Below are positions 1-57,167 of a stretch of 57,167 nucleotides of DNA, one piece after another. Below the pieces are notes generated by a model. That model ran no database searches and was not told the origin of the DNA. It saw nothing but the letters and a program-made list of their open reading frames with translations. Numbering within the stretch: position 1 is the stretch's first letter; the number at the start of each line of letters is the position of its first letter. Location of the stretch: NCBI GenBank assembly GCA_017937405.1, contig JAGBDS010000028.1, positions 1-57,167 of the forward strand, given 5' to 3'. A program made the position numbers and the translations under genes. The stretch is from Oscillibacter sp. GTDB lineage: Bacteria > Bacillota > Clostridia > Oscillospirales > Oscillospiraceae.

Positions 1-930
1 ATCAACAACGTGCTGGGTCAGGCACTGCTGGCGAAGAAAATGGGCAAGACCCGCCTCATCGCCGAGACGGGCGCAGGCCAACACGGCGTGGCCACCGCCA
101 CCGCCGCCGCTTTGATGGGCATGGAGTGTGTGGTGTTCATGGGCGAGGAGGACACGAAGCGCCAGGCCCTGAACGTCTACCGGATGCGGCTTCTGGGCGC
201 GGAGGTCATCCCCGTTACCACCGGCACCGGCACGCTGAAGGACGCCTGCTCCGCCGCTTTCCGGGAGTGGACCAACCGCATCGCCGACACCCACTACTGC
301 CTGGGCTCCGTCATGGGCCCCCACCCCTTCCCCACCATGGTCCGGGATTTCCAGTCCGTTATCTCCAGGGAAATTAAGGAGCAGCTGATGGAAAAGGAGG
401 GAAAACTCCCCGACGCCGTCATCGCCTGCGTCGGCGGCGGCTCCAACGCCATCGGCGCTTTCTACCACTTCATTGGCGACCCCTCCGTCCGCCTTATCGG
501 CTGTGAGGCGGCGGGCCGGGGCGTAGACACCGCCGAGACGGCGGCCACCATCGCCACGGGGCGGCTGGGCATCTTCCACGGCATGAAGAGCTACTTCTGC
601 CAGGACCAGTTCGGGCAGATCGCCCCGGTGTATTCTATTTCCGCTGGACTGGATTACCCCGGCATCGGCCCCGAGCACGCCCACCTCCATGACACCGGCC
701 GGGCCGAGTACGTCCCCGTCACTGACGAGGAGGCGGTGGTGGCCTTCGAGTACCTCTCCCGGATGGAGGGCATTATCCCCGCTATCGAGTCCGCCCACGC
801 GGTGGCTTACGCCAGAAAACTGGCCCCCACCATGGGCAAGGACCAGATCATCGTTGTCAATATCTCCGGCCGGGGCGACAAGGACTGTGCGGCCATCGCC
901 CGGTACAGAGGGGAGTATCTTCATGAGTAA
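1..930 (+). CDS. trpB: Tryptophan synthase beta chain, 5' end cut by window
   Basis: TrpB condenses indole with serine to make tryptophan, using PLP, in a complex with TrpA. The frame is open from base 1 ([13 protein letters not shown]), which is the stretch right after the PLP-binding lysine of the family (HKINN), so that lysine and roughly the first 85 residues lie outside the window. Visible family marks are ETGAGQHG near the start, the PLP-phosphate loop CVGGGSNA, and the C-terminal SGRGDKD. The stop overlaps the trpA start by 8 bases (ATGAGTAA), so the two are translationally coupled. Identification is firm. Confidence 0.97.
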
Positions 931-1699
931 CATTACAAAGGCCTTTGCAAATGGCAAGGCGTTCATCCCATTCGTCACCTGCGGCGACCCGGACCTGGAG
1001 ACCACCGCCAAGGTCGTCCGGGCCATGGCGGAGGCGGGTGCCGACCTCATCGAGTTGGGCATTCCCTTCTCCGATCCCACCGCCGAAGGCCCCGTCATTC
1101 AGGCGGCCAACGTCCGGGCCCTGTCCGCCGGAGCCACCACCGATAAGATTTTCGATCTGGTGCGGGACCTGCGGAAAGACGTCACCATCCCTATGGTGTT
1201 CATGACCTACGCCAACGTGGTGTTCTCCTACGGTGCGGAGAAGTTCATCTCTACCTGTGCCGACATCGGTATCGACGGCCTGATTTTGCCGGACATCCCC
1301 TATGAGGAGAAGGACGAGTTCGACCCCATCTGCAAGAAGTACGGCGTGGACCTCATCTCCATGGTGGCCCCCACCTCCGAGGACCGCATCGCAGTGGTGG
1401 CAAGAGAGGCCAACGGCTTTATCTACGTGGTGTCCTCTCTGGGCGTCACCGGCGTCCGCAGTGAGATCACCACGGACATCGGCGCCATGGTGCAGCTCAT
1501 CCGGGCCAGCTCCGCCCTGCCCTGCGCCGTGGGCTTCGGCATCTCCACGCCGGAGCAGGCGAAGAAGATGGCAGGTCTCTCCGACGGGGCTATTGTGGGC
1601 AGTGCCATCGTCAAGCTCATCGCCCAGTACGGGCGGGAGGCCGTCCCCTATGTGGTGGACTATGTGAAACGTATGAAAGACGCGGTACGGGAAGCGTAA
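923..1699 (+). CDS. trpA: Tryptophan synthase alpha chain
   Basis: TrpA cleaves indole-3-glycerol phosphate to indole, which is channelled to TrpB. At 258 residues it has normal length for this TIM barrel. The first catalytic acid is present (Glu44 in ELGIPFSDP). The second, Asp60 in the E. coli enzyme (motif ADGP), is Glu55 here (AEGP). The phosphate-binding C-terminal loops (GVTGVR, GFGIS, GSAIV) are intact. The start at 923 is chosen because it gives the usual N-terminus (MSNITKAF) and the ATGAGTAA overlap with trpB; the open frame extends further upstream but only inside trpB. Confidence 0.97.
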
Positions 1700-1717
1700 G
1701 CGGCCCGGGCGTCCGGT

Positions 1718-1738
1718 ATCAAGCAATCATCAAGCAAT
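1718..1738 (+). repeat. Short tandem direct repeat upstream of sugar-binding protein
   Basis: ATCAAGCAAT occurs twice with an 11-base period in the 57-base gap between trpA and the next gene. No terminator or convincing promoter is visible in this gap, so the sugar-transport genes may be read through from trpBA. The repeat may be replication slippage or a binding site; nothing more can be said. Confidence 0.5.
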
Positions 1739-1756
1739 TTTGAGGAGGAACCTGAA

Positions 1757-2743
1757 ATGAAAAAGTTTGTCTCTCTGCTGGCAGCCCTGACGCTGCTGCT
1801 GTCCCTGGCCGCCTGCGGCGGTACATCCGCTGAATCCTCTGCTCCGGCGGAACAGCCTGCCGCGGCGGAAGAAAGCCCCTTCTCCGGCAAGACCGTCTCC
1901 GTCATGACCCCCTACATGGCCTCCGTCACCACCAACCAGATGGTGGGCTATCTGGAGAACGACCTGACCGCTCAGGGCGCCGAGGTCAACGTCATCGACA
2001 CCGCCAACGACTTTGCGGAGCTGGCAAGCCGCATTGAGGACGTCACCGCCTCCGGCACCGACGCCATCGTGCTGGTCAGCGCCGACCCCACCCAGCTGGA
2101 AAACCAGCTCCGGGAGGCCATGGACGCGGGGATCCCCGTCTTCGGCGTGGACAGCGGTTACATCGATGGGATGCAGGTCAACGCCACCAGCGACAACCAC
2201 CAGATGGGCGAGCTGATCGCCGGCTATCTCTTTGACGACCTGATGGGCGGCGAGGGCACCGTCATCACCCTGACCCACCGGCCCCATCCCGGCGTGGTGA
2301 AGCGCTGCGAGGCCTTCGACGAGCTGATCGCCGCCAACGACAAGCTGTCCCTCATCACCGAGCAGCACGTTCCCGCCGAGCAGCCCATCAACGACGCCCA
2401 GGACATCGTCCAGAACCTGCTGCTGGCGAACCCCGACAAGGGCTCCATCACCGCCATCCTCTGCGGCTGGGATGAACCCGCCATCGGCGCCACCCAGGCC
2501 TGCCAAGAGGCTGGCCGGGATGAAATTCTGGTGGTCGGCGTGGACGGCAACGAGCAGGCCGTCTCCCTCATTCAGGAGGGCACCAACCTGAAAGCCACCG
2601 TGGCTCAGAACTTCCAGGGCATGGTGGACATCGTGGTGGAGGACTTGGGCAAGCTGTTCGCCTGCGAGACCATCGCCACCGGCGAGAAGTACGCCGAGGC
2701 CACCCTCATCACCGCCGACAACGCTGCTGATTTCATCAAGTAA
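1757..2743 (+). CDS. Sugar ABC transporter substrate-binding lipoprotein (RbsB type)
   Basis: Solute-binding lipoprotein of a CUT2-type sugar importer, anchored outside the membrane. A lipoprotein signal is clear: MKKFVSLLAALTLLLSLAACGG with the lipobox LAAC. The mature part has the type I periplasmic-binding fold of the Peripla_BP_4 family (VSVMTPYMASVTTNQMVGYLE at the start, GIPVFGVDSGY around residue 125-135, and VVGVDGN near the C-terminal lobe). It is 328 residues, normal for RbsB/XylF relatives. A GAGGAGG site precedes the ATG. It heads a set with an ATPase, permease and FGGY kinase. The sugar cannot be read from the sequence; ribose, xylose or a related pentose or polyol are possible. 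Confidence 0.9.
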   Translation: MKKFVSLLAALTLLLSLAACGGTSAESSAPAEQPAAAEESPFSGKTVSVMTPYMASVTTNQMVGYLENDLTAQGAEVNVIDTANDFAELASRIEDVTASGTDAIVLVSADPTQLENQLREAMDAGIPVFGVDSGYIDGMQVNATSDNHQMGELIAGYLFDDLMGGEGTVITLTHRPHPGVVKRCEAFDELIAANDKLSLITEQHVPAEQPINDAQDIVQNLLLANPDKGSITAILCGWDEPAIGATQACQEAGRDEILVVGVDGNEQAVSLIQEGTNLKATVAQNFQGMVDIVVEDLGKLFACETIATGEKYAEATLITADNAADFIK

Positions 2744-2779
2744 CACAAGCATCTGAATATCCAGGAAAGGAGGCCCGCC

Positions 2780-4279
2780 ATGCTGCTGCAAACGGAACAC
2801 GTCAGCAAGGAGTTCAACGGCATTTACGCCCTGCGCGACATCAATTTCTAGCTGGACGCCGGAGAAATCCACGGCCTGGTGGGAGAAAACGGCGCGGGCA
2901 AATCCACCCTCATCAAGCTGCTGACGGGGGTCTACCAGCTCCGGGAGGGCCGCCTTTTGTGGAACGGGGAGCCTGTGACCATCTCCTCTCCCGCGGACAG
3001 CCGGGCGCTGGGCATCCGGGTCATCCATCAGGACCGGACGCTGATCCCGACCTTTAACGGCATTGAAAACTGCTATCTGGGTCTGGAATACCCCACCCGT
3101 CTTGGCCGGGTGGACTGGGCCGCCATGGAGCGCCGGGTGCGGCAGACCATGGAGGGCCTGGGCATTGACGTGGATTTGAAAAAGACGGCGGCGGAGCTGT
3201 CTCCGCCCCAGCGGACGGAGCTGGAGATCGTCCGGGCGATGATGACCGACTGCCGCCTGCTGATCCTGGACGAACCTACCGCCAGCCTGACGGACCAGGA
3301 GGCAGAGCGCCTCTTCAAACTGCTGCGAAGCCTGCGGGAAAAGGGAACCTCCATCCTGTATGTCACCCACCGGCTGGATGAAATTTTCCTGCTGACTGAC
3401 CGGGTCACCGTATTCCGCAACGGGCAGTTGGTGGAGACCGTCCCCACTGCCAGCGTCACCCGGGAGGAACTGGTGGCAAAAATGACCGACCAGACGGCGG
3501 TGGAGCCCATCTCCCGCCGGGAGAGCTTTGGCCCCGTTCTTCTGGAAGCAAAGAGCCTTGCCACCCGGGACGGCCGGGTGAAGCAGGGAAGCCTATCCCT
3601 TCGCAGCGGTGAAATTTTAGGCCTGTTCGGCCTGGGCGGCAGCGGCCGGACGGAGCTACTGGAGTGTATCTTCGGCTGTCGGGCCATTTCCAGCGGAACG
3701 GTACTGCTGGATGGCAAAGAGCGTCCCGGTCTGACGCCGGAGGAGGCCATCCGCAGCGGCATGGTCCTCATTTCCGAGGACCGCCGGGGCAAGGCCATGA
3801 TCGGCAGCCTCAGCGTCCGGGATAACATCCTGCTCTCCAGCATCGATACTTTTTCCCGCTACGGCGTTCTGCGGGCAAAAGCTGGGAACCGTGCGGCGGC
3901 GGAGCAGATCAATGCCCTGCACATCAAATTGGCAAGCCCCGGTCAGCGGATGCTGGAGCTCTCCGGCGGCAACCAGCAAAAGGCGGTGTTCGCCCGGGCG
4001 CTGATGACCGCTCCCCGCATTTTCCTCTGCGACGAGCCCACCCAGGCGGTGGACGTGGCCACCCGCAGTGACATCCACCACCTCCTGCGGCGAAAAGCCG
4101 ACGAGGGCGCCGGGGTGCTGTACGTCTCCTCCGACCTCAAGGAGCTGTTGGAGGTGGCGGACAACATCCTGGTGATGTCCCGGGGACGCACCAGGTCCTG
4201 CTGGAAGAACGAAAATCTGACCGCGCAGCAGGTTCTGGCCTGTTGTTACGAAACCCAGGAGAAGGAGGCACAGCCATGA
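2780..4279 (+). pseudogene. Sugar ABC transporter ATPase (RbsA/XylG type) with in-frame amber stop at codon 24
   Basis: An AAAGGAGG site and ATG at 2780 start the expected N-terminus of a double-domain sugar ATPase (MLLQTEHVSKEFNGIYALRDINF), but codon 24 (2849-2851) is TAG. Directly after it the same frame continues with LDAGEIHGLVGENGAGKST and stays open to 4279. Read through, the product would be 499 residues, the family's normal size, with Walker A in the first half (GENGAGKS), LLILDEPTASL as Walker B, and a second signature LSGGNQQK in the C-terminal half. The only downstream start, GTG at 2879, lies in Walker A itself and would remove the first strands, so a working restart is unlikely. 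The stop overlaps the permease ATG by four bases. A single base change (for example CAG to TAG) explains it; sequencing error or suppression cannot be excluded. Confidence 0.85.
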
Positions 4280-5226
4280 GCCACTTGACACCGAAGAAAA
4301 TTTTGCAGTCCTACGGCACCGTCCTGGCGCTGGCGGTCATCGTGGCGGCCTTCAGCCTCATCCGCCCGGACAAGTTCTGCACCCTGACGAACTTCATCAA
4401 CATCACCCGCCAGATCTCCCTGCTGGTGATGATCTCCCTGGGCACCACGCTGGTCATGAGCGTCAACGAGTTTGACCTGTCCGTGGGCAGCATGGCGTCT
4501 CTCGGCGGCATTATCGCCGCTCTGCTGGCGGTAAAGGGCCTGCCCATGGCGGTATGCTTCTTCGTTCCCGTTGTGGTCAGCTTCTTTATCGGCCTGCTGA
4601 ATGGCTGGGTGGTGGCCCGGTTCCGGGTGCTGTCCTTCATCACCACTTTGGGCATGAGCACGGTTCTCTCCGGCGTCATTTACCGCCTCTCCGGCGGCGC
4701 CACGATTTTCGAGGGCATTCCCAAGTCCTTCTCCTTCCTGGGCACCGCCAAGCTGGGGCGCATCCCCCTGCTGTCCATTTTGATGGTGGTGTTCGTGGCC
4801 CTGTTCTTCTTTCTGCTGGAGCACACCACCCTGGGCCGGAAGTTCTATGCTATCGGCGGCAATGAGGAGACAGCCAAGATCGCCGGTATCCGGGTGAAGA
4901 AGTACAAGACCATCGCCTTTGCCCTCTGTGCGGTGATGGCCTGCGTCACCGGAATGCTGATCGCCTCCCGGGTAGGCTCCGCCAACACCACCGCCGGTGA
5001 CGGCTACTTCCTCCAGTCCTACGCGGCGGTGTTCATCGGCTGCACCGTGTCCCGGAAGGGTATCCCCAACGCGGTGGGCACGCTGGTAGGCGCCGCCATT
5101 CTGGGCATCCTGGCCAACGGCCTCACCATTCTCCAGATGCCCAGCTACATGCAGAACATCATCACCGGCGGCATCATCATTCTGGCGGTCATCGCTCAGA
5201 AGGCCGGTCACGGCGACGCGGCGTAA
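4276..5226 (+). CDS. Sugar ABC transporter permease (RbsC type)
   Basis: Membrane channel subunit of the CUT2 importer begun at 1757. The 316-residue protein is almost entirely hydrophobic segments (about 8 to 10), with the family marks SVNEFDLSVGSMASLGG near residue 65 and YAIGGNEETAKIAGIRV near residue 195, the coupling loop facing the ATPase. The ATG at 4276 overlaps the ATPase stop (ATGA) and has GAAGGAGG upstream, so expression is coupled to the interrupted ATPase gene. The gene itself looks intact, which suggests the amber lesion upstream is recent. Confidence 0.92.
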   Translation: MSHLTPKKILQSYGTVLALAVIVAAFSLIRPDKFCTLTNFINITRQISLLVMISLGTTLVMSVNEFDLSVGSMASLGGIIAALLAVKGLPMAVCFFVPVVVSFFIGLLNGWVVARFRVLSFITTLGMSTVLSGVIYRLSGGATIFEGIPKSFSFLGTAKLGRIPLLSILMVVFVALFFFLLEHTTLGRKFYAIGGNEETAKIAGIRVKKYKTIAFALCAVMACVTGMLIASRVGSANTTAGDGYFLQSYAAVFIGCTVSRKGIPNAVGTLVGAAILGILANGLTILQMPSYMQNIITGGIIILAVIAQKAGHGDAA

Positions 5227-5240
5227 AGGAGGAAATCCAT

Positions 5241-6683
5241 ATGACATACATTGCCGCGTTTGACGCGGGCACCACCGCCGTCAAGGGCACACTGGTCAAC
5301 GAAGCGGGCGAGGCCGTCCTCTCCCGCTCCGTGGAATTGTCCATCCTCTGCCATGACGGCTTCCAGGAGCAGGCGCCCCAGGATTGGTGGGCGGCTTTCT
5401 GCGCCATTTCCCGGCAGTTCACCGATGAAGTCCCCGCAGAGGACATCAGCGGCATCATCATGAGCGGCCAGATGCAGGATCTGATCCCCCTGGACGTGGA
5501 TTTGAACCCGGTCTGTCCCGCCATTCTCTACTCCGACGGCCGGGCAGAGGCCCAGGCCGCCGCTTTGGAAGAAGCCGTCGGCGGAGAATACTTCCTGCAC
5601 ACCACCGGGAACCGCTGTGACGGCTCCCTGCCCCTGCCCAAACTAATGTGGCTGAAAGAACACCACCCGGAGCTGTATGCCCGGACAGCCCATATCCTCA
5701 TCAGCTCCAAGGACTTTTTTGTTGCCCGGCTCACCGGCGTCTGCACCGGGGATGTGACCGCCTGCGCCACGGCGGGAGCCATGGACATCCGCCGCAAGCG
5801 CTGGGACGAAAAGCTTCTGTCCGCCGCCGGGGTGGACGCGAAGCTGTTCCCCGCGCTGTACCATCCCCACCAGCAGGTGGGCGCCGTCCTCCCGGAATCA
5901 GCCACCGCCTGCGGCTTCCGGGCCGGGACGGCGGTGTTCGCCGGGATCGGCGACGCCGGGGCCACTACCCTTGCCAGCGGCATCCGGGAGCCAGGGCAGT
6001 ACAACATCAACTTGGGCACCTCCGGCTGGGTAGCCGCCGTGTCGGACAACATCCTGCTGACGGAGTCGGGTGTGTTCAATCTGGCCGCCGCATCGGAGGG
6101 CTGCTATATCAACGTGGTTCCCTTCCTGAACGCCGGGAATGTCCACAAGTGGATATCCGGCGTGCTGTCCAGAACGGCGGGAACGGCGGATTATGAGACT
6201 GTCAGCGCTCTGCTGAAAAACAGTGCCTCCGGCAGCCACGGCGTGCTGTTTTTGCCCTATCTGGTGGGAGAACGCTTCCCCGTGCTGGACCCGGAAGCCC
6301 GGGGCTGCTTTTTCGGCATAACGGCGGAGACCACCGCCGCCGATTTGGCCCGGGCCTGTCTGGAGGGCGTAGCCTTCTCTCTGCGGCAAGGGCTGGAGCA
6401 GCTCCCTGTCCCGCCCACGTCCATCTCCCTCATCGGCGGAGGCGGCCGGGAGGCCGTCTGGTGCCAAACCTTAGCGGACGTACTGGGCCATGACATCACC
6501 GTGCTGGGAGATACGGAGTTCCGGGCCGCCCGGGCCCTGGCTTCTCTGGCCCGGCAGGGCGCGGGGCGCTCCGCTCCGGAGGAAGACGGCACCGTCTGCC
6601 GCCCCCGGAACGAATACCGGGCGCTGTACGACAGTCAGTACGCCCGCTATCAGAAGCTCTATCCGGCTCTGCGGGGGATTTGA
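5241..6683 (+). CDS. FGGY-family carbohydrate kinase (xylulokinase-like)
   Basis: Cytoplasmic sugar kinase that would phosphorylate the substrate of the upstream importer. The N-terminus holds the ATP-phosphate loop DAGTTAVKG, the centre has the FGGY linker region (ACATAGAMDIRRKRWDEKLL), GIGDAGATTLASG and NLGTSGW mark the second lobe, and SLIGGGGREAVWCQTLADVLG is the adenosine-binding segment. At 480 residues it is typical of XylB and relatives. It starts 14 bases after the permease behind AAAGGAGG. It is shorter than typical autoinducer-2 kinase (LsrK), so xylulokinase-like is preferred; the true substrate (xylulose, ribulose, polyol) is open. Confidence 0.88.
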   Translation: MTYIAAFDAGTTAVKGTLVNEAGEAVLSRSVELSILCHDGFQEQAPQDWWAAFCAISRQFTDEVPAEDISGIIMSGQMQDLIPLDVDLNPVCPAILYSDGRAEAQAAALEEAVGGEYFLHTTGNRCDGSLPLPKLMWLKEHHPELYARTAHILISSKDFFVARLTGVCTGDVTACATAGAMDIRRKRWDEKLLSAAGVDAKLFPALYHPHQQVGAVLPESATACGFRAGTAVFAGIGDAGATTLASGIREPGQYNINLGTSGWVAAVSDNILLTESGVFNLAAASEGCYINVVPFLNAGNVHKWISGVLSRTAGTADYETVSALLKNSASGSHGVLFLPYLVGERFPVLDPEARGCFFGITAETTAADLARACLEGVAFSLRQGLEQLPVPPTSISLIGGGGREAVWCQTLADVLGHDITVLGDTEFRAARALASLARQGAGRSAPEEDGTVCRPRNEYRALYDSQYARYQKLYPALRGI

Positions 6684-6754
6684 AAAATTGCGCAAAATCT
6701 TCGGACGCCGGATAGCACGCATCCCTGCGGGCAGACTATGCCCGAGGTGATTTC

Positions 6755-6958
6755 ATGGCAAAGAAAGGCATGGCCCGGCCGGACTGGACCCATACCAAAC
6801 CCCGCAGCGACGCGCCTCCGGTCCCCCTCATTCAGGGGAAGGCCAAACACGGCAAAGAGCGGGTAAAGCCCATCATTCCCGGCACCGGCGGTCCGGACAT
6901 GAAGGTCTACCACGAATTGAAGGGCGATGGCTCCGTGGGAGACGCCAGCCCCAAATAG
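6755..6958 (+). CDS. Small basic protein of unknown function
   Basis: A 67-residue hydrophilic, basic, proline- and glycine-rich protein (starts MAKKGMARPDWTHTKPRSD, contains GKAKHGKERVKPIIPGTGG). It has no membrane segment, signal or recognisable domain. A GAGGTGATTT site sits before the ATG, the frame ends in TAG, and a perfect terminator follows 5 bases later, so this looks like a real gene, probably the last of the sugar operon or with its own promoter in the 70-base gap. I do not recognise a function. Confidence 0.65.
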   Translation: MAKKGMARPDWTHTKPRSDAPPVPLIQGKAKHGKERVKPIIPGTGGPDMKVYHELKGDGSVGDASPK

Positions 6959-6963
6959 AATAC

Positions 6964-6996
6964 CGCCCCACGCCAATGGCGTGGGGCGATATTTTC
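6964..6996 (+). terminator. Rho-independent terminator
   Basis: Perfect 11-bp stem CGCCCCACGCC / GGCGTGGGGCG with a 3-base loop, followed by ATATTTTCT. It ends the sugar operon and sits between convergent genes. Confidence 0.9.
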
Positions 6997-7007
6997 TCAA
7001 AAGCCGA

Positions 7008-8297
7008 TCATTTGTCCCTCTTTTTCATCATGCTCCGGTTCCGCTCCAGCAGATCAGCGGACACAATGTCCAGCTGCTCCGCCTCCCGGTAGCGGTCCGC
7101 CAGACCGTTCTCCTGCAGGCTTTCCGGCGCTTTACCGCGGAACACCAGCTTCAGCAGGACAGGGGTGAGTACGGCGCAGCCCACCACGGTGATGATGACT
7201 GGCGTCATCAGCGCCTGGCTGAGGACGCCGATGGACAGCCCCCGGTTGGCGACGATCAGGGCTACCTCACCCCGGCAGGCCATACCGGCGCCCACCTGGA
7301 CGCACTCTTGGCCGCTGAAGCCGCAGAGCTTCGCGCCCAGGCCGCAGCCGATGACCTTGGAGAGGATGGCCACCGCCAGAAGCAGCAGGGAGAACAGCAC
7401 CAGGGCACCGTCCAGCTCCGGCAGAACCGCCTTGATACCGATGTTGGCAAAGAACACCGGCGTCAGCAGCAGATAGCTCAGCGGTTCGAACTTGGACTCG
7501 ATATACTTGGCCTTGGGGGTGGAGGATACCACCAGGCCCGCCGCAAAGGCACCGATGATGTCCGCCACGCCGAAAAATTCCTCGGCGCAGTAGGCCATCA
7601 GTAGACACAGCACAAAGGCCAGCACCGGGTAGCGCCGCAGGTTCTTTCCACATGCCCGGCCGATCATCCAGCGGAAAAAGCGGACGGCGGCAAAGCCCAC
7701 CGCAATGGCGAACACGAAGAACAGCAGGATCTTCACCAGCACCGCCATCAGGCTCACGCCCTCGCCCGCCAGACTGGTAACCACCGTCAGGGCGATCAAG
7801 CCCAGCACATCGTCGATCAGCGCCGCCGCCAGGATGGTGCCGCCCACCTTGGTGTCCAGCTTTCCCAGCTCCTTCAGCGTCTCCACGGTGATACTGACGG
7901 AGGTGGCGGTCAGAATGGTGCCCAGGAACACGTCCTCCATCAGGGTGTTCCCCGGCAGCCAGCCGGTCTTTCCCGCCAAGGCGCCAAAGGCGGTACCCAT
8001 GGCCAGCGGCACCAGCACGCCGCACAGGGCCACCAAGAAGCCGGGCTTTCCGGCGGCCCGAAGCTCCCGCAGGTCGGTGCCCATTCCGGCGGTAAACAGG
8101 ATCACGATGACGCCCAGCTCGCTGAGCCGGGACAGAAATTCCGTTTCGGTGAGGACATTCAGCATGGCGGGGCCCAGGATCAGGCCGGCCAGCAGGGCAC
8201 CTACCACCTGAGGCATCTGAAACCGGCGGGTCACCATACCCAGTACTTTCGTGCTCAGCAGGATCAGCGCCAGGTCCAGCAGATAGTGATAAGACAT
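7008..8297 (-). CDS. Cation:proton antiporter, CPA2 (KefB/NapA) type
   Basis: Integral membrane antiporter exchanging Na+ or K+ for protons. The 429-residue product has about 12 hydrophobic segments, the family start (LALILLSTKVLGMVTRRFQMPQVVGALLAGLILGP), the discontinuous-helix region with DDVLGLIAL near residue 155-165 that carries the paired acidic residues, and FFANIGIK in the second half. There is no C-terminal TrkA-N/RCK domain, only a short charged tail. The start at 8297 (MSYHYLLDL) is chosen because AGAAAGGAAGC lies upstream and it gives the normal N-terminus; the frame is open 30 codons further. Monocistronic and convergent with the preceding operon. Confidence 0.88.
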   Translation of the reverse strand: MSYHYLLDLALILLSTKVLGMVTRRFQMPQVVGALLAGLILGPAMLNVLTETEFLSRLSELGVIVILFTAGMGTDLRELRAAGKPGFLVALCGVLVPLAMGTAFGALAGKTGWLPGNTLMEDVFLGTILTATSVSITVETLKELGKLDTKVGGTILAAALIDDVLGLIALTVVTSLAGEGVSLMAVLVKILLFFVFAIAVGFAAVRFFRWMIGRACGKNLRRYPVLAFVLCLLMAYCAEEFFGVADIIGAFAAGLVVSSTPKAKYIESKFEPLSYLLLTPVFFANIGIKAVLPELDGALVLFSLLLLAVAILSKVIGCGLGAKLCGFSGQECVQVGAGMACRGEVALIVANRGLSIGVLSQALMTPVIITVVGCAVLTPVLLKLVFRGKAPESLQENGLADRYREAEQLDIVSADLLERNRSMMKKRDK

Positions 8298-8439
8298 GGT
8301 CAAAGCTTCCTTTCTCAGCAATACACGCTTTTTTCGGAGCCTCATTGTAGTCCCTTTCCCGGGATTTACAAGTGAAAAACTGCACAAAAAAACGCCGCAT
8401 ATCGTTTGCGTTTAAGCGAGCCAAAAGGGAAAAAGCATC

Positions 8440-8468
8440 TTGACAGAGTTTTCCTCCCGCATTAGAAT
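8440..8468 (+). promoter_or_regulatory. Sigma-A promoter of the thiamin-precursor operon
   Basis: TTGACA, 17-base spacer, TAGAAT. It lies just upstream of the TPP riboswitch, so transcription would start at about 8475, the 5' edge of the aptamer. Confidence 0.85.
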
Positions 8469-8474
8469 AGACCC

Positions 8475-8559
8475 GCAAGGGAGTTCTCGGAAAGAGGGCT
8501 GAGAGGAGGGTGATTTCCCTCGACCTCACCTGATTTGGGTAATGCCAACGTAGGGATGC
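8475..8559 (+). promoter_or_regulatory. TPP riboswitch (THI element)
   Basis: Conserved THI-box blocks are all present in order: GGGAG at the 5' side, CTGAGAGGAGGG (CTGAGA at 8499-8504), GACC, ACCTGATTTGGGTAATGCC and AACGTAGGGA. GCA at 8475-8477 and TGC at 8557-8559 can close the basal P1 stem. It precedes thiD and the pyrimidine uptake genes and is followed by two terminator hairpins, so TPP binding should promote premature termination. Confidence 0.97.
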
Positions 8560-8592
8560 AACATGCTACATTTTTACGACACACGGTGAACC

Positions 8593-8625
8593 CCCCGGCG
8601 GCATTGGCCGCTGCGGGGCTTTTTT
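8593..8625 (+). terminator. Riboswitch terminator 1
   Basis: GC-rich hairpin CCCCGGCGGC / GCCGCTGCGGGG with a small bulge, followed by CTTTTTTC. It lies 34 bases after the TPP aptamer, the expected place for the expression-platform terminator. Confidence 0.85.
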
Positions 8626-8642
8626 CATTTCGTGGTATTGGC

Positions 8643-8674
8643 GCCGTTCTCCCCTTGCGGGAGGGCGGCTTTTT
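8643..8674 (+). terminator. Second, tandem terminator in the thi leader
   Basis: Stem GCCGTTCTCCC / GGGAGGGCGGC (11 bp with two G-U pairs), loop CTTGC, then five T. It lies 18 bases after terminator 1 and 100 bases before thiD. Confidence 0.75.
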
Positions 8675-8774
8675 GCTGTGTTCTCCCCCCGGCAAGACCG
8701 GGAATGCGGCGGATCGGGGGCACCACCTTCCGTCGCTCAAAAAAATAATGCTGAAACAAGAAAGGAGAATTACC

Positions 8775-9581
8775 ATGAGAACAGCATTATCGATCGCTGG
8801 AAGCGATTCCAGCGGAGGCGCCGGTATCCAGGCAGACATCAAGACCATGACAGCCAATGGCGTATACGCCATGACCGCCGTGACCGCACTGACTGCCCAG
8901 AACACGACCGGCGTCACAGACATCCTGGAGGCCACGCCCTCCTTCCTGGCAGCGGAGCTGGACGCCGTATTCACCGATATTTTCCCCGACGCGGTGAAGA
9001 TCGGTATGGTCTCCTCCGCCGAGCTCATCACCGTCATCGCGGACAAGCTGACCCAATACGGCGCCAGGCACATCGTGGTGGACCCGGTGATGGTGGCCAC
9101 CTCCGGCTCCAAGCTCCTACGGGATGACGCCATCGGCGCCCTGACGGAGCGGCTGCTGCCTCTGGCGGAGGTCCTGACTCCCAACATCCCGGAGGCGGAA
9201 ATTCTGGCGGACATGAAAATTGAAAGCCCCGCCGATATGGAGACTGCCGCCCGGACCATCAGCGAAAAGTACGGCTGCGCCGTGCTGTGCAAGGGTGGCC
9301 ACGACCTGAACGACGCCAACGACCTGCTGTGGAAGGACGGCCAGGCCCGCTGGTTCAACGGCCGCCGCATCAACAATCCCAACACCCACGGCACCGGCTG
9401 CACTCTGTCCAGCGCCATCGCCTCCAACCTTGCCAAGGGCAAAGACCTGGAATCCGCTGTGGAGCGGGCCAAGGCATACATTTCCGGTGCCCTGGGCGCC
9501 ATGCTGGACCTGGGCCACGGCCGGGGCCCCATGAACCACCTCTTTGACCTGAAAAGCGAATACTTCGGGGAGGACGCCTGA
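8775..9581 (+). CDS. thiD: Hydroxymethylpyrimidine (phosphate) kinase
   Basis: ThiD phosphorylates HMP to HMP-P and HMP-PP for thiamin synthesis in the cytoplasm. The 268-residue protein has the ribokinase-fold start SIAGSDSSGGAGIQADIKTM, the central VKIGMVSS and DPVMVATSGSKLL motifs, and the anion hole/catalytic segment NTHGTGCTLSSAIASNLAKG with its catalytic cysteine. ATG 8775 follows AAAGGAG. It is the first gene after the TPP riboswitch and is only one base from tenA, fitting salvage of imported pyrimidines. Confidence 0.96.
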   Translation: MRTALSIAGSDSSGGAGIQADIKTMTANGVYAMTAVTALTAQNTTGVTDILEATPSFLAAELDAVFTDIFPDAVKIGMVSSAELITVIADKLTQYGARHIVVDPVMVATSGSKLLRDDAIGALTERLLPLAEVLTPNIPEAEILADMKIESPADMETAARTISEKYGCAVLCKGGHDLNDANDLLWKDGQARWFNGRRINNPNTHGTGCTLSSAIASNLAKGKDLESAVERAKAYISGALGAMLDLGHGRGPMNHLFDLKSEYFGEDA

Positions 9582-9582
9582 T

Positions 9583-10248
9583 ATGAGCCTGTCTGTTTCT
9601 GCCAGTCTGCGTCAGGCGGCAGCCCCTATCTGGGAGGAGTGCCTGCGCCACCCCTTTGTCACCGGTATCGGCGACGGCACGCTTCCCGTGGAAAAATTCC
9701 AGTATTTCATGCTGCAGGACTACCTGTACCTCTTTGACTACGCCAAGGTCTTTGCCCTGGGCGTGGTGAAGGCCCGGGACCCTGAGCTGATGCGCACCTT
9801 CGCCAAAAACGTGGACGCCATCCTGGGCGGTGAGATGAACATCCACCGGGCCTATATGGAGCGGCTGGGCATCACCGAGGAGCAGGTGTTTGCCGTGAAA
9901 CCCGCTCTGGACAACACGTCCTATACCCATTATATGCTGGCGGTTGCCGAGTCCGGCAGCCCCATGGAGATCGCAGCCTCCATCCTGTCCTGCTCCTGGA
10001 GCTACGCCGAGATCGGCCAGGCGCTGGCGAAGCTGCCCGGCGCTGCGGATCACCCCTTTTACGGCGAATGGGTCCGGGGCTACGCCTCCGAGGACTACGC
10101 CGCCACCAACCAGGCCCTTATGGACCTGATGGACGAGCTGGCAAAAGACGCCACCGAAGCCCAGTTTGACCGTCTGGCAGAGATTTTTGTGAATTGCAGC
10201 CGCTATGAGCTGGGCTTCTGGGACATGGCCTGGGAGATGCGTTCATGA
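9583..10248 (+). CDS. tenA: Aminopyrimidine aminohydrolase / thiaminase II
   Basis: TenA hydrolyses 4-amino-5-aminomethyl-2-methylpyrimidine from degraded thiamin to HMP, feeding ThiD. The 221-residue all-helical protein has the active-site cysteine in SCSWSYAEIG (Cys137) and the late glutamate in NCSRYELGFWDMAW. The conserved DYLYLFDYAKVFALG segment is near residue 45-60. It starts 1 base after the thiD stop and overlaps the next gene by four bases (ATGA). Function in base salvage is well supported by the adjacent ThiXYZ-type importer. Confidence 0.95.
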   Translation: MSLSVSASLRQAAAPIWEECLRHPFVTGIGDGTLPVEKFQYFMLQDYLYLFDYAKVFALGVVKARDPELMRTFAKNVDAILGGEMNIHRAYMERLGITEEQVFAVKPALDNTSYTHYMLAVAESGSPMEIAASILSCSWSYAEIGQALAKLPGAADHPFYGEWVRGYASEDYAATNQALMDLMDELAKDATEAQFDRLAEIFVNCSRYELGFWDMAWEMRS

Positions 10249-11006
10249 GCCAGTTGGAATTTGAACACGTCTCCTACCAGTACCCCGGCGAGGACTTCGA
10301 CATCATCGATGACCTGAGTTTTTCCGTGGAGCCCGGCTCCTTCCACTGCATCATCGGCGTCAGCGGCTGCGGCAAAAGCACCATTTTCCGCATGACCAAC
10401 GGCCTGCTGCAGCCCAAGTCCGGCACCATCCGGGTGGGCGGCGAACCCATCGGAGCGCAGAAGCACTACTGCGGCTACATGCCCCAGAAAGATTTACTCT
10501 TCCCCTGGCGGACCATTGGCGAAAACCTGGCCCTGCCCCTGGAGATCATGGGCGGGCTGTCCAAAGCGGAGCGGCGGGAGCGGATCGACGACGCCCTGGC
10601 GGACGTGGGTCTGGAAGGCTGCCGGGACAAGATGCCAGACGAGCTCTCCGGCGGTATGCGCCAGCGGGCGGCCTTTGCTCGGACCATGCTCACCGGCAGC
10701 GACCTTCTGCTGCTGGACGAGCCCTTCTCCGCCCTGGATTTCCTCACCCGCATCTCCATGCAGGAGTGGCTGCTGGGTCAGTGGGAAAAGCACAAGAAGA
10801 CCATCCTCTTCATCACCCATGACGTGGAGGAGGCGGTCTTTCTCTCCGGCAGCGTCCTGGCTGTCACCAGCACGCCTATCCATATCCTGACGGAGGTCCC
10901 CGTTCCCGCCGCCTATCCCCGGACCCGGGAATGTCTGACCCATCCCGACATGGTGGCCCTGCGGGAGGACCTGATCGACGTGCTGAGAAAGCAGGTGCGG
11001 CCATGA
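10245..11006 (+). CDS. HMP/aminopyrimidine ABC transporter ATPase (ThiZ-like)
   Basis: Cytoplasmic ATPase of a NitT/TauT-type importer. 253 residues with Walker A GVSGCGKST (near residue 40), Q-loop YMPQKDLLFPW, signature LSGGMRQRAAFART and Walker B LLLLDEPFSALD. Start overlaps tenA (ATGA) and its stop overlaps the permease (ATGA), so the operon is tightly coupled. By family alone the substrate could be nitrate, taurine or a pyrimidine; the TPP riboswitch and tenA/thiD point to HMP or formylaminopyrimidine. Confidence 0.92.
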   Translation: MSQLEFEHVSYQYPGEDFDIIDDLSFSVEPGSFHCIIGVSGCGKSTIFRMTNGLLQPKSGTIRVGGEPIGAQKHYCGYMPQKDLLFPWRTIGENLALPLEIMGGLSKAERRERIDDALADVGLEGCRDKMPDELSGGMRQRAAFARTMLTGSDLLLLDEPFSALDFLTRISMQEWLLGQWEKHKKTILFITHDVEEAVFLSGSVLAVTSTPIHILTEVPVPAAYPRTRECLTHPDMVALREDLIDVLRKQVRP

Positions 11007-11758
11007 AAAAAACCAACCGGGGCAATCTGCCCGCCCTGATCTTCCTCTTCGTCCTGCTGCTCTTGTGGCAGCTGGGGGCCATGAAGGTGGGCGCCGCCTA
11101 TATCCTGCCCACGCCTATCCAAATTCTGCAGCGGCTCTGGGAGCTGCGGGTCCCCCTGTTCACCGTCCACCTGCCCGCCACCATGCTGGTCACCGGCGTG
11201 GGCCTGCTGATCTCCCTGGTGCTGGGCTTGGGGCTGGCGGTAGCCATGGACTGGAGCCCCCTGCTGCAAAAGTGCCTGTATCCCGTGGTAGTGGCCTCCC
11301 AGACCATCCCCACCACCGCCATCGCGCCGCTGTTCGTGCTGTGGTTCGGCTACGGCATTTGGAGCAAGGTGCTGGTCACCGTGCTCATCACCTTTTTCCC
11401 CATCACCATCACGGTGTATGACGGCCTCCGGGGCGCCAAGACGGAGATGGCGGAGCTGCTGATGACCTACGGTGCCACCAAGCGGGACATCTTCCTGAAA
11501 ATCAAGGTGCCCTGCGCCCTGCCCTACTTCTTCTCCGCCATCAAAATGGCGGTCCCTATGAGCGTCATCGGCGCCGCCATCGGCGAATGGCTGGGCGCCC
11601 AGAGCGGCCTGGGGTATTTCTCCCGCCGGATGATGACCCAGCTGGACGGCGCCGGGGTATTCGCCCCCATCGTCCTGCTCAGTGCTGTCGCCATGCTGGC
11701 GGTGGCCGTGGTGGGTCTCATCGAGCGTAAAGCCGTCAAGTGGCGGGGCGAATCCTGA
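11003..11758 (+). CDS. HMP/aminopyrimidine ABC transporter permease (ThiX-like)
   Basis: Membrane permease of 251 residues with about six hydrophobic segments and the BPD_transp_1 coupling motif in ELLMTYGATKRDIFLKIKVP near residue 160-175. PTTAIAPLFVLWFGYG is typical of the SsuC/ThiX group. The ATG at 11003 overlaps the ATPase stop; the open frame further upstream lies inside the ATPase gene. It works with the ATPase before and the binding lipoprotein after it. Confidence 0.92.
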   Translation: MKKTNRGNLPALIFLFVLLLLWQLGAMKVGAAYILPTPIQILQRLWELRVPLFTVHLPATMLVTGVGLLISLVLGLGLAVAMDWSPLLQKCLYPVVVASQTIPTTAIAPLFVLWFGYGIWSKVLVTVLITFFPITITVYDGLRGAKTEMAELLMTYGATKRDIFLKIKVPCALPYFFSAIKMAVPMSVIGAAIGEWLGAQSGLGYFSRRMMTQLDGAGVFAPIVLLSAVAMLAVAVVGLIERKAVKWRGES

Positions 11759-11805
11759 GAACCCTTTTATCACTTTGAAAAAACAATACGAATGGAGAAT
11801 TTTCC

Positions 11806-12819
11806 GTGAAAAAGTTTACTGCAATGCTTCTCTCCGCCCTGCTGTGCCTGTCCCTGCTGGCTGGCTGCGGCGGGAACACTACCGCTGAAAAGCCCGCCGA
11901 AAGCACTGAGCTGAAGGAACTGGACGTGGTGCTGGACTGGTATCCCAACGCTCTCCACGCCTTTTTGTACGTGGCTATCGACAAGGGCTACTACGCCCAG
12001 GAGGGTCTGAAGGTCAACATCCGCTTCCCCTCCAACGCCAATGACGCCATCTCCCTGGTGGCCGCCGGAAAGGCGGACATCGGCCTGTACTACCAGCAGG
12101 ACGTCATTCAGGCCCGGGCGGAGCAGAACGTGCCGGTGAAGTCCATCGGCGCCGTGGTCCAGGCTCCCCTGAACATCATCCTGTCCCTGAAGGAGAAGAA
12201 CATCACCTCCCCCTCCGACCTGGTGGGCAAGACCATCGGCTACGCCGGCACGGAGCTGTCCGAGGCGTTGACCCGCAGCATCATGGAAAACGTAGGTGCG
12301 GATTACAGCGACGTGACCATGATCGACGTGGGCTTTGACTTGATGAGCTCCATGACCACCGGCAATGTGGACGCCACCATCGGCTGCCTCGTCAACCACG
12401 AGGTTCCCCAGATGGAGGAAGAGGGCTTCGAGGTCAACTGGTTCGACCTGGACGACTATGGCGTGCCCACCTATTACGAGGGTGTTTTCCTGGCAAACGA
12501 CGAGGCCATCGCCAACGACAGCGAGACCCTTGCGGCCTTCCTGCGGGCATCCTACAAGGGCTTTACGGATATGCAGGCCAACCCGAAGGAGGCACTGAAC
12601 ATCCTTCTTGCCAACCAGAACGAGGAGAACTTCCCCCTGTCCGAGACCGTGGAGGCCAAGAGCATGGAGACCCTGCTGCCTCTGATGGAGACCATGACCG
12701 CCAAGTTCCTATCCCAGTCCGACGAGTGCTGGCAGGAGAACATCGACTGGATGCTGGCCCAGGGGCTGATTGAGAAAGCGCCCGCCCTGGACGACGTACG
12801 GGTGAACCTGGACTTCTGA
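11806..12819 (+). CDS. HMP/aminopyrimidine-binding lipoprotein (ThiY/NMT1-like)
   Basis: Substrate-binding lipoprotein, 337 residues, starting with GTG behind GGAG at 8-base spacing. Signal peptide with lipobox LLAGC. The mature part begins ELDVVLDWYPNALHAFLYVAIDKGYY, the NMT1/THI5-like start of HMP-binding proteins, and continues with the family pattern of a type II binding protein (AAGKADIGLYYQQDV, APLNIILSLKEKNI, GKTIGYAGTE). As last gene of the riboswitch operon it supplies specificity for a thiamin pyrimidine precursor. No thiE, thiM or thiC is present in the window. Confidence 0.93.
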   Translation: MKKFTAMLLSALLCLSLLAGCGGNTTAEKPAESTELKELDVVLDWYPNALHAFLYVAIDKGYYAQEGLKVNIRFPSNANDAISLVAAGKADIGLYYQQDVIQARAEQNVPVKSIGAVVQAPLNIILSLKEKNITSPSDLVGKTIGYAGTELSEALTRSIMENVGADYSDVTMIDVGFDLMSSMTTGNVDATIGCLVNHEVPQMEEEGFEVNWFDLDDYGVPTYYEGVFLANDEAIANDSETLAAFLRASYKGFTDMQANPKEALNILLANQNEENFPLSETVEAKSMETLLPLMETMTAKFLSQSDECWQENIDWMLAQGLIEKAPALDDVRVNLDF

Positions 12820-12840
12820 TTCCGTATATCATTTGAAAAA

Positions 12841-12883
12841 ACTGCGATGGACCGTTATGACAGTGGTCCATCGCAGTTTTTTT
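12841..12883 (+). terminator. Terminator of thi operon, probably bidirectional
   Basis: 13-bp perfect stem ACTGCGATGGACC / GGTCCATCGCAGT with an 11-base loop, then TTTTTT; A-rich on the other side, so it can also end the convergent LysR gene. Confidence 0.92.
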
Positions 12884-12924
12884 GATAGGGCGGTCCGCCC
12901 TTCTTCCTCCCGGATTTGGGGAAT

Positions 12925-13881
12925 TCACAAGTTTTTTGTATCCTTCGGCAACTGATACTCTGCCTCCCGCACCTGAAAGCGGGGCGTGTGTATCAGGTCC
13001 GCCTCGATGAAGTCCCGGACATAGCCGATAAATTCCCGGACCAGCGTGGTCTGCAGCCGCTGCCCCCGCTCCCAGACCAGCTCATATTCCACCTGTTTGG
13101 ACGGCTGGGTGATCAACTTGGACACCACATGGGCGTTGGGCGTGTAGGTCGTCTGCGGAAAGATGCTGATACCCACATTTTGCTCCGCCAGCGCCACGGC
13201 ATCCATGTAGTTGGACATCTCGCACAGAATGTCCGGCTCCGCGCCGATACTTGCGAACCACTGGCGAATGGCCTCTACCCGGGACTTGCGGCGGGGCACG
13301 ATCAGTGACTGACCCACAAGGCTGTAAAGCGGCAATTCCATCCCCGGCAGCTCCGCCAAAGGATGCTTCCGGGAGATGATAGCCACCCAGGGCTCCCGTC
13401 CCACGGAAAAGCCCTCCAGATGCTCCATGTCATAGGGCGCAGCAATGACGGCCAGGTCCACCAGTCCCCGGTGCAGCTGGTCCAGCACGTCGTCGCTGCT
13501 GCCGTTCCACAGCTCGTAACGCACCAGCGGGTATTCCTCCCGGAAGCCGGCGATCCAGCGGGCCGCCAGGTAGGGGGCCCGGCCCTCCACCATGCCGAGG
13601 CAGATGGTCCCGGAGAGCTCGCTGCCCAGGGAGGACAGGTCCCGCCGGGTCTTTTCCGAAAGGTCCATCATCTGAATGGCCCGCTGCAGCAGCAAGGAGC
13701 CCGCTTCCGTCAGCGTCAGCCGCCGCTTACCCCGGACGAACAGCTGAACGCCCAGTTCTTCCTCCAGAGCCTTGATCTGGTTGCTGAGAGGCGGCTGGCT
13801 CATCTGCAGCTTTTCCGCGGCTCTGGTAAAGTTGAGCTCCTGCGCCACGGCAATGAAATATTGGAGTGTGCGGAAGTCCAT
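12925..13881 (-). CDS. LysR-family transcriptional regulator
   Basis: 318 residues: an N-terminal winged helix-turn-helix (MDFRTLQYFIAVAQELNFTRAAEKLQMSQPPLSNQIKALEEELG shown here in parts: ELNFTRAAEKLQ, SQPPLSNQIKALE) and a LysR effector domain from about residue 90. Start ATG at 13881 has AAAGGACGGG upstream. It is convergent with the thi operon and divergent, over 161 bases, from the two micro-ORFs at 14043 and 14131. LysR regulators most often act on the divergent unit, so those micro-ORFs are the first candidate target; its effector is unknown. Confidence 0.92.
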   Translation of the reverse strand: MDFRTLQYFIAVAQELNFTRAAEKLQMSQPPLSNQIKALEEELGVQLFVRGKRRLTLTEAGSLLLQRAIQMMDLSEKTRRDLSSLGSELSGTICLGMVEGRAPYLAARWIAGFREEYPLVRYELWNGSSDDVLDQLHRGLVDLAVIAAPYDMEHLEGFSVGREPWVAIISRKHPLAELPGMELPLYSLVGQSLIVPRRKSRVEAIRQWFASIGAEPDILCEMSNYMDAVALAEQNVGISIFPQTTYTPNAHVVSKLITQPSKQVEYELVWERGQRLQTTLVREFIGYVRDFIEADLIHTPRFQVREAEYQLPKDTKNL

Positions 13882-13933
13882 CGATGCATCCCGTCCTTTT
13901 CTCGCACTGTATCGTTTGTCTGAGCAGTTTTTT

Positions 13934-13962
13934 ATTATATGCTAAAGATATAGTAAGCACAA
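13934..13962 (-). promoter_or_regulatory. Promoter of the LysR gene
   Basis: On the minus strand TTGTGC, 17 bases, TATAAT, about 50 bases upstream of the ATG at 13881. Confidence 0.65.
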
Positions 13963-13974
13963 GTTAATATGTAT

Positions 13975-13987
13975 TTCACATTTTGAA
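13975..13987 (+). promoter_or_regulatory. Candidate LysR box upstream of micro-ORFs
   Basis: TTCACATTTTGAA is a T-N11-A dyad (TTCA/TGAA arms), the classic LysR-type binding pattern. It overlaps a possible -35 (TTGAAG at 13983) with a weak -10 (TAATTG at 14006) for the rightward micro-ORF transcript. Short motif, so chance occurrence is possible. Confidence 0.4.
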
Positions 13988-14042
13988 GAAAGAGGTTTAT
14001 TATCATAATTGTTCCAAGGGAAACACGAAGGAGGCGAGAGAA

Positions 14043-14093
14043 ATGAAAAAGCTATCTGTGATGCTCGAGTCCTATTACCACATGTTCGGCTGA
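14043..14093 (+). CDS. 16-residue micro-ORF, copy 1
   Basis: Encodes MKKLSVMLESYYHMFG, ending in TGA. GAAGGAGG stands 9 to 10 bases before the ATG, a strong ribosome site. Copy 2 follows 37 bases later and differs at only two residues (E9Q, S10A) while eight other codons differ synonymously, so the amino-acid sequence appears to be under selection. The peptide has a KK start and hydrophobic residues at 4, 7, 8, 11, 12 and 15, which would form one face of an amphipathic helix; there is no signal peptide or transmembrane-length run. I know no family with this sequence. Signalling peptide, membrane-active peptide, or regulatory translated ORF are all possible. Confidence 0.75.
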   Translation: MKKLSVMLESYYHMFG

Positions 14094-14130
14094 CCGCATA
14101 AACCCGACAGAATAAAGGAGATGACATGAA

Positions 14131-14181
14131 ATGAAGAAGCTGTCCGTAATGCTGCAGGCTTACTACCATATGTTCGGTTAA
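14131..14181 (+). CDS. 16-residue micro-ORF, copy 2
   Basis: Encodes MKKLSVMLQAYYHMFG, ending in TAA. AAAGGAG lies 10 bases upstream of the ATG; another ATG at 14126 is out of frame and stops after two codons. It is a diverged duplicate of the micro-ORF at 14043: 14 of 16 residues match. The sequences around the two copies (spacer, ribosome site) are not similar, so conservation is confined to the coding part. A strong terminator ends the transcript about 60 bases later with no larger gene in between, so these are not leaders of an operon downstream. Confidence 0.75.
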   Translation: MKKLSVMLQAYYHMFG

Positions 14182-14215
14182 CAGAAATGCGCAGTAAACG
14201 ATCAGAAGGGTAAAC

Positions 14216-14242
14216 ATGAATATGGATCATCAAAAGAGGTAG
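14216..14242 (+). CDS. Possible 8-codon micro-ORF
   Basis: ATG at 14216 behind GAAGGG encodes MNMDHQKR and ends inside the terminator stem. It has no resemblance to the two 16-residue peptides and could be chance; listed only because it shares their transcript and has a plausible ribosome site. Confidence 0.2.
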   Translation: MNMDHQKR

Positions 14243-14280
14243 GCAGTATCCGTTCGGGATGCTGCCTGCCTTTCTGTTTT
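14238..14280 (+). terminator. Terminator of the micro-ORF transcript
   Basis: 14-bp stem GGTAGGCAGTATCC / GGATGCTGCCTGCC (two G-U pairs), 5-base loop, then TTTCTGTTTT. It closes a transcript of roughly 250 bases carrying only the micro-ORFs. Confidence 0.9.
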
Positions 14281-14428
14281 ATTCGCTTGTGCACAGCGGA
14301 AGTTCTCAAATAAGCGGCAGAAGTACGGAAAACCTCGTTTTTTGCGGTAATCGTTTTCGAGCTACAGCTTCTGTGTAAGTTCATTAAAAATTTTTGTATA
14401 TATGTGCGCAAATTTTACGTAATGATAA

Positions 14429-14457
14429 TTAACTTTTACGAAAGGCGCTGTTATAAT
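14429..14457 (+). promoter_or_regulatory. Promoter of gap
   Basis: TTAACT, 17 bases, TATAAT, in an AT-rich stretch 54 bases before the gap ATG. The rest of 14281-14510 holds no reading frame with a ribosome site that I can support. Confidence 0.65.
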
Positions 14458-14510
14458 CAAAGCTGCGCCTGCCGGCAGACCGGCAGAATAAACGGTGGAG
14501 GAATTTGAAC

Positions 14511-15536
14511 ATGGCTATCAAAGTTGGCATCAACGGTTTCGGCCGGATCGGGCGGGTCGCCCTGCGCATCATGGTGGAGCGGGGCTGCAGCAGTTATCAG
14601 ATCTGCGGCATCAATCTGCGCAACGCCGATCTGGATTATATGGTCTACCAGGTGAAGTACGATTCCGTGTTCCGCACGTTCCAGGGCAGCGTGGAGCACG
14701 ACGGCAAAAATCTGATCCTGAACGGGAAGAAAATTCGGGTATACAGTGAGAGCGATGCGTCCCAGCTCCACTGGGATGACTGCGGCGCGGAGTACATCAT
14801 CGAGTCCACCGGCGTTTATAATACCACGGAAAAGGCATCCGTCCACCTGGCAGGCGGTGCCAAAAAGGTCATCATCTCCGCCCCCTCCAAGGACGACTGT
14901 ACGCCCACCTTTGTCATGGGCGTGAACCACAAAAATTACACGCCGGATATGAACGTGGTCTCCAACGCCTCCTGCACCACCAACTGCCTGGCCCCCATGA
15001 CCAAGGTCATCAACGATACCTTCGGCATCAAGCAGGCCCTGATGAGCACCATCCACGCCGCCACCGCCAAGCAGAAGGCTGTGGACTCCCGGGCTGGCCG
15101 GGACTGGCGGACCGGACGCAGTGTTCTGGGCAACATCATCCCCTCCTCCACCGGTGCGGCCAAGGCCGTAGGTCAGGTCATTCCGGAGCTGAAGGGCAAA
15201 ATGACCGGCATGAGCTTCCGTGTCCCCACCAATGATGTATCCGTAGTGGACCTGACGGCCCGGCTCATCCAGCCCGCCAGCTATCACGACGTCTGCGTGG
15301 CGATGGAAAACGCCGCCCAGAACAGCATGAAGGGCATTATCACCTGCACCCGGGACCAGGTGGTCTCCTCCGACCTGACGGGCTTCTCCCAGACCTGCAT
15401 CTTCGACGAGACCGCGGGCATCATGCTGGACGACGATTTCGTCAAGCTCATCGCCTGGTATGACAACGAGTGGGGCTACACCAACAAGCTGCTGGACCTC
15501 ATCGCCCATATGCATGAGGTGGACAGTCAAGGCTGA
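14511..15536 (+). CDS. gap: Glyceraldehyde-3-phosphate dehydrogenase
   Basis: Glycolytic enzyme oxidising glyceraldehyde-3-phosphate to 1,3-bisphosphoglycerate. 341 residues with the Rossmann start GINGFGRIGR, catalytic Cys155 in SNASCTTNCLAP, the S-loop region (RAGRDWRTGRS) and the C-terminal WYDNEWGY. Where NAD-specific enzymes have Asp after the second strand (VNDLTD), this protein reads INLRNADLDYMVY, so coenzyme preference may be relaxed; that is inference. ATG 14511 with GGAGGAA upstream is preferred over TTG 14505. It stands alone, with its own promoter and terminator, not in a cggR-pgk operon. Confidence 0.96.
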   Translation: MAIKVGINGFGRIGRVALRIMVERGCSSYQICGINLRNADLDYMVYQVKYDSVFRTFQGSVEHDGKNLILNGKKIRVYSESDASQLHWDDCGAEYIIESTGVYNTTEKASVHLAGGAKKVIISAPSKDDCTPTFVMGVNHKNYTPDMNVVSNASCTTNCLAPMTKVINDTFGIKQALMSTIHAATAKQKAVDSRAGRDWRTGRSVLGNIIPSSTGAAKAVGQVIPELKGKMTGMSFRVPTNDVSVVDLTARLIQPASYHDVCVAMENAAQNSMKGIITCTRDQVVSSDLTGFSQTCIFDETAGIMLDDDFVKLIAWYDNEWGYTNKLLDLIAHMHEVDSQG

Positions 15537-15558
15537 GTGCGAAAACAGGGTATGATCT

Positions 15559-15596
15559 GGTGGGCTGCCAAACAGCCCACCGGTTTTCTTTTGTAA
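15559..15596 (+). terminator. Terminator of gap
   Basis: Perfect 9-bp stem GGTGGGCTG / CAGCCCACC, loop CCAAA, followed by GGTTTTCTTTTG. Confidence 0.9.
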
Positions 15597-15717
15597 AATT
15601 CAAGAATCTCCCCGCCAAGTTCTTGTATTTATGTCGTTACACCTTATGATAGTAAAAAACACTGCGGTTTGCGTCGGATTCTCGCGAAACCGCGGCAAAG
15701 GAAAGCAGGGAGCCGAG

Positions 15718-17253
15718 ATGAAAAAGCAAGTACATACAGTCGCCGCGCTCCTGGCTGCTCTGCTTTTGGCGGCACTGGCGGCGGTCGGAAGCATGAAGAC
15801 CGCGCCGTCGACCCCCGGGCGCTGAACGAGGGGCAGTTGATCTCTCTGCGGGACCAGTGGACAGCTGCTCCGGCGTCTCCCGACGGCTTCCGTGATTATG
15901 TGTATACCATCCCAAAGCTGGAAGGGAGCGCCCATACCGTCAGTCTGGAAGTATTCTGGTGCAGCGCGGCCCTTCTGTTGGATGGCGAGGAGCTGGTCAA
16001 CTATGAAGAACCGCCCAGCATGGGCGGTACCGTTCGCCTGTGGGTGGACCTGCCGGAGGAGTGTACTGGCGCCACATTGACGCTGCGGCCGAAAGAGGGG
16101 ACCCTCAGCGGCCAGCGGGTTCTGTCCGGCCACAGCTATCTCGGAAGCTCCAACGCAGTGTTCGCCAAATTCATTTTTGATAATCTGTACGCCCTGATCT
16201 TCGGCTGTTTTACCACCATTCTGGGCTGTATCGTACTTGCGGGAGGCTTTTTCCTCGGCCACCGAAAATCGAAACGAACATACAGCAGCCTGTTTCTGGG
16301 GTTGTTCATCTTCTTCTCCGGTATCTGGGTGGTGTGTGATTCCCGGCTCCCCATGCTTTTTCCGGCCATACGGTGCGGATCGTGTTCTTCTTTTTTGTGA
16401 CATTCATGTCAATGCCCATCTGTTTACTCTTGTATATCCGCAAAATACTGTCCTGCCAAAGCCGGGCGCTGAACATTCTGTGTCTGCTGCAAGCAGCAAA
16501 TCTCTTTGTGATGATTGTGTGCTACCTGCTGGGCCGGAAGGAGCCCTACGGCACTTTGCTCACCTGCCACTTCCTGCTGATGTGCTCTGTCGTGGCGGTG
16601 CTGGTTCTCTGTGTGCGGGATCTGCGCCGTGGAAATCCGGATATCCGCGGCGTTATCAGCGGCTTTATCCTGCTGGGTGCGTGCAGCATCGCGGCGCTGG
16701 TCCTGTTTTATCTGATACTGGGCACCAATTACGCCTACCTGTACAGTATCGGCATGATGCTGTTCACTCTGTGCCTGAGCATCACGAATATCAGAAAGCT
16801 GTATGCCCAGTTGGAAAAGAGCATCCATGCGGAGGCCTATCAAAAGCTGGCTTATTCCGATGCCTTGACAGGGCTTGAAAACCGCATGGCAATGGAAGAA
16901 CACCAGAAAAAACAGCTGACGGATCACACCGTCTATGTGATGATCGACCTGAACGGTCTGAAGCAGATCAATGACACCTACGGCCATTCCGCTGGAGACG
17001 CAGCCATCATAGCCGCAGCGGAGAGCATCCAGGAAGTATTTCAGGACATCGGCAAATGCTACCGGATTGGCGGCTGGAACAGTCACTGGCGCAAAAGAGC
17101 CAGGGACTGCCCTACTCGGTGACGCTGGCGCTGGGCATTGCCCGGAGCACCGAACCGGGCGAGACGGGAGATTCCCTCTTCTCAAGAGCGGACGAATGTA
17201 TGTATCAAAAAAAGGAGCAGATAAAAAAATCATCCGCCGTATCCGAAAAGTAA
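15718..17253 (+). pseudogene. Broken membrane-anchored GGDEF protein (diguanylate cyclase remnant)
   Basis: Three reading frames join to one recognisable protein. From ATG 15718: MKKQVHTVAALLAALLLAALAAVG, a signal anchor, then a stop at 15825; the sensing domain continues in another frame (DPRALNEGQLISLRDQW, then YVYTIPKLEG) through two membrane segments to about 16365; a third frame carries more membrane helices and the GGDEF domain (YSDALTGLENRMAMEEH, MIDLNGLKQINDTYGHSAGDAA, YRIGG). At 17074 the sequence jumps to LEQSLAQKSQGLPYSVTLALGIA in a further frame, so the GGDEF residues after GG and some 25 to 35 following residues are missing. Lesions lie near 15800, 16368 and 17074. No product with cyclase activity is possible. 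The intact ancestor would have had about 540 residues. Confidence 0.88.
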
Positions 17254-17296
17254 ACGCAAAAATCAAAAATTTCCGTTTGGAAACGACCGCGTAATA

Positions 17297-17331
17297 ACTG
17301 CCCGGCAAAAGCATAGCTTTTGCCGGGCAGT
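17297..17331 (+). terminator. Bidirectional terminator
   Basis: Perfect 16-bp stem ACTGCCCGGCAAAAGC / GCTTTTGCCGGGCAGT with loop ATA, TTT on the right. It separates the pseudogene from the convergent chromate transporter genes. Confidence 0.85.
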
Positions 17332-17389
17332 TTTATCTCCGAAATCAAAATTTTAAAAGAGCATATTTCCTGATACAAACTGCCGTATC

Positions 17390-18007
17390 TCACAGAATAC
17401 CGGCAGCGCCGGCCATCACGCCGACCACGGCAGAAAAGGCGATAAACACAATGGGATGGAGGTCCTTTGTGTACTTCACCCTGTTTGTGAATATCAGCAG
17501 CACCGCCGCCAGGAGAAGGCCTGGCCAGTTGCATATCCCGGAGCCATCATCCAGGGAAAACGTGTTCAGCAGGCTTCCATCCATTGTCTGAACATTGATA
17601 TGCGTCAATACCTCCAGCACCACCGCCACACAGGCGGCGCCGATCAGTCCGGTGGAGGCAGGCCGCAGGCCGTAGAATGCGTCCCGCACCAGTCTGCTGT
17701 TCTGGAACTTTTTCAGCATGGCCGCCACGATGAGGATGACGATGATGGAGGGCGTCACCTCGCCCAAAGTGGCGATGACGGCGCCGGGGACGCCGCCTGC
17801 CGTGAAGCCCACATAGGTCGCCATATTGATGCCGATGGGCCCCGGCGTGGACTCGGACACCGCCAGCATGTTCATCAGCTCCGTATAGGTGTACCAGCCG
17901 GTAGTCTCACCGATGTCCTTCAGGAAGGGAAGAGTCGCCATGCCGCCGCCCACGGCGAACAGGCCGGTTTTGAAAAATTCCCAGAACAGCCGGAAATAAA
18001 TACTCAT
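17390..18007 (-). CDS. Chromate transporter family protein, second half-size subunit
   Basis: 205-residue membrane protein of the CHR family (short-chain type, one domain per gene). Family motifs: FFKTGLFAVGGGMATLPFL near the start, SESTPGPIGINMATYVGF, and five to six hydrophobic segments. ATG 18007 overlaps the stop of its partner (ATGA), so the two subunits are made in step and probably work as a heterodimer. Short-chain pairs have been tied to chromate efflux, but in an anaerobe the natural substrate is uncertain. GTG or other starts further upstream lie inside the partner gene and are unlikely. Confidence 0.9.
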   Translation of the reverse strand: MSIYFRLFWEFFKTGLFAVGGGMATLPFLKDIGETTGWYTYTELMNMLAVSESTPGPIGINMATYVGFTAGGVPGAVIATLGEVTPSIIVILIVAAMLKKFQNSRLVRDAFYGLRPASTGLIGAACVAVVLEVLTHINVQTMDGSLLNTFSLDDGSGICNWPGLLLAAVLLIFTNRVKYTKDLHPIVFIAFSAVVGVMAGAAGIL

Positions 18008-18558
18008 TTGCCCTTCACCTCCAGGTTTTTCAGAATGATGCCCACCACAGCCGCGGCGATCACGAACCAGGCCGGTGAGATATCCAGAAATACCCCGCCA
18101 GCCAGCACTACAAGGAAGATGCCCGCCGTCCGCTTGTCCACCACGGACTTTTTCAGCAGCTTCACCACCGCGTTGAAGATCAGCACGCAGACGCACACCT
18201 GAATACCGGCAAAAGCGTTCTGCACCCATACCAGGTGGGAGAAGTTTGTGATGAGGCCTGCCAGAATCGAGATGATGACAACAGAGGGAAACACCACGCC
18301 CAGCGTAGACATGACGCCCCCGAGGATCCCCCGCTGCTTCTGCCCAATGAATGTTGCGGTATTCACCGCGATGATGCCGGGTGTGCACTGTCCGATGGCA
18401 AAGTAGTCCATGAGCTCTTCTTCCGAGGCCCAGTGTTTCCCTTCCACTACCTCCCGCTGCAGAATGGGCAGCATGGCGTAGCCGCCGCCGAAGGTCATGG
18501 CTCCCATTTTAGCAAACATCCAAAACAGCGTCCACAGGGAGGTTTTCTTTTCTTTCAA
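18004..18558 (-). CDS. Chromate transporter family protein, first half-size subunit
   Basis: 184 residues; the CHR signature FAKMGAMTFGGGYAMLPILQREVVE and IGQCTPGIIAVNTATFIG are plain, with five to six membrane segments. It is first in a two-gene operon with the protein at 17390-18007 and is divergent from a LysR gene at 18676, a common arrangement for regulated chr pairs. The GGAGCGG-type ribosome site upstream is weak to moderate. Confidence 0.9.
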   Translation of the reverse strand: MKEKKTSLWTLFWMFAKMGAMTFGGGYAMLPILQREVVEGKHWASEEELMDYFAIGQCTPGIIAVNTATFIGQKQRGILGGVMSTLGVVFPSVVIISILAGLITNFSHLVWVQNAFAGIQVCVCVLIFNAVVKLLKKSVVDKRTAGIFLVVLAGGVFLDISPAWFVIAAAVVGIILKNLEVKGK

Positions 18559-18675
18559 ACCGAACCGCTCCTCTCTGAAAATCTGTTCTTACCATACACG
18601 CACCAGTTGTATTCTTCAATCCATATGTTATGATAGAATATATATTGATTTTAGAATGTATTAAGGAGACCACCT

Positions 18676-19563
18676 ATGACGCTGCGCCATTTGACGATTT
18701 TTCGCGCTGTCTGCCGGACAGAGAGCATCACTCTGGCGGCGGAGCAGCTGAACATGACCCAGCCTGCAGTCAGTCTGGCCATCCGGGAGCTGGAGAGCTT
18801 TTACGGAACCCTGCTGTTTGAGCGGATGAACCGCCGCATTTACATCACAGAGGCCGGGAGGACCCTGCTGCAGTACGCCGATACCATCCTCTCCCAGTTT
18901 CAGGAGTCCGTCCAGGTATTGCAGGAGACCCGCCACATGGGCAGCTGCCGCTTCGGCGTTCATGTCCCCTTTGGCGAGACAAGCCTGCCCGCCATCCTGC
19001 AGTGCCTGTCCGCCCAGCTGCCCCATGTGACGGTGCGGGCTTTTGTGGTGAACTCCCGGAAAAATGAGGAAATGCTGCTGCGCAACGAGCTGGACTTTGC
19101 CGTGGTGGACAATGTCACGCTGTCAGACGGCCTGGTCTCCACCCCGCTGTGCCGAGAGCCCATGGCAGTAGTCTGCCGCCCCGATTACTGGGCAGAGGCA
19201 CAGATCACACTGGCGGAGCTGGCCGGGGAGCGTCTGCTGCTGCGGGAGGAAGGCAGCGGCACACGGGACAGCATCAACGGCGTTTTCCGGGCAGGCGGCC
19301 TGTCTGCGTCAGCTTTTCTGGACAGCTCCAGCACCTCCGCGCTTTTGACCTGCGCCAAGTCCGGGCTGGGCATTACTATTCTGCCCCGGTCTTTGATCGC
19401 GGACCCCCTCCGGGACAGAACGCTGAAAGAATTGACGGTGACGGACGGTTCCTTCTTCCGCCGGTATTATCTGGCTCACCATAAGAGCAAATATCTCACA
19501 GACAGCGTCCGACAGGTCATTCAGGTCGTCCGGGACTGTTGCGGTGAAGCTCAGGAACCATAA
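18676..19563 (+). CDS. LysR-family transcriptional regulator
   Basis: 295 residues with helix-turn-helix (TESITLAAEQLNMTQPAVSLAIRELE) at residues 15-40 and a C-terminal effector domain ending in LPRSLIADPLRDRTLKEL. AAGGAGACC precedes the ATG. It is divergent from the chromate-transporter pair across a 117-base gap and is the likely regulator of that pair; the effector is unknown. It differs clearly from the other LysR protein at 12925. Confidence 0.92.
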   Translation: MTLRHLTIFRAVCRTESITLAAEQLNMTQPAVSLAIRELESFYGTLLFERMNRRIYITEAGRTLLQYADTILSQFQESVQVLQETRHMGSCRFGVHVPFGETSLPAILQCLSAQLPHVTVRAFVVNSRKNEEMLLRNELDFAVVDNVTLSDGLVSTPLCREPMAVVCRPDYWAEAQITLAELAGERLLLREEGSGTRDSINGVFRAGGLSASAFLDSSSTSALLTCAKSGLGITILPRSLIADPLRDRTLKELTVTDGSFFRRYYLAHHKSKYLTDSVRQVIQVVRDCCGEAQEP

Positions 19564-19566
19564 AAT

Positions 19567-19605
19567 ATTCCCGCCAAAAGCAAGTGCTTTTGGCGGGAAT
19601 TCTTT
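19567..19605 (+). terminator. Terminator, bidirectional
   Basis: Perfect 15-bp stem ATTCCCGCCAAAAGC / GCTTTTGGCGGGAAT, loop AAGT, then TCTTTC. Sits between the LysR gene and the convergent MATE gene. Confidence 0.9.
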
Positions 19606-19627
19606 CTCGTTTTACTTCTCGCAGGCA

Positions 19628-21022
19628 TCAGGCTTCACGGCTGGATATTTCCGCCTCGACAGTCCGCATGGTGCGGCGCAGGAAGACGGCGCTGAGGGTC
19701 ACGGAGGCGATCTCCGCGATGGGGAAGGCCCACCACACCAGCTCCAAACGGCCCGTCTGGGCCAGGAGCCATGCCGCGGGAAGCAGGACCACTAGCTGGC
19801 GGCAGATGGACACCACCATGCTGTACATAGGGTTGCCAATGGCCTGGCACACGGAGCCGGCGATGATGCAGAAGCCCGCCAGCAGGAAGGAGATGCTGAT
19901 GATCCGCAGGGCGGGCACGCCGATGGCGGTCATTTCGGCGGAGGCGTCGAACAGGGACAGTAGGGTGGCCGGGGCAAGCTGGAACACCGCGAAGCCCGCC
20001 GTCATGATGCACATGGCGGTGCAGATCGTCAGCTTTACCGTCCGCTTCACTCGGTCCAGCCGGGCAGCGCCGTAGTTATACGAAATGATGGGCACCATGC
20101 CGTTGTTCAGGCCGAATACCGGCATGAAAATGAAGCTCTGAATCTTGAAATAGGCGCCAAACACCGCTGTGGCGGTGGGGGTAAACACGAACAGGATCTT
20201 GTTCATGCCGAAGGTCATCACAGAGCCGATGGACTGCATAATGATGGAGGGAACGCCCACCCGGTAGATCTCCCGTACCGCCAGCTTGTCAAAGCGGATG
20301 AGACGAAGGCGGAGATTGATATCCGGATTCCTCTTTAAGTTAAGCAGGATCGCCAGACCTGCGCCCACGAACTGGCCCAGCACCGTGGCCACCGCCGCGC
20401 CAGTAACGCCCAGCTTCGGCGCGCCGCACAGGCCGAAGATGAAAATGGGGTCCAGCACGATGTTGGTAATGGCACCGATAAGCTGGGTAAACATGGCCAG
20501 TGTGGTCCGTCCGGTGGACTGGAGCAGACGCTCAAAGCAGAACTGGCAGAAAATGCCCGCGGACAAGCCCAGGCAGATGCGGGTGTAATCGGTGCCCATC
20601 TCCACGATCTCCGGCACCGTCTTGGCCTGCGCCATGAAGAAGGGCCGGGAGAGGAAAATGCCGATGAGGGCGAATACCACAGCGCTGCACAGGGACAAAA
20701 AGATGCCCGCGCCCGCTGCCCGGTCCGCCATTTCCTGCTTCTTCTCACCCAGAGAGCGGGACAGCAGGGCGTTGATGCCCACGGCGGTACCGGCACCCAC
20801 GGCGATCATCAGGCTCTGGAGTGGGAAAGCCAGTCCTACGGCGTTGAAGGCGTTCTCGCTGATGCGGGAGACGAACACACTATCCACCACGTTGTACAGG
20901 GCCTGCACCAGCATGGAGATCATCATGGGGACGGCCATGCCTGCCAGCAGGCGGCCGACTGGCATGACGCCCATCTTGTTTTCCCGGGGCGCACCGCCGG
21001 GAGCAGGGATCTTATCATTCAT
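19628..21022 (-). CDS. MATE family efflux transporter
   Basis: Membrane exporter, 464 residues, with about 12 hydrophobic segments in two related halves (LAGMAVPMMISMLVQALYNVVDSVFVSRI in the first, GVPSIIMQSIGSVMTFGMNKIL in the second), as in NorM/DinF relatives that export cationic drugs in exchange for Na+ or H+. Start ATG 21022 (MNDKIPAPGG) has AAAGGAA upstream; the frame runs open further 5' but that part is a basic, structured intergenic sequence. Substrate unknown. Probably transcribed alone, downstream of the prfB terminator. Confidence 0.92.
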   Translation of the reverse strand: MNDKIPAPGGAPRENKMGVMPVGRLLAGMAVPMMISMLVQALYNVVDSVFVSRISENAFNAVGLAFPLQSLMIAVGAGTAVGINALLSRSLGEKKQEMADRAAGAGIFLSLCSAVVFALIGIFLSRPFFMAQAKTVPEIVEMGTDYTRICLGLSAGIFCQFCFERLLQSTGRTTLAMFTQLIGAITNIVLDPIFIFGLCGAPKLGVTGAAVATVLGQFVGAGLAILLNLKRNPDINLRLRLIRFDKLAVREIYRVGVPSIIMQSIGSVMTFGMNKILFVFTPTATAVFGAYFKIQSFIFMPVFGLNNGMVPIISYNYGAARLDRVKRTVKLTICTAMCIMTAGFAVFQLAPATLLSLFDASAEMTAIGVPALRIISISFLLAGFCIIAGSVCQAIGNPMYSMVVSICRQLVVLLPAAWLLAQTGRLELVWWAFPIAEIASVTLSAVFLRRTMRTVEAEISSREA

Positions 21023-21053
21023 ATACGGATGTTCCTTTCTCTTTGGAAATCGG

Positions 21054-21083
21054 CAGAAAAAGGACGCGGCTCTCATAGCCGCG
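21054..21083 (-). terminator. Terminator after prfB (minus strand)
   Basis: Read on the minus strand: CGCGGCT, loop ATGAG, AGCCGCG, then TCCTTTTTCTG. It ends the prfB transcript before the MATE gene. Confidence 0.7.
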
Positions 21084-21091
21084 CCTTTTCC

Positions 21092-21138
21092 GCAGGGGCG
21101 CCGCCCCTGCACCCCGCCAGCTTTTTGAAAAAAGCTGG
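21092..21138 (-). repeat. Double palindrome element behind prfB
   Basis: Two perfect inverted repeats side by side: GCAGGGGCG C CGCCCCTGC (21092-21110) and CCAGCTTTTT GA AAAAAGCTGG (21117-21138), right after the prfB stop. The look is that of a REP-like intergenic element rather than a single terminator. Only one copy is in the window. Confidence 0.6.
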
Positions 21139-21149
21139 GGCAAAAACTT

Positions 21150-22274
21150 TTACTTTTTCAGTTCGCCGGTGGCCAGCTGGGTCAGGTAGGCGTTTAAGAA
21201 GCCGTCCAAATCGCCGTCCATCACACCGTCGATGTTGCTAGTCTCAAAGCCCGTCCGGGTGTCCTTCACCATCTGGTAGGGCATGAACACATAGGAGCGG
21301 ATCTGGCTGCCCCACTCGATCTTCATCTGCACACCCTTGATGTCGGAGATCTTCTCCGCGTGCTGCTGGGCTTTCAGCTCCAACAGCTTGGCCCGCAACA
21401 TCTTCATGCAGTTGTCCTTGTTCTGGAACTGGCTGCGCTCCTGCTGGGACGCCACCACGATGCCCGTGGGCTTGTGGATCAGGCGGACGGCGGAGGAGGT
21501 CTTGTTGACGTGCTGGCCGCCGGCGCCGCTGGCCCGGTAGACCTGCATTTCGATGTCTTCCTCACGAATTTCCACGGAGTCGTCGTTCTCCAGCTCCGGC
21601 ATCACCTCGATGGCGGCGAAGGAGGTCTGACGGCGGGCGTTGGCGTCAAAAGGAGACACCCGGACCAGACGGTGGACACCGTTCTCGCTCTTCAGAAGAC
21701 CGTAGGCGTTTTCACCCTCAATGGAGATAGCGGCGGACTTGATACCCGCTTCGTCGCCCTCTTCATAGTCCAGAATCTTGTAGACAAAGCCGTGGCGCTC
21801 GGCCCAGCGGGTGTACATCCGGTAGAGCATCTGGGCCCAGTCCTGAGCCTCGGTGCCGCCGGCGCCGGCGTGGAACTGCAGAATGGCGTTGGAGTTGTCG
21901 TACTCACCGGAGAGCAGGGTGGTCATCCGGGTCTCCTCTACCCGCTCCTCCAGCTCGGCAAACTCACTTTTCAGTTCCTCCAGGATATCGGCGTCGTCCT
22001 CTTCCTGGCCCATCTCACACAGGGTAGTCAGGTCCTCCCAGGAAGCGATCAGCTTTTCCTGCCGGGTCACCTTGTTCTGCAGCTGCTTCAGCCGCATCTG
22101 CACCTTCTGGGAACGCTCCAAGTCGTTCCAGAAGCCGTCCTGGGCGGTTTCATCCTCCAGGCGGGCGGCCTCCTGCTTCGCGCTCTCGATGTCCAGCGCG
22201 GCGGACAGCTTGTCCAGCTCCGGGCCAAGGTCCCGCAGTTTCTGCTTGTAAACGTCGTATTCGATCAAAGCCAT
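21150..22274 (-). CDS. prfB: Peptide chain release factor 2
   Basis: RF2 ends translation at UGA and UAA. 374 residues with the SPF tripeptide (RVSPFDANARRQTSF) that reads the stop codon and the GGQ loop (RASGAGGQHVNKTSSAVRL) that triggers peptide release. ATG 22274 (MALIEYDVYK) is the natural start; the frame open upstream is AT-rich leader. Most bacteria make RF2 by a +1 frameshift at an early UGA (…CUU UGA C…); here the matching place reads straight through (SAALDIESAK, codons CTG GAC), so autoregulation by frameshift is absent. Confidence 0.97.
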   Translation of the reverse strand: MALIEYDVYKQKLRDLGPELDKLSAALDIESAKQEAARLEDETAQDGFWNDLERSQKVQMRLKQLQNKVTRQEKLIASWEDLTTLCEMGQEEDDADILEELKSEFAELEERVEETRMTTLLSGEYDNSNAILQFHAGAGGTEAQDWAQMLYRMYTRWAERHGFVYKILDYEEGDEAGIKSAAISIEGENAYGLLKSENGVHRLVRVSPFDANARRQTSFAAIEVMPELENDDSVEIREEDIEMQVYRASGAGGQHVNKTSSAVRLIHKPTGIVVASQQERSQFQNKDNCMKMLRAKLLELKAQQHAEKISDIKGVQMKIEWGSQIRSYVFMPYQMVKDTRTGFETSNIDGVMDGDLDGFLNAYLTQLATGELKK

Positions 22275-22492
22275 GGCGGTTCTCCATTCTCCGAATTTCT
22301 TTAGCCATAGTATTATATAGGAAGTGAATTTATTTGTAAAGGAAAACATGGGATTTCAAAAAATTAAGGTTGAAATGCTTCTGCGTTCACAATTTGTTCA
22401 TGAATACAGATATGCTTTCAGCTATGGTATAGACAAGAATATTATGTCACCATGATTCCGGGATTTTTCGAGATTTGATGGAGGGTTGTTTT

Positions 22493-25390
22493 ATGAAACG
22501 ATTATGGAAAACGAAGCTGCCAGCCTTCCTGCTGGCCATGGTCATGGTCATCGGCATGATCCCTGCGGCAGCCGCGGCCAAAACAGATGTGAATTACGAT
22601 GTGGATGCCGATGATGAAGTGGAGCTCAGCCGCTCTGATTTCCGAGACCTGTACAACGACTATGCCAGCAGCAGTAGCAGTAGTTTTTCCTATCTGGTCT
22701 TTACAGACTACAGCGACCTGGAGGATTACGGGTATTTTACGGCGACGAACAAGAGTGGTCGTACCGTGTCTCTGGATGAAGATAACATGAAAGATGTCTG
22801 GTTTTACTATACCAGCAGTGAAATATCCAGCAGCAGCGATTGCCAGCTGTCCGGCCTTACCTTTGTGGCGGACCGGAACGCGCCGGACGGCACCATGTCT
22901 CTGAAATTCCGGCTTGTGGGCACCAAGAGTTCGGATTATGTGGACGGCACCCTGAAAATCGCGGTGGACGGCGACAGCAAAAGCAGCACCTCCAGCACCA
23001 TTTCCTACGAGGTGAAGCCCGGCAGTATCGTGAACTTCAGCCGCTCTGACTTCAACAAACTGTTCCAGAAGAAGTATTCCGGCGATGTTTACCGGGTAGT
23101 TTTTGACCGGCCCGATTCCGATTCTTTTGATGAGGGAACGCTCTCCTGCGGTTCCACCCAGTTCTCCTACCGCTATCTGGAGGACGCCACATTCTACTAT
23201 GACAGCCGCTATGTCACCACCGCCGACGAGTACACGCTGGATAGCTTGTCCTTCAAGGCCGATAGCGACTTTGAAGATACCGTGAAGCTGCCCTTTACCG
23301 CCTACGGCACCAGCAGCAGCCGCTATGTGACAGGCACTGTGGAGATCACAGCCAGCGGCAAGTCCGGCAGCAAGTCCGCCGATATTATCTGGGAGGTAGA
23401 CCCCGATGACGACATCTCCTTCAACAAGCGGGACTTCCGGGACCTCTTTGAGGAGGAATACAGCAATTTCTACCGCCTGGAGTTCACCGCCTGTGAGGGC
23501 CTGGATGACTGCGGCAAGCTGTACGTCTACGACTATTCCAAAAAGGACGACGTCCGTATCCGCGAGAGCGCGCTGGACGACTATTACTTCTATTACAACT
23601 CCTCCGATGACGAGGATTATCAAATCAGCGACCTGACCTTCTATGCCGACGATAATGCCGACGGTGAAGTGGTGGAGCTGGATTTCACCCTTTACGGCGA
23701 AACCCGTTCCCAGACCGTCAAGGGTACGCTTCGCATTGAGATCGGCGATGTCAAGAGCACTTCTTCCAGCAAAACCGGTGACATCAACTATGTCGCCAAG
23801 CCGGAGGAAGAGGCGGTATTTGACCCGGATGACTTCAATGCGTTCTTCCAGAAGTCCTATTCCGGCGACATTCTGTATGTCCGCTTTACCGACTCCGAAA
23901 ACCTGAAAAACAGCAGCGGCAAGCTCTACTACCGCTATGACACCAGAAAGGAAGAGGTCTTCAGCGCCAGCGATCTGGACGACTACTATTTCTATTACGA
24001 CGAAGATGACATCCCGGACAACGACGACTACTGCTACCCGCTGGAGGATCTGAGCTTCGTCGCCAGCGACAGCTTCAGCGGCACGGTGACACTGAAATTT
24101 GTCGCCTACAAGTCCAGCAGCAAAAAGGTCACAGGCACGCTGGTCATCTCCTCCAAGAGCACGGATACCAGCGCCATCTCCACCAGCAGTGTCCGCTATT
24201 ACGCCACAGGCAGCAACGCTGTGCAGATCAACGCCAACGACATCGCCCGGGCCTACGCCAAGCAGTATCCCGGCGGCACCCTGCAGTCCGTGGACATCCT
24301 GAGCGTACCCGCCGCCGGCAGCCTGTACTATGACTACTACGGCAGCGGCAAGACTCTGCTCACCAGCCAGAACTGTAAGAGTCAGTCTTTCTACCGCAGC
24401 CCCAGCGCTGTCCAGCTTGACCTGAACCGGCTGACCTATATTCCCTCCGGCTCCAACTACTGCGGTTATATCCTGTACACCGCCAAAGGCACCAGTGGCT
24501 CCGTGCTGGGCACCATTCTCATCAGCGTGACCAAGTCCGCGGTGTCCGAGGTCTACGGCGTCACGCCCAAGAACACGGCTGTCACGATGCCCGCGTCCTC
24601 CCTTTACAGTGTGGTGTACAGCGCCACCGGCACCGCTCTGGCCTCCATCCAGCTGTTGGAGCTGCCCGCTGCCAGCGTCGGTACCGTTACCATCAGTGAC
24701 GGCTACCTCAGCACAAAGGCGAATACCTCTATCAAGTACACATACAGCGGTACCTCCAATTCCATGAGCCAGCTGAAATTCATCCCCGCCACCAACTACA
24801 CCGGCTCCGTAGAGATCCCCTATCTGGCCTATGATGCAAATGGAACTGCCATCGCCGTCGGCAAGTTCTGCCTGGGTGTGGTGAGCAGCCGGAAGACCTT
24901 CTCCGACATCAGCTCCTCCACCTGGTGCTACAAGTATGTGACGGAGCTGTCCGACGCCAAGGTCATTGACGGCTACACCGACGGCACCTTTAAGGAAAAA
25001 AACGCCATCACCTATGGTGCGGCGCTGAAGCTCATCATGCTGGCTGCCGGTTACCCCGAGCAGGCCAAGACCGGCACCCATGTGTTCAGCGGCTATCTCT
25101 CCCGTGCCCAGGCCGACGGACTTGTCAGCGGTAATGTGGACCTGAGCAAGCCCATCACCCGGCTGCAGGTGTCCCAGCTGGCCGCAAAGTCGCTGAAGCT
25201 GGACATCTACAATCTCTCCAGCGTGAAGCCCTTTACCGACACCACTGACCCCTATGTTCAGGCACTGAATGCCGCCGGCATCGTGGAGGGCTATTTCGCA
25301 AACGGGACCAGCACCTTCAAGCCCAACAACACCCTGACCCGCGGCCAGGTCTCCGCCATCGTGTGGCGGATGCGGAACTACAACAAATAA
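22493..25390 (+). CDS. Secreted surface protein with six tandem repeats and C-terminal SLH domains
   Basis: 965 residues. A signal peptide (MKRLWKTKLPAFLLAMVMVIG, cut near AAAAA-KT) leads to six tandem modules of about 115-125 residues. Each starts with a strand such as ISYEVKPGS or INYVAKPEE, carries a DF..LF motif (SDFNKLFQ, RDFRDLFE, DDFNAFFQ), an L-Y-Y-F-Y-Y stretch, and ends TGTLxI; the last two modules are more diverged. From about residue 805 come SLH-type segments (FSDISSSTWCYKYVTEL, VIDGYTDGTFKEKNAITYG; FTDTTDPYVQALNAAGIV, TFKPNNTLTRGQVSAIVWR), which bind pyruvylated wall polymer. Very rich in Ser, Asp and Tyr. GATGGAGGG precedes the chosen ATG; ATG 22475 is upstream of that site. 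Likely an adhesin or S-layer-associated protein; ligand unknown. Confidence 0.9.
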   Translation: MKRLWKTKLPAFLLAMVMVIGMIPAAAAAKTDVNYDVDADDEVELSRSDFRDLYNDYASSSSSSFSYLVFTDYSDLEDYGYFTATNKSGRTVSLDEDNMKDVWFYYTSSEISSSSDCQLSGLTFVADRNAPDGTMSLKFRLVGTKSSDYVDGTLKIAVDGDSKSSTSSTISYEVKPGSIVNFSRSDFNKLFQKKYSGDVYRVVFDRPDSDSFDEGTLSCGSTQFSYRYLEDATFYYDSRYVTTADEYTLDSLSFKADSDFEDTVKLPFTAYGTSSSRYVTGTVEITASGKSGSKSADIIWEVDPDDDISFNKRDFRDLFEEEYSNFYRLEFTACEGLDDCGKLYVYDYSKKDDVRIRESALDDYYFYYNSSDDEDYQISDLTFYADDNADGEVVELDFTLYGETRSQTVKGTLRIEIGDVKSTSSSKTGDINYVAKPEEEAVFDPDDFNAFFQKSYSGDILYVRFTDSENLKNSSGKLYYRYDTRKEEVFSASDLDDYYFYYDEDDIPDNDDYCYPLEDLSFVASDSFSGTVTLKFVAYKSSSKKVTGTLVISSKSTDTSAISTSSVRYYATGSNAVQINANDIARAYAKQYPGGTLQSVDILSVPAAGSLYYDYYGSGKTLLTSQNCKSQSFYRSPSAVQLDLNRLTYIPSGSNYCGYILYTAKGTSGSVLGTILISVTKSAVSEVYGVTPKNTAVTMPASSLYSVVYSATGTALASIQLLELPAASVGTVTISDGYLSTKANTSIKYTYSGTSNSMSQLKFIPATNYTGSVEIPYLAYDANGTAIAVGKFCLGVVSSRKTFSDISSSTWCYKYVTELSDAKVIDGYTDGTFKEKNAITYGAALKLIMLAAGYPEQAKTGTHVFSGYLSRAQADGLVSGNVDLSKPITRLQVSQLAAKSLKLDIYNLSSVKPFTDTTDPYVQALNAAGIVEGYFANGTSTFKPNNTLTRGQVSAIVWRMRNYNK

Positions 25391-25409
25391 GCCTCCCTAT
25401 GCAGAAAAC

Positions 25410-25438
25410 ATCCCGCGCCGAATGGCGCGGGATATTTT
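25410..25438 (+). terminator. Terminator of the SLH protein gene
   Basis: Perfect 10-bp stem ATCCCGCGCC / GGCGCGGGAT with loop GAAT, then ATTTTTC. Confidence 0.92.
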
Positions 25439-25450
25439 TCTGTGACTGGC

Positions 25451-26350
25451 TTACTTCTGAACGCTCCTGCCCAACACGTCAGAAACTTCGGAAATGGTGA
25501 TGAACGCATCGGGGTCCACCTCCGTTACCAGGGCCTTCATTTTAGCGATTTGGAAGCGGTTCACTACGAAGTAGATGATGGTCTGGTCAGTGCCGGAGTA
25601 GTATCCCCGGGCGCCGATATGGGTAATGCCCCGGCCAAAGGCGTCGGAGAGGGCATTGCTGATAGCGTCGGCCTTTGTGGTGACGATCATGGCGGACTTG
25701 GCCTTGTCCAGGCCCTCCACGATGAAGTCTACTGCCTTAATAGCCGCGCAGTAGGTCACAATGGAATACAGCGGCAGGATCCAGCTCCGAAAAACGCAGC
25801 CGATCACGATGTACAGCAGCACATTATAGGCCATGACAAAGGACCCCACCGTCAGCCCCAGCCGCTTGGCGAAGATCACCGCCATGACCTCGATGCCGTC
25901 AATGGCGCCGCCGAAGCGGATGGTCATGCCGCTGCCGATGCCGGAGATCAATCCGCCAAACAGGGCGCACAGCAGCAGGTCCTGCCCTGCGAAGGGAGAT
26001 GCGGCGGACACGTCCACCGGCAGGATATCGGTGATGATAAAGGAAGCGGCGGAGTAAACGAACACCGCCCAAATGGAGTAAATGGTAAACACGATGCCTT
26101 GCTTCTTTAGGCCGAACAGAAACAGGGGAACATTCAGGAGCAGCAGAAACAAGGACAGGGTGTAGGCCTCCGGCGTGATCTGCCACAGCAGCATGGAGGT
26201 GCCGGAGATGCCGCTGTCGTACAGGTGGACAGGTGCCAGGAACATGGTGACGCCCACGGCGTTGATAACACCTGCCGCGAACAGCAGCAAAAAGGACATC
26301 GGCCGCAGGCCGTGAAGCTGAGTCTTCATCGTTTTCATAACGTTTTTCAC
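25451..26350 (-). CDS. YitT family membrane protein
   Basis: 299 residues: five to six membrane segments (DUF161/YitT_membrane; FAAGVINAVGVTMFLAPV, GGLISGIGSGMTIRFGGAIDG) and a soluble C-terminal DUF2179 domain (SAMIVTTKADAISNALSD, GITHIGARGYYSGTDQTIIYFVVNRFQIAKMKALV). Function of the family is not established; YitT-type proteins are widespread in Firmicutes. The start is GTG at 26350 with GGAGGTAATCT upstream. It lies downstream of the amidohydrolase gene on the same strand but a hairpin separates them. Confidence 0.9.
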   Translation of the reverse strand: MKNVMKTMKTQLHGLRPMSFLLLFAAGVINAVGVTMFLAPVHLYDSGISGTSMLLWQITPEAYTLSLFLLLLNVPLFLFGLKKQGIVFTIYSIWAVFVYSAASFIITDILPVDVSAASPFAGQDLLLCALFGGLISGIGSGMTIRFGGAIDGIEVMAVIFAKRLGLTVGSFVMAYNVLLYIVIGCVFRSWILPLYSIVTYCAAIKAVDFIVEGLDKAKSAMIVTTKADAISNALSDAFGRGITHIGARGYYSGTDQTIIYFVVNRFQIAKMKALVTEVDPDAFITISEVSDVLGRSVQK

Positions 26351-26377
26351 AGATTACCTCCTAAAAAGATATAAATA

Positions 26378-26403
26378 GTGGCTCCATGATACCATGGAGC
26401 CAC
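26378..26403 (-). terminator. Hairpin between amidohydrolase and yitT genes
   Basis: Perfect 11-bp inverted repeat GTGGCTCCATG / CATGGAGCCAC with a 4-base loop. On the minus strand it is followed by TATTTATATCTTTTT, so it is probably the terminator of the amidohydrolase gene; the T-run is imperfect and an operator role is possible. Confidence 0.55.
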
Positions 26404-26457
26404 CGCAAAACGCCGCTAAGTATCTGTTAAGAAAAATCGCGGAGCTTCTTTTGTGGG

Positions 26458-28041
26458 TCACAGGATGTGCCCGCTGCGTGCTTCGGTAAATTGCCCCCCA
26501 GCAATAGCCGGAACGCCGTTTACGAACACATAATCCATCCCTTGTGCCAGCCGTTCCGGCGCCAACCAGGTGTCCGCCTCATGGACCCGTTCCAAGCGGA
26601 ACAGGCACAGGTCCGCGTCGGCGCCCACTTCAATACGGCCCTTTTTTGTAAGGCCGAAACGGTCCGCAGGCTGCCGGGTCATTTTCCGCACGGCATCCGG
26701 CAGAGTCAGCACCCCCCGCTTGCGGACATAGGTTTCCAAAATCCGGGCAAAAGAACCGTAGACCCTGCGGTGGAGCAGGCCGCTGTCGGGATAGGTGGCG
26801 TCGGAGATCACGCTGGAGAAGGGGACCCGCAGAATATCATCGATGTCCTCCTCATGGGCAATGGTGTCGATCATGGAGACAGCACAGTGCTCCTCCGCCA
26901 GCAGGTCAAACAGGACGTCATAGGGGTCTTTGCCGCGGATTTCGGCGATCTCCAGGATCGACTTGCCCTCCAAGCGCTGGTTTTCCGGACGGTGGAGGGA
27001 GGTGGGGTAGATGTTTTCAAAGCCCATCAACATGGAAATATTCTCAAAATCCGCTCCTGTTTCCATCCGACCGCGTATCTTTGCCCGCTGTACAGGGTCC
27101 TGAAGGGCTTCCGTCAGGGCTGACATACCACCGGCCACGAACTCCGGGGGCAGAACGTGGATGAGCTGGGTAGAACCGGCGGAATAGGGGTACACATCAC
27201 AGGAGATGTCCAGCCCCTCCTGCCGGGCCCGGGTCAGCATCTCCAGCATTTCCGGCACCAGGCGGCGCCAGTTCTTTTTCCCGATGGCTTTCAAGTGGCT
27301 GACCTCCACCGGGGTATCCAGTGCCCGGGCAACGGTCATCATTTCCCGCAGGGACTCCACCACGCCGTCGCCCTCCTGCCGCATATGGACAGTGACAGTG
27401 ACGCCGGAACCACGCAGGGGCTCCAAGGCCCGAATCAGGCCGCCGGTATCGTAAAAGCACTCCGGGGCGTAGCCCAGGCCCAAAGAAACGCCGGTGGCTC
27501 CACCGGACAGGCAGCGCTCCAACAGGACGTGGAGTTTGTGGTATTCTTCGTCTGTCAGGGGTGCGTCCCGGAAGCCTGCCACGCAGGCCCGGAGGGTGCC
27601 CATACCCACCAGCATCCCATTGTTCAGCCGCTGGGGCACCGTGGATGCCTGAGCGCGGTAGTCCGCCAGAGTAGGGAAGTCCCGCCCCTCCGGCAGGCCG
27701 CCCACGATGGGGGCCAGGTAGCGGAGCAGTTCGTCTCGGTGCGGACCAGCCACCGGGGCCAGAGACAGTCCGCAGTTCCCGTTCAGCACAGTGGTCAGGC
27801 CCTGGGCCAACTCCGCCTTGCCGTAGTCCGGACCGAACAGGGCGCTGTCGCCGTGGCGATGGATGTCGATAAAGCCCGGGGTCAGATACCTCCCGGCGGC
27901 GTCAATGACCTGGGCGGCAGACGCCTCCTCCAGCCGTCCCAGGGCGGCAATGGCCCCACCCTGGACCGCCACATCGCCCAGGAAAGCCGGGGTGCCGGAG
28001 CCGTCCAAAATGCGGGCGTTTCGAATCAGATAATCGTACAA
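26458..28041 (-). CDS. N-acyl-D-amino-acid deacylase family amidohydrolase
   Basis: 527 residues, metal-dependent amidohydrolase barrel. The N-terminal composite domain (YLIRNARILDGSGTPAFLGDVAVQ) leads to the first metal site GFIDIHRHGDSALF, then NGNCGLSLAP, whose cysteine matches the zinc-bridging cysteine of D-aminoacylases, VSHLKAIGKKNW with a further ligand histidine, and SDATYPDSGLLHRRVYGSFARIL near the C-terminus, typical of the D-aminoacylase/dihydroorotase-like group. Start is TTG 28041 behind AGAGGTGG. It would release acyl groups from N-acyl-D-amino acids or hydrolyse a related amide; the exact substrate is not predictable. Confidence 0.85.
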   Translation of the reverse strand: MYDYLIRNARILDGSGTPAFLGDVAVQGGAIAALGRLEEASAAQVIDAAGRYLTPGFIDIHRHGDSALFGPDYGKAELAQGLTTVLNGNCGLSLAPVAGPHRDELLRYLAPIVGGLPEGRDFPTLADYRAQASTVPQRLNNGMLVGMGTLRACVAGFRDAPLTDEEYHKLHVLLERCLSGGATGVSLGLGYAPECFYDTGGLIRALEPLRGSGVTVTVHMRQEGDGVVESLREMMTVARALDTPVEVSHLKAIGKKNWRRLVPEMLEMLTRARQEGLDISCDVYPYSAGSTQLIHVLPPEFVAGGMSALTEALQDPVQRAKIRGRMETGADFENISMLMGFENIYPTSLHRPENQRLEGKSILEIAEIRGKDPYDVLFDLLAEEHCAVSMIDTIAHEEDIDDILRVPFSSVISDATYPDSGLLHRRVYGSFARILETYVRKRGVLTLPDAVRKMTRQPADRFGLTKKGRIEVGADADLCLFRLERVHEADTWLAPERLAQGMDYVFVNGVPAIAGGQFTEARSGHIL

Positions 28042-28110
28042 AAAGGGCCACCTCTTTTCTATGCCCCCAGTGTAGCACTGAGGGGCCCAATTTGCAAACC
28101 GGATACTGCA

Positions 28111-28141
28111 AAAAACGCGGACGCCCTTCTGGGCGTCCGCG
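28111..28141 (-). terminator. Terminator of pta
   Basis: Perfect 11-bp stem CGCGGACGCCC / GGGCGTCCGCG with a 4-base loop, followed on the minus strand by TTTTTT. Confidence 0.92.
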
Positions 28142-28158
28142 CTGCTATGTAGAAAAAC

Positions 28159-29139
28159 TCAGTCGTTGCACAGGCCAGCGGTGATGATAGCCATGGAGTA
28201 GACCTCCTGGGCGTTGCAGCCGCGGCTCAGGTCGTTGATGGGGGCGTTCAGGCCCTGCAGGATGGGGCCGTAGGCGTCAAAGCCACCCATACGCTGGCAG
28301 ATCTTGTAGCCGATGTTGCCGGCGTTGATGTCGGGGAAGATGAAGGTGTTGGCGTGGCCGGCCACGTTGGAGTTGGGGCACTTGGTACGGGCCACGGTGG
28401 GGGACACGGCGGCGTCGAACTGCAGCTCGCCGTCGATAGCCATGTCGGGCGCGGCGGCCTTGGCCTTGGCGCAGGCATTGCGCATCTTGTCCACGTCCTC
28501 GCCCTTGCCGGAACCCAGGGTGGAGTAGCTCAGGAAAGCGACCTTGGGATCGATGCCGAAGACCTTAGCGGTAGCGGCAGTCTCCAGAGCGATCTCAACC
28601 AGCTCGTCCTCGGAGGGCTTGATGTTGATGGCGCAGTCGCCCATAGCCAGGACCTCGCGGTCGCCGGTAGCGGAGTCGCGGACCAAAATGAAGCAGGAAG
28701 ACACGATCTTGCTGCCGGGCTTGGTCTTGATGATCTGCAGAGCGGGACGGACAGTATCGGCGGTGGAGTAGGTGGCGCCGCCCAGCAGGGCGTCGGCATA
28801 GCCCATCTTCACCAGCATGGTGCCGAAGTAGTTGGCCTGCATCAAGGCGTCGCGGCACTGCTCAGCGGTCATCTTGCCCTTGCGCAGCTCCACCATGGTA
28901 TCCACCATCTTGTCCATATCCTCAAAGGTGGCGGGATCGATGATGATGGCGCCCCGGATGTTGAAGCCGATCTCCTCGGCGGCCTTCTGGATCTCCTCCT
29001 CATTGCCCACCAGAACGGGGGTCAGGAAGGTACCGGACAGCAGACGGGCGGAAGCTTCCAGAATGCGGGGATCGGTGCCCTCGGTGAAGACGATCTTGCG
29101 GGGATGGGCCTTCAGCTTTTTGATCAGAAACTCAAACAT
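28159..29139 (-). CDS. pta: Phosphate acetyltransferase
   Basis: Converts acetyl-CoA and phosphate to acetyl phosphate, the step before ATP formation by acetate kinase in fermentation. 326 residues, the short form without N-terminal regulatory domains. Conserved stretches: RKIVFTEGTDPRILEASARLL, GYADALLGGATYSTADTVRPALQIIKTKPG, FLSYSTLGSGKGEDVDKM, GELQFDAAVSP and NVAGHANTFIFPDINAGNIGYK. Start ATG 29139 with GGGAGGAA upstream. Single gene with its own promoter and terminator; no ackA is adjacent in the window. Confidence 0.97.
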   Translation of the reverse strand: MFEFLIKKLKAHPRKIVFTEGTDPRILEASARLLSGTFLTPVLVGNEEEIQKAAEEIGFNIRGAIIIDPATFEDMDKMVDTMVELRKGKMTAEQCRDALMQANYFGTMLVKMGYADALLGGATYSTADTVRPALQIIKTKPGSKIVSSCFILVRDSATGDREVLAMGDCAINIKPSEDELVEIALETAATAKVFGIDPKVAFLSYSTLGSGKGEDVDKMRNACAKAKAAAPDMAIDGELQFDAAVSPTVARTKCPNSNVAGHANTFIFPDINAGNIGYKICQRMGGFDAYGPILQGLNAPINDLSRGCNAQEVYSMAIITAGLCND

Positions 29140-29191
29140 AATGATTTCCTCCCTATCGATTTGCGTTTTTTCGGGTCATTATACTGAATTT

Positions 29192-29219
29192 ATTATACAC
29201 GACTGAACCAACGGGTCAA
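29192..29219 (-). promoter_or_regulatory. Promoter of pta
   Basis: Minus strand TTGACC, 16 bases, TATAAT, about 50 bases upstream of the ATG. The 308-base gap 29140-29447 is AT-rich and otherwise holds only the rightward promoter at 29369. Confidence 0.75.
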
Positions 29220-29368
29220 TTAAAAAAACACAAATATCAGCACAAAAATTCACACTCCGGTAACCAATTCTTCCGTCAAATATGCAAGACTGTCCAATGG
29301 TTTTCTATATTTTGCGAAAAAAACCGCAAAATACCGGGAAATGTGAACCATTTGACAAGTGAAAAAGC

Positions 29369-29397
29369 TTGACGGCCCGCAGAAAAAGCGGTATGAT
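29369..29397 (+). promoter_or_regulatory. Promoter of the M23 peptidase gene
   Basis: TTGACG, 17 bases, TATGAT, 51 bases before the start codon. Confidence 0.75.
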
Positions 29398-29447
29398 AAA
29401 AAATAGTAACAAATTGTAACTTTTTCATGTGCAGATATAGGAGAGCA

Positions 29448-31175
29448 ATGAGTCAGGATTTAAAGAAGAAAAAACAGGATACCGTCCAGCCGGAACGGAC
29501 GGCCCGGATCGCTCCTTCAGAGCGGCGGCGGACCCGTGCGGCCATTCCGGACTGGGAAGAACCCACCGCATCAAAGCGGGAGGAGCGTCCGCCGGAAGGC
29601 GGCCTGTCCAGCTGGTATCAGCAGATGCGCCGAAATGCCCGGCACGCGCAACGTCGGTGGCGCCACATCGTCCGGGAGATGCGGAAGCACAACTTTCCGG
29701 AGTCGGAGCGGGCCCCTATCCTTCTGGTACTGTTTGCCTGGAATATGCTGCCCATGCTGGGCAGCCTTCTGCGGGAAAAGACCTGGGGCCGGCGGAAGCA
29801 TGCCTTCCACTCCGTGGAGCGGCTGTGGGCCAATATGGAGCGGCACCGTCTCCATCCGGCGATGTTTCTTGGTATCGGCTGCACACTGGCAGTGGTCATC
29901 GCCCTGTGCTCCGTGTACACGGTGGGCACCACGGTGACCTACGACGGCGAGGTCATCGGCGCTGTGGAGTCCCAGGCCACGGCGGATGCGGCCCGCTCCC
30001 GGCTGGAGCGCATCACCACCCGTACTCTGGGTGAGAGCTTCACCATCGACGACTCCCTGATCCAGTATTCCTCCGGCCTTTTAAAGCGGCAGGATGTGGT
30101 GGATGGGGATACCTTTGAAGTGGACCTGTCCGAGGAGATCGGCCTGGTGACCCCGGCCTACTGCCTGTATGTGGACGGTGAGCGCATCGGCGCCACGCCC
30201 TACGAGGGCGCTCTGGAAGAGCTGATGGAGCAAATGAAGACTGCCGTCACCAACGAGGACACGGTCTCCTGCTCTTTTGCGGAGGATGTGGAGATCAAAC
30301 AGGAATATGTCTCCACGGATGAGATCATGAATCTGGGCTACCTGGCGGAGACGCTGTACAGCACCAAGACCGCCGAGGTGACCTACGAGGTCAAGAAGGG
30401 CGACACCTGGTCCGAGATCGCCGAGGCCCACGACCTGACCAGCAAGGAACTACTGGCCCTGAACCCCGGCTATGACATCAACAAGCTGCAGATCGGCGAA
30501 GTGCTGACCCTGTCCGCCTCCGTGCCTTACCTGACCATGACGGTGGTCCAGCGGGAGCGGTATGTGGACGAGGTGATGTACGACATTGAGTACACCGACA
30601 CCGCCAACCTCTACAAGGGCGACTACAAGGTCACCTCTGCCGGCCAGTACGGCGCCGCCGATGTGGTGGCGACGGTCACCTACGTCAATGGTGAGGAGAC
30701 GGAGCGCACGGTCCTGTCCTCCGTGACGCTGCGGGAGCCCGTGACGGAGCAGCGGCTCCGGGGCACCAAGGAGCGTCCTACCTGGCATCCCACCGGCACC
30801 TTCCGCTGGCCTGTGTCCGGCCGCATCACTTCTTACTTCGGCGGGCGGAAGTCTCCCGGCGGCATCGGTTCCACCAACCACAAGGGCATCGACATCGCGG
30901 CGCCCAGAGGCACGCCGGTCTACGCGGCGGACGGCGGCACCGTCACCTACGCCGGCTGGATGAGCGGCTACGGCTACCTGGTGCGGATCGACCACGGCAA
31001 CGGCTACGTGACCTATTACGGCCACAACAGCAGCCTGACCGTGTCTGTGGGCCAGCACGTCTACAAGGGCCAGCAGATCGCCCGGGTGGGCTCCACCGGC
31101 AACTCCACCGGCAATCACTGCCACTTCGAGGTCCGCTACAACGGCGTGGCAAAGAATCCCCTGAATTATCTGTAA
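29448..31175 (+). CDS. Membrane-anchored M23 peptidase with LysM and G5 domains
   Basis: 575 residues. A long basic cytoplasmic N-terminus (about 135 residues, rich in R/K) precedes one membrane segment (FLGIGCTLAVVIALCSVYTVG). Outside are a middle region, a LysM domain (TYEVKKGDTWSEIAEAHDLTSKELLALNPG) near residue 325-370 that binds peptidoglycan, a G5-like domain (residues about 380-440), and a C-terminal M23 domain with zinc ligands in HKGIDIAAPRGTPVYAADGG and HCHFEVRYNG, and the start ITSYFGGRKSPGG. It should cleave peptide cross-links in the wall, or act as a scaffold in wall remodelling. ATG 29448 has AGGAGAGC upstream; GTG 29427 lies before that site. Confidence 0.9.
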   Translation: MSQDLKKKKQDTVQPERTARIAPSERRRTRAAIPDWEEPTASKREERPPEGGLSSWYQQMRRNARHAQRRWRHIVREMRKHNFPESERAPILLVLFAWNMLPMLGSLLREKTWGRRKHAFHSVERLWANMERHRLHPAMFLGIGCTLAVVIALCSVYTVGTTVTYDGEVIGAVESQATADAARSRLERITTRTLGESFTIDDSLIQYSSGLLKRQDVVDGDTFEVDLSEEIGLVTPAYCLYVDGERIGATPYEGALEELMEQMKTAVTNEDTVSCSFAEDVEIKQEYVSTDEIMNLGYLAETLYSTKTAEVTYEVKKGDTWSEIAEAHDLTSKELLALNPGYDINKLQIGEVLTLSASVPYLTMTVVQRERYVDEVMYDIEYTDTANLYKGDYKVTSAGQYGAADVVATVTYVNGEETERTVLSSVTLREPVTEQRLRGTKERPTWHPTGTFRWPVSGRITSYFGGRKSPGGIGSTNHKGIDIAAPRGTPVYAADGGTVTYAGWMSGYGYLVRIDHGNGYVTYYGHNSSLTVSVGQHVYKGQQIARVGSTGNSTGNHCHFEVRYNGVAKNPLNYL

Positions 31176-31189
31176 TGAGGTGACGCATA

Positions 31190-31573
31190 ATGGGCTGTGA
31201 ATTTCTGAACCTGCAGGAGCCCAACGAAGGGCCTTATTCCGACCTGGTGGCCGTAGATGGCAAGTTCCTGTTTCTCTCCGGTCTGGTATCCGAGGATTTT
31301 GAAACCGGAGAGCTGGTCCCCGGCGACATTGCCGCGGAGACTCGGCAGACCCTGAAGAATCTGGCTATGATCCTGGAGCGGTACGGCTCCGATATGGACC
31401 ATGTGGTCCGCATCGAGGTCATCCTGGCGGATTTCTCGGAACGGGACGCCATGAACGAGGAGTACGTGAAGCATTTCGACCCCGCTCACAAGCCAGCCCG
31501 CCTGTGCTTCGGCGGCGTGGATTTGGCGGATGGCTGCAAGATCGAGATCATGGCTACCGCCGTCAGAAAATAA
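31190..31573 (+). CDS. RidA family (YjgF/YER057c) protein
   Basis: 127 residues, the normal length of RidA-type reactive-imine deaminases. Typical pieces: GPYSDLVAVDGKFLFLSG, DIAAETRQTLKNLAMILERYGSDMDHVVRIEVILADFSE, and the C-terminal active-site segment HKPARLCFGGVDLADGCKIEIMATA with the substrate-binding arginine. It follows the M23 gene by 14 bases behind TGAGGTGAC and may be co-transcribed. In true RidA the enzyme removes 2-aminoacrylate-type imines; members of other Rid groups differ, so the substrate is provisional. Confidence 0.88.
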   Translation: MGCEFLNLQEPNEGPYSDLVAVDGKFLFLSGLVSEDFETGELVPGDIAAETRQTLKNLAMILERYGSDMDHVVRIEVILADFSERDAMNEEYVKHFDPAHKPARLCFGGVDLADGCKIEIMATAVRK

Positions 31574-31580
31574 CGAAAAG

Positions 31581-31609
31581 CACCGGGAAGTTTGCTTCCC
31601 GGTGTTTTT
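31581..31609 (+). terminator. Terminator of ridA, bidirectional
   Basis: Perfect 10-bp stem CACCGGGAAG / CTTCCCGGTG with loop TTTG, TTTTT on the right and A-rich on the left, between convergent genes. Confidence 0.9.
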
Positions 31610-32123
31610 ACGTATACGAGGATTCCTCCACCCGGCGGGCAATGTAGGGCTGAACATCCTCGTAGGGAATGTTCAGCGCGGTGGAAAGCTCGCCATACAG
31701 CAGCCGCTCCGCCTGCTTCATGTACCGCTCGTCCACCATGCCCAGCCGCCGCTTCTGAGCCTCCGCCTGACGCTGCTTAGCGTAAATGGACATCATCAGC
31801 TCCAGCAGCTCTTTGCAGTCGTGGCTGCGGACAGCCGACTGGTAGTGCTGGGCCAACACCTGCAAAGTGGGGGCGCGGCAGGCCTCCGCCCGGATGGAGG
31901 GGATCAGGTCGATGAGGGCCTCCGCCTCCTCCCGGGAGATAACGGGGCGGATGGGCACCTTGTCACTGTCCACGGGAGCGTAGATGACGCCGTCCTGATA
32001 GAGCGGCTTGAGCAGATAGTAGCGCCGCCCCCGGTCGGCCCTGGTGATGTCGGGGGTGGTGATCTCCTCCACCCGGCATACGCCGGTGGTTCCGTATACC
32101 AGCAGCTCTCCTGGCTGAAACAT
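31608..32123 (-). CDS. CarD family transcriptional regulator
   Basis: 171 residues. The N-terminal RNA-polymerase-interaction (Tudor-like) domain is recognisable: FQPGELLVYGTTGVCRVEEI, then YYLLKPLYQDGVIYAPVDSDKVPIRPVISREEAE. The C-terminal half is helical, with KELLELMMSIYAKQRQAEAQKRR as in CdnL/CarD proteins that contact DNA upstream of -10 and stabilise open complexes. ATG 32123 sits behind AAAGGAGG. Its leader carries a terminator-like hairpin (32152-32199). It acts globally on transcription; no partner gene nearby. Confidence 0.93.
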   Translation of the reverse strand: MFQPGELLVYGTTGVCRVEEITTPDITRADRGRRYYLLKPLYQDGVIYAPVDSDKVPIRPVISREEAEALIDLIPSIRAEACRAPTLQVLAQHYQSAVRSHDCKELLELMMSIYAKQRQAEAQKRRLGMVDERYMKQAERLLYGELSTALNIPYEDVQPYIARRVEESSYT

Positions 32124-32151
32124 ATATGGGACCTCCTTTCAGAACACATAC

Positions 32152-32199
32152 AAAAAACACGCGGTCCCGGCAACTGGACTTACGTCGCCGGGACTGCGC
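32152..32199 (-). terminator. Terminator-like hairpin in the carD leader
   Basis: On the minus strand GCAGTCCCGGC, 17-base loop, GCCGGGACCGC (11 bp with one G-U), followed by GTGTTTTTT. It lies between the candidate promoter (32211-32240) and the ribosome site of the CarD gene, so it may attenuate transcription or stabilise the 5' end. Confidence 0.6.
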
Positions 32200-32210
32200 G
32201 CTGCAATGAT

Positions 32211-32240
32211 AGTATACCATGGTTTTTCCGCAAAATGTAA
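32211..32240 (-). promoter_or_regulatory. Promoter of the carD gene
   Basis: Minus strand TTACAT, 18 bases, TATACT. The predicted start near 32204 is only a few bases before the leader hairpin. Confidence 0.55.
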
Positions 32241-32305
32241 GAAGAATTTTTGAAAAATGTTACTTTGAGCATGGTTTACGCAGGAAGTGGACAGGCAGAA
32301 ATCCG

Positions 32306-32334
32306 TTGACACAGGACAGGCCATGCCGTACAAT
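32306..32334 (+). promoter_or_regulatory. Promoter of the isomerase/epimerase gene
   Basis: TTGACA, 17 bases, TACAAT, 24 bases before the start codon region. Confidence 0.8.
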
Positions 32335-32357
32335 CGATTCAAATGGAGGCGATTATG

Positions 32358-33284
32358 ATGAAACTCGCGATCAAGACTTGTACGCTGGATATGTCCTATA
32401 CCGATATGCTGGATTTCTGTGTGGAGCAGGGTATTTCCGCTGTGGAGATCGGCACCGGCAACTGGTCCGGCGCGCCCCACATCGACCTGGAGGAGATGGT
32501 ATCCTCCGAAACAGCCCGGCAGCGGTGGATAGACGAAATGCGCCGCCGGAATCTTGAGCTGTGCACTCTGAACTGCTCCGGCAATCCCCTGGCCTACGAA
32601 AAGGACTGGGCCGTGACGGAGAAGACCTTCCGCCTGGCAGAACAGCTGGGCGTGAAGAAGATCGTGATGATGAGCGGTCTCCCCGCGGGCTGCCCCGGCG
32701 ACAAGACCCCGGTGTGGGTGACCACCTCTTGGCCGCCGGAGACCCAGGACATCCTGGACTACCAGTGGAACGAGGTCGCTATTCCCAAGTGGCGGGAGCT
32801 GGTGCGCATGGCCGCCGACTGCGGCATTGAGCGCATCGCCCTGGAAAACCATGGTATGCAGCTGGTTTACAACCCGGAGACGCTGCTGCGGCTGCGGGAG
32901 GCCGTGGGTCCCATGGTGGGCATGAACCTGGACCCCTCTCACCTGTTCTGGATGGGCGGCGACCCCATTGAGGCCGCCCGGGTGCTGGGCGAGGCCGGCG
33001 CCATCTATCACATCCACGGCAAGGATTCCCGCCCGGAGCGGCGGATGTGCGGCCCCAACGGGATGCTGGACACCAAGCCCATCGATCAGTTCCGCCAGCG
33101 GTCCTGGAACTATGTGGCGGTAGGCGCCGGTCACGGCGCTCAGTGGTGGCAGGAATTTTTCTCCGTGGTGCGCATGAGCGGCTACGACGACGTGGTCTCC
33201 CTGGAGATGGAGGACCTGACCCTGCCTATGCTGGAGGGCCACCTCAGCTCCCTGCGGACACTGAAAGAGGCGCTGGTCCTGTAA
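32358..33284 (+). CDS. Sugar phosphate isomerase/epimerase (xylose isomerase-like TIM barrel)
   Basis: 308 residues of the AP-endonuclease-2 superfamily. Metal-site pieces are seen: AVEIGTGNW near residue 30, GIERIALENHGMQLVYNPETLL (catalytic Glu and His), GMNLDPSHLFWMGGDPIEA, IYHIHGKDSR and VSLEMEDL. These enzymes interconvert sugars or inositol-type compounds using divalent metal. Three ATGs are close together; 32358 lies 8 bases after GGAGG and gives MKLAIKTCTLDM; 32355 is also possible. Single gene with a consensus promoter. The substrate is unknown. Confidence 0.87.
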   Translation: MKLAIKTCTLDMSYTDMLDFCVEQGISAVEIGTGNWSGAPHIDLEEMVSSETARQRWIDEMRRRNLELCTLNCSGNPLAYEKDWAVTEKTFRLAEQLGVKKIVMMSGLPAGCPGDKTPVWVTTSWPPETQDILDYQWNEVAIPKWRELVRMAADCGIERIALENHGMQLVYNPETLLRLREAVGPMVGMNLDPSHLFWMGGDPIEAARVLGEAGAIYHIHGKDSRPERRMCGPNGMLDTKPIDQFRQRSWNYVAVGAGHGAQWWQEFFSVVRMSGYDDVVSLEMEDLTLPMLEGHLSSLRTLKEALVL

Positions 33285-33340
33285 TTTTCCCCATACTGTG
33301 GTACAATACAAATAAACTCTGACTGATAGGAGAAATGGCC

Positions 33341-34687
33341 GTGCCCTTTCGGAAAATTGACAGGATCACCCCGGCGCAGATCATCATTCTGGGCTTTTTA
33401 TTTCTGATCGCCGTTGGAACCGTGCTGCTGATGCTGCCGGTATCCACCAGCGGTCCTGATGGCGCCTCCTTTCTGGACGCCTTGTTCACCGCCACCTCCG
33501 CCACCTGCGTGACGGGCCTGATCGTGCAGGACACCGCCCTGTACTGGTCCCCCTTCGGACAGGCAGTCATTTTGCTGCTTATCCAGATCGGCGGTATGGG
33601 TGTGGTGACCATGGCTGTGGCGATCTTCATCTTCGCCGGCAGGCACATCAGCCTGAAGCAGCGCTGGGTCATGCAGGAGTCCATCTCCGCGCCCCAGGTG
33701 GGCGGCATCGTCCGTCAGACCCGGTTCATTTTAAAGACCGCTCTTGCCATGGAGGCCGTCGGTGCGGTGCTGCTGGCCCTGCGGTTCTGCCCCCAAATGG
33801 GCGTCAAGGGCATCTGGTACGCTGTCTTCCACTCCATCTCCGCGTTCTGTAACGCGGGCTTCGACCTGATGGGTGTCCGCAGCGGGCCATGCTCGTCCAT
33901 GACAGCATACACCGCCGACGGGATAGTAAATATTGCCCTCATTCTGCTTATCGTCTTGGGCGGCATCGGCTTTATGACCTGGCAGGACTTCCGGGAGCAC
34001 AAATGGCATCTGCGGGTCATGCGGCTCCAGACAAAGGTGGTCCTTTCCACCACCGCGATTTTGCTGGTGGGCGGCTTTCTGTATTTTTTCCTCTATGAAT
34101 TTCAGCAGCCCCAGTGGCGGAGCATGAGCGGCGGCGAGCGGCTCTGGGCCTCGCTGTTTCAGGCGGTCACGCCCCGCACCGCGGGCTTCAACACGGTCGA
34201 TCTGAGCCAAATGACACCGCCCAGCCAGCTGGTCACCATTCTGCTGATGCTGGTGGGCGGCTCGCCGGGTTCTACTGCCGGCGGCTTCAAGACCACCACG
34301 CTGGCAGTGCTGCTGCTGACCACCGCGGCGGTGTTCCGCCGCCGGGACACGGCCCACTGCTTCGGACGACGGCTTCAGGACGAGGCGGTCCACAACGCCA
34401 TGGCACTGTTTGTCATTTACCTGCTGCTGGCGGTAACGGGCGGCATCCTCATCTGCTGCATCGACGGCATCCCCCTGATGGGTGCGCTATTTGAGTCCTC
34501 CTCCGCCGTGGCGACGGTGGGCCTGTCCCTGGGCTACACGGGAGGGCTGTCGGCGGCGTCCAAGCTGATTTTGATATTCCTGATGTATTTTGGCCGCGTG
34601 GGCGGCCTGACGGTGATCTACGCCGTGACCGTGCGTGGAACGGGCAAGGTTTCCCAGTTCCCCCAGGAACGGCTTACGGTGGGCTGA
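33341..34687 (+). CDS. Potassium uptake channel subunit, KtrB/TrkH family (copy 1)
   Basis: Membrane K+ channel subunit, about 448 residues, four pore repeats with the filter glycines visible in TSATCVTGL, SAFCNAGFD, TPRTAGFN and SAVATVGLS. The gating-loop region GGSPGSTAGGFKTTT is present. It needs the RCK protein encoded 20 bases downstream. GTG 33341 is chosen because AGGAG is 8 bases upstream; ATG 33335 is only 2 bases from the same site. A close paralogue is encoded at 50867-52240. By size and motifs it is nearer KtrB than proteobacterial TrkH. Confidence 0.92.
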   Translation: MPFRKIDRITPAQIIILGFLFLIAVGTVLLMLPVSTSGPDGASFLDALFTATSATCVTGLIVQDTALYWSPFGQAVILLLIQIGGMGVVTMAVAIFIFAGRHISLKQRWVMQESISAPQVGGIVRQTRFILKTALAMEAVGAVLLALRFCPQMGVKGIWYAVFHSISAFCNAGFDLMGVRSGPCSSMTAYTADGIVNIALILLIVLGGIGFMTWQDFREHKWHLRVMRLQTKVVLSTTAILLVGGFLYFFLYEFQQPQWRSMSGGERLWASLFQAVTPRTAGFNTVDLSQMTPPSQLVTILLMLVGGSPGSTAGGFKTTTLAVLLLTTAAVFRRRDTAHCFGRRLQDEAVHNAMALFVIYLLLAVTGGILICCIDGIPLMGALFESSSAVATVGLSLGYTGGLSAASKLILIFLMYFGRVGGLTVIYAVTVRGTGKVSQFPQERLTVG

Positions 34688-34707
34688 CGGAAAGGAGCAA
34701 ATACCAC

Positions 34708-35355
34708 ATGAAATCTGTATTGCTGATCGGCCTTGGGCGCTTTGGCCGCCACATGGCCATGAAGTTTCAAGAGCTGCACCATGAGGTACTGGCCATTGAC
34801 AGCGACGAGCAGCGGGTCAATGACGCCCTGGACCTGGTGACCAACGCCCAGATCGGGGACAGCACCAACGAGCAGTTCATTGCCTCCCTGGGGGTTCGGA
34901 ACTTTGACCTTTGCGTCGTCGCCATCGGAGACGATTTCCAGAGTTCTCTGGAGACCACCGCCCTGCTGAAAGAGCAGGGGGCGCCCTTTGTGCTGGCCCG
35001 GGCCTCCCGGGAAGTCCACGCCAAATTCCTGCTGCGCAACGGTGCCGACGAGGTCATCTACCCGGAAAAGCAGATGGCAAACTGGGCGGCGGTGCGGTAC
35101 AGCGGCGACCACATTTTCGACTATGTGCAGCTGACGCCAGACCACTCCATCTACGAGACGGCGGTACCGGAGAGTTTTGTGGGCAAGACTGTGGTGGAAC
35201 TGGCCGTCCGCCAGAAATACCGGGTAAACATCCTGGCGACGAAGCGGGACGGCGTCCTGGAGCCCCTGCCCGGCCCCAACCACTGTTTCGCCGCCGACGA
35301 GACCATCTTCATCCTGGGCGGCAACAAGGACCTCCAGAAGTTCCTGAACCTGTAA
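34708..35355 (+). CDS. Potassium channel regulatory subunit, KtrA/TrkA family (copy 1)
   Basis: 215-residue cytoplasmic RCK ring protein that binds nucleotide and gates the membrane subunit. The Rossmann start VLLIGLGRFGRHMA and LAIDSDEQRVND give the NAD/ATP site; the RCK_C domain runs from about residue 140 (FVGKTVVELAVRQKYRVNILATKRDG...ADETIFILGGNKDLQKF). By my count it is about 85% identical, without gaps, to the copy at 50204-50851, much closer than the two membrane subunits are. Same order as its channel gene, and a terminator follows. Confidence 0.93.
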   Translation: MKSVLLIGLGRFGRHMAMKFQELHHEVLAIDSDEQRVNDALDLVTNAQIGDSTNEQFIASLGVRNFDLCVVAIGDDFQSSLETTALLKEQGAPFVLARASREVHAKFLLRNGADEVIYPEKQMANWAAVRYSGDHIFDYVQLTPDHSIYETAVPESFVGKTVVELAVRQKYRVNILATKRDGVLEPLPGPNHCFAADETIFILGGNKDLQKFLNL

Positions 35356-35374
35356 CTGTGTATCATCTCCCAAG

Positions 35375-35406
35375 AAAAGCTCCGAAGCGCAGGCTTCGGA
35401 GCTTTT
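35375..35406 (+). terminator. Terminator of ktr operon 1
   Basis: Perfect 14-bp stem AAAAGCTCCGAAGC / GCTTCGGAGCTTTT with loop GCAG and a closing T-run. Confidence 0.92.
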
Positions 35407-35496
35407 TGCTGCACAAAACAGGGCATCAACACCGGCTAAATCTGTCAGATAGGGGCGGAGCACTGCGCCGCCCAAAATATCTGTAAGGAGGAGCAT

Positions 35497-35712
35497 ATGG
35501 AACTGATGCAAAAGCGCCTGGCAAACCTGCTGTCCGTCAAGTCCCTGGTAACGCTGGTGCTGACAGTGGTATTCGCCTATCTGGCCGTGGAGGAGAAGAT
35601 CGCCCAGGATTTTATGACCGTCTACGCCGTCGTGATCGCCTTCTACTTCGGCACCCAGAGCCAGAAGGGGCAGGACGCCCTGGACGCCGGGAAGGGGGAG
35701 CGCGGTGAGTAA
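35497..35712 (+). CDS. Small holin-like membrane protein
   Basis: 71 residues with two hydrophobic segments (SLVTLVLTVVFAYLAV and FMTVYAVVIAFYFGT) and a charged C-terminus, the shape of class II phage holins. TAAGGAGGAG precedes the ATG. Its end overlaps the start of a lysozyme-like gene by 8 bases, the classic holin-endolysin arrangement. No other phage gene is near. Family assignment rests on shape and context. Confidence 0.7.
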   Translation: MELMQKRLANLLSVKSLVTLVLTVVFAYLAVEEKIAQDFMTVYAVVIAFYFGTQSQKGQDALDAGKGERGE

Positions 35713-36403
35713 GCCTGTGGGCGCCGCCGGGCTGGCACTCATCAAGCGGTTTGAAGGCTGCCGCCTGAAGGCGTACAAGCCCCTTCCCACGGAAACATAT
35801 TGGACCATCGGCTGGGGACATTACGGCCCGGATGTGCGGGAGGACCAGACTATCACCCAGCCGGAGGCGGACCGCCTGCTGGCAGCGGACTGCCAGCGGT
35901 TCGCCGACGCGGTGGATGATCCTGTCTATTGCCCCCAGACAGCCCGGCTCAACGACAACCAGCGGGACGCCCTGATCTCCTTTGCCTTCAACTGCGGGGC
36001 AGGCTGCCTGAAAACGCTGTGCAAAGGCCGGACCCTGGCGCAGGTCCGGGACGCCATGGCCTTATACAGCAAGGCAGGTGGCAAAGTTCTGCCGGGCCTG
36101 GAACGCCGCCGGAGGGCGGAGCAGGCGCTGTTCGACACGCCGGTGGCCCCGGCGACTGAGAAAAAGGAGGACAAAACCATGACCTACCAGTATCTGAAAG
36201 ATGTGCCGGAGAAATTCCGGCCCGTGATCGAAAAGCTGATGACCGCCGGCATCATCCAGGGCGACGGCAGCGACCCCACAGGAAACGGCGACGTCATCAG
36301 CCTGACCCACGAGCAGGTACGGACGCTGGTGTTCGTCTACCGGGGCGGCGGCTTTGACGCCAGACTCCGGGAAGCAGGTATTCCTCCAGCGGTTGGTGCA
36401 TAA
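35705..36403 (+). CDS. GH24 lysozyme-like endolysin
   Basis: 232 residues, GTG start inside the end of the holin-like gene. The N-terminal domain is a phage T4-type lysozyme: LIKRFEGCRLKAYK with catalytic Glu17, YWTIGWGHYG with the conserved Thr, and LNDNQRDALISFAFNCGAG. The Asp that normally follows YK is missing (YKPLPTE). After a linker (VAPATEKKEDK, residue about 150) a C-terminal segment of about 75 residues (YQYLKDVPEKFRPVIEKLMTAGII...DVISLTHEQVRTLVFVYRGGGFD) may bind wall; similar tails occur in Clostridial cell-wall hydrolases. There is no signal peptide, so release would depend on the holin-like partner. Confidence 0.85.
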   Translation: MSKPVGAAGLALIKRFEGCRLKAYKPLPTETYWTIGWGHYGPDVREDQTITQPEADRLLAADCQRFADAVDDPVYCPQTARLNDNQRDALISFAFNCGAGCLKTLCKGRTLAQVRDAMALYSKAGGKVLPGLERRRRAEQALFDTPVAPATEKKEDKTMTYQYLKDVPEKFRPVIEKLMTAGIIQGDGSDPTGNGDVISLTHEQVRTLVFVYRGGGFDARLREAGIPPAVGA

Positions 36404-36404
36404 T

Positions 36405-36452
36405 CAGTAAAAAGCGGACGGTATGCATTGCGTACTGTCCGCTTTTACTGCG
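36405..36452 (+). terminator. Terminator of the lysis cassette
   Basis: Long stem AGTAAAAAGCGGAC / GTCCGCTTTTACT with an extended inner GTA/TAC pairing; T-run on the right side. Confidence 0.8.
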
Positions 36453-36543
36453 CTTCCGGCCTGCCAGTTGGGACACGCCTTCTTGCATTGTCGGGGAAAT
36501 TATCGTATTCTTAAGAAAAGCAGCAGAAGGGAGGCAGAGAGCC

Positions 36544-38037
36544 ATGGCGCAGGCAAAGAGGAACCCGGCACGCACATGGGCCATCCGGGCCTTTGTGCTG
36601 GCCCTGCTGGCAAGACTGGTGCTGACAGCGTACATGGAATACGACCGCCTTCGGCAGGAGCGGGACCGCATGGGTTATATCGCCAGCTCTATCGGCTCGG
36701 AGGCCTATGAAATTCTGCTCTCCCAGATGAGCAAGACCCAGGTGCTGGAAGCATATCTGATGCAGACCGGCGGGTCCTACGAGGATTTCGGTGCTCTTTC
36801 CGGCATCCTGCTGCGGGAGGACTTTGTGCGGAACGTGCTCTTCGCCCCAAATGGCATCGTGGACGGTGTGTTTCCCCTGGAGGGGAACGCGGCGGTCATC
36901 GGCCTGAATATGTACGAGGACGGCGCTGGAAACAAGGAGGCCCAGGCCGCCATCAAGAAAAAGGAGCTGTACATCGCCGGACCCTTTGAGCTGATCCAGG
37001 GGGGCCTCGGCATCGCCGGACGCCTGCCGGTGTTTCTTCCGGACGGCAGCGGCAGCTCCCGCTTCTGGGGCATCGTCTCCGTGACTCTGGATTTTCCGGA
37101 GGTGTTGTCCGGCAGTTCCATCCAGCGGGTCAATGAGCAGGGCTTTGCCTGCCGCATCTGGCGCATCAACCCAGACGACGGCCAGCCGCAGACCATTCTG
37201 GAGACAGACACGCCCCTGCCGGAGGGGCGGAAAACCGTGGACTATAAACAGCCGCTGTTCAACTCCGTCTGGACGGTGTCCCTTGCCTCCCTGCGTCCCT
37301 GGTATCTGCGGGTGGAAGTATGGCTGGGTGTGATGGTGAGTCTGCTGGTAGCCCTTCTGGCGGCGGCGGGCGTCTACACCACAGTGCGGCTGCAGCAGTT
37401 CAAGGCGGAGGAGGCCCAGCGGGAAATCGGCCGGCTGCAGGAGCAGCTGGAATACGAGCAGGGCAATATGCTGCTGAACCAGATACGCTCCCATTTCTTT
37501 TACCACACCCTCAACTCCCTGCAGGCCCTTATCGTCCTCCAGCCCGACGCGGCCTACAAGATGGCGGGCGACTTCTCTCGCTATCTGCGGTTCAATCTGG
37601 ATTCCGTCACCGCCGACGGCGGCGTGGGCTCCTTCCGGGAGGAACTGCGGGCCGTCCGGGCCTACGCGGACATCAACCAGCAGCAGCTGGGTGACCGGCT
37701 GCACATGGTCTACGACATTCCGGAGGCGGATTTTCAGATCCCCCTGCTGACCATCCAGCCCGTGGTGGAAAACGCCATCCTCCACGGCATCAAGCCCAAG
37801 GTGGGCGGCGGAACCGTCACACTGAAGCTGGAGGAGCTGGCGGACTGCTGGCGGGTCACGGTGGATGACGACGGCGTTGGTTTCGACCCGGAGGAGGTCC
37901 AGGGAAAGAGTTCCATCGGACTGGAAAACGTGCGGCGGCGGCTGGCCCGGTTCCCCGGCTGTGAGCTGCGGCTCACCAGCATCCCGGGAATTGGTACAAA
38001 AGTCATCCTGATCTACAGAAAACAGGATAAAAATTAA
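36544..38037 (+). CDS. CHASE-domain sensor histidine kinase (LytS/YesM type)
   Basis: 497 residues. One membrane segment near the start (IRAFVLALLARLVLTAYM), an extracytoplasmic CHASE domain at about residues 70-190 (NVLFAPNGIVDGVFPLEGNAAVIGLNMYEDG, GPFELIQGGLGIAGRLPVFLPDG, FWGIVSVTLDF), a second membrane segment (VWLGVMVSLLVALLAAAGVYT), a coiled coil, and a His_kinase domain with His317 in NQIRSHFFYHTLNSLQ followed by an ATPase domain (VVENAILHGIKPK, DDDGVGFDPEE, SIGLENVRRRL). CHASE domains bind small ligands; plant examples bind adenine-type cytokinins. The response regulator gene follows and a nucleoside-type ABC importer comes next, so the kinase probably senses that importer's substrate. 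Confidence 0.9.
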   Translation: MAQAKRNPARTWAIRAFVLALLARLVLTAYMEYDRLRQERDRMGYIASSIGSEAYEILLSQMSKTQVLEAYLMQTGGSYEDFGALSGILLREDFVRNVLFAPNGIVDGVFPLEGNAAVIGLNMYEDGAGNKEAQAAIKKKELYIAGPFELIQGGLGIAGRLPVFLPDGSGSSRFWGIVSVTLDFPEVLSGSSIQRVNEQGFACRIWRINPDDGQPQTILETDTPLPEGRKTVDYKQPLFNSVWTVSLASLRPWYLRVEVWLGVMVSLLVALLAAAGVYTTVRLQQFKAEEAQREIGRLQEQLEYEQGNMLLNQIRSHFFYHTLNSLQALIVLQPDAAYKMAGDFSRYLRFNLDSVTADGGVGSFREELRAVRAYADINQQQLGDRLHMVYDIPEADFQIPLLTIQPVVENAILHGIKPKVGGGTVTLKLEELADCWRVTVDDDGVGFDPEEVQGKSSIGLENVRRRLARFPGCELRLTSIPGIGTKVILIYRKQDKN

Positions 38038-38057
38038 GGGAATTCAGCAGTTCTCCC

Positions 38058-38086
38058 ATGAAGCGTACGGTTTCCGTACGCTTCAT
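38058..38086. promoter_or_regulatory. Perfect inverted repeat between kinase and regulator genes
   Basis: ATGAAGCGTACGG / CCGTACGCTTCAT, 13 bp with loop TTT, 20 bases after the kinase stop. The following TTGCTACAATAAAC is not a terminator T-run, and TACAAT could be a -10 for the regulator gene. It may be an operator or an mRNA-processing hairpin. Confidence 0.55.
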
Positions 38087-38116
38087 TTGCTACAATAAAC
38101 AAAGAGGTGACCGCCA

Positions 38117-38941
38117 TTGAAAACCATTCTGGTAGACGATATGCTGCTGGACCTGCAGCTGTTTGAGCTCAAATGCGCGGATATGCCGGATTTTGAGATC
38201 GTAGGAAAGTTCACAGACCCCAACGCGGCCATTGAGTATGCCTCCGGCCATGTGGTGGACTTTGCCCTGCTGGACATCGATATGCCGGGCATGAACGGCA
38301 TCGAACCGGCTCAGGAGCTGCGGCGCCTGCGGAACGACATCATCATCGTCTTTGCCACCGCCCACCCGAAATTCGCGGTTGAGGCGCTGAAGATGAAGGC
38401 GGATTACATGATCTTCAAGCCCTTTGACCGGGAGGACATCGCCGACGTGATGGAGCGGGCCAAGCTGCTGCGCAGGCGGCAGCGCAAGCGCATTTATTTC
38501 CATACCTTCGGCGCGTTCGATATGCTGGTGGACGGGGAACCGGTGCATTTCCGCTCCGGCAAGGCCAAGGAGCTGATGGCCCTGTGCGTCTACCGGGAGG
38601 GGCGGCCTGTATCCATCCACGAGATCGTGGAAAACCTGTGGGGCGAGGACGCCGACGGCGCGGGCTACCGCCGCACCATCAAGGAGCTGGCGGACACCCT
38701 GCGGGACTATGGCGCGGAGGTGATGTTTCTCCGCAGCCGGGGGAGCCTCCGGGTACGAATGGAGCTGGCGGATTCCGATTATCAGGATTTTATGAATGGC
38801 GGCGAGGACGCCGTCTGTCAATATCAAGGTGTGTTTATGCAGCAGTATTCCTGGGCGGAGCCCATGGTCTACACGCTGCAAGAAAAAAAAGAGCTGATGC
38901 TTGCCCGCATGGGGAAGCACAGTACAAACGAGGGGGGCTGA
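38117..38941 (+). CDS. Response regulator with SARP-like winged-helix output
   Basis: 274 residues; TTG start with AGAGGTG upstream. Receiver domain residues 1-120 with acidic pocket VDDM, phospho-acceptor Asp53 in LLDIDMPGMNG, Thr in FATAHPKF and Lys in IFKPFD. The output is not LytTR, the usual partner of LytS kinases, but a winged helix of the Trans_reg_C/SARP kind (YFHTFGAFDMLVDGEPVHFRSGKAKELMALCVYREGRPVSIHEIVENLWGED) followed by a short activation-type tail. Its end lies 4 bases before the start of the ABC ATPase gene, so regulator and importer are probably co-expressed. Confidence 0.9.
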   Translation: MKTILVDDMLLDLQLFELKCADMPDFEIVGKFTDPNAAIEYASGHVVDFALLDIDMPGMNGIEPAQELRRLRNDIIIVFATAHPKFAVEALKMKADYMIFKPFDREDIADVMERAKLLRRRQRKRIYFHTFGAFDMLVDGEPVHFRSGKAKELMALCVYREGRPVSIHEIVENLWGEDADGAGYRRTIKELADTLRDYGAEVMFLRSRGSLRVRMELADSDYQDFMNGGEDAVCQYQGVFMQQYSWAEPMVYTLQEKKELMLARMGKHSTNEGG

Positions 38942-38945
38942 AACT

Positions 38946-40454
38946 TTGGACGAATTTCTGAGAATGGAGCACGTCAGCAAACGGTTCGGCGACTTCTACG
39001 CCAACAGGGACATCAACCTGAGCATCCGCAAGGGCGAGGTACATACCCTGCTGGGCGAGAACGGCGCCGGAAAATCCACGCTGATGAATGTGCTCATCGG
39101 ACTGTACCAGCCGACGGAGGGCTCCATTTACCTGAATGGAAAAGCAGTCCGCATCGGCTCTCCCGCCCAGGCGGTCAAACTGGGCATCGGCATGGTACAT
39201 CAGCACTTCATGCTGGTGGAGGCCATGACGGTGTTCGAGAACATCATCCTGGGCGACCGGAACACCAAGGGCATCTTCATCGACAAGGAGGCCCGGAAGA
39301 AGGAGATCCTGGAACTGGCGGAGCGCTACGGTCTGGACGTGGAGCTTGACAAGCCCATCACCGAGATCGCCGTGGGCGCCCAGCAGCGGGTGGAGATCCT
39401 GAAAGCCCTGTACCGGGGCGCCGAGCTGCTGATTTTGGACGAACCCTCCGCCGCCCTGACGGACATCGAGGTGGAAGGCCTGTTCAAGATCATGAAGAAG
39501 CTGACGGATGAGGGCAAGAGCATCATCTTTATCAGCCATAAGATGCGGGAAGTGCTGCGCATCTCCGACCGCATCACCATTCTCCGGGCAGGCGAGGTCA
39601 TCACCACCCTGGAGCGGTCCCAGACCGACGGCCAGGAGCTGGCAAATCTGATGATCGGCCGGGAACTGACGCCCTCCCACTACGAAAAGGTGGAGGAGCC
39701 GGGCAGCTCTGTTATCCAGCTCCGGGGTGTGGATTACCACAAGGAGTCTAAGCACAACGGCTTAAACGGCGTCTCGTTGACGGTGGGCCGGGGCGAGATC
39801 GTGGGCATCGCCGGCGTGGACGGCAACGGACAGAGCCAGCTGGCCCAGGTGGTCACCGGCGTGCTGACCCCCGACGCGGGCGAGGTGGACATGAAGGGCT
39901 CCAAGGTGGCCCAGTTCACCCCCAACGGCTTCATTCTGGAAAACGTATCCCACATTCCCGAGGACCGGAACAAGATGGGCCTCATCGGCAACATGTCCGT
40001 TAAGGACAACATCGTCCTCAAATCCACCGATTCGCCGGAATTTTCCAGCGCCAAGGGTTATCATCTGAAGAAAAAGGCCATCCGGGACTACGCATTGAAG
40101 ATGCAGGAGAAGTACGACATCCGTTGCACCTCCATTGAGCAGGAGACCCGGAACCTCTCCGGCGGCAACCAGCAGAAGGTCATCCTGGCCCGTGAGCTGG
40201 AGGGCCATCCCGACCTGCTGGTGGCAGTCCATCCCACCCGTGGCCTGGACATCGGCGCCACCCGCTTCGTCCACGACACCATGATCGAGGCCCGGGACAA
40301 GGGCTGCGGCGTGCTGCTGATCTCCGCCGACTTTGACGAGATCCTGGAGGTCTCCGACCGCATCGTGGTCATGTTCGAGGGGCAGGTCATGGGCGTGTTC
40401 TCCGGCAAGAATCCTCCCATCGAGGAGATCAGCCTGGCTATGGCCGGTAAGTAA
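38946..40454 (+). CDS. ABC importer ATPase, BMP/nucleoside family (NupA-like)
   Basis: 502 residues, double ATPase like RbsA but of the BMP-type importers. First half: Walker A GENGAGKST, MVHQHFMLVEAMTVFENIILG (the HQHFMLV signature typical of nucleoside ATPases), Walker B LLILDEPSAALTD. Second half: GIAGVDGNGQSQLAQVVTG, HIPEDRNKMGL, LSGGNQQKVILAREL and AVHPTRGLDIGA. Start TTG 38946 is chosen for the GAGGGGGG site within the regulator's end; ATG 38964 is an alternative. It energises the two permeases encoded next. Confidence 0.93.
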   Translation: MDEFLRMEHVSKRFGDFYANRDINLSIRKGEVHTLLGENGAGKSTLMNVLIGLYQPTEGSIYLNGKAVRIGSPAQAVKLGIGMVHQHFMLVEAMTVFENIILGDRNTKGIFIDKEARKKEILELAERYGLDVELDKPITEIAVGAQQRVEILKALYRGAELLILDEPSAALTDIEVEGLFKIMKKLTDEGKSIIFISHKMREVLRISDRITILRAGEVITTLERSQTDGQELANLMIGRELTPSHYEKVEEPGSSVIQLRGVDYHKESKHNGLNGVSLTVGRGEIVGIAGVDGNGQSQLAQVVTGVLTPDAGEVDMKGSKVAQFTPNGFILENVSHIPEDRNKMGLIGNMSVKDNIVLKSTDSPEFSSAKGYHLKKKAIRDYALKMQEKYDIRCTSIEQETRNLSGGNQQKVILARELEGHPDLLVAVHPTRGLDIGATRFVHDTMIEARDKGCGVLLISADFDEILEVSDRIVVMFEGQVMGVFSGKNPPIEEISLAMAGK

Positions 40455-40469
40455 GGAGGGGATGCACAT

Positions 40470-41531
40470 ATGAAAAACAGCAACAAGCTGGTCAGCTTCC
40501 TGGTGCCTGTGATCTCCATCCTGCTGGCCTTTATCATCGGCTGCGTCATTATGGCGGTGCTGGGCGCCAACCCCTTTGTGGCGCTCCAGTCCCTGTGGAT
40601 CGGCGCTTTCGGCAGTCTCCGCAACGTGGGCACCACTCTGGCCCGCTCCACACCGCTCATTTTCACAGGCCTGTGCGCCTGCTTTGCCTACCGCTGCGGC
40701 GTCTTTAACCTGGGCGGCGAGGGCCAGTTCCTGATGGGCTCCATCGTCTGCTGCTACATTGCCACCCGCAGCGGCATTGAGGGGCTTCCCGCCATCCTCC
40801 TGTGCCTCATCGGCGGCGCCGTGGCCGGTGGCCTTTGGGCGCTGGTGGCAGGCCTTTTGAAGGTCTACCGGGGCCAGAACGAAATGATCATCACCATCAT
40901 GCTCAACTATGTGGCGACGCTGTTTATGGGCGTGGTGTACACCAACTGGCTCCGGGAGGGCAGTGTGCCCCAGACGGAGTCCGTCCCCGACGCCACCAAG
41001 CTGAGCCGCCTCTTCGGCCTGCGGGCCACCACCGCCTTTGTCATCGCCATCGTGGCAGGCCTGCTGGTCTACTACTTCCTGTTCTACACCTCCAAGGGCT
41101 TCCAGCTCCGGGCTGTGGGATTGAACATGACGGCGGCCCAGTTCAACGGCTTCGCTGTGAAGCGGTACATCCTGATGAGCTTCATTGTCTCCGGCGCCAT
41201 CGCGGGCCTGGGCGGCAGCGCCGAGCTGCTGGGCACCCAGTTCCGCCTTATCAACGGCTTCGGCGCGGGCTACGGCTTTGACGGCGTTGCCATGGCCCTC
41301 ATTGGCCAGCTCCATCCCCTGGCGACCATTCTGGTGGCGATCTTCTTCGCGGCTCTGCGGGTGGGTTCCACCACCATGCAGGCGGCCACTGGCGTCCCCA
41401 CCAGCGTGTCCGACATCATCCAGGCCCTGGTGATCGTGTTCACCGTGGCGGGTCTCGCCATGGTGAAGCTGCCCCAGTTCAAGGCATTCCTGGTCCGTCT
41501 GACCGACAAAAAGAAGAAGGAGGCCGTGTGA
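40470..41531 (+). CDS. ABC importer permease 1, BMP/nucleoside family (NupP-like)
   Basis: 353 residues with about ten membrane segments. Family marks: GVFNLGGEGQFLMGSI and RGQNEMIITIMLNYVATLFM, and the late GYGFDGVAMALIGQLHPLAT. AAGGAGGGG precedes the ATG. It forms the channel with the second permease that begins 1 base after its stop; both belong to the BPD_transp_2 superfamily used for nucleosides by YufP/YufQ-type systems. Confidence 0.93.
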   Translation: MKNSNKLVSFLVPVISILLAFIIGCVIMAVLGANPFVALQSLWIGAFGSLRNVGTTLARSTPLIFTGLCACFAYRCGVFNLGGEGQFLMGSIVCCYIATRSGIEGLPAILLCLIGGAVAGGLWALVAGLLKVYRGQNEMIITIMLNYVATLFMGVVYTNWLREGSVPQTESVPDATKLSRLFGLRATTAFVIAIVAGLLVYYFLFYTSKGFQLRAVGLNMTAAQFNGFAVKRYILMSFIVSGAIAGLGGSAELLGTQFRLINGFGAGYGFDGVAMALIGQLHPLATILVAIFFAALRVGSTTMQAATGVPTSVSDIIQALVIVFTVAGLAMVKLPQFKAFLVRLTDKKKKEAV

Positions 41532-41532
41532 T

Positions 41533-42465
41533 ATGGATTGGGAATTTGTATCGAATCTGCTCCTTGCCAGCGTCCGCATGGCGACGCCGCTGATCTTCCT
41601 GTCCCTGGCGGAGCTGTACTCCCAGCGGGCGGGTCTTGTCCACATCGGCCTGGAGGGCCTTGCCGCCATCGGCTCCCTGATCGGCTTCCTAGTGAGCCTC
41701 ATTACCGGCAGCCCTCTGCTGGGCGTGGTGGCCGGCGCGGCGGTGGGCGTCCTGGTCAACATGATCTACGCCTATGCCACCATTAACCTCTGCGCCGAAC
41801 AGATCGTCTACGGCATGGCCATCAATATCTTTGCCCCGGCCCTGGCGTCCTTCATCTACCGGGTCTACTTCGGCGCCGGCAGCGAGCTGGTGCAGGTGTC
41901 CCTGATGTCCACCCTGGCCTCCATGCTGGGCATCACCAGCGACAACTTCTTTGTTAAGCTCCTGCTGGACCAGACCCTCATGGTGTATCTGGCCTACGGC
42001 CTGGTCTTCTTCACCGCCATCTACTTCAACAAGACCAAATCCGGCCTGAACTTCAAGGCGGTAGGTGAGTATCCCAAGGCCGCCGCCACGCTGGGCATCA
42101 ATGTTGTGGGTGTGAAGTACGCTGCCAGCGTCATCTGCGGCGCTCTGGCCGGTATCGGCGGCGCCTACCTCACCACCTGCTACGCCACCACCTACACCGA
42201 CGGCAACGTGGCGGGCCGCGGCTTCATCGCCCTGGCCGCCGTCATCTTCGGCCGCTGGAGCGCCGGCGGCGTGCTGCTGGCGTGCCTGTTCTTCGGCTTC
42301 TGCGACGCGCTGCAGATCCGGCTCCAGGTCAGCAGCTTCGGCGTGCCCTATCAGTTCTTCCAGATGATCCCCTACATCGCCACCGTAGTGGTGCTGGCGG
42401 TCATCGGCATGAAGAAAGCTGGGCCCAAGGGCGTCGGCAAGCCCTATCTCCGTGAGGAGCGCTAA
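41533..42465 (+). CDS. ABC importer permease 2, BMP/nucleoside family (NupQ-like)
   Basis: 310 residues, eight or so membrane segments, with the family segments ATPLIFLSLAELYSQRAGLVHIGLEG near residue 20-45, KSGLNFKAVGEYPKAAATLGINV near residue 175 and GRGFIALAAVIFGRW. Partner of the permease just upstream; spacing of one base points to translational coupling. Confidence 0.93.
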   Translation: MDWEFVSNLLLASVRMATPLIFLSLAELYSQRAGLVHIGLEGLAAIGSLIGFLVSLITGSPLLGVVAGAAVGVLVNMIYAYATINLCAEQIVYGMAINIFAPALASFIYRVYFGAGSELVQVSLMSTLASMLGITSDNFFVKLLLDQTLMVYLAYGLVFFTAIYFNKTKSGLNFKAVGEYPKAAATLGINVVGVKYAASVICGALAGIGGAYLTTCYATTYTDGNVAGRGFIALAAVIFGRWSAGGVLLACLFFGFCDALQIRLQVSSFGVPYQFFQMIPYIATVVVLAVIGMKKAGPKGVGKPYLREER

Positions 42466-42534
42466 TTTGGATAACCGCCAAACGGCAGTTACACATACAT
42501 CCACCATGAAATCTGTAATTGGAGGAATGAAAAG

Positions 42535-43602
42535 ATGAAAAAACTGTTTGCTCTGCTCCTGACCCTGGCGATGGTCCTGTCCCTGGCCGCCTGCGGCGGC
42601 GGCAAGACCGAGGCTCCCGCCGCTTCCGGTGACAAGCCCGCCGCCACCGAGACCCAGAAGCCCGCCGACTCTGGCAAGACCTACAAGGTCGCCATGATCT
42701 GCGACTCCAGCATCTCCGACGGCGGCTGGGGCATGGCCTGCTACAACGCCATGATCGCCGCTGCTGAGAAGTACGGCTGGGAGACCGCCTACTCCGACAG
42801 CATCGACCAGTCCGCCTACTATGACAACATCGTCTCCTACTGCGATCTGGGCTATGACCTGATCTATGCCCCCGGCAACCAGTACACCGACGCGGTGCTG
42901 CAGGCTGCTGAGGAGTATCCCGAGGTCGCCTTCGCCCTGCTGAACGGCGCCGAGTCCACCCCTGCCAAGGCTGCCAACGGCAACGTCACCTCCCTGCTGC
43001 CCAACGCCACCCAGATCGGCTGGATCGCCGGCGCCCTGGCCGGCCTGATGACCGAGACCAACACCATCGCCTTCATCGGCGGCATGGAGCTGGACACCAC
43101 CAAGGGCAAGTATGAGGGCTACAAGGAGGCCGCCGCTTACGTGGGCGCCCAGGAGGGCAAGGATGTCAAGACGCTGGACATCGTGTACTCCAACTCCTTC
43201 TCCGCCTCCGATAAGGGTATCGAGTTCGCCAAGGCTATGATGGACCAGGGCGCCGACGTGTTCTTCGGCGACGCCTCCGCCGTCGACTCCGGCGCACGGC
43301 AGGCCATCGACGAGGCCAACGCCGCCAAGGGCTCCGTGAAGGTCTTTGACATCGCCCAGCCCTCCGACTCTCTGGGCCAGAACGAGTGCATCATCTGCAG
43401 CCAGGTGACCGACAACTCCGGCCTGGTGGGTCTGAGCATGGAGGCCATTGAGAACGGCACCTTCGGCGGCGAGACCATCTACGGCACCCTGCAGAACGGC
43501 GTTCTGTCCGCCGGTGCCATCAGCGACCTGGTTCCCGCTGAGATCGCCGAGAAGTATCAGGGCTATCTGGATCAGATGACCAACGACACTTTCATGAAGT
43601 AA
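42535..43602 (+). CDS. BMP family ABC transporter substrate-binding lipoprotein
   Basis: 355 residues. Signal peptide with lipobox LAAC at residues 16-20, a Ser/Ala/Pro/Lys linker, then a type I binding fold of the Bmp family (PF02608): KVAMICDSSISDGGWGMACYNAM, YDLIYAPGNQYTDAVLQAAEEYPEVAFALLNG, FIGGMELDTTKGKYEGYKEAA, GADVFFGDASAVDSGARQA. TGGAGG precedes the ATG. Characterised relatives bind purine nucleosides such as guanosine or inosine; others bind different ligands, so nucleoside is the leading guess. Codon use is strongly biased (high expression). Confidence 0.93.
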   Translation: MKKLFALLLTLAMVLSLAACGGGKTEAPAASGDKPAATETQKPADSGKTYKVAMICDSSISDGGWGMACYNAMIAAAEKYGWETAYSDSIDQSAYYDNIVSYCDLGYDLIYAPGNQYTDAVLQAAEEYPEVAFALLNGAESTPAKAANGNVTSLLPNATQIGWIAGALAGLMTETNTIAFIGGMELDTTKGKYEGYKEAAAYVGAQEGKDVKTLDIVYSNSFSASDKGIEFAKAMMDQGADVFFGDASAVDSGARQAIDEANAAKGSVKVFDIAQPSDSLGQNECIICSQVTDNSGLVGLSMEAIENGTFGGETIYGTLQNGVLSAGAISDLVPAEIAEKYQGYLDQMTNDTFMK

Positions 43603-43616
43603 GCATCTACACAGTC

Positions 43617-43654
43617 AAGAAGCGGCCCCATCCAAACGGATGGGGCCGCTTCTT
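43617..43654. terminator. Bidirectional terminator
   Basis: 17-bp perfect stem AAGAAGCGGCCCCATCC / GGATGGGGCCGCTTCTT with loop AAAC, between the convergent BMP and VOC genes. Confidence 0.85.
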
Positions 43655-43681
43655 ATCATGCCGTTATGATGGGACTATTTC

Positions 43682-44005
43682 TCACTTCTCCTGGTACAGC
43701 TCCAGAATGGCGCCGTCCTTCCAGACGAAAGCCAGCCGGTCGCCCTTCTCATTGGCTTCCATGGGGCCGCAGATGACGCTGTCGGCGTCGGCGACGTACT
43801 TCTCCAGGTCATCCACCTTGTAGGCCACATGGGGATTGCGGTGGATCTCCTCGGGGAAGGGGGTGCCTTCCTCGAATTTCAGGTACTCGATCTTGTAGTC
43901 GTAGTCATCCACATTGCTGTACCAGAACTTGGCGCCTTCGTTGTGGAGCATGCCGGGCTTGCGGTTGGTGATGGGGATACCGATGTGCATGTAAGTAGCG
44001 GACAT
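43682..44005 (-). CDS. VOC (glyoxalase/bleomycin-resistance fold) protein
   Basis: 107 residues, one vicinal-oxygen-chelate module: MHIGIPITNRKPGM at the start, FWYSNVDDYDYKIEYLKFEEGTPFPEEIHRNPHVAYKVDDLEKYV in the middle and LAFVWKDGAILELYQEK at the end, where the last Glu is the usual metal ligand and the early His another. It is last in the dhaL-dhaK-aldolase run, 15 bases after the aldolase stop. It may isomerise or epimerise an intermediate, a job done by LsrG in the AI-2 pathway although LsrG has another fold. Function unproven. Confidence 0.8.
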   Translation of the reverse strand: MSATYMHIGIPITNRKPGMLHNEGAKFWYSNVDDYDYKIEYLKFEEGTPFPEEIHRNPHVAYKVDDLEKYVADADSVICGPMEANEKGDRLAFVWKDGAILELYQEK

Positions 44006-44020
44006 AACAGTTCCTCCTCG

Positions 44021-44905
44021 TTATTTGCTGTTTTTGACTTCCTCGTAGACCTCAAAGGCCTGCTGGGCGGTGTAGCCCTCGTGGACCACCTTGCCGATGG
44101 CCTGGGCCATACCGGCGGGGCAGTCGGACTGGAAGATGTTCCGGCCCATATCCACGCCGTGGGCGCCCTCGGCAATGGCACGGTAGGCCATCTCCAGGGC
44201 CTCCAGTTCCGGCAGCTTCTTGCCGCCGGCGATGACGATAGGCACCGGGCAGGCGGCAGCCACCCGCTCAAAGCCCTCGCAGTAGTAGCTCTTGACGATG
44301 TTGGCGCCGTTTTCCGCCAGCACGCGGGTCGCAAGCTGGAAGAACTTCTCCGTCCGCTCCATCTGCTTGCCCACGGCCACCACGCCCAGGGTAGGGATGC
44401 CGTACTTCGTGCCGGCGTCGGCGGTGCGGCTCAGCAGCTCCAGGGAGCGGGACTCGCCGGGAGCGCCGATGAAGGTCTGGACCGCCATGCAGTCCGCGTT
44501 CATGCGGATGGCGTTCTCGATGTCGCAGGCGATGCCGCCGCCGTTGGACATCTCATCAAAGAGTACCGTGGTATCATAGGTCACCCGGACGCACTTCGCC
44601 ACCTGGGCAGCGGGAGAGATGCAGGAGCGGATGACGCCCTTGGTGCCCATCAGCACGTTGACATAGGGCACCAGCGGGGGAATCACCACGTCGATGCGCT
44701 CCAGGCCGGCGGTGGGACCCATGATGTAGCCGTGGTCAAAGGCCAGCATAACGGTATTGCCGGACTTGGGATCAAACAGGCGGGCCATGCGGTTTTTCAT
44801 GCCCCAGTCACAGTGGGAGGCTCCCTTGACAAAGAAGCCCTCCGTCACCGGGGCCACGTCCAGATGATAGTCATGGGCGGCCTTGTTGCCAATGTTGTCT
44901 GCCAT
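44021..44905 (-). CDS. Class I aldolase / thiolase of the LsrF-DeoC type
   Basis: 294 residues. Closest known family is LsrF, which cleaves 3-hydroxy-5-phosphonooxypentane-2,4-dione in AI-2 breakdown. Shared features: FFVKGASHCDWGMKNRMARLFDPKSGNTVMLAFDHGYIMGPTAGLERID at the start (given here only by landmarks DWGMKNRM and AFDHGYIMGP), the Schiff-base lysine in ENGANIVKSYYCEGFERV, PVPIVIAGGKKLPE and GVDMGRNIFQSD, a phosphate site. It starts 3 bases after dhaK. With DhaKL upstream it would split a kinase-made phospho-keto compound into a phosphotriose-type product; an LsrK-type kinase and LsrG are not here, so AI-2 itself is uncertain. Confidence 0.85.
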   Translation of the reverse strand: MADNIGNKAAHDYHLDVAPVTEGFFVKGASHCDWGMKNRMARLFDPKSGNTVMLAFDHGYIMGPTAGLERIDVVIPPLVPYVNVLMGTKGVIRSCISPAAQVAKCVRVTYDTTVLFDEMSNGGGIACDIENAIRMNADCMAVQTFIGAPGESRSLELLSRTADAGTKYGIPTLGVVAVGKQMERTEKFFQLATRVLAENGANIVKSYYCEGFERVAAACPVPIVIAGGKKLPELEALEMAYRAIAEGAHGVDMGRNIFQSDCPAGMAQAIGKVVHEGYTAQQAFEVYEEVKNSK

Positions 44906-44908
44906 GGC

Positions 44909-45907
44909 TTACTCCTTGCTGTACGCGGGAGTGTGGCAGGGCGTGTTCCACAGGCGGAGCGTCTCGTCGTCCCACTTGGCGATGTTCATCTGGAAGCCGC
45001 CGGCCTCCTGAACGGTGAGGATCTCGCCCACCATGCTGGCAACGACCTCCACGCCCTTGGCCTTCAGGAACTCCACAGTGTCCTTGAACAGCACCAGCAT
45101 CTCCATCATGGTGGTGGCGCCGCAGCCGTTGATCATGACGAAAGCCTTGTCCCCGGCCTGCAAAGCCAGGTTCTTGCACAGAGCCTCAGCTACCAGAGCC
45201 ACCGTCTCCTTGGCGGAGGCCATGGGCACCCGGATACCGCCGCCCTCGCCGTGCTGACCGGCGCCGATCTCCATCAGGTCGGTCTCGCCCAGGTCGCCGA
45301 AGGACATACCGTTCTGGGGGTGGGTGGCGTCGGTGGACTTGACGGTGATAGAGGCCATATTGTCGGCATAGTGCTGGGCGATCTCAGCCACCTCGTCCAG
45401 CGTCTTGCCCTCCCGGGCAGCGGCGGCGGCGATGTGATACAGGGCAATGGCGCCGGCCAGGCCGCGCTTGTTGTCCTCGCCGTTGGGATCATACTGGATT
45501 TCTTCGCCGGTAACGACCTGACGGACGTTGAGACCAGCCTTCTTCGCCAGCTTCATGGCCTGCTTACCGGCAAGCTGGTCGCCGGCATAGTTCAGGGTCA
45601 GCAGCAGCACGCCGTGGCCCTTGTCAGCCAGCTTCATGGCGTCAAACACCAGCTGGCCATTGGGAGCAGCGAAAATATCGCCCACGGCCTGCACGTCCAG
45701 CATACCCTTGCCCACGAAGCCCGCCTGGGCAGGCTCATGGCCGGAGCCACCGTAAGTAACGATGGTAACGCGGTCAGCGTCGGCCAAGTCCTTGCTGATG
45801 ACCAGATGTCCGTCCACATCCAGAATGTCGGGATAGGCAAGGCCCAGGCCGGTCAGTTCCTCGTCGGTGATGGTCTCGGGGCCGTTGATAAACTTTTTCA
45901 TTTTCAT
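44909..45907 (-). CDS. dhaK: Dihydroxyacetone kinase subunit DhaK
   Basis: 332 residues. DhaK binds a short keto sugar covalently through a histidine: here His219 in GAGQHGEGGGIR. Other marks are VTYGGSGHEPAQAGFVGKGMLD and GVLLLTLNYAGD (catalytic Asp110). Start ATG 45907 (MKMKKFINGP) has GGGAGGAA upstream; the frame runs further 5' into the dhaL end. It follows dhaL by 37 bases. There is no dhaM (PTS phosphodonor) in the window, so the pair may use ATP or a donor encoded elsewhere. DhaK-like kinases also act on erythrulose and related tetroses. Confidence 0.92.
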   Translation of the reverse strand: MKMKKFINGPETITDEELTGLGLAYPDILDVDGHLVISKDLADADRVTIVTYGGSGHEPAQAGFVGKGMLDVQAVGDIFAAPNGQLVFDAMKLADKGHGVLLLTLNYAGDQLAGKQAMKLAKKAGLNVRQVVTGEEIQYDPNGEDNKRGLAGAIALYHIAAAAAREGKTLDEVAEIAQHYADNMASITVKSTDATHPQNGMSFGDLGETDLMEIGAGQHGEGGGIRVPMASAKETVALVAEALCKNLALQAGDKAFVMINGCGATTMMEMLVLFKDTVEFLKAKGVEVVASMVGEILTVQEAGGFQMNIAKWDDETLRLWNTPCHTPAYSKE

Positions 45908-45944
45908 ATGGAGTTCCTCCCATTTATAATCGGTGGTACTATGC

Positions 45945-46553
45945 TTAGGCCTGCGCCAGCCCGCGGAAGAAATACGCCATGGACGTAGCTCCGGCGTCCG
46001 GGGTCCCGATAGTCTGCGCACCATAGCTCTTGGCCCGGCCAAACTTGGACACGAAGTTCTTGGAATTTTCCGCGCCTTCGGCAGCCGCCTTGGCGGCAGC
46101 GGCGAACAGCTCGTCCTCGCTGTCGCCCTCGTAGGCCGCGATGGCCTCGCTGGCGGGAATGAGGGCGTCCATCATGGTCTTGTCGCCCACCTTGGCGCCG
46201 GACATATCGTCGATCTCCTCAAATGCCTTGGCGAAGATCGCCTTGATGCCTGCCACGTCGATCTCCTCCCCCTCGGGAGCCTCCTCCTGCATACCGTCCA
46301 GCCAGGTGTTCCACAGGGGGACGGCGCTGCCGCCGTTCAGGGACATGACGGCCATGGCCGCGTCGTCCAGCATGGACTGGATGCCGCCGTCCGCTGCTTC
46401 CGCGGCGGCGGAGATGGCCTTGGCGATCTTTGTCATGGTCAGGCCGTGATCGGCGTCACCGAACTTGGAGTCGATCTCTGTCAGCTCAGCCTCTGCCGCA
46501 ATGACGGCCGCGCTGGCGTGCTTCAGCCGCTCAGCAAGTTCCTTTCTTGTCAT
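45945..46553 (-). CDS. dhaL: Dihydroxyacetone kinase subunit DhaL
   Basis: 202 residues, the nucleotide-binding subunit. Mg/ADP ligands are Asp28, Asp33 and Asp35 in EIDSKFGDADHGLTM, followed by the helical barrel; GAKVGDKTMMDALIPA and SYGAQTIGTPDAGATSMAYFF are typical of the family's second half. First gene of the unit dhaL-dhaK-aldolase-VOC; GGAGGTGAC precedes the ATG. In PTS-type systems DhaL keeps ADP bound; in ATP-type systems the L-domain exchanges it. The order L before K is unusual but known. Confidence 0.92.
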   Translation of the reverse strand: MTRKELAERLKHASAAVIAAEAELTEIDSKFGDADHGLTMTKIAKAISAAAEAADGGIQSMLDDAAMAVMSLNGGSAVPLWNTWLDGMQEEAPEGEEIDVAGIKAIFAKAFEEIDDMSGAKVGDKTMMDALIPASEAIAAYEGDSEDELFAAAAKAAAEGAENSKNFVSKFGRAKSYGAQTIGTPDAGATSMAYFFRGLAQA

Positions 46554-46583
46554 AGGATGTCACCTCCTCTCACTGGCACATTC

Positions 46584-46597
46584 GTTACGTTTGTAAA
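46584..46597 (-). promoter_or_regulatory. Candidate SorC operator at the dhaL promoter
   Basis: GTTACGTTTGTAAA resembles GTTACATATGTTAC found at the regulator's own promoter. It covers the predicted transcription start (about 46594) of the dhaL unit, a repressor position. Confidence 0.5.
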
Positions 46598-46600
46598 ATC

Positions 46601-46629
46601 ATGCTATCTCATAAAGTTACAAAAGTCAA
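46601..46629 (-). promoter_or_regulatory. Promoter of the dhaLK unit
   Basis: Minus strand TTGACT, 17 bases, TAGCAT, 48 bases upstream of the dhaL start codon. Confidence 0.75.
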
Positions 46630-46700
46630 TATATCAGAGTACTTTTCTCTATAATCGCTATGTATGCAGTCGCTTATTTGTAAATTACATGCAGCTAAAA

Positions 46701-46733
46701 AATCTCGCAGATGGAAAATCCATCTGCGAGATT
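46701..46733 (-). terminator. Terminator of the SorC regulator gene
   Basis: Perfect 14-bp stem AATCTCGCAGATGG / CCATCTGCGAGATT, 5-base loop, T-run on the minus strand. Confidence 0.9.
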
Positions 46734-46744
46734 ACATATGTAAC
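46732..46744. promoter_or_regulatory. Palindrome TTACATATGTAA
   Basis: Perfect 12-base palindrome matching the core of the other two GTTAC sites, overlapping the foot of the regulator's terminator and its last codons. It could be a remote operator allowing looping, or chance. Confidence 0.4.
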
Positions 46745-46748
46745 ACGT

Positions 46749-47678
46749 TTAATCAAATAGCGTCTGCACAAGAGCGGCGCGGGCCACGATGTGGGTGAAA
46801 ATCCCGGACCTGAGCGCCCCGTGCAGGGCCTTTACACTGGTATTGGCGGAGCAGACGCCGATGATATTAGGGCACCGCTTCAGCGTGTCTATGGGGACCT
46901 GGATGGCAAAGTCCTGGTCCGACTGGATGACCGTGCCCTCCTCATTGAAATAGTAGACCAGCATCCGCCCGCAGGCGTGCTGCTGCTGGAGCAAGCTGCC
47001 ATACCGGACCAGCGAGGCGAAGTCAGGGCTGGAGGGGTAGTCTCCGATGTTGACCAGCGCGGTGTCGATCTGCTCCCATTGCTGATAAATTTGGCGGTAG
47101 ACCTCCGTGGAGCACAGCAGATGCTTTTCCTCCAGATTATCCGGCAGGGCCGGGAGATAGAGGAAGTGGGGAGTAGCGCCCAGCTGCTGCGCCATCACCC
47201 GGACGTTTTCATTGGATTGGTAGTTGCGGGCGGGGATGCTGGCATTGCCCACCAGTGGGCAAATATCCGTGACCGTGCTGTTCGGCTGCGGGTTTTCCTC
47301 CAGCCATGTCACAAGCTGTCCGATCAGGTAGCCCCATCCTACCCCCAAGCGGCGGGCACCGATCTGCCGCAGCAGGTCCACAGCCCCTTGGGAGAGCAGC
47401 TGATTCGTCGCGTCGCCGTCTTCACCGTCCTCCACCAGCACACCGCCCTGAATGGCGTTGGACCGCCGCAGCCGCTCCAGCAGGTTGGCGGTCTTGGCTC
47501 CCGGCTCGTGTATCATGATCTCCACCACGCCCAGTTCCCGGGCCTCCCGCAGCATTCGGCTGATGAGAGGACGGGAGACGCCCAGCTCCTGCGCGATGTC
47601 GCTCTGCTTCCAGTCCTCCAGGTAATACCGCCGGGCCACATGGGCCAGCTTTCTCTGCTTTTCCAGGGTCAGACCCAT
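46749..47678 (-). CDS. SorC/DeoR-type sugar-responsive transcriptional regulator
   Basis: 309 residues. N-terminal helix-turn-helix (LEDWKQSDIAQELGVSRPLISRMLREARELG) at residues 20-50, then the sugar-phosphate-binding SorC domain (ARRLGVGWGYLIGQLV, DICPLVGN, LYLPALPDNLEE, TALVNIGDYPSSP, VCSANTSVKALHGALRSGIFTHIV). Relatives include LsrR, DeoR-like and CggR; ligand would be a phosphorylated intermediate, plausibly the product of DhaKL. GGGAGGCG precedes the ATG. It lies between tctBA and dhaL on the same strand, with terminators on either side, and its promoter and that of dhaL share a palindrome, which suggests autoregulation. Confidence 0.92.
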   Translation of the reverse strand: MGLTLEKQRKLAHVARRYYLEDWKQSDIAQELGVSRPLISRMLREARELGVVEIMIHEPGAKTANLLERLRRSNAIQGGVLVEDGEDGDATNQLLSQGAVDLLRQIGARRLGVGWGYLIGQLVTWLEENPQPNSTVTDICPLVGNASIPARNYQSNENVRVMAQQLGATPHFLYLPALPDNLEEKHLLCSTEVYRQIYQQWEQIDTALVNIGDYPSSPDFASLVRYGSLLQQQHACGRMLVYYFNEEGTVIQSDQDFAIQVPIDTLKRCPNIIGVCSANTSVKALHGALRSGIFTHIVARAALVQTLFD

Positions 47679-47696
47679 GAATACGCCTCCCTTTTC

Positions 47697-47710
47697 GTTA
47701 CATATGTTAC
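47697..47710 (-). promoter_or_regulatory. Candidate SorC operator at its own promoter
   Basis: GTTACATATGTTAC, a near-palindrome, just downstream of the -10 and over the predicted start site (about 47703). Confidence 0.5.
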
Positions 47711-47738
47711 TTATATCACAGAAGTGTTATAAATGCAA
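47710..47738 (-). promoter_or_regulatory. Promoter of the SorC regulator gene
   Basis: Minus strand TTGCAT, 17 bases, TATAAG. Confidence 0.65.
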
Positions 47739-47740
47739 CG

Positions 47741-47786
47741 AAAAAGGGCGGCCCCCGGCATGATTTTCGGGAAACCGTCCTTTTTG
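47741..47786 (-). terminator. Terminator after tctA
   Basis: Minus strand GGACGG-TTTCCCG, loop, CGGGGGC-CGCCC with internal mismatches, then TTTTTCG. AAAAAGG on the other flank means it could work in both directions. It separates tctBA from the regulator. Confidence 0.75.
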
Positions 47787-47793
47787 ACAGGTG

Positions 47794-49320
47794 TTATGTC
47801 TTGGAATTATTCTTTTTCAGTTTCCGGCGGATGCTTTTGACCACAGGAGTCAGGATCAGTACCAGGAACACAGCCAGCAGAATTAGTTTCAAAGGTGTAT
47901 CCACAAACACCCTCAGGCTGCCCTGGGAGGCAATAAATGCCTTGCGCATATTCTTCTCCAGCATGGGAGCCAGCACAAAGGCCAACAGCATCGGGGCGGT
48001 AGAGAATCCGTTTTTGTCCAGTAGATAGCCCACGATGCCGGAGATAAACATGACGAGGACGCCGTACATGGAGTTGCTGGTGGAGTAGGCGCCCACGATG
48101 CACACGCAGGTGATGATGGGGATCATGTACTTGACGGGCACGCTGAGTATCTTAATGAGGAAGGGGATCACCAGGATCGCCACCAACAGCGTGAAAATGT
48201 TTGCCACGTACATAGAGGAGATCAAACCCCAGCAGAACTCGGGATTGCTGTCAAACAGCAGGGGACCAGGGTTCAGGCCCCACATCATCAGACCGCCCAG
48301 CAGGACGGCGCCGGTGCCGGAGCCGGGGATGCCCAGAGCCAGCAGGGGAGCGAAGGCGCCGGCGGCGGCAGCGTTGTTGGCGGCCTCAGAGGCGGCAATG
48401 CCCTCGATGGCGCCGGTGCCCATGGGTTCCTCGCTCTTGAACTTCTTCTGCATGGCGTAGCCCATCATAGCACCGGTAGTGGCACCGGAGCCGGGCAGCA
48501 CACCGATGAATGTACCGGCAACGCCGGAGCGGAGGATCGGCGGCAGGATGCGGCGCATCTCGTGAAGCGACAGCATAGAGCCCCGGATGGACAGCTTGGT
48601 TTGCTTGGCTTCCTCCCGCTCCCGCTTTTTCTCGTCGGCCTCCCGCTCGTTAATGAGCTTGATGACCTGGGCGAAGCCCACGCAGCCGATGATAAAGGGT
48701 GTGAAGGGCACGCCGCCCAGCAGGTACATGTTGCCGAACTCGAACCGGGGAGCGCCGGACAGGGTATCCATACCGATGGAAGCCACCAGGATGCCCAGCA
48801 TGGTGATGACGATGCCCTTGATGGGATTCTCGCCGATCAGCCAGCTGATGGAGGTCATGGCTACCAAAAGCACCAGGGTCATCTCGGCATAGCCGAACAT
48901 CAAACCGATCTTCGCCAGGCCTGAGGCGGTAAGCGTCAAGATCAGGATGCCGATGGTGCCGCCCAGAAAGCTGGCGGTATTGGCCGCCATCAAGGCCTTT
49001 CCGGGCTTTCCCTTTTTGGCCAGAGGATATCCGTCCAGAGCCGTGCAAATTGCGGGAGAGTCACCGGGGATATTCAGCAGAATGGCGCTGAAAGAGCCGC
49101 CGTACATATTGGAATAGTACAGGGCACCCAGCATGATGATGGCGGTAGTAGGGTTGAACTTGTAGGTCAGAGGCAGCAGCAGAGCGCAGCCAGCAAGGGA
49201 GCCGATACCGGGCATGGCGCCCACGATCAGGCCCAGGACGGCGCCCAGCAGGCAGGCTCCGATGTTCTCAGGGGCAAGAGCCACCTGAAAACCAGCCAGC
49301 AGAGAAGCGAAATTTTCCAT
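47794..49320 (-). CDS. tctA: Tripartite tricarboxylate transporter large membrane subunit
   Basis: 508 residues with about 11-12 membrane segments. TctA signatures: GLIVGAMPGIGSLAGCALLLPLTYKFNPTTAIIMLGALYYSNMYGGS (landmarks GAMPGIG and YYSNMYGGS), ILLNIPGDSPAICTALDGYPLAKKGKPGKAL, and in the second half GVLPGSGATTGAMMGYAMQKKF and LGIPGSGTGAVLLGGLMMWGL. ATG 49320 is 7 bases after AGGAGG; a TTG at 49326 is too close. The importer takes up carboxylates with a binding protein TctC, which is not in the window. Confidence 0.94.
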   Translation of the reverse strand: MENFASLLAGFQVALAPENIGACLLGAVLGLIVGAMPGIGSLAGCALLLPLTYKFNPTTAIIMLGALYYSNMYGGSFSAILLNIPGDSPAICTALDGYPLAKKGKPGKALMAANTASFLGGTIGILILTLTASGLAKIGLMFGYAEMTLVLLVAMTSISWLIGENPIKGIVITMLGILVASIGMDTLSGAPRFEFGNMYLLGGVPFTPFIIGCVGFAQVIKLINEREADEKKREREEAKQTKLSIRGSMLSLHEMRRILPPILRSGVAGTFIGVLPGSGATTGAMMGYAMQKKFKSEEPMGTGAIEGIAASEAANNAAAAGAFAPLLALGIPGSGTGAVLLGGLMMWGLNPGPLLFDSNPEFCWGLISSMYVANIFTLLVAILVIPFLIKILSVPVKYMIPIITCVCIVGAYSTSNSMYGVLVMFISGIVGYLLDKNGFSTAPMLLAFVLAPMLEKNMRKAFIASQGSLRVFVDTPLKLILLAVFLVLILTPVVKSIRRKLKKNNSKT

Positions 49321-49332
49321 GGTCAAGCCTCC

Positions 49333-49794
49333 TTACAGAATCAAGTCGCCCAGCAAGCCTATGGGGAAGCGGACCTGCAGCCAGCCAGTGAACACACCCA
49401 AAGCGATGGCGGCGATGATGAGCTCTGTGGTGATAACGACCTTCCAGGGGGCCCGCTCTATGAATTTGAGCCATAGGAAGATATACACCAGGCAGCTGGC
49501 TACCAGGCCGATGAGATATGTCCCCAGAATGATACCGGCGCCGCCCAGGATCACCAGCAGTTCATTTCGGTTGTAACGGACCTCTTTGACATCCTTGGTA
49601 GTGAATGTCTGAAACAGGCACACCAAGCTGGTGACCAGCAGCACCGCGGCAATGATGATGGGAAAGAAGCCGGGCGTAGGCTGGTTGCTCCAGAAGCCGT
49701 AATCGGCCACCCCTACCACTAAAAATACCAGCGCCAGAATGGCGGTGGTCAGGGGAATGGCAGCTTGGGTGCGGAGGGTCTTTTTGAATTCCAT
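49333..49794 (-). CDS. tctB: Tripartite tricarboxylate transporter small membrane subunit
   Basis: 153 residues, four membrane segments (AAIPLTTAILALVFLVVGV; FFPIIIAAVLLVTSLVCLF; LLVILGGAGIILGTYLIGLVASCLVYIFLWLKF; ELIIAAIALGVFTGWLQV), and the TctB mark GFFP after the first. First gene of tctBA, 12 bases before tctA. GAAAGGAGAA precedes the ATG. No tctC precedes it, so the binding protein must be supplied from elsewhere. Confidence 0.9.
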   Translation of the reverse strand: MEFKKTLRTQAAIPLTTAILALVFLVVGVADYGFWSNQPTPGFFPIIIAAVLLVTSLVCLFQTFTTKDVKEVRYNRNELLVILGGAGIILGTYLIGLVASCLVYIFLWLKFIERAPWKVVITTELIIAAIALGVFTGWLQVRFPIGLLGDLIL

Positions 49795-50130
49795 AAATTT
49801 CTCCTTTCAAATATAGCGTTCAGCCGTATGGTTTGGTTGTCCGAATATATAGCAAAAAACGCGCCAAAATCAGGCATTTCATCTCGATTTTCCAGGGAAA
49901 ACGCAGTTTTTATACAGAACGACAGTTTTGAGCGCATTTTTTGGAACAATCAGACGAAACCACAAGATTCGTTCTTTTCAACCTCTTAACGGGCGAAAAA
50001 TGAATCTTCACAGCGCCGAAATATGGAAATAATATCCATTTTTAGCGTGTGGAACGTGCAAAAACTCCCGGAAACGCCATATGTTTCAATTCGTTTCAAT
50101 ATGATTCATATTGTTTCAAAAAGCAAGTAA
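49795..50130. other. 336-base non-coding region upstream of tctB
   Basis: AT-rich stretch between tctB and the 3' end of the second ktr operon. I see no reading frame with a ribosome site. It contains the phased GTTTCAA repeats (50083-50119), the dyad CAATATGA-T-TCATATTG inside them, and ATGGA-N7-TCCAT near 50023-50039. This is probably the control region of tctBA. Confidence 0.6.
50083..50119 (-). repeat. Three phased TTGAAAC direct repeats
   Basis: GTTTCAA on the plus strand at 50083, 50093 and 50113 (TTGAAAC on the minus strand), spaced 10 and 20 bases, one and two helical turns. Between the last two is the dyad CAATATGA-T-TCATATTG. Such phased repeats are typical of activator sites, here about 290-330 bases upstream of tctB. 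Confidence 0.6.
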
Positions 50131-50162
50131 ATGCGCCTGATTCCCATTGGAATCAGGCGCAT
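50131..50162 (-). terminator. Terminator of ktr operon 2
   Basis: Perfect 14-bp stem ATGCGCCTGATTCC / GGAATCAGGCGCAT with a 4-base loop, TTTACTTGCTTTTTG on the minus strand. Confidence 0.85.
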
Positions 50163-50203
50163 CTGTTCGTGAATACCATTATTTTTTATTCGTCCCATCA
50201 CTT

Positions 50204-50851
50204 TTACAGGCTCAGGAACCGCTGGGCGTCCCGGTTGCTCCCCAGGATAAAGATGGTCTCATCCGCCCGGAAGCAATGGGCGGGGCCGGGCAGGGGTTCC
50301 AACCTCCCATCGTGTTTGGTGGCCAGCACATTGATATGATACTTCTGGCGGACCGCCAGCTCCACAATGGTCTTTCCCACCCAAGAGGCGGGGACCGCTG
50401 TTTCAAAAATAGAGTGGTCGTCGGTCAGTTCGATGTAGTCAAAGATGTGGTCCGCGCTGTACCGCACCGCCGCCCAGGAGGCCATTTGCTTTTCGGGATA
50501 GATGACGTCGTCGGCGCCGTTGCGCAGCAGGAACTTGGCATGAACATCCCGGGCCGCCCGGGACAACACGAAGGGTGCGCCGTGCTCCTTTAGCAGTGCG
50601 GTGGTCTCCAGCGAGCTCTGGAAATCGTCGCCGATGGCCACAACGCACAGGTCAAAATTCCGAACGCCCAGAGAGGCGATGAACTGTTCGTTGGTACTGT
50701 CTCCGATCTGGGCGTTCGTCACCAGCGGGAGAATGTCATTGACACGCTGTTCGTCCCGGTCCACCGCCAGCACCTCATGGTGCAGCTCTCTCAGCTTTTG
50801 GGCCATATGCCGTCCAAAGCGTCCCAATCCGATCAAAAGTACAGACTTCAT
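50204..50851 (-). CDS. Potassium channel regulatory subunit, KtrA/TrkA family (copy 2)
   Basis: 215 residues, RCK protein with VLLIGLGRFGRHMAQKL, the conserved block IGDSTNEQFIASLGVRNFDLCVVAIGDDFQSSLETT (landmark IGDSTNEQF) and an RCK_C domain at the end. It differs from copy 1 (34708-35355) at about 33 positions with no gaps. It lies 15 bases after its channel gene. AGAAAGGGAT precedes the ATG. Such closeness suggests a recent duplication, or cross-talk between the two channels. Confidence 0.93.
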   Translation of the reverse strand: MKSVLLIGLGRFGRHMAQKLRELHHEVLAVDRDEQRVNDILPLVTNAQIGDSTNEQFIASLGVRNFDLCVVAIGDDFQSSLETTALLKEHGAPFVLSRAARDVHAKFLLRNGADDVIYPEKQMASWAAVRYSADHIFDYIELTDDHSIFETAVPASWVGKTIVELAVRQKYHINVLATKHDGRLEPLPGPAHCFRADETIFILGSNRDAQRFLSL

Positions 50852-50866
50852 ACATAGATCCCTTTC

Positions 50867-52240
50867 TCATCCTACGGTTACCGGTTCCTGGGGGAACTGA
50901 GATGCAGATGCTCTCCCGGCTGTAAAGGCGTAAATCATCGTCAGACCGCCCACACGGCCGAAATACATAAGGAAAATCAAAATCATTCTGGAGGCCGGGG
51001 AAAACCGTGCGGTCCCGCCCAGAGACAGTCCCACCGTGCCAATGGCAGACGCCGCCTCAAAAAGCGTATCCATCACCGGGACCTGGTCGATGCAGCAGAT
51101 CAGGATACCGCCTGCGAGGAACAGCAGCATATACAGCCAAAAGATGGCGCAGGCGCTCTGCAGTACTCCCTCCTGGACCCGCCGTCCAAAGCACTGGGCA
51201 CTGTGCTGCCGCCGGAAAACCGCCATCGCGCTTAAGGCCAGAACAGCGAAAGTGGTGGTCTTGAAGCCGCCGGCGGTGGAACCGGGAGAGCCTCCGGTGA
51301 GCATCAGCAAAATGGTGAGCAGCTTGCCCGGCTCTGACAGCTGTGCCATATCCACAGTATTGAAACCTGCCGTTCTGGGAGTGACGGACTGGAAGAGGGA
51401 CGCCAGGAGCCGCTCCCCCAGCGTCATCCCCGCCCACTGGGGCAGTGCGAATTCATAGAGCAGAAAAAAGCCAAAGCCGAACAGCAGCAGTGCGGCGGTA
51501 GTGACCAGAATGAGCTTGCTCTGCAGGCGGTATTCCCGGAAATGAAGCCGGTGGGTGGAAACATCCTGCCAGGTGAGAAAGCCGATGCCGCCCACGACGA
51601 TCAGCAGCATGATGGTCACATTCACCATCGGGTCGCCCACATAGCCCGTCAGGGAAGAATAGGGCTCCTCCCGCCCCATCAGGTCGAAGCCCGCGTTGCA
51701 GAAGGCGGAAACAGCATGGAAAACAGCGTACCAAAGCCCCTGCAGCAATCCGAGCCGGGGGCAAAACCGAATCGCCAGAAGCACAGCTCCCAGGCTCTCC
51801 AACATAAAGGCGGTTTTCACGATAAACCGGGTCTGCCGGACAATGCCGCCTACCTGGGGCGCGGAGATGGACTCCTGCATGACCCAGCGCTGCTTCAGGC
51901 CGATCCGCTTGCCGGAAAAGATGGAGATGGCGACTGCCATAGTGACGACACCCATACCCCCCACCTGGATCAGCAGCAGAACGACAAGCTGTCCGAAGGC
52001 GGACCAGTAGGTAGCCGTGTCATGGACAACAAGTCCCGTGACGCAGGTGGCGGAGGTGGCTGTGAACAGCGCGTCAAAAAAGGAAGCCCCGCCCCACTCC
52101 CGTGTAGAAAACGGCAGCATCAGCAGCGCGGTCCCCACCAAAATGAACAGCAGAAAGCCAAAAATGATAATACGGGCAGGCGATACCCTGCCGCTTTTCC
52201 ATAAGGGCGCAAATACCGCCTGAATATGATCTTTGAGCAC
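50867..52240 (-). CDS. Potassium uptake channel subunit, KtrB/TrkH family (copy 2)
   Basis: 457 residues with the four filter segments TSATCVTGL, SAFCNAGFD, TPRTAGFN and SAIGTVGLS, and GGSPGSTAGGFKTTT. The N-terminus (MLKDHIQAVFAPLWKSG) differs from copy 1; the rest aligns end to end. Start is GTG 52240 with GAAAGGCGG upstream. The gene is divergent from the small membrane protein and kdpDE at 52521-56167, so KdpE is a likely regulator. Confidence 0.92.
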   Translation of the reverse strand: MLKDHIQAVFAPLWKSGRVSPARIIIFGFLLFILVGTALLMLPFSTREWGGASFFDALFTATSATCVTGLVVHDTATYWSAFGQLVVLLLIQVGGMGVVTMAVAISIFSGKRIGLKQRWVMQESISAPQVGGIVRQTRFIVKTAFMLESLGAVLLAIRFCPRLGLLQGLWYAVFHAVSAFCNAGFDLMGREEPYSSLTGYVGDPMVNVTIMLLIVVGGIGFLTWQDVSTHRLHFREYRLQSKLILVTTAALLLFGFGFFLLYEFALPQWAGMTLGERLLASLFQSVTPRTAGFNTVDMAQLSEPGKLLTILLMLTGGSPGSTAGGFKTTTFAVLALSAMAVFRRQHSAQCFGRRVQEGVLQSACAIFWLYMLLFLAGGILICCIDQVPVMDTLFEAASAIGTVGLSLGGTARFSPASRMILIFLMYFGRVGGLTMIYAFTAGRASASQFPQEPVTVG

Positions 52241-52282
52241 GCGGCACCGCCTTTCGGAAACGTGGAAAAGGAATGTATAAAG

Positions 52283-52311
52283 ATTATAGCATGAAAAAAA
52301 TGAGGACTTTA
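52283..52311 (-). promoter_or_regulatory. Promoter of ktr operon 2
   Basis: Minus strand TATAAT at 52283-52288 with only a weak -35 (TAAAGT, 17 bases), as expected for an activator-dependent promoter. The 280-base gap 52241-52520 is AT-rich in its left part and also has a rightward TATAAT at 52472. Confidence 0.5.
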
Positions 52312-52520
52312 TTAGAGTTCTTTACGGCGTATTAAAATTAGATAAAGATGGCCGGGATACCGCCCTTTTGAAGCAGGTTTTCCAACGGAGCTGGCCGCCC
52401 TCGCCCTCCGGCATTTATACAATCTTAATCTCCTGTGAAAAACGCAAATCTCACCCATAGGTGTTTCCGTTTATAATAAAAGCAGATAGGTTTGTCCGCG
52501 CTTTTGGAGGAGGGATTTGC

Positions 52521-52730
52521 GTGAAAGCATTTTTGCTGCTCGGCGGAGTCCTTTATACTGCCGTGATCGGGTGGTGGCTCATGGGTCGTCTGGGACATTT
52601 CCTGGACAAAGGCGGCATCTCCCCCTATTGGGACGAAGCAGAGAAACAGGCGGCGAAAAAAGAGATGCCTTCTGAAGCAGACATCCCCACCAGACCGGAT
52701 CGTTGCAGCAAATACGATTCCAATATATAA
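52521..52730 (+). CDS. Small single-pass membrane protein upstream of kdpD
   Basis: 69 residues, GTG start 6 bases after GGAGGAGGG. One membrane segment (AFLLLGGVLYTAVIGWWLMGRLGHFL) then a charged tail (SPYWDEAEKQAAKKEMPSEADIP). No known domain. It is 37 bases before kdpD on the same strand and divergent from ktr copy 2, so it may be an accessory or modulator of potassium transport or sensing; this is inference from position. The frame is open to 52461 but the ribosome site fixes the GTG. Confidence 0.7.
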   Translation: MKAFLLLGGVLYTAVIGWWLMGRLGHFLDKGGISPYWDEAEKQAAKKEMPSEADIPTRPDRCSKYDSNI

Positions 52731-52767
52731 TGAACGAAAACCTCAGTCACAGAGAGGAGCCCTTTTC

Positions 52768-55449
52768 ATGTTGGATGACCGCCGCCGCGATGCCGGGCTG
52801 CTGCGCAGCCTGCGTCAGGCCGAGGAACCGGCCGCAGGCCAGCTAAAAATATTTTTCGGCTATGCCGCCGGCGTTGGCAAGACCTACGCCATGCTGGAGG
52901 CCGCCCGCCGCGCCAAGGCCTCCGGCGTGGACGTGGTGGTAGGCCATATCGAGCCCCATACGTGCCCGGAAACTATGGCCCTTTTGGGTGGGCTGGAGCA
53001 GCTTCCCGTTAAAACCGTTTCATACAGGGGTATCCAACTGCGGGAATTTGACCTGGACGCGGCGCTGAAGCGGCATCCCCAGCTCCTTCTGGTGGACGAG
53101 CTGGCCCACACCAACGCCGAGGGCTGCCGCCACGTCAAGCGTTATCAGGATGTGCAGGAGCTGCTGCGGGCGGGCGTCAATGTCTATACCACCGTCAACG
53201 TTCAGCATCTGGAGAGCCTGAACGACAAGGTGGCCGCCATCACCGGCGTCTCTGTCGCCGAACGAATTCCGGACAGCGTGTTTGACTCCGCCGACCAGGT
53301 GGAGCTGGTGGACCTGGAACCCGCCGACCTGCTGGAGCGTCTGCGGGAGGGAAAGGTCTGTCGCCCCTTACAGGCCACCCAGGCCATAGAAAACTTTTTC
53401 ACCGATAAGAACCTGGCCTCCCTCCGTGAGATCGCCCTGCGGCGCACGGCGGACCGGCTGGACGCGGCTCCCTGGTTCGAGGGGGATGAAAAACCGAAGG
53501 CGGGGGAGCATATCCTGACCTGCCTCTCCGCCTCTCCCTCCAACGCCAAGGTCATCCGCACCGCTGCCCGGATGGCGAAGGCGTTTCACGGCGCCTTTAC
53601 CGCCCTTTTTGTGGAAACGCCTGGATTTTCCAGCCTGTCTGAAGCCGACCGAAAGCGCATCAGCGCCAATGTCCGGCTGGCGGAGGAGCTGGGCGCCAAG
53701 ATCACCACCACCTATGGCGACGACCCGGCGGTGCAGATCGCGGAGTACGCCCGTATCAGCGGCATTTCCAAGGTCGTTCTGGGCCGCAGTCCCCATCGGG
53801 GCAGCCTCCGCCACACAAAAAACCTGGTGGACCGGCTGAACGACCTGGCCCCTGACCTGGACATCTATATCATTCCCGACCAGAAAGCCATCCGGCAGCC
53901 CCCGGACACGCCGAAGACCCGGCCCCGGCAGGAGCGTTTTTCCGCTGTTGACCTGCTGAAAATGCTGGGCGTCCTGACACTGTGCACCTTGGGCGGCTAC
54001 TTTTTCTTCTTCCTCGGCATTGCGGATACCAACATTATCCTGCTGTACCTGTTGGGCGTCCTGGTGATCTCCATGGTCACCACGGGCCGGAGTTACAGCC
54101 TGCTTTCCTCGGTGCTGTCGGTGCTGCTGTTCAACTTCTTTTTCACAGACCCCTACTTCACGCTGCGAAGCGATCCCAGCTACATCGCAACCTTTGGCAT
54201 CATGTTCCTGGTGGCCCTGCTCAGCAGCTCCCTGACCATCCGGGTCAAGACCCAGGCGAAAATAAACGCTGACAAGGCTTACCGGACAGCCATCCTGCTG
54301 GAATCCAGCCACAAGCTGCAAACGGCGGAGGGCGCGGAGGCCATCCTGACGGTGGCAGCCCAGCAGCTGGGGCATCTGCTGGAGCGGGACCTGGTGGTCT
54401 ATCAGGCGGACGGTCAAGGCGGTTTTCTTCCCGCTATGTGCTTCCCCTTTGCCGAGGAGAGCGACCTCTCCCCGCTGCTGACGCCCGCCGAGAAAGCAGT
54501 GGCCGAGTGGGTGCTGAAAAACAACAAGCACGCCGGAGCCACCACCAACACCCTGCCGGGTGCCAAATGCCTGTATCTCTCCATTCGGGGCACCGGCGGG
54601 GCACTGGCAGTCGTCGGCATTTCCGCCGGGCAGCCGCTGCAGTCCTTTGAGAAAAACCTGATGGTAGCCCTGCTGGATGAATGTGGCCTGGCATTGGAAA
54701 AAGATCTCACCATGCGGGAGAAGCAAAAAGCGGAGGCCCAGGCGGATCAGGAGGCCTTGCGGGCCAATCTGCTGCGGGCCATTTCCCACGACCTGCGGAC
54801 GCCGCTGACCAGCATTTCCGGCAACGCCAGCATCCTGATGGAGCGTTCGGAACAGCTGGAGCCGGAAAAGCGGCAAAGCCTGTTCGCCGCCATCTATGAC
54901 GACGCCATGTGGCTGTATAACCTGGTGGAAAACCTGCTGTCCATCACCAAAATCGAGGGCAGCCGTGTCCACATGAATATGGAGCCGGAGCTGATCGAGG
55001 ATATTTTCGCCGAGGCACTCTCCCATCTGGACCGCAACGCCTGCCGGCACCATATCGAGACGAACTTGGGCGACGATATGCTGATGGCGGACATGGACGC
55101 CCGCCTGATGGTGCAGGTGGTCATCAACATTGTCAACAACGCGGTCAAATACACGCCGGAGGGCTCCCGCATCATGCTCTCCGCCAGGCGGGACGGCCAG
55201 ATGATCGTGGTGGAGATCGCCGACGACGGCCCCGGCATCCCTGACGAAGCCAAGGGCAAGCTCTTTGATATGTTCTATACCGCGGGCAACGAGCGGGGCG
55301 ACGGACGGCGGGGCCTGGGGCTGGGCCTGGCTCTGTGCAAGTCCATCGTCACCGCTCACGGCGGCACCATCGAAGCCGCCGACAATCATCCCCAGGGGAC
55401 CGTTTTCCGCTTCACCCTGCGGGCATCGGAGGTAACGACCTATGAATAA
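52768..55449 (+). CDS. kdpD: Sensor histidine kinase KdpD
   Basis: 893 residues, full domain set. N-terminal KdpD domain with Walker A GYAAGVGKT (residues 31-39) and LLVDELAHTNAEGCRHVKRYQDV; a Usp-like domain at about 250-370 (ILTCLSASPSNAKVIRTAARMA, VVLGRSPHRGSLRH); four membrane segments at about 395-500; a GAF-like region; and a kinase core with His674 in AISHDLRTPLTSISGN, N-box VINIVNNAVKYTPEGS and DDGPGIPDEAKGKLF. It senses potassium limitation and turgor-linked signals and phosphorylates KdpE, whose gene overlaps by 8 bases. No kdpFABC pump genes are near. Confidence 0.96.
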   Translation: MLDDRRRDAGLLRSLRQAEEPAAGQLKIFFGYAAGVGKTYAMLEAARRAKASGVDVVVGHIEPHTCPETMALLGGLEQLPVKTVSYRGIQLREFDLDAALKRHPQLLLVDELAHTNAEGCRHVKRYQDVQELLRAGVNVYTTVNVQHLESLNDKVAAITGVSVAERIPDSVFDSADQVELVDLEPADLLERLREGKVCRPLQATQAIENFFTDKNLASLREIALRRTADRLDAAPWFEGDEKPKAGEHILTCLSASPSNAKVIRTAARMAKAFHGAFTALFVETPGFSSLSEADRKRISANVRLAEELGAKITTTYGDDPAVQIAEYARISGISKVVLGRSPHRGSLRHTKNLVDRLNDLAPDLDIYIIPDQKAIRQPPDTPKTRPRQERFSAVDLLKMLGVLTLCTLGGYFFFFLGIADTNIILLYLLGVLVISMVTTGRSYSLLSSVLSVLLFNFFFTDPYFTLRSDPSYIATFGIMFLVALLSSSLTIRVKTQAKINADKAYRTAILLESSHKLQTAEGAEAILTVAAQQLGHLLERDLVVYQADGQGGFLPAMCFPFAEESDLSPLLTPAEKAVAEWVLKNNKHAGATTNTLPGAKCLYLSIRGTGGALAVVGISAGQPLQSFEKNLMVALLDECGLALEKDLTMREKQKAEAQADQEALRANLLRAISHDLRTPLTSISGNASILMERSEQLEPEKRQSLFAAIYDDAMWLYNLVENLLSITKIEGSRVHMNMEPELIEDIFAEALSHLDRNACRHHIETNLGDDMLMADMDARLMVQVVINIVNNAVKYTPEGSRIMLSARRDGQMIVVEIADDGPGIPDEAKGKLFDMFYTAGNERGDGRRGLGLGLALCKSIVTAHGGTIEAADNHPQGTVFRFTLRASEVTTYE

Positions 55450-56167
55450 ACCGCAAATCCTGTTTGTCGAGGACGACACTGCCGTGGGCAACCTTATTGC
55501 CACCACGCTGGAAACGCAGAACTACCAGTTCCACCGGGCCAAGAACGGTTCGCAGGCCGTGATAGACGCCCTGTCCTACCGGCCGGACGTGATGCTGCTG
55601 GACCTGGGCCTTCCCGACATCGACGGTATCGACATCATCAAAAAGATCCGCTCCTGGAGCAATATGCCCATTATCGTGGTGTCCGCCCGTTCCGATGACC
55701 GGGACAAGGTGGCGGCATTGGACGCTGGGGCGGACGACTACCTGACCAAGCCCTTTTCCGTGGACGAGCTGCTGGCCCGCCTGCGGGTGGCCCTGCGCCG
55801 GGTACGGTACGACAGTCAGAAGACCAGCGGGGAGGCTGCCCGCTACCAGAACGGCGGGCTCGTCATCGACTACGCCGCGGGCTGCGCCTACCGGGACGGC
55901 CAGGAGCTGCACCTGACACCCATCGAGTACAAACTCCTGTGCCTGCTGGCAAAAAACGCCGGCAAAGTCCTGACCCACAACTATATCATCAGCGAGATCT
56001 GGGGCGGTTCCTCTGAAAACGCCGCCGCGGAGCTGCCCTCCCTGCGGGTCTTCATGGCGACCCTGCGGAAAAAGCTGGAGGTGGACCAGAGCCACCCCCA
56101 GTATATCCAGACCCACATCGGCGTGGGCTACCGAATGATCCAGTGCGGCCGGGAGAGCGAAACCTGA
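55442..56167 (+). CDS. kdpE: Response regulator KdpE
   Basis: 241 residues, OmpR family. Receiver with FVEDDTAVGN, phospho-acceptor Asp54 (MLLDLGLPDIDG), VSARSDD and DYLTKPF; C-terminal winged helix (ELHLTPIEYKLLCLLAKNAGKVLTHNYII, SLRVFMATLRKKLE, IQTHIGVGYRM). Start ATG overlaps the kdpD stop (ATGAATAA). Likely controls the divergent ktr copy 2 or a distant kdp operon. A perfect terminator follows. Confidence 0.96.
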   Translation: MNKPQILFVEDDTAVGNLIATTLETQNYQFHRAKNGSQAVIDALSYRPDVMLLDLGLPDIDGIDIIKKIRSWSNMPIIVVSARSDDRDKVAALDAGADDYLTKPFSVDELLARLRVALRRVRYDSQKTSGEAARYQNGGLVIDYAAGCAYRDGQELHLTPIEYKLLCLLAKNAGKVLTHNYIISEIWGGSSENAAAELPSLRVFMATLRKKLEVDQSHPQYIQTHIGVGYRMIQCGRESET

Positions 56168-56177
56168 CTCCATACAG

Positions 56178-56215
56178 AAAAAAGCGGCTGATTTCAAAAA
56201 ATCAGCCGCTTTTTT
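56178..56215 (+). terminator. Terminator of kdpDE
   Basis: 17-bp perfect stem AAAAAAGCGGCTGATTT / AAATCAGCCGCTTTTTT with a 4-base loop. Confidence 0.95.
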
Positions 56216-56298
56216 GATGTTTCGCGCAATATATGGAAAAGTCCCTCCCCTTATCAATTTGAAGAAACTGTAAACAATATGCAGATACTCCGTGAATT

Positions 56299-56325
56299 TT
56301 AGCACTCTCTGCTTGACAGTGCTAA
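56299..56325. promoter_or_regulatory. CIRCE element (HrcA operator)
   Basis: TTAGCACTC, 9 bases, CAGTGCTAA: one mismatch (C for G at the first base of the right arm) from the CIRCE consensus TTAGCACTC-N9-GAGTGCTAA. It overlaps the clpB -35 box. Confidence 0.93.
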
Positions 56326-56340
56326 AAGCCGCACTATAAT
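56313..56340 (+). promoter_or_regulatory. Promoter of clpB
   Basis: Full consensus TTGACA, 16 bases, TATAAT. The -35 lies inside the CIRCE palindrome, so HrcA binding blocks polymerase directly. Confidence 0.93.
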
Positions 56341-56397
56341 AAGGGCTGAAAAATAAATCGTCCGGCCATATTGGCCCTTTGAATGGGAGGAAACGCT

Positions 56398-57167
56398 ATG
56401 AGTACAGAAAAATATACGCAGAAAACGCTGGAGGCCATCCGGGACGCCCAGGCCCTGGCGCAGGAGAAAAACAACCAATATCTGACCCCGGAGCACCTGC
56501 TGTACGCCCTGCTGAATCAGGACGGCGGCCTCATCGGCTCCATTTTCAACCGGATGGGTGTGGACTGCGGCAGCCTGATGACAGAGCTGGAGGCCAAGAT
56601 CAACGAGTTCCCCAAAGTTTCCGGCGGCAGCGGGGAGGTCTATGCATCTCCCGAGACGGGCAAGGTTCTCACCGTGGCGGAAAAGACGGCGGAAAAGCTC
56701 CACGACGAGTATATCTCCGTGGAGCACCTGATGCTGGGCATCTTTGCCGAGGGTGACCGCGAGCTCAAGCAGCTTTTGCAGGACCACGGCATCACCCGCA
56801 GCCGCTTCAGCGAGGAGCTGTCCAAGGTGAAGTCCAATCCCGTCACCTCCGACAACCCGGAGGATACCTACGACGCTTTGAAAAAGTACGGCACCGACCT
56901 GGTGGAGCGGGCGCGGAAGAAGGAGCTGGACCCGGTCATTGGCCGGGACAGCGAAATTCGCAACGTCATCCGCATCCTGTCCCGGAAGACGAAGAACAAC
57001 CCAGTGCTCATTGGTGAGCCCGGCGTGGGCAAAACCGCCATCGCCGAGGGGCTGGCTCAGCGCATCGTCCGGGGCGACGTGCCGGACGGCTTGAAAGACC
57101 GCACCATCTTCTCCCTGGATATGGGCGCCCTTATCGCGGGCGCCAAGTACCGGGGCGAGTTTGAGGA
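56398..57167 (+). CDS. clpB: ATP-dependent chaperone ClpB, 3' end cut by window
   Basis: ClpB threads proteins out of aggregates together with DnaK. The first 256 codons are present: two Clp N repeats ([34 protein letters not shown] begins the first; [20 protein letters not shown] the second), then the first AAA+ domain with [54 protein letters not shown] (Walker A GEPGVGKT) and [18 protein letters not shown], where the window ends. Start ATG 56398 behind GGGAGGAA. The N-domain start fits ClpB rather than ClpC (no UVR yet visible, and HrcA/CIRCE control); the middle domain that would prove it lies outside. Confidence 0.9.

Follow-up and report, generated by a model that had tools for sequence, protein, structure and literature searches.

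SR1 of Bacillus is a small RNA with a peptide, SR1P, that is tied to GapA, and the leader peptides of attenuators are short ORFs with a good ribosome site that lie before a terminator. Glutamine synthetase is inactivated or stimulated by the small cyanobacterial proteins IF7 and IF17 and by the 23-residue sP26 of Methanosarcina (PMC7760959). In Gram-positive bacteria 8-10 residues of the C-terminal tail of GlnR occupy the active site of the same enzyme, where they are bound as distorted helices (PMC9249791). VcdP, a 29-residue product of VcdRP, acts on citrate synthase (PMC8672173), and Spot 42 encodes SpfP, a peptide of 15 residues (PMC11188072).

The locus described here lies in a window of 57,167 nucleotides (the whole stretch of DNA that was analysed) from a 2.44 Mb draft genome of Oscillibacter that is 89% complete. 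It is best placed among systems in which tiny regulatory proteins come from a small transcript, here in tandem and linked to a LysR-type regulator (Table 1). Like IF7, IF17, sP26 and the GlnR and TnrA tails, the Oscillibacter peptides are very small and may be linked to nitrogen; the binding of an enzyme belongs to those systems and is only guessed at here. Their 16 residues set them apart from IF7 (65 residues) and IF17 (149 residues), and whereas the glutamine synthetase regulators are controlled by NtcA, a glutamine riboswitch or MerR-type GlnR, they are linked to a LysR protein. With Spot 42/SpfP and VcdRP/VcdP they share a short transcript (predicted here), a tiny and predicted intracellular peptide and a metabolic setting. 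Spot 42 and VcdRP also base-pair with mRNAs, and the Oscillibacter locus differs from both in its tandem near-identical ORFs, its LysR linkage and its phylum. The window peptides precede a GAPDH gene, as might be expected of an SR1P-like system, but their length differs from that of SR1P and gap adjoins peptides only in the window and in Oscillibacter valericigenes An890 among the loci searched; a GAPDH-linked function was for this reason rejected as a general role. As in attenuator leaders, the micro-ORFs have good ribosome sites and lie ahead of a terminator. Unlike such leaders, they occur as two to three near-identical copies, have no fixed downstream gene and are conserved over the whole peptide.

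Table 1. Features of the micro-ORF locus and its flanks (positions in the window).
Feature	Position	Strand	Remarks
LysR-type regulator gene, 318 aa	12925..13881	-	Divergent from the micro-ORFs
Conserved 45-base box, probable LysR binding region (predicted)	13932..13976	+	Matrix score 51.6 bits
Promoter-like site TTCACA-17-TATTAT, micro-ORF transcript	13975..14003	+	Promoter scan; -10 is 21 nt past the box
Micro-ORF 1, MKKLSVMLESYYHMFG	14043..14093	+	16 codons; same peptide in An890
Micro-ORF 2, MKKLSVMLQAYYHMFG	14131..14181	+	16 codons; An890 copy differs by 1 amino acid
Mini-ORF MNMDHQKR	14216..14242	+	8 codons; stop codon within the terminator stem
Intrinsic-terminator-like stem-loop and T tract	14235..14280	+	17 pairs; stem sequence recurs in G007 (An890) and G025
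Promoter-like site of gap	14429..14457	+	Promoter scan

The two 16-codon ORFs reported in the sequence-only reading are present in tandem where it had placed them, with starts 88 bases apart, and are preceded by the ribosome sites GAAGGAGGCG (micro-ORF 1) and TAAAGGAGATG (micro-ORF 2) that it had noted. A recount of the codons agrees with its tally of 6 identical, 8 synonymous and 2 changed (E/Q and S/A). Its 14-bp terminator is replaced by a stem of 17 pairs, G-U pairs included, at 14235-14273. One terminator-like site was found in the region against 0.6 expected. Promoter-like sites in the region are not above shuffled sequence (2 found, 1.8 expected), and only conservation lends weight to the one assigned to the micro-ORFs. 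The mini-ORF at 14216-14242 was absent from the sequence-only reading; frame ends similar to its own are seen in An890 (NMDHPKR) and in G025. The next plus-strand gene is gap, which encodes a type I GAPDH scoring above the NCBIfam cut-off. A 17-base pattern for YYHMFG, searched with at most one mismatch, matches only the two micro-ORFs in the 2.44 Mb genome and the control gave 0 matches, so the pair is not a product of chance. The same tandem locus is carried by An890, a member of the same genus, and is thus held by two independent assemblies.

The pattern of base changes between the window and An890 demonstrates selection on the predicted peptides. In copy 1 all 8 changes are synonymous; copy 2 has 1 amino-acid change and, besides it, 3 synonymous ones. 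Random placement of equal numbers of changes gives a mean of 8.6 amino-acid changes, and 0 of 20,000 simulations gave one or none, as observed. Within the window 11 bases differ between the two micro-ORFs, and these alter 2 amino acids where 7.3 would be expected (0 of 20,000 simulations). The pooled pN/pS is 0.11 for 8 pairs from several lineages, 2 of them from within one locus; single pairs vary, and three have just 1-2 changes altogether. Some pairs within the family show little synonymous bias (2 vs 3 changes for g98_1/g98_2; pN 0.26 and pS 0.33 for g253/g402). Compared with An890, the DNA of the ORFs is 82% and 90% identical; identity falls to 60% in the 5' leader and 57% in the spacer, and is 73% in the stretch downstream of ORF2, which indicates that the bases around the ORFs have diverged more. 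Both this divergence and selection on the peptide had been claimed beforehand, and both claims hold. Nor did the outcomes named in advance as contrary appear: the peptides occur in 20 further genomes, the changes between the window and An890 are biased to synonymous ones, and the frames are intact across the homologous loci with one exception, a frame-shifted start in G025.

Peptides of 16-27 residues that carry the core L..YY..F or a variant close to it occur in 21 genomes, all of a single bacterial family. In 20 of these the gene 5' of the peptides encodes the LysR protein; in the 21st (G314) the peptide is at the end of one contig and the LysR gene at the end of another. With the LysR protein as bait, 4 of 86 genomes of the genus match at E <= 1e-80 and 29 of 400 of the family at E <= 1e-60. 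The DNA upstream of 32 LysR loci contains micro-ORFs of 16-27 codons in 16 cases and none in 15, and is cut in one (L041). Profile A1, made from 19 peptides, gives 21 matches in 13 of 300 family genomes (E <= 1.4e-4; next 0.045), most of the 13 being profile members by construction or near copies. The new one is G250, in which the peptide adjoins the LysR gene (71% over the 45 residues present). Profile searches found no further peptides in 18 relatives of G250. Among 18 relatives of G098 they found three more peptide genomes, G1136, G1137 and G1139, all with the LysR gene upstream; these three and G250 are the four genomes that the profile brought in without having been built from them, and in all four the peptides lie beside LysR. 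The 21 genomes thus comprise 13 found by profile A1, five by LysR alone (G025, G468, G399, G370 and G402) and the three relatives of G098.

Outside the family, an order-wide LysR search, which scored at most five candidates per genome so that members may be missed, matched 6 of 394 genomes, all of them family members. A class-wide profile search covered 321 genomes, with the window and two or more further members of its family among them; below E 0.02 it gave the window and nothing else. Five weaker class-level matches (E 0.023-0.044) were rejected as chance, since no LysR gene (E <= 1e-5) is present at any of the loci and two have an internal stop. Five pattern matches with 3 mismatches in five family genomes were likewise attributed to chance, the reversed-pattern control having matched in six genomes, as were matches of the pattern in Bizionia and Fluviicola. 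A phage or viral source was sought with a single peptide and a single pattern, and neither gave a match. As far as sampled, the peptide family therefore appears to be confined to one bacterial family.

It had been stated that no named family has this sequence, and this is borne out in the curated families and the literature that could be scanned. NCBIfam has 0 matches for both window peptides (padded with X), and Pfam has 0 for the 10 of 20 members of profile A2 that reach 20 residues; a match of one of 10 scanned A2 members to the NCBIfam SP_0009 family (E 0.014) was taken as chance. At the Rfam gathering score the window has no match, and in 16 loci the only matches are to T-box and tRNA and lie outside the micro-ORFs; weak sub-threshold Rfam matches in five loci were taken as chance. 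Among solved chains there is no sequence match to the peptides except a designed coiled coil (E 0.048). Four peptide strings were unmatched in full text, and an unnamed entry in subscription papers or small-protein catalogues is possible. These results support the view that the peptide family is undescribed.

The LysR protein lies below the curated cut-off for every NCBIfam model among the matches listed (25 of 53), the nearest of which are AlsR and CidR, with GltC and NAC behind them. AlsR and CidR are known for overflow metabolism, and their proximity points away from the glutamine field. The features of a LysR-regulated divergent gene, a conserved box and a conserved promoter geometry, are both found. 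The box matrix was built from 28 loci, the window site included, and contains one poor site (L035); in the window its next-best plus-strand site scores -0.3 against 51.6 bits. L019 and L097 fit the consensus box poorly (22/45 and 24/45). The distance from the end of the box to the -10-like hexamer is 21 nt in 28 of 36 LysR loci, with or without peptides, and 22 nt in L036. The other seven of the 36 were set aside: L041, where the upstream DNA is cut, and six loci in which the GTATTT motif is missing (L027, L031, L034, L035, L048 and L049). Peptide loci account for 19 of the 28 (of 20 that are readable), loci with asnB, glutamine synthetase or pyrG for 6 (of 9), and other loci for the last three. 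Since the geometry is the same in peptide and glutamine-gene loci, one regulator clade appears to drive both outputs. The tie to the LysR protein that had been proposed is supported by this spacing and by the linkage in 20 of 21 genomes, and the micro-ORF transcript is probably controlled, and activated, by that protein. Peptide presence needs 4 changes on the LysR tree, in which 10 of 29 forks are open, the root is at the midpoint and L041 is labelled a peptide row though its peptide is on another contig; a single origin of the peptides with losses is possible. Second LysR-box sites lie a few kb from the LysR gene on the minus strand of L126 (4937-4981, 55.5 bits) and L127 (6498-6542, 43.6 bits), where they precede a MoxR-like gene, followed in G1137 by a VWA-like gene (names assigned by eye).

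The constant linkage would also suit a peptide that is the ligand or feedback partner of the LysR protein, a role with a precedent in the binding of the 15-residue SpfP to Crp, a transcription regulator (PMC11188072). However, 6 of the 9 glutamine-gene LysR loci keep the box-promoter geometry without a peptide, so the regulator works peptide-free there, and such a partnership is very unlikely. Peptide signalling and the supply of a LysR ligand, both raised in the sequence-only reading, are not supported, as no finding speaks for either.

The regulator is associated with glutamine genes in part of its clade, a gene context that was out of view in the sequence-only reading. Of the 15 peptide-free LysR loci, 9 are on asnB, a GSIII-like glutamine synthetase gene or pyrG: five are divergent to asnB (with GSIII-like gene and pyrG following in four, and the contig ending in the fifth), two to pyrG-guaA and two to the GSIII-like gene. 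These nine form one side of a 97/95 branch of the LysR tree, and the other six show no glutamine genes. Near the peptides, glutamine or nucleotide genes occur in 5 of the 21 genomes. In G1136, G1137 and G1139 purF follows the peptides directly on the same strand, in G250 guaA, purA and a piece of pyrG are nearby, and in G468 GSI-like, gltB-like, GSIII-like and asnB genes lie within 12 kb. The other 16, the window included, have no such gene in the flanks examined (3-57 kb, some one-sided). On these counts part of the regulator clade has a firm glutamine link, and the peptide loci have a partial one. The asnB, pyrG, guaA and purF products exceed the NCBIfam cut-offs, whereas the GSI-like (344 of 429 bits) and gltB-like (271 of 1047) proteins of G468 and the purA product of G250 (382 of 402) fall below them. 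The GSIII-like protein has no NCBIfam match at 1e-30 and is named from its length and from the Pfam glutamine synthetase match of the homologue in the window's own genome. In that genome GSI and asnB-GSIII, on other contigs, are without a LysR box in the matrix scan. A T-box-like leader (AGGTGGCACCGCGG) precedes its asnB-GSIII (C51; L074 4870-5140); Rfam gives no report for it at the gathering score, whereas L025 and L030 are reported.

The position of purF suggests an alternative in which the peptides are leaders acting in cis, their translation controlling the downstream gene by attenuation or nascent-chain arrest, with the gene-less loci being rearranged leaders. In the window and An890 gap is likewise next on the same strand, and the mini-ORF stop falls in the terminator stem. 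However, the downstream gene is not the same in the homologues (gap, purF, a convergent symporter-like ORF in G025, and others), gap has a promoter-like site of its own, no run of codons for a single amino acid fits a downstream pathway, and selection spans the whole peptide in the window pair. More generally, the neighbours after the peptides change between lineages and a terminator is present in most loci read, which indicates that there is no fixed downstream gene. A cis leader is thus plausible for the purF loci but unlikely as the general explanation.

It is also conceivable that the transcript regulates mainly as an RNA, base-pairing with mRNAs, with the peptides secondary or serving a dual function. 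Several LysR loci consist of a short transcript and terminator without a micro-ORF, and in genus g63 a small hairpin whose loop reads UCCAUCC is common to 9 leader sequences, whether or not peptides are present. Nevertheless, the window RNA gives no better a fold than shuffled sequence does (z -0.99), and no part of the locus is better conserved between the window and An890 than the ORFs. In the g63 hairpin one pair shows a two-sided change and 4 cells are broken, so covariation is a poor test of it. A mainly RNA-based role is accordingly considered quite improbable. The g63 hairpin (GUGAU-CCAUCC-AUCAC type; 9 predicted pairs) lies behind the LysR box in L121, L122, L123, L023, L024, L029 and L050, and also in the minus-strand leaders of L126 and L127. 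It is found before purF, before the MoxR-like gene (MoxR ATPase by eye; no NCBIfam match at 1e-30) and in gene-less transcripts. Its occurrence with or without peptides before purF and the MoxR-like gene suggests that an RNA element is involved there.

As helices, the peptides are more amphipathic than shuffled versions (mean z +2.06 for 24 related peptides; p < 0.05 in 12 of the 24). The amphipathic pattern that had been claimed thus holds for the family, but not for the two window peptides taken individually (p 0.067 and 0.119). Together with the lysine start it might suggest that the peptides act on membranes or resemble toxins, such as the toxin of a type I toxin-antitoxin pair; type I toxins are typically small hydrophobic peptides from short transcripts. 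Sixteen residues are, however, too short to span a membrane, a scan of both strands finds no antisense promoter beside the ORFs, and the constant link to one LysR clade does not fit; a toxin is highly improbable.

The best reading, held tentatively and with appreciable doubt, is that a LysR-activated transcript yields trans-acting micropeptides that tune glutamine use. The LysR protein would activate a promoter for a transcript of ~270 bases without a larger gene, from which two near-identical 16-residue peptides would be produced in quantity. These would remain intracellular, fold into short amphipathic helices and bind an abundant protein, on which they would act in trans; translation, helix and trans action are all predictions from sequence. 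Such an abundant trans-acting peptide is favoured by the lack of a larger gene in the transcript, by multiple copies behind strong ribosome sites and by neighbours that differ from locus to locus. The likeliest field for the target would be the glutamine economy, with glutamine synthetase or a glutamine-consuming amidotransferase such as AsnB, PurF, GuaA or PyrG, and the GlnR tail, sP26 and VcdP serve as precedents; a glutamine enzyme is a guess, and the gene context of the regulator makes it the best first one. More speculatively, and with a low probability, one LysR regulon in gut Oscillospiraceae-type Clostridia might have its output swapped by lineage between glutamine enzymes (glutamine synthetase, AsnB, PyrG and PurF) and peptide arrays, each peptide 16-27 residues long, by which such enzymes would be bound and tuned after synthesis. 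If true, this would be a principle of nitrogen control in these bacteria.

The locus shows that strong selection can be read from sequence alone for peptides of 16 residues, a size usually skipped by gene finders. In a major group of gut Clostridia it opens to testing a LysR regulon with ties to glutamine and nucleotide genes, and natural loci with one copy, several copies or no peptide can be compared. At least two copies are present in 9 of the 21 genomes (the window, G007, G025, G468, G399, G098, G340, G335 and G1137), and the number per locus ranges from one to at least three. G335 has four profile places, two of which, at contig ends, look like one copy, giving at least three copies; near-perfect tandem repeats of a 25-residue micro-ORF unit (~140 bases) break the assembly there (L045 1-520 and the end of L088). 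G025 (L018) has three tandem copies, in which the start of copy 3 is frame-shifted and copies 2 and 3 form one 48-residue frame with the motif twice. In L023, L024 and L019 a different short ORF (MEQNILKHVVGARCGNCQTSCHNM, MEQNVLRHVVGAGHGNCQTSQYAR, MKKIVLTTVDCTPWFVGKQASCLNI) lies ahead of the YY peptides as the first of the transcript, and the two close relatives differ in the end of its frame.
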